A stretch of DNA of 20,181 bases from a virus. This document shows positions 1-20,181 of the stretch, piece by piece (position 1 is the first letter of the stretch; each line of letters opens with the position of its first letter). The translations under genes were made by a program, and so were the position numbers. The DNA is taken from the IMG/VR virus record IMGVR_UViG_3300010354_000896, positions 1-20,181 of that record; one strand, given 5' to 3'. Below the pieces are notes generated by a model. The model was not told the origin of the DNA, ran no database searches, and saw only the letters and a list, made by a program, of their open reading frames with translations.

Positions 1-3000
1 GTCGGCGCAGCCGTCGTAGTTGTAGTCGTTCCCAACGAAGCACACGCCACATTGCACGCGCCCGACGAAACATAAGGCCCTGTATAAGTCACCAAAGGAT
101 TGGCGGGTGGGCGCGTTGAGATATAGCTGCATCCGGTAGTACCTTGATAGGAGTCGTTTACGCAGTAATATCCAGCCACCCAAGGTGCTAGGGTAGTGGT
201 GGGCGGGGAAGTCGTGTCAGGGACAGGATCGTCTCCAAAACATCCAGCACCATAAATAATCGACTGACGATTGTCGTCTAGATCATCATTTTGAATAACT
301 AGCGTGCCAGTTATGGTGGTGATGTAACGAATTAAAGGAGAGGTTCCACCCATTGTGAAAGACAATTCCTGGGTGGCCGCTTTGGTCGAATCAAAGTAGT
401 AATAATTCACGGAATTGCTAGAAACAGTCCCAATTCCGGAGCCACCAGACCAAACAGGCGAGAAAGCACCTGTCATCTTCATGGCGAATTTGGAATTTTT
501 CAAATATTTCAAATTCAGATTATAAGTGGCTGGCCCGGTTGGATTAGCTCCACCAAACTTCCATCTTTCCGGAAGATACCAGTCTGTCTCATTGGCACTC
601 ATCTCGTAATGAACGCCGGGAGTCTGCAATTTAAGCGTGATATATTTGAAGACGATTGATGTGTTCGTGAATTTGAAAACAATGAATTCGCCTGCGTCGC
701 AAGCCAATCGTTTTTGCGAAGAGTCGTACAGGTTTGTGTAAGTGACAGATGGCGACCCAGAAGCATTCCAATTGCGGAATATCTCTAGCTTAACCCCGCC
801 GGAATTCTGCCCACCAGCCCACAGATAATAATTGGCAGAATATTTCGACCTAAATCGATAATAACGGGTTTCGCCAGCGTCAACAGTCGAAGTGAAGTAA
901 TTGACGCCACCAAGCTCTTCCAAATCCTGAAGTTCGGTATCGGCTTCGTAGGGCCAGGCATTGACGGGCGTATAACCGCCTGACTGCGGGTCGGTCGCAC
1001 GAACAGTATGGCTTTCGTTGGTTGATGTTAGTATTTCCACAGACCAGCTTGGCACACGCAAGATTCTTGAGCCAGAACCTGTGTCGGCGATCATGCCGAG
1101 TTTCCATTCTCCGTTTGGGCTATCGCCAAATAGATCAGTCAATGTCGTGCCAAACGGGGCGGATGAATCCGGCCAATATGTGACATTTTGATTGCCATTA
1201 GGGTTGGGGCGGAAATTTCCGCCAGAACCGAAAGAAAACAGGGAATCTCCGCTGTCGTTTGTAAAGACATAAGTCTGTTCTGTGATATTGCCGTTATTTG
1301 CCAGAGCGCCAGCCAACAAGACATCTTTGCCGGACGGCGCTTTCAACATCAAGACGCTTGTGCCCGACGAAGAAAAAGATGACACATCGTGCAAAGTTAT
1401 CTTCAAGCCGGCTATGACGCCGGACATACCAGAGAACTGAAGGCTTGTCCTGTAAACATCGCCGCCAGTCGCTTCGCCAGGAGGGTTGGTGAATTGCATC
1501 TGGACTTCTGGCACATTGGAAGGCCACGCAGGTGGTGGAGGCAATGTGTCCGGATCCATATTCAAGCGAATGAACATATCCGGTTGGGCGCAGTAGGTGC
1601 AAACCGGATCATAGATGATGGCGTCTTCACCAATGCCGCTTTCGTAACCATGCAACGAACAATCGTAGCTAAAAGGCGCTTTTTCCTCTAGAGTCACCGT
1701 CAAAACCACATCGCCACTCCAGAAGCCATCTGCCACATTGCCAGACGCAGGATTGGTGGCCGAAGGAACCAAGCGGTTGAATCCGTCTGTGTCAAATAAG
1801 CGAAAAGGATGGGTGCTGGTATTTTGCAATCGGAATGTGTAGGTCAAATTGGCAACGGATTTAGGCAAAACGCTACTGACCACATACCAGTTTGTGCCGT
1901 CGTCGCTGAACTCAAAATGATTGCCGGATATACCGTTTGTGTTAGAAGACGAGCGCACATAGGTCAAGGATTTTAGACATGTGGCTGGCAGCGGGTAGGG
2001 GCTTGCGGTCGTAGTGGTTGTGCTGGTGGTTGTGCTGGTTGTGGTAGTGGTCGGGCCGCTAGTGGTTGTGGTGGAAGTTGTGGTGGAAGTTGTGGTTGTC
2101 GTGGTGGTTGTGGTCGTGGTGCAGCAGGCTCCCAGAACGCGATAACCCGAAGAGGTTGCGTCATAAACAAGAGTCACCCCGCCCAACGGAAAAACAGGAT
2201 AATCATCCAGATCAAGAACCAACAGCTTGGAGCCGGACGGGGCTGTCACCGAAGCGTGCTTCAGGTAAAAAGTGTCCGTCTCGGAAATATTGAGCAGGTA
2301 GACAGTATCGCCATCCGCAATCGGCTCAACACCATGGATTTCATAGCCGTTGATTGGCGGATCAACGCGCAGGATATTCTTGCCGTAGCGAGGCAGTTCC
2401 AGCGTGCTTGTCCCAGACAAAGACGGAGTGTGGCTGGAGAGGGCGACCGCCGAATTCGCCAACATCTGATAGGTGCCGACATGCCTCCAGGCGGTTGAAT
2501 GCTGGCTGACCATCACGCCGTCGACGCGCACAAGGTCATAGCCGGACGGCCTGCCGGTATCCCTGTCCCAAACCACCTTTTGCAAGGCAACGGCTTGGGT
2601 GGCTTCATTCCAGTAGGCGAAGACATCGACGCACTTGCCAGCCACCTCGTTTGCCGAGACATTCGGGGCAATATCCAGCGTGAACTTGCGCCAGCGATTT
2701 TCCAGCGTGTCCCACAAGGAGATGTTGTTGCCCTGGAGAGGGGCCAGATAGACAGTCCCAGAGCCTGGGGCCTCTGTGTCCGTTGCCGAAAACGACAAGG
2801 CCGCATTGGCAATGCCGTTGTTGTCAAGGACATCCAGAAGACCATCCCGCGTCACGGTGTGGGCAATCGGATCGCCAGCTGCGTGCAGGACGGCTGTGGT
2901 GCCTTCCCTGCCTCGCACGACCGTCAAAGTGTTTGTCTGGTCATCAACAGCCGTAACCCGCATCACTTCCTGGCCGCAGGTCACCTCAAACGGAGGATGG

Positions 3001-3107
3001 GGGAATTTGAGGATGTTGACAACAACAATCTCGGTGTCGGTCGAACTGATCGCCGAACCAAGGTAGGTGACAGCCTGGTTGGAAAAACGGTGGAGTTGAC
3101 CGGCCAT
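1..3107 (-). CDS. Large tail fibre/adhesin-like protein, partial (3' end beyond window)
   Basis: The frame opens at ATG 3107 and has no stop down to base 1, giving at least 1035 residues. A Shine-Dalgarno-like GAGGAA lies 7-8 bases before the start, which is 2 bases after the previous stop. Residues 1-329 are paralogous to the neighbouring gene at 3820-4938. A Cys-Cys pair (328-329) leads into a Thr-rich linker at about 330-370. Residues about 555-693 resemble a proprotein-convertase P-domain, with KAPSGKDVLL, then GEWKLGMIAD, then a final SWSVEI strand. Beta-rich sequence follows, then further Thr-rich linkers near residue 960 and at the left edge, separated by a module with four cysteines. 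Inference: an extended virion surface protein for receptor or glycan binding. The C-terminus is not visible. The frame was checked codon by codon for most of its length. Confidence 0.85.
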   Translation of the reverse strand, partial: MAGQLHRFSNQAVTYLGSAISSTDTEIVVVNILKFPHPPFEVTCGQEVMRVTAVDDQTNTLTVVRGREGTTAVLHAAGDPIAHTVTRDGLLDVLDNNGIANAALSFSATDTEAPGSGTVYLAPLQGNNISLWDTLENRWRKFTLDIAPNVSANEVAGKCVDVFAYWNEATQAVALQKVVWDRDTGRPSGYDLVRVDGVMVSQHSTAWRHVGTYQMLANSAVALSSHTPSLSGTSTLELPRYGKNILRVDPPINGYEIHGVEPIADGDTVYLLNISETDTFYLKHASVTAPSGSKLLVLDLDDYPVFPLGGVTLVYDATSSGYRVLGACCTTTTTTTTTTTSTTTSTTTTSGPTTTTTSTTTSTTTTTASPYPLPATCLKSLTYVRSSSNTNGISGNHFEFSDDGTNWYVVSSVLPKSVANLTYTFRLQNTSTHPFRLFDTDGFNRLVPSATNPASGNVADGFWSGDVVLTVTLEEKAPFSYDCSLHGYESGIGEDAIIYDPVCTYCAQPDMFIRLNMDPDTLPPPPAWPSNVPEVQMQFTNPPGEATGGDVYRTSLQFSGMSGVIAGLKITLHDVSSFSSSGTSVLMLKAPSGKDVLLAGALANNGNITEQTYVFTNDSGDSLFSFGSGGNFRPNPNGNQNVTYWPDSSAPFGTTLTDLFGDSPNGEWKLGMIADTGSGSRILRVPSWSVEILTSTNESHTVRATDPQSGGYTPVNAWPYEADTELQDLEELGGVNYFTSTVDAGETRYYRFRSKYSANYYLWAGGQNSGGVKLEIFRNWNASGSPSVTYTNLYDSSQKRLACDAGEFIVFKFTNTSIVFKYITLKLQTPGVHYEMSANETDWYLPERWKFGGANPTGPATYNLNLKYLKNSKFAMKMTGAFSPVWSGGSGIGTVSSNSVNYYYFDSTKAATQELSFTMGGTSPLIRYITTITGTLVIQNDDLDDNRQSIIYGAGCFGDDPVPDTTSPPTTTLAPWVAGYYCVNDSYQGTTGCSYISTRPPANPLVTYTGPYVSSGACNVACASLGTTTTTTAAP
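2011..2118 (-). repeat. Thr-rich linker DNA with 12-bp tandem repeats
   Basis: This stretch encodes the first Thr-rich linker of the large tail protein. On the plus strand GTGGTTGTGCTG occurs twice in tandem (2014-2025, 2026-2037) and GTGGTGGAAGTT twice in tandem (2068-2079, 2080-2091). Both units are exactly four codons, so gain or loss of a unit keeps the frame. The function of the encoded segment is probably a flexible or glycosylatable spacer. Confidence 0.85.
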
Positions 3108-3109
3108 GA

Positions 3110-3817
3110 TTATTCCTCGATGCCAAACAGCGTGCCGGTGACGGTGACGGACGGCGAGTTGGGGGTTTGGGTGAGCTTGAGGACATTGTTGGCTGCTGAC
3201 AACAGGCGCCCACCAGGCAGATCAAAACGGAAAGCCGTGTCTGCCGTGATCATCGGTGTGCGGAAGACAAAGTTGCCGGATGAGTTGTCTTCAAAAAGCA
3301 GCGAGACATTGCCGGAGACCGACAGGATACCGCCCAAGAGCCGGATTTTCTTGCCGGACGCCGGAGTCCAGATCGTTGACAACACGCCTACGGTAACGGC
3401 ATTGAGGTCTTTGTAGACAGACGGAATCAGAGTGGGTGCGTAAGAAGTTCCGTTGAAGACAAACGGGGCGACCGCAAGTGTTGAGATGCCTACTGGTGCT
3501 ATGCTTGCCGCAGCAAACGCATTGCTTAAAGGTGTCCACGCACTTCCATTTGACATGGAGACACCAAATCCTGGAAGGATACCACCAGAACTAGGTTGAG
3601 AAGCAACAATTCCGGAAACCGCCACATTCCAGGTGCCGTTCTGGGCGGCATAGACAGCCAGACCGCTAGCCCCCACCGTGGCCTTGCTGGTGCCATTCAG
3701 GGTGCCGTCCATCAGCTTGACATACTGCACCTTGCACGATCCCAGCGTGGCATCGCTGACCTCGTCGGCGGCGATGGACACACCGGCACCCGGAGTGATT
3801 TGCACGTTGTCAGCCAT
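3110..3817 (-). CDS. Phage virion/tail-associated protein
   Basis: A 235-residue protein beginning MADNVQITPGAG. This opening, followed by IAADEV and then VQYVKL, matches a family I recall from many phage tail modules, where it is annotated only as a virion or tail-associated structural protein. The body is rich in Gly, Ser, Thr and Val, as expected for beta-structure, and ends in VTGTLFGIEE. No signal peptide, membrane segment or catalytic motif is visible. GAGGGAA precedes the ATG by 7 bases, and the start overlaps the end of the preceding gene closely (stop at 3820). It lies between two paralogous tail proteins, which supports a structural role. The exact position in the tail is unknown. 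Confidence 0.75.
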   Translation of the reverse strand: MADNVQITPGAGVSIAADEVSDATLGSCKVQYVKLMDGTLNGTSKATVGASGLAVYAAQNGTWNVAVSGIVASQPSSGGILPGFGVSMSNGSAWTPLSNAFAAASIAPVGISTLAVAPFVFNGTSYAPTLIPSVYKDLNAVTVGVLSTIWTPASGKKIRLLGGILSVSGNVSLLFEDNSSGNFVFRTPMITADTAFRFDLPGGRLLSAANNVLKLTQTPNSPSVTVTGTLFGIEE

Positions 3818-3819
3818 TG

Positions 3820-4938
3820 TCAGTTCCCTCGGTAAAGAATGATGTCGCCGGATTCATTGGCGTATGCCAGCAGATTGCCCTCTCCGTCTTCCAGAGCGTC
3901 TTGAACGATGTCCGGATCGGTCTCGCGGGAAGGGCGGAAGAAACAGTTGGCCACAAACCTCCAGGCTCGGCTGACCACATCGTAGATGCAGGCCACGCCC
4001 CCGCCTGGCGGGATGGGTAGATCGCCTTTTTGGGGCAGTAGGAATTTCTCGTTGGTCAACGCCGACGCAGAAGCGTGCTTCAGCAGCACCCCTTGGGAAG
4101 ATGACACATTGCTCAGGATCACCATCTTGCCGTCTCGCGCTGACTGTAGGCCGTGCAACACCACGGCACTCACGGTCGGATTAAGCCGCACAACCTTGAA
4201 TCCTTCGTGGCGGGCGGTCAAGTTGTTGGCCGCACTCAAGGTGACCCGATACGCATTTGGCGTGAACAGGGTGCCTTGTTTCTGGATTGTCCCGACATAA
4301 CGCCTGGGAACAAGGTTGTAGCTATCTGTTCTAGTCGCCACCCCGTCCCTGAGGGTCGTTGCCGGACGGGAACTGGAAGTCGACCAAACAGCCATGAAAT
4401 ACATGACCTTTTGTAGCGATTCATTCCAGTGAGCAAAAATGTCAGCCGCTTCCCCGTCAGCCAGAATCGGCAGCAGCGTTTCCGTCCCCGCCGGAAAGCG
4501 TCTCCAGCCATTTGTCATGGGGTCGAGCAGCGAGACACCGTTTCCGCTCAGGGGCTGGAGTGTGATGGACGTGCCAGGGACGGGGCGGACAGAGGCATAT
4601 CCCTTGTCGTCGGCAACGGTCAGGAAGGCTTTTTGCGTCAAGACCGGCTTGACAGATCTGCCGGTGAGATGTTTGGTCGCCCCGGTAGATTCCTGGGCGC
4701 GCAAGACAGTCAGGACAAGTTCTGGAGATGACTGCGTCAGAGAGAGAAGAAGCCCGACCGGAGACGCTGACCGGGATGACAAGGCTTGGACAGTACAGAT
4801 TTCCGAATCAATAACAATGTCGAAGGGGGGATGCTGCGGGAATTCTGACGAGTAATTGACGACAATCTGGCTGGAAACCGCATCGACTGACTCTAGGAGT
4901 GTCGTTGCGGCACCGCCAAATCGCCGAAAATCAGTCAT
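3820..4938 (-). CDS. Tail protein, paralogue of the large adhesin N-terminus
   Basis: A 372-residue protein from ATG 4938 (MTDFRRFGGAAT). An in-frame start 21 bases upstream exists, but 4938 overlaps the preceding stop (ATGACTGA), has GAGGGG upstream, and aligns with the start of the paralogue. The whole protein aligns with residues 1-329 of the large tail protein: FPQHPPFDIVIDSEI against FPHPPFEVTCGQEV, NGWRRF against NRWRKF, DIFAHWNES against DVFAYWNEA, and VLLKHAS against FYLKHAS. It lacks the Thr linker, P-domain and Cys modules. Inference: a minor tail or baseplate-distal protein whose fold was reused as the anchor of the longer adhesin. Direction of duplication cannot be told here. Confidence 0.75.
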   Translation of the reverse strand: MTDFRRFGGAATTLLESVDAVSSQIVVNYSSEFPQHPPFDIVIDSEICTVQALSSRSASPVGLLLSLTQSSPELVLTVLRAQESTGATKHLTGRSVKPVLTQKAFLTVADDKGYASVRPVPGTSITLQPLSGNGVSLLDPMTNGWRRFPAGTETLLPILADGEAADIFAHWNESLQKVMYFMAVWSTSSSRPATTLRDGVATRTDSYNLVPRRYVGTIQKQGTLFTPNAYRVTLSAANNLTARHEGFKVVRLNPTVSAVVLHGLQSARDGKMVILSNVSSSQGVLLKHASASALTNEKFLLPQKGDLPIPPGGGVACIYDVVSRAWRFVANCFFRPSRETDPDIVQDALEDGEGNLLAYANESGDIILYRGN

Positions 4939-5260
4939 CGTCGAACCGCCCCTCGGCAAATGCTAGTCGGAGGGCCTCGGTCGCCTGCTGCGCCTGTTCG
5001 TCGGAAAAACCGGCCCGGATCAACTGCTTATACACCTTGTGGCGGGTGTACATCCGGGTGATGGGGCCGTTACCTTGAGCCAGCGCCTGGAGGGCAGAGC
5101 GTGCTTTCTTGCATTCCCAAAGCAATCGCAATGCCTGGATGCCTATGGAGATAATCATCAAGATGGTGAACGGGTCGAAACCGACCAGTTTTTCTTCCAG
5201 ATAACCTTGCAGTACCGGGAATTCGCCACTCTTGGCTGGTTTAATTTCCGAATCTGTCAT
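4931..5260 (-). CDS. Small one-TM phage protein
   Basis: A 109-residue protein with a hydrophobic segment around residues 30-48 (FTILMIISIGIQALRLLW), followed by a basic helical stretch and an acidic C-terminus (FAEGRFDDD). The start has a very strong ribosome site, AAGGAGG, about 8 bases before ATG. The 3' end overlaps the next tail gene by 8 bases, and the 5' end overlaps the preceding small gene by 20 bases. The position between a peptidase gene and tail genes would fit a lysis or membrane role such as a holin, but a single TM with a long cytoplasmic tail is not diagnostic. I do not recognise the family. Confidence 0.7.
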   Translation of the reverse strand: MTDSEIKPAKSGEFPVLQGYLEEKLVGFDPFTILMIISIGIQALRLLWECKKARSALQALAQGNGPITRMYTRHKVYKQLIRAGFSDEQAQQATEALRLAFAEGRFDDD

Positions 5261-5453
5261 CGATAGGCCTCCTTGGTCCCCTGCGCCACCAGCACTTCAC
5301 CTTGTTGTCCCACCACCAATGTTCAAGATTGTCTGGGTTGTGGGCGAGGGCGGCACCATAGGGAGCCAGCCAGTCAGCGGACGGGATCAGGTTGAACGCC
5401 TCGGCAGGCGGGGCATTGCCTATCAGGAGCGTTCCAAGGAAGAGGCTTTTCAT
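5241..5453 (-). CDS. Small predicted exported protein
   Basis: A 70-residue protein starting MKSLFLGTLLIGNAPPAEAF. The hydrophobic N-terminus followed by AEA looks like a short signal peptide cleaved near residue 19. The mature part is about 50 residues and rich in aromatic residues, with WWW around residue 47 and a further WW near 55, and ends basic. The ATG overlaps the stop of the peptidase gene as ATGA, which argues for translational coupling and therefore for a real gene. It could be a small lysis accessory or an inhibitor of the preceding peptidase. Neither role is shown by the sequence. Confidence 0.6.
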   Translation of the reverse strand: MKSLFLGTLLIGNAPPAEAFNLIPSADWLAPYGAALAHNPDNLEHWWWDNKVKCWWRRGPRRPIDDRFGN

Positions 5454-6385
5454 TTGCCGACCAGATCAAACAGGGCCATGCTGATGTCTTGGCTGGGGAA
5501 GTTGTCGTATTGGCTGACCAGGAAGGTGTCGCCTTGCCCGATCATGCGCTCAATGGTCTTGCGTTTGACCTTTAGGGTGCCGCGTGGCATCTCCTCGCCC
5601 GTGCCCGGGTTCTTGACCACGCCGTGGACATCCCCCCAAGAGTTGGCGATGTAGACATGCTCCTGATCAACCAGGCAGTAGTCGTAAATGCACATTTGAT
5701 GCGCCCAAGATCCGGAAGGGTCGTGGTACCCGTCTGCCCCGGGCGTCATCTCAAAACCCTGGTCGCTGGCGACGGTGCAGGAATAACCGTTGGCTAGTCC
5801 GGCGATCAGATCGTCCCAAGTCTTCACCTTGGCCGCCGATCGCACCAGATACTTCTTGCCGACTTCCAGAAACTTGCTGTCCGGCCCCTTTTTGCCCCAA
5901 GTCCTGGCGATGTCTTTGCCATAGGGAGGACAGTCATCCTTGTCGGCGAAAATGGTGCCGTATTTCATGACGCCAGCAGCCGCCCACGAGCCGATGGAAC
6001 CGTCCCCAGACATGCGCCCGCCACCGATCTGCACCCGGCTGATGCCGTAGATGTAGGGAGCAAAGACCGGATGGAACTCTTCTGCGTCGCCGCGCATGAG
6101 AATGTCACAGCACGCAAGGTACTCGACTGCGTGCTTCATCCCCCAGGAGACACAGTCACCGATCAGCTGGACACTCAGCTTGCCGCCAATGTCACGATTC
6201 AGGACTTTGCGGGCAACCCGGTAGTTCTCGGAAAACTTCGGGGGCGCGCCGATGGCTCCAACAATCTGGAAGTCAACGAAATTGTAATCGTCCTTGACCA
6301 TCTGGTAGCCGATGGCCGCTTCTTCAGCCCCGGGCCAACCAGACTGGTTGCCGTTCTTGTAGGCGTCGATGATTTCGTTATCCAT
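5450..6385 (-). CDS. Papain-family (C1-like) cysteine peptidase
   Basis: A 311-residue protein with the papain catalytic order. The oxyanion Gln and nucleophile are in QLIGDCVSWG (Q73, C78), the His is in SWAHQMCIYDY (H229), and the Asn is in IANSWG (N248). The N-terminal 60 residues could serve as a short propeptide. There is no signal peptide, so the enzyme probably acts in the cytoplasm, in the virion, or after lysis. It is followed immediately by a coupled exported small protein and then by tail genes. Plausible roles are maturation of virion proteins, a tail-borne degradative activity, or attack on host proteins. Family assignment is firm; substrate is unknown. The 5' region carries paired GTCCGGAC palindromes. 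Confidence 0.85.
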   Translation of the reverse strand: MDNEIIDAYKNGNQSGWPGAEEAAIGYQMVKDDYNFVDFQIVGAIGAPPKFSENYRVARKVLNRDIGGKLSVQLIGDCVSWGMKHAVEYLACCDILMRGDAEEFHPVFAPYIYGISRVQIGGGRMSGDGSIGSWAAAGVMKYGTIFADKDDCPPYGKDIARTWGKKGPDSKFLEVGKKYLVRSAAKVKTWDDLIAGLANGYSCTVASDQGFEMTPGADGYHDPSGSWAHQMCIYDYCLVDQEHVYIANSWGDVHGVVKNPGTGEEMPRGTLKVKRKTIERMIGQGDTFLVSQYDNFPSQDISMALFDLVGK

Positions 6386-6411
6386 GGCGTCTCACCCAAA
6401 ATCTTAATGTT

Positions 6412-6455
6412 TATGTCCGGACTGAACGGCCGTATGTCCGGACCCTACTCCGGAC
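6412..6455. promoter_or_regulatory. Paired GTCCGGAC palindromes upstream of the peptidase gene
   Basis: TATGTCCGGAC occurs exactly twice, at 6412-6422 and 6433-6443, 21 bases apart or about two helical turns. The core GTCCGGAC is a perfect 8-bp palindrome. Another palindrome, ACGGCCGT, sits between them (6426-6433), and a partial third copy CTCCGGAC lies at 6448-6455. This could be a double operator. The two copies could also pair as an RNA stem, but no U-tract follows in the direction of transcription. Confidence 0.45.
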
Positions 6456-6466
6456 AGAACCGAAGG

Positions 6467-7285
6467 CTACTTCACAGCCTTGAGGCCAACTGCGATTTCC
6501 CGCCAGGCATCGGCGTAATCTTCAGCCGTAGTGATCTTTTTGGTCTTGTACATGTCGTACAAAACTTTCTGTAGCTCGTTGCCAAACTCCTCCCACGGCT
6601 CCGGGGTCAGGTTGGCCGAAGCCAGAGCCGAGTTGTTGGCGTCCTTGGTCGCCTTCAGGATGGCATCGCCAGTCTTGTAGGCGCCAGCGGCCACGGAAGA
6701 AGCGATGGACTCAAAGGCTTCCGACAAGACCGAGGCGGCCTTGTCTCGTGGTGCGGCAACCTTGGATGTGGCTAGCAGGTAGGTGGTTTTGGCCAGCCCG
6801 AACCGCCCGTCCGGCAGCGTTGGGGTGGGGGTGGGGGTCGGAGCGGGTCCCGGGCCTGGGGTGGGGTTGGGAGTTGGACCCGGGATCGGCTCGGACTGGC
6901 CAATTTGCAGCTCAGCGGTCAGGACTTTGATCCTGGTCTGAGCATCTGTGATCTTGTCGCCTTCCTTAGTTACATATAAGTAACTGACGGACGCAATGAC
7001 AAGGAGTTTTTTCGGCGTGACGCCGGCTCCGAAGAAAATTCCGTCGCCGGTCGGACGAACGCGCTTGGGAGTGTTCCCCTCAAATACTTTCCAGTCGACG
7101 CTGGAAGAAACAAGATTGGCTGGCTTGTTCTCAATCGGAGACAGGCCGAGATCAACCAGTTCACCAAGCGGTACAGGCTTTTCCGCCCCGACGATTGACT
7201 GCTGAGGCAGGGGATACTTGTCTTGCGCAAAAGCACCGAGCGCAAAAGACAGGACAAACGACAGGGCAAGCAAAGCCTTACGCAC
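6467..7285 (-). CDS. Secreted protein with Pro-rich linker
   Basis: A 272-residue protein from GTG 7285 with GAGGTG about 5 bases upstream. Residues 1-20 form a clear Sec signal peptide ending GAFA before QDKYP. An N-terminal domain (about 21-130) has beta-like sequence including VLTAELQIG. A Pro/Gly/Thr linker occupies about 132-158, alternating P with T, G or A. A helical Ala/Lys-rich C-terminal domain follows (about 160-272). The layout, two domains joined by a PT linker behind a signal peptide, is common in exported bacterial proteins and unusual for a phage core gene. It is followed after a short regulatory gap by the peptidase gene. No enzymatic motif is recognised. Confidence 0.75.
   Translation of the reverse strand: MRKALLALSFVLSFALGAFAQDKYPLPQQSIVGAEKPVPLGELVDLGLSPIENKPANLVSSSVDWKVFEGNTPKRVRPTGDGIFFGAGVTPKKLLVIASVSYLYVTKEGDKITDAQTRIKVLTAELQIGQSEPIPGPTPNPTPGPGPAPTPTPTPTLPDGRFGLAKTTYLLATSKVAAPRDKAASVLSEAFESIASSVAAGAYKTGDAILKATKDANNSALASANLTPEPWEEFGNELQKVLYDMYKTKKITTAEDYADAWREIAVGLKAVK
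6822..6871 (+). other. Two adjacent G-quadruplex-capable tracts
   Basis: On the plus strand two four-run G tracts occur, 6822-6847 and 6852-6871, each with at least four runs of three or more G and loops of at most seven bases. They are produced by the Pro-rich linker codons of the gene on the other strand. The structure would form on the template strand. Functional relevance is unknown. Confidence 0.5.
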
Positions 7286-7293
7286 GGGTCACC

Positions 7294-7551
7294 TCAGTTG
7301 ACAGGGCCGATCTTGGTGGGAACGAATTGGGTCAGGGCGAGGTTGAGTTCAGCCAAGGAGGGTTCCTTGCCATCCTCAAACAGGTTCAGGATGTAGCAGG
7401 CAAACTCGGCAAACCAGGGCTGGCTGGCCAGCTTGGTCAGGGCTTCGATCGCCTTGTCGTCGGCCTGGCCGGGGATCATCTTCTGAATCCATCCAGCTGC
7501 GCTGACAACGATTTCAACATAACGCTTGACTTGGTCGACATTGGTAGCCAT
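7294..7551 (-). CDS. Small helical phage protein, unknown
   Basis: An 85-residue protein beginning MATNVDQVKRYVEIV, predicted mostly helical, with no strong membrane segment and no signal peptide. AGGAG precedes the ATG by about 6 bases. The stop is 8 bases before the start of the secreted Pro-rich protein, so the two are probably cotranscribed. The WFAEFACYILNLFEDG stretch looks like an amphipathic helix packing surface. I do not recognise the family. Confidence 0.65.
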   Translation of the reverse strand: MATNVDQVKRYVEIVVSAAGWIQKMIPGQADDKAIEALTKLASQPWFAEFACYILNLFEDGKEPSLAELNLALTQFVPTKIGPVN

Positions 7552-7591
7552 CTATCTCTCCTGGTAAGAACATTCCGCCGAGCTACCGATA

Positions 7592-8107
7592 CTAACCAGA
7601 ACAGCTCTCCAGCCGTTCCTTCAATTTTTGCATCGCCTCAGCCTTGCGTTTTCTGGCCGCCTGCTTGGACAGGTTGAACCTGGCAGACACCTCCCGAAGA
7701 CTATGGTTCTCAATAAAGTAAAACTGGATAATCTGGCGGTCTTCCTCGTCCAACTGGCTAATGGCCTCCCTGACCCATTCCTCGTCGACGGAAGGAAGGG
7801 TCTCCTCGCCAATCTCGGCGGGGGAGGCGTTCTCAATGGGCACGGTCATGGACACAACCTTGGTTTTCTTTTTCCGCAACTCGCGCTGGCATTCCCACTC
7901 GCAAAAGCGGAACAGGCTGGTCGTGAATTTCTGGTTGTAGGACGGGTCGTGGCATTGGAGGGTGCGCCACAGGGCGTGAAGACTGCATGTGTCCAAGTCG
8001 TCGGCGTTGATTATGCCGGCGTATTTGGAGGTGACTTTCCTCATGATGTTGCGGTTGTCCTCAACAGCCATGGCGTCCTTGAGCTGCTGGTTGGTTACCT
8101 CACGCAC
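7592..8107 (-). CDS. Sigma-70-like factor B
   Basis: About 171 residues. A region-2-like stretch spans roughly 22-82 (ending in the basic RELRKKKTK) and a region-4-like helix-turn-helix spans about 113-165, with LDEEDRQIIQFYF, then SLREVSARFNLSKQAARKR, as in ECF sigma factors. It would direct RNA polymerase to phage promoters. The open frame extends upstream to 8557, but that part is the antisense-free shadow of the preceding gene and has low-complexity Ser/Pro composition. Possible starts are GTG 8113, GTG 8107 (overlapping or near the previous stop) and ATG 8071 (AAGGA upstream). 8107 is a compromise. Region 1 is absent, as in other short phage sigma factors. Confidence 0.75.
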   Translation of the reverse strand: MREVTNQQLKDAMAVEDNRNIMRKVTSKYAGIINADDLDTCSLHALWRTLQCHDPSYNQKFTTSLFRFCEWECQRELRKKKTKVVSMTVPIENASPAEIGEETLPSVDEEWVREAISQLDEEDRQIIQFYFIENHSLREVSARFNLSKQAARKRKAEAMQKLKERLESCSG

Positions 8108-8723
8108 GACCACTTTTCTCCCAGCTGGAGGCGACGATGCTGCCGTCAAGTCCTTGGTCGGCGATGGTCTGGATAACAGCTTCCGAATCGGCTCCAGTAC
8201 CAGTCCACAGAGTCCCGTCTGGAAGTCGACAAATAGCCCAAGCTTCATTCTTGTGTTCCTGCTGCAATCTCTTGACGAGGATATTGATGGCTGCGTCCTG
8301 CTTCTTGCTGACCAGTTTGGGCGGGAGAGGTTCCGGCTCCCCGCACAAGGCATAGTCGATGGCCTTTTGCACCTCGGTCGTGTCAAACAAATTGCCAATT
8401 CCCACCCACATCCGGTAGCGGGTCCAGACCCTGAGGATTTCCACCCCGGGAATCTGCTCGACAGACTCGACAACGGATTCGGTGATATCAAAGTTGGTGT
8501 GGGCAACCCAAAGCTTGTACAACTTGCTTGACAGGCCGTGTTCGCCGACGGGAACAAGTCCGTAGGGGCCAGCGATCATCCGGACATGGCGGGACTGGTC
8601 TCCGTCGCCATCGTCATCGGAAAAGGAGTCGGTGGTGGACTGTTCGCCGGAAAGCTCCGGATCTTTGCTCTCTTGCCATCGGAGCGGATCGACCCATTTG
8701 AGCCATTGGATCTTGTTTTTCAT
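8100..8723 (-). CDS. Conserved phage hypothetical protein
   Basis: A 207-residue protein. The N-terminal 50 residues are basic and then acidic (SFSDDDGDGD). The core GPYGLVPVGEHGL followed by YKLWVAHTNFDIT, GVEILRVWTRYRMWVGIG resembles a protein I recall from T4-like and marine phages that carries a HTNF and TRYR signature, with no known function. The C-terminal part (about 140-207) begins with a helical stretch and includes a small beta-like WAICRLPDGTLWTGTG segment. ATG 8723 overlaps the thyX stop as ATGA, so the gene is coupled to it. No signal peptide or TM is visible. Confidence 0.7.
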   Translation of the reverse strand: MKNKIQWLKWVDPLRWQESKDPELSGEQSTTDSFSDDDGDGDQSRHVRMIAGPYGLVPVGEHGLSSKLYKLWVAHTNFDITESVVESVEQIPGVEILRVWTRYRMWVGIGNLFDTTEVQKAIDYALCGEPEPLPPKLVSKKQDAAINILVKRLQQEHKNEAWAICRLPDGTLWTGTGADSEAVIQTIADQGLDGSIVASSWEKSGRA

Positions 8724-9514
8724 TTGCCGTCCTCTCCAGCGAAGAATTTCCGGTACTGTTTCCAGCCCCGGAAATTGCCTACACCGATATCGGCCATCAG
8801 CGCCACGGCCGAGTGCTCAAACGGGGACCAGTGGCCGGATTCCGCCAGGCTGTCGTGGAGGGCAAAATCCTTTTCTGGATCGATCTGGCCGTCAAAGGTT
8901 TCGTAGGAAAGACGGGCGGCGCGGGCGGTGGCCACCTTCAGTCGCTCCGCGCTGGTCAGACCCTCGCAACGATCACCGAAGGGGATGTGCCACTCGCCGG
9001 GATTGAGGAAAGCTGGCACGCTGGCCTCCATGGCGGCCCTGATTTCGTTGGCCAGCTTCTGTATTTCTGGCTGGGCGTCCGGGTGACAACGGAGCTTGAA
9101 GAAGTTCTCCCATTCTGTGGCGGTCACCAGAACGCTGACCTGCATCCACGGTTCCAGCAGCCGATTCACGACCTGCTTGTGAACATTGATCGAGAGCATC
9201 TCCCTTGCGTTGAATACTGCGTTGTTCCTGGCCTGAAGCCAGATGGTCTCGGCGACCGGTTGATCGGCCGGGGAAAGCTCGGCATGGGCTTGCATCCCCG
9301 GCTGATTCCTCCCCCAATGCACCGGCATGGCCGGATCTTTTTCGACCTGCTCGATGATCTTGGCGGTCGGGATCGCCCGACTAGAAGCGGCGTTTCTGGA
9401 AAACAGCCGGTGGGTGTTCCATTCCGGGAGGATAAACCTGGGAAAACGGACCACAAGCGTGGTGATCCGGTTGCCAGCCGGATTGATGGAGTCGGCGATC
9501 ACTCGTGCTGACAT
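8720..9514 (-). CDS. thyX: Flavin-dependent thymidylate synthase ThyX
   Basis: A 264-residue enzyme that makes dTMP from dUMP using FAD, NADPH and methylene-tetrahydrofolate, supplying phage DNA synthesis. The ThyX signature is present in its variant form THRLFSRNAASSR (34-46), in place of the classic RHRxxSxNxxSxR. The segment FFKLRCHPDAQPEIQKLAN and the C-terminal WSPFEHSA are also typical of the longer ThyX subgroup. The start is ATG 9514, with AGGAAGGA upstream and 2 bases after the previous stop; an in-frame TTG at 9520 is less likely. The enzyme is soluble and cytoplasmic. Neighbours on both sides are coupled hypotheticals. Confidence 0.93.
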   Translation of the reverse strand: MSARVIADSINPAGNRITTLVVRFPRFILPEWNTHRLFSRNAASSRAIPTAKIIEQVEKDPAMPVHWGRNQPGMQAHAELSPADQPVAETIWLQARNNAVFNAREMLSINVHKQVVNRLLEPWMQVSVLVTATEWENFFKLRCHPDAQPEIQKLANEIRAAMEASVPAFLNPGEWHIPFGDRCEGLTSAERLKVATARAARLSYETFDGQIDPEKDFALHDSLAESGHWSPFEHSAVALMADIGVGNFRGWKQYRKFFAGEDGK

Positions 9515-9516
9515 CG

Positions 9517-9933
9517 TCAAGATTCCTTCCTGAAGAGAAAAGCATCGGTTGGACTGACCACGGGAGTTTCCTTGTTGTCGGACCCGGGAAGCCCCAGGGA
9601 CATTCCCACATGCATGGCCTTCATGGCGTACTCAAACTCGGCCACCCGGTCATTGATGATTCCGCAGCGGGCTATGGCGAAGTTCACGACCGGCAGGATT
9701 TTGCCGGTCTGGATCAGGGCCAGCAGCGTGCCCAGCTTCTCGGCGTTGTCGACCGCTTCCGAAGTTGTCTCGGGTTGGGGGACATCCATCGTGCAGCGAA
9801 TGTCGTCGCCGTCGAGGGTGAAATGCACTTTGATCTGGACATCATTCAGATTTTTTGCGCCGCCATCAGCATGTTTTTTAGGTGCAGCGGGTCGGCCGCG
9901 CCTTGCCTTCCTAGGCTTGTCCATGTTTTCCAT
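9517..9933 (-). CDS. AT-hook-like phage hypothetical protein
   Basis: A 138-residue protein with a basic N-terminus containing RRGRPAAPKK (11-20). The RGRP core matches an AT-hook minor-groove DNA-binding motif, although a single short motif is weak evidence. The rest has a beta-like segment (VQIKVHFTLDGDDIRCTMDV) and a helical part near the C-terminus. GAGGAGGG lies 6 bases before ATG 9933, a strong start signal, even though the preceding gene continues 88 bases into this one. It ends 2 bases before thyX. Function is unknown. Confidence 0.7.
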   Translation of the reverse strand: MENMDKPRKARRGRPAAPKKHADGGAKNLNDVQIKVHFTLDGDDIRCTMDVPQPETTSEAVDNAEKLGTLLALIQTGKILPVVNFAIARCGIINDRVAEFEYAMKAMHVGMSLGLPGSDNKETPVVSPTDAFLFRKES

Positions 9934-10250
9934 TCATAACCCTCCTCGCGAACAGCCAATTCTTCGGGGACCATACCGCCGTAAACCAACAGGATCGACC
10001 AGGGATCGACAGACAGCGTGACCACAGCCCCCAGGCGCATCTCCACCCAGCCCTTGTCTCCCATCCTTGCGCCGACGCCAACGAGTCTGCGCAGGAAGTC
10101 GGAGGTGGTTTGCAGGGGTTCTTCTCCCGGCACGGCGGGAGTTGTCGGCATTTCGCAGGGTTGCTGCTTGGAGACCAGAAACTTGATCTCGCTGCCGGTG
10201 CCGAACGGCACGCAAGCCAGAGCCACGGCCACCCGGAGGTCACACTGCAT
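9846..10250 (-). CDS. Phage hypothetical protein overlapping the next gene
   Basis: A 134-residue protein starting MQCDLRVAVALACVPFGTG. Its ATG lies inside the end of the glycosyltransferase gene (11-base overlap) and its last 88 bases lie inside the next gene in another frame. The sequence looks protein-like, with LRRLVGVGARMGDKG and SVDPWSILLVYGGMVPEEL, not the low-complexity pattern of a shadow frame, and no better frame exists in 9934-10239. No family is recognised. It might belong with the glycosyltransferases or be independent. Confidence 0.6.
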   Translation of the reverse strand: MQCDLRVAVALACVPFGTGSEIKFLVSKQQPCEMPTTPAVPGEEPLQTTSDFLRRLVGVGARMGDKGWVEMRLGAVVTLSVDPWSILLVYGGMVPEELAVREEGYEWKTWTSLGRQGAADPLHLKNMLMAAQKI

Positions 10251-11316
10251 CGATAACTCCCAGAACCGAACAGATTTTTCTTGCGGCGCTCTCCCAGGAA
10301 AGACGCTTGGCGGTCTCGATGCCGTCCTCGTTGATTGCCAGCTTTTCCTGTTGACGCCGTTCGTGGATCGCCCTCATGGCTTCGGCCGTCTCGTCCACGG
10401 CTGATTCCCGCAATTGATACCACCTCCCCTGTCCCGTGAACCATTTCCCGTCATATGCAAGCTCAAGGGGACCTGTGGGGATGAGGGTGGCGTTTTCTCT
10501 GGTCAGGTAGTCAAGATGGGCGGTGCAGGCCGTGGCGATGACATGGCGCCCCATTGAAAGCAACTCAAGAGCCTCAAGATTCCACCCTTCCCCGCGACTG
10601 GGAAAAACACCGCAATGCGCCGACGCAAAGAGGTTGGCCACCTCGTGCTGCGTCTCCAAACGCATGGGGATGCGTATCTTGTCGCCAAGCCTGGATTTCT
10701 TGTAGTAGTCCACCCACTCGTTGGTCTCTTCGGGTGTCAGGAACGGGTTGTCGCACAACATGACCAGTTCGACATCGTCGTCTGGTCTGAAAGCCTTCAG
10801 GAAAGCCCGCAAGAGGATGTCGTGACCCTTGCGTATTTCCCACTTGCCAGCATTGATGAAGCGGGTCGGCCCTTCTTGGGGGAGAGGGCGGTCTGCGAAG
10901 ATATTCCGATCCACGCCGCAATGGATGTTCTCAATCCTGGCGGTCACGCCTGAACGACGCATGACATCGGCGGACCATTCCCCGAAGGCAAAGACGCAAT
11001 CCATCTGGCTGAGCTGGTAGATTTCCTCGTGCTTCAGCGAGTCCAACTCAAAAAAGGTCGCTGCGGAACGCTTGGATCGGGTCGGATGCTGGGACAAATC
11101 CCAGGCATGCCAGAGGCGGAAGGACGGGTGATTTGGCTTGTAGAATTTGGCCCGCTCCACGGCCTTCGCAAACATCTCCATTTCGCTGTTGGCGACCACG
11201 GCGTTGCCGATCGGAAACAGGGCCGGTTTGACACCCATCTCAATCATGGTCTTCACGAGGTTGCGGCCGACCGTACCGTAGCCAAGCTCGTTGACCGGAG
11301 AGCAGACATTGATCAA
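10240..11316 (-). CDS. GT-B glycosyltransferase, GT4-like
   Basis: A 358-residue protein that would transfer a sugar from a nucleotide donor. The N-terminal acceptor half begins CSPVNELGYGTVGR. The C-terminal donor half begins near INAGKWEIRKGHDILLRAF (154-172), and the EX7E-type motif lies in GEGWNLEALE (E243, E251), the usual GT4 signature. The start is TTG 11316, overlapping the stop of the preceding GT2 gene as TTGA, with GGAG about 9 bases upstream; no ATG is better placed. The pair of glycosyltransferases is therefore probably translated together. Candidate targets are phage or host surface glycans or modified DNA bases. None is shown. Confidence 0.87.
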   Translation of the reverse strand: MINVCSPVNELGYGTVGRNLVKTMIEMGVKPALFPIGNAVVANSEMEMFAKAVERAKFYKPNHPSFRLWHAWDLSQHPTRSKRSAATFFELDSLKHEEIYQLSQMDCVFAFGEWSADVMRRSGVTARIENIHCGVDRNIFADRPLPQEGPTRFINAGKWEIRKGHDILLRAFLKAFRPDDDVELVMLCDNPFLTPEETNEWVDYYKKSRLGDKIRIPMRLETQHEVANLFASAHCGVFPSRGEGWNLEALELLSMGRHVIATACTAHLDYLTRENATLIPTGPLELAYDGKWFTGQGRWYQLRESAVDETAEAMRAIHERRQQEKLAINEDGIETAKRLSWESAARKICSVLGVIDAV

Positions 11317-12029
11317 GGGAGAAACTCCGTGTAGTCGTAAGACCAGCGTGGCTCAAGCTGAACCGCGCCCGACGGAAGCTGGCCGGATTGGATGCGTTCT
11401 TTGATAAAGCCCTCAACCAGCGAGGAGACTTTCTCAGAAGACCAGCCGCTGACGTGATAGGACTGCACGGAAGACCAGCGGTAGATGTAGAAGCGGTCTT
11501 TGTCGGGGATCGTTTTGGAGAATTCGCCGTACTTGCGGATCAGATCCTGGAACAGCAGCGAGTCGGCACCGCACCAGTCAACATGCCGGTAGCCCCCGAC
11601 ATCCCAGAAGACTTTCTTGGTCAGCATCAGGCAAGAATGGAAGAGATTGCTGGCGTGCTGGATGTGGAAGGGTTTTTCCTCGTAGTAGCCGAGTCCGGTG
11701 TGGAAGAGGCCCCGCCACATCCCCTCAAAGGAATAGGTCAGGCGGTGTGGCAGGAAAATGTCATCGTCATCCCAGACGGCCAAGACATCCCCGGTCGCCT
11801 CCTTGGCGGTCAGATTGAACTTCTCGCCCAGATTGGCGATGCGCTCGGGAAGATTGACTATCTTGACTTCAGGATGATCAAAGCAGAGTTGTTGATCGGG
11901 AAGGTCGTTGACAATCACCAGCTCTTTGGGGCCAGGATAATCCTGGAGCAGGAAAGAGTGCATCGCCTCTTCCAGAGCATGGGGTCGGCCGTATGTGGGG
12001 CACAAACAGCTGATTTTTGGGTAAATCAC
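11313..12029 (-). CDS. GT-A glycosyltransferase, GT2-like
   Basis: A 238-residue protein from GTG 12029. The frame opens earlier (TTG near 12062), but there the sequence lies in a terminator hairpin. The GT2 fold is indicated by ISCLCPTYGRPHALEEAM near the N-terminus, ELVIVNDLP, and the metal-binding acidic run VWDDDD, with ADSLLFQDL in the acceptor half. It would act in the cytoplasm on a nucleotide-sugar donor. It is coupled to the GT4 gene by a TTGA overlap. Its ribosome site (CAGGA) lies in the 3' arm of an intrinsic-terminator hairpin, so expression could depend on readthrough. Confidence 0.85.
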   Translation of the reverse strand: MIYPKISCLCPTYGRPHALEEAMHSFLLQDYPGPKELVIVNDLPDQQLCFDHPEVKIVNLPERIANLGEKFNLTAKEATGDVLAVWDDDDIFLPHRLTYSFEGMWRGLFHTGLGYYEEKPFHIQHASNLFHSCLMLTKKVFWDVGGYRHVDWCGADSLLFQDLIRKYGEFSKTIPDKDRFYIYRWSSVQSYHVSGWSSEKVSSLVEGFIKERIQSGQLPSGAVQLEPRWSYDYTEFLP

Positions 12030-12032
12030 AAC

Positions 12033-12073
12033 AAAAAATCCTGTTGGGTAGCACAATTGCAACACCCAACAGG
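12033..12073 (-). terminator. Intrinsic terminator abutting the GT2 start
   Basis: A perfect 10-bp inverted repeat, CCTGTTGGGT with ACCCAACAGG (12040-12049 and 12064-12073), encloses a 14-base loop and is followed on the minus strand by GA and six T (12033-12038). The GT2 start codon is only 4 bases further. The 3' arm contains the only visible ribosome-site-like sequence. Confidence 0.85.
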
Positions 12074-12098
12074 AGGATAGATCGGATATTACAAACGA

Positions 12099-12278
12099 TC
12101 AATTATTATTTGAACTTGGAACTTCAACAACTCGAACATTGCGATAGCCGTCCTCAATAAATTCCTGAGCTTTTTTCCAGGCTTTTTGCCAATTGATACC
12201 GCGATCTGGAAAACTGGCCAATCGGACGGATCGTTTTTTCTCCGGTGGAGTCCCATGCACCTCGTAACTGGCACACAT
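12099..12278 (-). CDS. 59-residue phage protein
   Basis: A 59-residue frame starting MCASYEVHGTPPEKKRSVRL and ending VPSSNNN. The start is ATG 12278, with AGGGGGTGA directly upstream and 11 bases after the preceding stop. Composition is protein-like: a basic N-terminal third, then WQKAWKKAQEFIEDGYRNVRV, a probable helix and beta strand. It is the last gene before the strong terminator at 12033-12073, which fits the end of an operon. No known family is recognised. Confidence 0.65.
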   Translation of the reverse strand: MCASYEVHGTPPEKKRSVRLASFPDRGINWQKAWKKAQEFIEDGYRNVRVVEVPSSNNN

Positions 12279-12289
12279 GGGTCACCCCC

Positions 12290-12586
12290 TTAGTTGACAT
12301 TTGTTTCTTCGGTCACTCTCTCAAGAGAAGACATGCGACGGCTGTGGCTTTTCACATGGGTAGACAGATCGGCCATGTTCCGGACCAGATTTTCCTGGTT
12401 GACGGTGATCTTGTCCACCGCGCAACTGACATCGTCCAGGAACTTGATGTGGCGTTCAGCGACAGGAACAAAAATGCGGTTTGCCGCCCAGATTGCCGCC
12501 TTGTACAAGGCTAGGCCGCAGACACACAACAGGAAGATTGGCAAGCCAAATCTTTCCAGAATTTGCAGCGCAGTCTGTGTGTCCAT
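12290..12586 (-). CDS. One-TM coiled-coil phage protein, holin-like topology
   Basis: A 98-residue protein from ATG 12586 (MDTQTALQILERF), chosen over a longer frame because GGAGG lies 7 bases upstream. A single membrane segment spans about 14-36 (LPIFLLCVCGLALYKAAIW), followed by a long heptad-like helix (LDDVSCAVDKITVNQENLVRN) and a polar tail. This topology is seen in some small holins and in other phage membrane proteins. There is no lysin next to it, so the lysis role is only a suggestion. Confidence 0.65.
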   Translation of the reverse strand: MDTQTALQILERFGLPIFLLCVCGLALYKAAIWAANRIFVPVAERHIKFLDDVSCAVDKITVNQENLVRNMADLSTHVKSHSRRMSSLERVTEETNVN

Positions 12587-12640
12587 GGCCGTACCTCCGG
12601 CGATGCCAGATAGGGATAACACCTACCCAGCAATACACCG

Positions 12641-12907
12641 TCAAATGGTTACGGCAGCCTTCAAAAACGAGGTCTGAATCCACCCCCGCAGGAGTAGATT
12701 TTCCATCGCCAGACTGATCTCCCGAACACCCCCGTGGATGGGGCCGTCATCGGGATGTTCTTTGACCCAGGAGAGGACAATGTCTGCCATCTGTTTCGAC
12801 GAAACCGGAGCTTCTGGCATCAAAGAATAAACCAAGCTCTCGGTAGCCGTATCAAACCGGGTCGATGGCCGCTTCGCCGCCTTCACGAAATACGCAATCT
12901 GACTCAT
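12641..12907 (-). CDS. Small phage hypothetical protein
   Basis: An 88-residue protein from ATG 12907 (MSQIAYFVKAAKRP), with GGAGG about 11 bases upstream; a longer upstream frame has no support. Predicted secondary structure alternates helices with a C-terminal strand pair (LLRGWIQTSFLKAAVTI), which would suit a winged-helix-like fold, but no sequence family is recognised. Its first 56 bases overlap the end of the DUF5522-like gene in a different frame. Confidence 0.6.
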   Translation of the reverse strand: MSQIAYFVKAAKRPSTRFDTATESLVYSLMPEAPVSSKQMADIVLSWVKEHPDDGPIHGGVREISLAMENLLLRGWIQTSFLKAAVTI

Positions 12908-13055
12908 TATCCTGGGTCCTCCTACCCATATTGACCGGGTAGGGGCAGTGGCGGCACCCACCGTGGCAACATTTTCCACGGCTCAGAAGGTAAGTCCTTG
13001 TCAGGACATAACTTCCGTTTTCCAAATAATAATCCTTCCCCTCGACCAGGCTCAC
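12852..13055 (-). CDS. DUF5522-like Cys-rich small protein
   Basis: A 67-residue frame from GTG 13055, overlapping the previous stop as GTGA. The core reads DYYLENGSYVLTRTYLLSRG and then KCCHGGCRHCPYPVN. The CC-x3-C-x2-C-P-Y arrangement and the preceding E-N-G and V-L-T motif match the small bacterial family I recall as DUF5522, which looks like a metal- or cluster-binding knuckle. A second start, TTG 13028, has a strong AAGGA but would remove the DYY segment. The C-terminal 20 residues overlap the next gene. Function is unknown. Confidence 0.65.
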   Translation of the reverse strand: MSLVEGKDYYLENGSYVLTRTYLLSRGKCCHGGCRHCPYPVNMGRRTQDNESDCVFREGGEAAIDPV

Positions 13056-13405
13056 GAAAGCGTCAACAGGTAGAGGGTCTTGTAGGACAGGGCCAGCGCA
13101 TTGTCGATGATGTTCTGGTGGTAGCTCTGGACACCCGGGATCATTTGATTGGCTGCCTTCAGGATGGCGCACAATTCCTTGAGGTAAACCACGAAGTCCA
13201 CATTGGCAGGGGGAGCCTGCACATCCAGGGACAACAGGCCAAATTCACCCTGGATGACCTCAGCCAACTCGTCGGCAATCTCCAGAATACCATCGTAAAA
13301 CTCATTCATGGCCTTGTGGGCGGCGTAAGAGCGAGTGGCAAGATGGGCGTTGTGGGCTGCTTGACGAGCTTCAAATAACTTGCTGATCAGAATGGAAAAA
13401 TCCAT
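13052..13405 (-). CDS. DUF5856-like all-helical phage protein
   Basis: A 117-residue all-alpha protein. The N-terminal signature AHNAHLATRSYAAHKAMNEF, followed by YDGILEIADELAEVIQGEFG, matches a phage family I recall as DUF5856, with conserved His and acidic residues and a ferritin- or Dps-like helical layout. Those His, Asp and Glu residues could bind metal, but I cannot see a complete ferroxidase site. GAGGT precedes ATG 13405 by about 7 bases. The 3' end overlaps the DUF5522-like gene. Function is unknown. Confidence 0.7.
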   Translation of the reverse strand: MDFSILISKLFEARQAAHNAHLATRSYAAHKAMNEFYDGILEIADELAEVIQGEFGLLSLDVQAPPANVDFVVYLKELCAILKAANQMIPGVQSYHQNIIDNALALSYKTLYLLTLS

Positions 13406-13419
13406 GGTTCTACCTCAAG

Positions 13420-13686
13420 TCAGACGATGCTGTTGCCAACACAGAAAAACCCGCGAGAAGATGCCGCTGGCGGGTTGGTCTGGCGCACACTCACCTGAGA
13501 AACGGTGGCTGCTTCCGTCCCGCTAGGCAGGACAGAGTAATCGACGCCGAAAGCCTTCTTTTTAAGGATTTGCTTCTGTTCAGCGTAAAATTGATCGGTG
13601 ATGACCTGCGTTGTCTGGGTAAGGGCTTCATTGCCGTGCGGAATCATCTGCCCGGAAACGACAGGATTGCCATAGAGATTGGGCAT
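13420..13686 (-). CDS. Small phage hypothetical protein
   Basis: An 88-residue protein starting MPNLYGNPVVSGQMIPHGNE. It has no signal peptide or membrane segment. The composition is rich in Gln, Val, Thr and Ser, with a central basic patch (QKQILKKKAFGVD), and could be a minor structural or accessory protein. GAGG precedes ATG 13686 by about 11 bases. It follows a 72-base gap containing an imperfect hairpin and precedes the DUF5856-like gene by 14 bases. Confidence 0.6.
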   Translation of the reverse strand: MPNLYGNPVVSGQMIPHGNEALTQTTQVITDQFYAEQKQILKKKAFGVDYSVLPSGTEAATVSQVSVRQTNPPAASSRGFFCVGNSIV

Positions 13687-13697
13687 GGGTCTAGTCC

Positions 13698-13736
13698 TCT
13701 GGGGGTGGATAGCGTAATTGAATACACCACCCCAGA
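13698..13736. repeat. Imperfect inverted repeat near a ribosome site
   Basis: TCTGGGGGTGG (13698-13708) pairs with CCACCCCAGA (13727-13736) with one bulge. There is no U-tract on either strand, so it is not an intrinsic terminator. On the minus strand the arm lies just before the GAGG of the gene starting at 13686, so it could influence translation. CACCCCAGA also recurs at 13745-13753. Confidence 0.5.
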
Positions 13737-13758
13737 AGACCAGACACCCCAGACAAAA

Positions 13759-14088
13759 TCAGGCTGTGATCTTGTCGTTGCTCATTTTTCTCAAGTCGAT
13801 GGCCACGACATCCTTGTCAAACAGACCGCCCCCCTGATTGATCCTGGAGACCAGATTGTTCAAAGCTTTGACATCGATCGGTTTGCCGTGCTTCCGTTTC
13901 ATCTTTTTCAGATTCACACCCAGAGAACGATAAGATGACGCACGAGATAAAACTATATCTTTAGACATACTTTGAGCATTTTTGGCTTTGGCAACCCGCC
14001 GAAGCTTTTCAACCACCTCCGGCACCGACTCACTAGTCTCCCAGGCCATGATGAACTCTTCTGGCGAAACCTGATAATTAGTCTTCAT
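13759..14088 (-). CDS. HTH-like phage protein
   Basis: A 109-residue protein from ATG 14088 (MKTNYQVSPEEFIMAWETS). The pattern EEFIMAWETSESVPEVVEKL, then SRASSYRSLGVNLKKMKRK, matches a small phage family I recall with a helix-turn-helix-like core, in which an AxSVxEVxxKL helix is followed by RASxYRxxGVxLKxx. Here a longer Lys/Ser-rich insert separates the two halves. It may bind DNA. The ribosome site is the unusual GGGGGG run shared with the methyltransferase gene at 18879-19412. Confidence 0.6.
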   Translation of the reverse strand: MKTNYQVSPEEFIMAWETSESVPEVVEKLRRVAKAKNAQSMSKDIVLSRASSYRSLGVNLKKMKRKHGKPIDVKALNNLVSRINQGGGLFDKDVVAIDLRKMSNDKITA

Positions 14089-14230
14089 AACAACCCCCCA
14101 ATAATTGTGTTCCCCCAAAACTAAGTACGACATTGAACACACAAGCGAACATCCTATCGGCCAGTTTCCCCCACAGGCCGACACTCCATTATTGTTCAAT
14201 TGGCCAATAAGTAAAATTATTTTTCGTACC

Positions 14231-14259
14231 TTGCTGACAAAGAGCTTCAAAACTATTGT
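14231..14259 (+). promoter_or_regulatory. Possible plus-strand sigma-70-like promoter
   Basis: TTGCTG (14231-14236), a 17-base spacer and TATTGT (14254-14259) form a weak match to a sigma-70 promoter pointing into the hairpin cluster. The predicted RNA start is near 14266. Recognition by phage or host polymerase is not shown. Confidence 0.3.
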
Positions 14260-14265
14260 TTAAGT

Positions 14266-14359
14266 ACCATCCTGCAAGGGGTATGACTCTCCGGCCAGAA
14301 ACCTCTGGCAGAGTCAAAAGGCCTCCGGGGAGTAGTGATCCCCGGGGGCTTTTCTTTTT
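14266..14359 (+). ncRNA. Candidate plus-strand small RNA
   Basis: A predicted transcript of about 94 bases would carry a 12-bp hairpin (14285-14315: GACTCT, bulge CCG, GCCAGA, tetraloop AACC, TCTGGC, AGAGTC) followed by a strong terminator hairpin (14321-14349) and a T-rich tail. This is a typical small-RNA layout. The alternative is that these are only bidirectional terminators of the minus-strand gene. Confidence 0.35.
14316..14359 (+). terminator. Strong GC-rich terminator, T-tract on plus strand
   Basis: An 11-bp stem, GCCTCCGGGGA with TCCCCGGGGGC, and a 7-base loop (14321-14349) precede TTTTCTTTTT (14350-14359) on the plus strand. On the minus strand only four T follow, so plus-strand termination is favoured, though it may work in both directions. 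Confidence 0.75.
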
Positions 14360-14365
14360 CTGACG

Positions 14366-14396
14366 AAAAAACCCGCCCGGAATCATCCGGACGGGC
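14366..14396 (-). terminator. Intrinsic terminator of the DUF932 gene
   Basis: On the minus strand a stem of GCCCGTCCGG with CCGGGCGGGT, loop ATGATT, is followed by a run of six T (14366-14371). U-G pairs favour folding on this strand. It ends the DUF932 transcript 25 bases after its stop. Confidence 0.85.
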
Positions 14397-14420
14397 TTGT
14401 TTTTAAGACTGATTTTTAAG

Positions 14421-15611
14421 CTAGGAAGCCAGGCCAAGGACTTTGTCCACGGTCTCTGTCTTCATGGCCCTGGCCCGGTTGCGTAGACCATCCCACTCGT
14501 TGCCGGACAAACCAGCCAGTTTGCCGCCGATGATATCAAAGCTGTACCATTGCTCGTTGGACAGGCCCTGACCAGCCCGGGTGAAGGCGTTGATCACCCC
14601 AAACAGGTTGTTGCGGCTGGAGTCGGCTGCCAGCAACTCCTCCTGGTAAGCGCCCAGAACCTTGCTGATGGGTTCGCGGGCGATCTTGAACTCGGTCGCC
14701 AAGGCGGCAAACAGTGGATAAATCGAACCGCTGTCCCACTTCTTGGCCCGGGTATCCAGTAGTTGGCCAATCCCGCGGGGCAGGAGAGGAATCTGGTTTT
14801 CCAGATTCTGCCGGATGGCGACATACAGGACTTCATAGTCGGGTTCGCCATTGTGACGCATCTTCAGGGATTCGCCCTTCTTTTGATCCCAGATGCACCC
14901 GTTCATGCAGATGGCCCGGAAAACAGACGGCAACGAGAACAGGTGACGGGTGCCGACCTCGGAGTTGCCGATAGACAGCATTCCACCGTAGTCGCTGTCG
15001 GACTCTTCCCGGATGGAATCTGGGATCAGGATGTTGCCGTAAATCGTGTCGCTATCCCCCCGCCAGTGCGACAACATGCCGCCAGGTATGATTTCCTGGA
15101 GGGTCTTGAGGAACCATTCGTTGTTGACCTCCATGTACCGGTTGCTGAGGACGGCGCGAAGGGTGCCATCCTGACGGCAACGCCAGAACAGGTTCTTGTC
15201 GCTATCAAGATGGCGCAGACCGTTCTCAAAAACACGAACCAGCGTCTCGTGATCTTGGGTGTCGGTGCTGGCATACAGCTTCGTCGGCAGGAAGTTGCCG
15301 ACATTTGCCCAGCGGGAAAGCTGGTTGAGGGCGTGTTGGGTGGGCTTGAAATCCCTGCCGGAAGCCTGGTCGCGGATGACAAAACGGCCAGAGTCGGTCA
15401 AAGCGGGACGGAACTGGGTGATCGTTGCCTCAAAATCTTCCGTCTGGCTGCGTCCGTCGTAAAGCCTTTCCAGGCCTTGATCAAAAGTGATGCACTTGTC
15501 CAGCCACTTCTTGGACACATTGCGGAAATCCTGCTTGGCACCCATTTCCTGGTGCTGATGCACGAAATCGCCATTGTTACCCGATCCCACCAAAACGCTG
15601 CTGTTGCTCAT
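14421..15611 (-). CDS. DUF932-family phage/plasmid-like protein
   Basis: A 396-residue protein from ATG 15611 (MSNSSVLVGSG), with AAGGA about 8 bases upstream; an in-frame extension to 15668 overlaps the promoter and is rejected. The core from FKPTQHALNQLSRWANVG through TLRAVLSNRYMEVNNEW, GGMLSIGNSEVGTRHLFSL and FRAICMNGCIWD matches the DUF932 phage/plasmid-like family, which usually occurs in phages and plasmids near replication or recombination genes and has no agreed activity. It is flanked by its own promoter and terminator, so it is probably a separate, perhaps highly expressed early gene. Confidence 0.85.
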   Translation of the reverse strand: MSNSSVLVGSGNNGDFVHQHQEMGAKQDFRNVSKKWLDKCITFDQGLERLYDGRSQTEDFEATITQFRPALTDSGRFVIRDQASGRDFKPTQHALNQLSRWANVGNFLPTKLYASTDTQDHETLVRVFENGLRHLDSDKNLFWRCRQDGTLRAVLSNRYMEVNNEWFLKTLQEIIPGGMLSHWRGDSDTIYGNILIPDSIREESDSDYGGMLSIGNSEVGTRHLFSLPSVFRAICMNGCIWDQKKGESLKMRHNGEPDYEVLYVAIRQNLENQIPLLPRGIGQLLDTRAKKWDSGSIYPLFAALATEFKIAREPISKVLGAYQEELLAADSSRNNLFGVINAFTRAGQGLSNEQWYSFDIIGGKLAGLSGNEWDGLRNRARAMKTETVDKVLGLAS

Positions 15612-15668
15612 CGCTCTTTTCCTTGTCTCACGACTTTTTCGGTTGCAACTCTTGCTCCCGACATTCAA

Positions 15669-15696
15669 ATAATAGCAAGCTGGACAGAGTTGACAA
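15669..15696 (-). promoter_or_regulatory. Sigma-70-like promoter of the DUF932 gene
   Basis: On the minus strand TTGTCA (15696-15691), a 16-base spacer and TATTAT (15674-15669) match five of six and five of six consensus positions. The start of transcription would be near 15662, leaving a leader of about 50 bases before ATG 15611. It lies between a terminator and the gene. Confidence 0.55.
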
Positions 15697-15742
15697 TAGT
15701 TTTTTCAAAATTATGTTTGTCTGGATTATTAATTGGGTTGAC

Positions 15743-15783
15743 AAAAAGACTTACGCGCACCCCTGACTAGCAAGGATGCGCGT
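15743..15783 (-). terminator. Intrinsic terminator after sigma-like gene A
   Basis: A 10-bp stem with one U-G pair, ACGCGCATCC with GGGTGCGCGT, plus a loop of about 11 bases, is followed on the minus strand by a T-rich stretch with five T at 15743-15747. It lies 28 bases after the stop of the sigma-like gene and before the DUF932 promoter, so it separates the two transcription units. Confidence 0.8.
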
Positions 15784-15810
15784 TGAAAAAATCAAGGATG
15801 TCTAGACAGA

Positions 15811-16338
15811 CTACATTTTGCCAATCGAACAAAGCCGATTGTGTGTGCTGCGGATTTCTCCAAAAATCTGATGAACCCGCTGCCTAGAAATACCCATCTC
15901 CTGCTTGATTTCCGTCGTGTTTTTCCCCGCCACGACCAGATCAACAATCTTAGACGCCTTGTCATTCAGGTGTCTTTTGATGACATCGGGCCTCTCATCA
16001 GGATCTTCGTGCAGATAGAAGGGTTCGTTTATCCAGCACTTGACCGTGGTATCGACAGGTATTTCCTTGTTCTGCCTCCTCTTCTTGCGGTAGGCCACCA
16101 GGAAAGACCAACGGATACGGTTGATCAGATACCCGAGGAAAGTCATCCGGCGGGAACTGTCGTAATTCTGGAGTGCCATCCACAAGGCAATGCCAGCAAT
16201 TTGCATGGCCTCATCCTTGTCAAACTTACCGGTCCACGATTGGCAATGCTTGTGCAGACACGGCTCATACTGCTTGTAGGCCTCGGCGTACTGCTCGTTC
16301 GTGACTTTGCACACACCTTTTTTCGTGATGATGCTCAT
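15811..16338 (-). CDS. Sigma-70-like factor A
   Basis: A 175-residue protein with a region-2-like helical stretch (about 37-88), including FLGYLINRIRWSFLVAYRKK, which resembles the -10 binding and core-binding helices. A region-4-like helix-turn-helix follows (about 128-165), with TTEIKQEMGISRQRVHQIF. The linker between them carries a PVDTTV segment. It would direct RNA polymerase to phage promoters. The ATG overlaps the preceding stop as ATGA and the gene is followed by a strong terminator, so it closes the operon. It is not closely similar to factor B in this window, so both could serve different promoter classes. The alternative is a sigma-like regulator without polymerase binding. Confidence 0.72.
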   Translation of the reverse strand: MSIITKKGVCKVTNEQYAEAYKQYEPCLHKHCQSWTGKFDKDEAMQIAGIALWMALQNYDSSRRMTFLGYLINRIRWSFLVAYRKKRRQNKEIPVDTTVKCWINEPFYLHEDPDERPDVIKRHLNDKASKIVDLVVAGKNTTEIKQEMGISRQRVHQIFGEIRSTHNRLCSIGKM

Positions 16339-16721
16339 TCGGCACCATCCTTCCTGGCTTTGGCCATGGCCTGGTTGGGGCGGGCCGGGAAGCCAAACTG
16401 CTTGATGGCTGCATGATAACCGTCAGCATAGCCTCCATCGCCGACAGCAAGGATGGCCGCATCGTAACCATCTTTGTAGGCGCTGGCATTTTCGGGCGCC
16501 CCGGCACGGATGACGGCGTCGCGATAACCTTCCTCGTAGCTGGGTTTTGTGCGAAGCTCGGCAATCTCGTCATCCAGGAGCTGCGACCGCTGCTTTTCAA
16601 ATCGCAGACTGGCCTCCGTTGCCTTGATGCGCATTTCCATGTTTAGGATCGGGCGAACCGAGAACTGCCAGATACAACTGATCCAGACAACCACAAACAA
16701 TGTCAATCCCCAGCTTTTCAT
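16335..16721 (-). CDS. Membrane-anchored protein with YxxGY repeats
   Basis: A 128-residue protein. Residues 7-22 form an N-terminal membrane anchor (LTLFVVVWISCIWQFS), followed by a coiled-coil stretch (about 33-56) and then three repeats: YEEGYRDAVIRAG (62-74), YKDGYDAAILAVG (82-94) and YADGYHAAIKQFG (98-110). Each repeat has Y-x-x-G-Y-x-x-A. AAGGAG precedes ATG 16721 by about 6 bases. The start overlaps the HNH gene stop (ATGA) and the stop overlaps sigma-like gene A. The topology is reminiscent of an inner-membrane spanin, but the repeats are not. Confidence 0.7.
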   Translation of the reverse strand: MKSWGLTLFVVVWISCIWQFSVRPILNMEMRIKATEASLRFEKQRSQLLDDEIAELRTKPSYEEGYRDAVIRAGAPENASAYKDGYDAAILAVGDGGYADGYHAAIKQFGFPARPNQAMAKARKDGAE

Positions 16722-17143
16722 GGTCTCTCCTTAACCTTTTCTAAAAACCAAGCCGCATCCTTGCTCACATCGACATTCCAGCTTTTCCACCTGAGCAAGT
16801 GCCCGAAGTAGAAATGGCACAAAGGACACAATGTGATCAGATTTTCGGCGTCCAATTCAAGACAAGGCTCACAATGGAAAGGTTTCTTGTGGTGAACCTG
16901 AAGACTTTTGTCCGAACCACAGGCTGCGCAACGGGGGTTGGCATCCAGGTGTTGTCTTCTAACTTTCGGCCACTCCGAAGCCCGCTGCCCCTGAAAGCCT
17001 TCAAAACTATTGACCGCTGCCAACATGGCTATCAGCACATCGGCCAAATCATCCAATGTTTCACCGGAGACAACGGCTGGTCTTCCTTCGTTGTCTGACA
17101 CAAAGAAACAGCCGTTCTCTCCGAGCGAAACCTTGAACATCAT
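16718..17143 (-). CDS. HNH endonuclease-like protein
   Basis: A 141-residue protein with a C-terminal HNH fold. A zinc knuckle is formed by CAAC (C72, C75) and CPLC (C106, C109). The HNH core includes LQVHHKKPF (H84, H85), AENLITLC (N101) and CHFYFGH (H110, H115). Such enzymes nick or cut DNA and in phages act in packaging or homing. The N-terminal 55 residues show no known domain. The ATG at 17143 shares one base with the previous stop (TGATG), so it is coupled. Confidence 0.82.
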   Translation of the reverse strand: MMFKVSLGENGCFFVSDNEGRPAVVSGETLDDLADVLIAMLAAVNSFEGFQGQRASEWPKVRRQHLDANPRCAACGSDKSLQVHHKKPFHCEPCLELDAENLITLCPLCHFYFGHLLRWKSWNVDVSKDAAWFLEKVKERP

Positions 17144-17664
17144 CAGCCCCGCAGGGAATCGCGCAAATCCTGCACAGCTCCCTCGATGCGAGAAAGAATG
17201 TCGTTGAGGGTGCTACTCTTGGACTTCTCCTTCTTCTTGCTGGAGCGGGGATGTCCGTCCGGCAGCAGGTCGTTGTCCTGCTTGTAGTTGGGGTTGGACG
17301 GCCTACCCCTGCGCAGCAGGTACAGGAAGGCCTCGATCCGCTTCAGGCCCCAACGGGTCCGATCCATGCCTGGAGCATGGCTGGTGCTGAACGCTCCGGC
17401 CCCGCGACGAAAGACGGCCTTCAACATGGCCATATTGGCCTTGTATTTCGGGTCTTTGGCGTTGTGTTCTTCCATCAACTTGCGAATCTTTTTCTCGGTC
17501 TCCGCTGAAACCTCGATGGAATTGTTTGGCTTAGAAGCAGAATCCTTGGGGTTCTTTTTGCTGCCCCGCTTCCTTTCGTCTGGTTTTGCCGGCTTTTTCC
17601 TGGGATCGTCCTTCTTTGGGCGACCATACTGCAAAGCTTTGGCAACATCTTCGTCGAGAGACAT
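17143..17664 (-). CDS. Conserved phage domain protein, DUF5824-like
   Basis: A 173-residue protein from ATG 17664, with AAGGAG 7 bases upstream. The N-terminal half is very basic and charged (KKDDPRKKPAKPDERKRG) and probably disordered. The C-terminal half holds AVFRRGAGAFSTSH, APGMDRTRWGLKRIEAFLYL and DNDLLPDGHP, a pattern I recall in many phage proteins in which a RGxGA, PGxxRxxWxxxRxxxF and DNDLLPxGHP series recurs. Its role is not known to me. It could bind DNA or be a head-associated protein. Coupled to the HNH gene. Confidence 0.7.
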   Translation of the reverse strand: MSLDEDVAKALQYGRPKKDDPRKKPAKPDERKRGSKKNPKDSASKPNNSIEVSAETEKKIRKLMEEHNAKDPKYKANMAMLKAVFRRGAGAFSTSHAPGMDRTRWGLKRIEAFLYLLRRGRPSNPNYKQDNDLLPDGHPRSSKKKEKSKSSTLNDILSRIEGAVQDLRDSLRG

Positions 17665-17696
17665 CCCCACACTCCTTGAGAAAAGTTTTAACCAGC

Positions 17697-17737
17697 AAAA
17701 AGCTTAGGATTTTACATAGGGTGTTGGCAAGCTTTTT
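17697..17737. repeat. AT-rich inverted repeat between genes
   Basis: AAAAAGCTT (17697-17705) pairs with AAGCTTTTT (17729-17737) across a 23-base loop, followed on the plus strand by a T-rich stretch. The stem is weak in GC. It could be a bidirectional terminator or an operator in the 80-base gap between two minus-strand genes. Confidence 0.4.
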
Positions 17738-17744
17738 TGTTTTT

Positions 17745-18017
17745 TTATTCGGAGCTTTCCTGAATTGCCAGGTTTAGCTCTTCGAGTGACATTGAAGACA
17801 CAAAACTTGGAGTGCGTTCCCCAACCCACGCTCCGATAACATTGAATTCAAAAAACTCACGGGCTTCTTCTTCGGTCATGCCATCGCGATACATGTAAAT
17901 AGCGATGATTTTTTCAATGTCATAGACTGCGATCGTCGGTTGATTGAACCGGTGCAAAACACCAATAAAAGCACCTTCGAGGCCGTCACACAGCAAAATG
18001 CCTTCAAGGTCATCCAC
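17745..18017 (-). CDS. Conserved small phage/bacterial hypothetical protein
   Basis: A 90-residue protein from GTG 18017. AAGGAG lies 7 bases upstream of this GTG; the upstream TTG at 18023 is too close to that site. The sequence ILLCDGLEGAFIGVLHRFNQ, then AVYDIEKIIAIYMYRDGMTE and FFEFNVIGAWVGERTPSFV matches a widespread small family that I recall in phages and bacteria with no assigned function. It appears to be a compact alpha/beta protein. The start overlaps the preceding stop by 8 bases. Confidence 0.75.
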   Translation of the reverse strand: MDDLEGILLCDGLEGAFIGVLHRFNQPTIAVYDIEKIIAIYMYRDGMTEEEAREFFEFNVIGAWVGERTPSFVSSMSLEELNLAIQESSE

Positions 18018-18468
18018 AATCAAGCTCCTTCAGTCCCATGCGAATCAAAATACCCCTACCCTCTGTTTCGTCGCCGCCATACCTGAAGGTCGATTCACTT
18101 TCGTGTGAAAACCCTAGCGATGTTGGCAATTGAAAATACGGGAAGGGGTTACCATCAAAAGAGCCGTGTCTCTCGTAATAATCAAGTGGCACAACCTTGA
18201 AATAACAATTGCCGCAAATGTCGTCTCCGACAAATCTAAAACCCCACTGAAAATAATCGGTTGTTCGCCCCTTCTGGGAATTCAACATGATCCTGACTGT
18301 CTCAAGGAAGGCTTCGGCGTCTTCCTCGGTAGGATGGTGGCCGATAGTCAACCTGGACACAAAACGACCGCTTTCTGTCCTAACGACATGTCCGCGCAAG
18401 AGTCTGACACCAGCCTCGCGGGTTCCGCGCTCACAGGCTTTCAGGTACTCCAGCTTCTTGCGATTCAT
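18010..18468 (-). CDS. Phage hypothetical protein
   Basis: A 152-residue protein from ATG 18468, overlapping the preceding stop as ATGA. An N-terminal helix (MNRKKLEYLKACERGTREAG) is followed by beta-like segments, and the aromatic and Gly-rich stretch YFQWGFRFVGDDICGNCYFK with two nearby Cys is the most distinctive part. No signal peptide or TM. Family not recognised. Confidence 0.65.
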   Translation of the reverse strand: MNRKKLEYLKACERGTREAGVRLLRGHVVRTESGRFVSRLTIGHHPTEEDAEAFLETVRIMLNSQKGRTTDYFQWGFRFVGDDICGNCYFKVVPLDYYERHGSFDGNPFPYFQLPTSLGFSHESESTFRYGGDETEGRGILIRMGLKELDCG

Positions 18469-18815
18469 GCGTCCCAACCCTCAACAACGCCTTTGCTTTC
18501 CAGCATGATCGACAAACGCTCTTCTAGTTCTTCGACCTGGGCCTTCAGCTTCAAATTTTCATTGATCAATTGCATCGATTCTCTTCCAACCCGACACACC
18601 TCGTTGTCTAAGCTTTCGATCTCGTCCTGGCTCTCGCGGACCAATCGCAGGAGCCTCGAGTGTTTTTTCAAAAAGTCTGGCAAAAGTTTTCGGCAGGTAT
18701 GGATGAAATTCAAATCAAGAAGGTCGGCCACACCCAACTCAGCAAATCTGTCTGCCGACGAGGCAAGGTCGATTGCTTTCTTGAGTTCCCAGTATTCGTT
18801 GTCGTTATCTGTCAT
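18465..18815 (-). CDS. Coiled-coil phage protein
   Basis: A 116-residue protein. The C-terminal half (about 55-108) is a strong coiled coil with heptad-like spacing, including RESQDEIESLDNEVCRV and NENLKLKAQVEELEERL. The N-terminal half is helical and acidic. GAGGAGG lies 5 bases before ATG 18815. It is coupled to the next gene. Such proteins often multimerise or scaffold, but no function is assigned. Confidence 0.7.
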   Translation of the reverse strand: MTDNDNEYWELKKAIDLASSADRFAELGVADLLDLNFIHTCRKLLPDFLKKHSRLLRLVRESQDEIESLDNEVCRVGRESMQLINENLKLKAQVEELEERLSIMLESKGVVEGWDA

Positions 18816-18837
18816 CGCAACCTCCTCATCATGGCGA

Positions 18838-18849
18838 AAAATGCATTTT
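18838..18849. repeat. 12-bp perfect palindrome
   Basis: AAAATGCATTTT is a perfect palindrome in the 63-base gap before the coiled-coil gene and after the methyltransferase stop. It could be an operator; no second copy was seen nearby. Confidence 0.5.
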
Positions 18850-18878
18850 GCAAAACACAGCGACTTAGTGGGGCGGAT

Positions 18879-19412
18879 TCATCTCTTGATCCACTTCAAC
18901 CAGGAACTGTCTGGGAAAATAAAGTCAGGCTTGCCAACGACTTCATCCACAGCCTTGATCACGCCTGGCCAGCCTCCGTTGTAGTCGTGGCCGGTGATGG
19001 CCAGCTTGCAGCGAGGCAACCAGAACTCAATGTCGGCCTTGGCGCCCTCGTAAGTGTGCATGGCGTCGACATAGACAGCATCGACAGACTGGAGGCACGA
19101 CAACGACTTGAAGTCGTCCGAAGTGCCTTTCAGCTTGACCAGTCTTTCGCACCCAAAAACCCTGCGATCAAACGCTTTTTCAACAGCGGTCATGTTCTCG
19201 TTGCTGGCGGCATCGTTTGGGTCGTAGCCTGGCAACCAGGGATCGATGCACCAGATGGTGGAATCAGGCAAGGATTCGTGCCAGATGACAGCGGATTCCC
19301 CGGAAAAAGAACCAATTTCGACAAAATGGCTAACCGCACCCTTGGAAAGCAAAGACTTTGCCAAATCCCTCAAGGATTGCTTGTAGCCGTCATTCGGTCG
19401 CATCACATACAT
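18879..19412 (-). CDS. Class I SAM-dependent methyltransferase
   Basis: A 177-residue enzyme from ATG 19412 (MYVMRPNDGYKQSL); an open extension to 19601 is the shadow of a terminator and a small peptide gene. The SAM-binding motif VEIGSFSGESA (31-41) is followed by the acidic CIDPW (D57). The segment YVDAMHTYEGAKADIEFWL and the catalytic-region GHDYNGGWPGV match the Methyltransf_24 type, commonly found next to glycosyltransferases. The target may be a sugar or small molecule. The start is preceded by a GGGGGG run and, 12 bases upstream, by the U-tract of a strong terminator. Confidence 0.85.
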   Translation of the reverse strand: MYVMRPNDGYKQSLRDLAKSLLSKGAVSHFVEIGSFSGESAVIWHESLPDSTIWCIDPWLPGYDPNDAASNENMTAVEKAFDRRVFGCERLVKLKGTSDDFKSLSCLQSVDAVYVDAMHTYEGAKADIEFWLPRCKLAITGHDYNGGWPGVIKAVDEVVGKPDFIFPDSSWLKWIKR

Positions 19413-19428
19413 AAGAACCCCCCAATAA
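19410..19428 (-). promoter_or_regulatory. Shared G6 leader at gene start
   Basis: The 19 bases ending in the start codon of the methyltransferase gene differ at one position from those of the HTH-like gene at 14086-14104. Read on the coding strand both are TTATTGGGGGG, then TT, G or C, TT, ATG. The G run is the ribosome site. Outside it, the sequences diverge. Confidence 0.6.
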
Positions 19429-19459
19429 AAAAGGCGGCGACCTTTTGGGGTCACCGCCT
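19424..19459 (-). terminator. Strong intrinsic terminator before the methyltransferase gene
   Basis: An 11-bp stem, AGGCGGTGACC with GGTCGCCGCCT, loop CCAAAA, followed on the minus strand by six T (19432-19426). The ATG of the methyltransferase is only 12 bases after the T-run. Confidence 0.85.
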
Positions 19460-19462
19460 CTG

Positions 19463-19486
19463 AAAAGCCCGATTCGTTTATCGGGC
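19463..19486 (-). terminator. Weak hairpin terminator after the 31-residue gene
   Basis: GCCCGAT and ATCGGGC (19480-19486, 19467-19473) form a 7-bp stem with a 6-base loop, followed by TTTT on the minus strand. It lies just before the stronger terminator, so the pair forms a tandem. The stop codon of the small peptide falls in its loop. Confidence 0.6.
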
Positions 19487-19573
19487 CGTCGCCCTCTTGT
19501 TGTTGGCCGCTATCCTTGTCAAGGCTGCGATCAACTCTTTCCTGCGAACAATCTTCTTCCTGATCTTGTTCAT
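19478..19573 (-). CDS. 31-residue basic peptide
   Basis: A short frame from ATG 19573 with AAGGAAGGAG 6 bases upstream, a strong ribosome site. The peptide begins MNKIRKKIVRRKELIAALTR and ends ATAR; 10 of 31 residues are Lys or Arg. It overlaps the first of two terminator hairpins and precedes the methyltransferase gene. It is either a small basic phage protein or a leader peptide that could influence folding of the terminators. Nothing identifies its function. Confidence 0.5.
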   Translation of the reverse strand: MNKIRKKIVRRKELIAALTRIAANNKRATAR

Positions 19574-19601
19574 AGGGGACTCCTTCCTTTGAGAAAACCA
19601 T

Positions 19602-19674
19602 TGCGGGAGGCTGGACTCGAACCAGCGATCTCCACCTTATGAGGGTGGCGAGATAGCCTCTTCTCTACTCCCGT
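19602..19674 (-). tRNA. tRNA with anticodon CAT (Met type)
   Basis: A 73-base cloverleaf: acceptor ACGGGAG with CTCCCGC, discriminator A, linker TA, D stem GAGA/TCTC, anticodon stem CCACC/GGTGG with loop CTCATAA and anticodon CAT at 19641-19639, T stem GCTGG/CCAGC with loop TTCGAGT. CCA is not encoded. It has an A1-C72 mismatch and an A11-T24 pair, both seen in initiator tRNAs, but lacks the GGG/CCC run in the anticodon stem. It may be initiator-like, an elongator tRNA-Met, or a tRNA-Ile whose C34 is modified. Confidence 0.9.
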
Positions 19675-19677
19675 ACA

Positions 19678-19707
19678 ACGCACGACAAGGGATGGCAAGC
19701 CGTGCGT
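19678..19707. repeat. 7-bp inverted repeat upstream of the tRNA
   Basis: ACGCACG (19678-19684) and CGTGCGT (19701-19707) form an inverted repeat with a 16-base spacer, between a possible TTGACA element (19712-19717 on the minus strand) and the tRNA. No good -10 element is seen at the expected distance. Confidence 0.35.
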
Positions 19708-19763
19708 GTATTGTCAACCGTGCCGACCGGAAACCCAATCCTAAACACGGTCAACAATTTTTC

Positions 19764-20117
19764 TTAGTACCGGCAGCATGCGTAAAACATGCCGTTGCGT
19801 CCCTGTGCAACGCCGATCTCGCGGGGAGAACCGCCGAAACGGGGCTTGCAGCAGGAATTGATGGCAGCCTGGGGGGTGGAACCCATACCCACGCCCTCAA
19901 AGCGATATCCGCCGCGGAAAAAGTGGCCAATCCTGCCAATTCCGGCCAGATAAGCAGCCACTTCCTGGGCGTTAGTAACCGTGGTAACGGTGGTTGTGGT
20001 CTGGGTCTGGGTTACGGTTTTGGTTCCTGTCACAACCGCCTTACGACGTAAAGGGCCAGCCGAAGCTGCGGAAGCCACCATAGCCAGAGCCAACAGACCA
20101 AAAACAAATCGCTTCAT
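19764..20117 (-). CDS. Secreted Cys-containing small protein
   Basis: A 117-residue protein from ATG 20117 (MKRFVFGLLALAMVASAASA). A Sec signal peptide probably ends after residue 20. A Thr-rich segment (about 30-46, with VTQTQTTTTVTTVT) is followed by a conserved C-terminal domain with NSCCKPRFGG and IGVAQGRNGMFYACCRY. This tail pattern, CC followed by GVAxGxNGxxYAC, matches a small secreted family that I recall from Planctomycetota genomes and related viruses. The export of the product suggests a role at the cell surface. GAGG lies 6 bases before the start. Confidence 0.8.
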   Translation of the reverse strand: MKRFVFGLLALAMVASAASAGPLRRKAVVTGTKTVTQTQTTTTVTTVTNAQEVAAYLAGIGRIGHFFRGGYRFEGVGMGSTPQAAINSCCKPRFGGSPREIGVAQGRNGMFYACCRY

Positions 20118-20181
20118 AGTTACCTCGTCCTTGAAAAAAGGCACAGGCCGCCTGCCCACGCCGACTCCTTATGGTAAACCA
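20118..20181. other. Window edge, non-coding, with a terminator
   Basis: No gene is seen in these 64 bases. They contain the terminator-like hairpin at 20134-20156 and the leader of the secreted protein gene; the gene that precedes them lies outside the window. Confidence 0.6.
20134..20156 (-). terminator. Terminator-like hairpin before the secreted gene
   Basis: GGCAGGCGGCCTGTGCC on the minus strand forms a short GC-rich hairpin (GGCA with TGCC outside, GG with CC inside) followed by six T (20134-20139). It lies 16 bases before the start of the secreted protein gene. Confidence 0.6.

Follow-up and report, generated by a model that had tools for sequence, protein, structure and literature searches.

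The window, a 20,181-bp viral contig from IMG/VR, carries at one edge a tail-fibre-like modular ORF, whose regions are collected in Table 1. Full versions of the ORF were found in near-identical relatives, with lengths of 1202 aa (L001, a contig with a stretch identical to the window) and 1213 aa (L002), the latter version being present on two contigs, L002 included. The C-terminus of the ORF consists of Thr-linked Cys-rich modules, and several regions besides the putative P-domain described below had no family match. No Pfam or PHROG match was obtained for residues 697–835, and the PDB structure matches of this region and of residues 376–500 were not meaningful. Within the ORF, at 1608–1982 on the minus strand, an HPF ... 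YDCSLHG pattern resembles cupredoxin copper sites, and this part gave a weak match to a baseplate PHROG (E 0.0019). A 379-aa protein encoded at 3820–4959 on the minus strand looked by eye like a paralog of residues 1–330 of the ORF.

Table 1. Regions of the tail-fibre-like ORF. Positions are those of the window, except in the last line, which gives positions in the related contigs.
Feature	Residues	Position	Strand	Basis or remark
Tail-fibre-like modular ORF	1–1035	3..3107	minus	1035 aa in window; 3' end missing at contig edge
N-terminal domain, tail-fibre type	1–110	2778..3107	minus	PHROG matches
Poly-Thr/Ser linker	329–373	1989..2123	minus	Direct reading; low-complexity mucin-like Pfam match, E 0.012
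Divergent P-domain (very probable)	538–695	1023..1496	minus	Pfam, hhalign, phmmer, AlphaFold2 (AF2), Foldseek
Region after the P-domain	697–835	603..1019	minus	No family match
Thr-rich linker and Cys-rich module	960–1035	3..230	minus	Following Cys-rich module differs between L001 and L002
Differing Cys-rich module between Thr linkers, beyond the window		L001 4593–5096; L002 9495–10031		

The sequence-only reading had proposed a proprotein-convertase P-domain at residues 555–693, approximately. When the segment 538–695 was scanned alone, P_proprotein (PF01483) was its best Pfam match (E 0.027), although the score of 15.0 bits lay below the curated cut-off of 21 bits and the match was confined to the model's C-terminal part. 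The full-length ORF gave no P-domain match in Pfam, NCBIfam or PHROGs. For further comparison, a hand-written P-domain consensus, with a score of 93 bits against PF01483, served as the query for gathering bacterial P-domains from the GTDB species genomes. The segment aligned by hhalign to 79 of these domains with a score of 34.6 over 117 columns, against 20.1 at most in 200 column shuffles, and to the 12 P-domains closest to the consensus with a probability of 91.3% and a P value of 9.6e-7 over 115 collinear columns. As a single sequence, it matched a planctomycete P-domain (L026) at 27.9 bits in phmmer, while 300 shuffled queries reached no more than 12.8 bits. Among 1157 protein tiles from the phage group and a Flavobacterium phage, every tile with E < 0.06 was this P-domain, and the next unrelated tile had an E value of 0.23. 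In plain HMMER, one of 5000 shuffles scored above the real segment, indicating that the one-sequence signal is weak and that the profile comparisons carry the case.

The order of landmarks in the segment also agreed with the proposed family. The motifs APSGK (PSG at about 591–593), GEWKL (666–670) and PSWSVEI (SWS at 687–689) were confirmed in P-domain order, and the segment retains an SGMSGxI strand, APSG, LTDLFG, NGEWKL and PSWSVEI. It thereby shares with PF01483 the sequence of an SGxSGxI strand, an (S/A)PSG turn, an LxxFxG-type stretch, an NGxWxL strand and an SWS end, and a jelly-roll is predicted for it when bacterial P-domains are in the alignment; the NGxWxL strand and final SW segment of the family are present as NGEWKL and PSWSVEI. 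The phage copy differs from the family in its score below the Pfam cut-off, in the absence of an accompanying S8 protease, in a longer loop before LTDLFG, ahead of the NGEWKL strand, and in the loss of the Asp of the DL pair and of DxGxL before the last Trp, in place of which TSV and SGSRILRV stand in the alignment. The domain had been described as lying between Thr-rich linkers, which holds broadly, but the Thr tract of residues 329–373 and the next one, at about residue 964, are each separated from it by other regions. Comparison with L002 revealed 40 synonymous and 6 non-synonymous differences in the P-domain codons, indicating purifying selection on the domain; synonymous changes were in large excess in every region of the ORF. 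The profile–profile comparison, the single-sequence matches to planctomycete P-domains, the weak, sub-cut-off but top-ranked Pfam match and the structure model described next, which was built with P-domain rows, all support the proposed assignment, and a divergent proprotein-convertase P-domain very probably occupies residues 538–695.

The outcome of structure prediction depended on the alignment supplied. With phage rows only, AlphaFold2 returned a poor model (pLDDT 47, pTM 0.48), and its PDB matches were assorted jelly-rolls, with lectin, GOLD and CBM folds among them but no furin. Once 75 bacterial P-domains had been included in the alignment, pLDDT rose to 79.1 and pTM to 0.79, and furin and Kex2 became the best PDB matches in Foldseek (probability 1.00). 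Because the P-domain rows themselves suggest the fold, the latter model indicates compatibility and is not independent proof; the model without them was of low confidence and no more than generically jelly-roll. In an alternative explanation, the segment is a generic jelly-roll tail domain, galactose-binding or CBM-like, that came to resemble a P-domain by convergence of beta-sandwich sequence features. In its favour, furin was absent from the matches of the model built without P-domain rows, and a tail-fibre family, phrog_6722, matched residues 572–637 (window 1197–1394, minus strand) with an E value of 0.001. A generic jelly-roll would not, however, readily account for a collinear 115-column match to P-domains or for the SG(L/M)SG, NGxWxL and SWS landmarks held in common with L026, and no CBM or lectin family appeared among the Pfam matches. 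We therefore regard convergence as unlikely, though it is the most serious of the alternatives.

The placement of the domain in a tail protein, as the sequence-only reading had it, was supported by the N-terminus of the ORF. Its first 100 residues or so matched the tail fiber family phrog_8469 (E 6.7e-9), the tail protein family phrog_1101 (E 3.5e-8) and the tail fiber family phrog_38058 (E 5.5e-7); the likeness to these three families is confined to the N-terminal 100 residues and ends well before the P-domain. The product of the ORF is presumably located in the virion, where it would function as an adhesin. P-domains and Thr-rich linkers are both common among exported proteins, and other genes of the window have signal-peptide-like starts, so that the ORF could instead encode an exported or cell-surface protein of the phage. 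We consider this improbable, since the N-terminal matches are to tail-fibre families and direct reading found no evident signal peptide at the N-terminus. Between flanks that are nearly identical, L001 and L002 carry wholly different Cys-rich modules past residue 1035, a pattern that looks like the exchange of a tip module. The part swapped between strains is the C-terminal Cys-rich module and not the P-domain, and the location of the most variable part at this end is consistent with a fibre whose shaft is conserved and whose tips can be exchanged.

P-domains usually accompany subtilisin-like proteases (subtilases), and we asked whether the phage domain might serve proteolysis, either by presenting or stabilising a phage protease or by binding its substrate. 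In kexin-like proteases, the P-domain has a part in substrate binding (PMC3158780), which, by analogy, would also make a binding role alone plausible. A nearby 311-aa protein (5450–6385, minus strand) shows papain-like motifs by eye (GDCVSWG, SWAHQM and ANSWGD) and would be a candidate partner, but it had no Pfam or PDB match. No S8 protease (Peptidase_S8) was detected in the contig of the window or in four related contigs, and the ORF itself contains no protease domain, so that the P-domain belongs to no detectable convertase. A proteolytic role thus appears very unlikely. A chance resemblance to P-domains, for which the sub-threshold Pfam score and the single higher-scoring shuffle in plain HMMER might be cited, is the least credible of the explanations, as the hhalign and phmmer shuffles scored far below the real segment.

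The occurrence of P-domains in other phages was rare by frequency. No match was found by tblastn among 50,697 GenBank phage records with the segment, the P-domain consensus or a bacterial P-domain as the query, none of the PHROGs was convincingly similar to bacterial P-domains, and IMG/VR yielded no further phage P-domain when it was searched with the consensus and with an alignment. Scanning 2.9 million IMG/VR contigs for two DNA motif patterns, the first with a protein motif that covers 51 of the 79 bacterial P-domains, gave no true match, although divergent copies like the present one would be missed by such patterns. The single pattern match (L100) lay between unrelated genes and was discarded as a chance hit. 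The claim that a P-domain would be unusual in a phage therefore stands as a matter of frequency, but not as one of precedent. The top viral structure match in BFVD was A0A6J7WET4, a protein of an uncultured Caudovirales phage named 'Proprotein convertase, P', which is likened to the phage segment by structure and by its database name; it has a P-domain-like fold (TM 0.65 by query, 19% identity) and differs in being a 612-aa protein. The second BFVD match, a Flavobacterium phage structural protein, was not retained, as no P-domain was found by profile in mumin6-1 gp063 (504 aa), its assumed homolog. The phage protein is thus a rare domain combination with one named phage precedent, and a modest curiosity in this respect.

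The best clue to the host of the phage is a small secreted-type protein encoded at 19764–20159 on the minus strand. Within the family of a Gemmataceae MAG, four genomes contain homologs of it with 55–69% identity; the 118 genomes examined from the phylum of a Bacteroidota isolate contain none. Judged from this gene, the host is probably a planctomycete of the Gemmataceae. P-domains scoring above the Pfam cut-off were present in all four genomes of the genus concerned, their carriers being an S8 protease as well as repeat proteins with no visible protease in the stretch read. Translations of the host-genus loci L108–L111, which lie on the opposite strand, were left out of this comparison. The single P-domain closest to the phage copy, L026, also belongs to a planctomycete repeat protein without a visible protease. 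It is the best single-sequence match and has the landmarks mentioned above in common with the phage segment. Like the phage ORF, the repeat proteins (L026 and, from the probable host genus, L112 and L113) carry a P-domain module in a repetitive protein, in their case of exported type; they differ in that their P-domains are much closer to the Pfam consensus and in lacking a phage tail N-terminus. The phage profile also matched weakly in a further planctomycete genome (L107), but the gene at that place was no credible carrier of a P-domain, and the match was set aside. It is reasonable to infer, as distinct from demonstrate, that the phage P-domain was taken from planctomycete surface proteins.

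Taken together, these data make it likely, in our judgment, that the ORF encodes a phage tail-fibre or receptor-binding protein of modular build with a divergent, non-catalytic P-domain. In this ORF, an N-terminal domain of the tail-attachment type is followed by a Thr-rich stalk, by regions including the P-domain, and then by small Thr-linked Cys-rich modules. The P-domain, as a jelly-roll beta-sandwich, most likely acts passively in adhesion or spacing, with no catalytic part, and would help to keep the tail on the cell envelope or exopolymer of its planctomycete host, while the exchangeable C-terminal Cys-rich modules would provide fine specificity. A more specific proposal, which we put forward only tentatively, is that a planctomycete phage recruited the P-domain of a host surface protein into its tail fibre as an envelope adhesion module, making it a stand-alone binding domain in the virion. 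Most work on P-domains has concerned their partnership with subtilases, and what they do outside proteases, such as in the planctomycete repeat proteins, is little understood. If true, a virion P-domain would offer a small, testable protein for learning what the domain can bind on its own, and a clue to the way in which phages attach to Planctomycetota.
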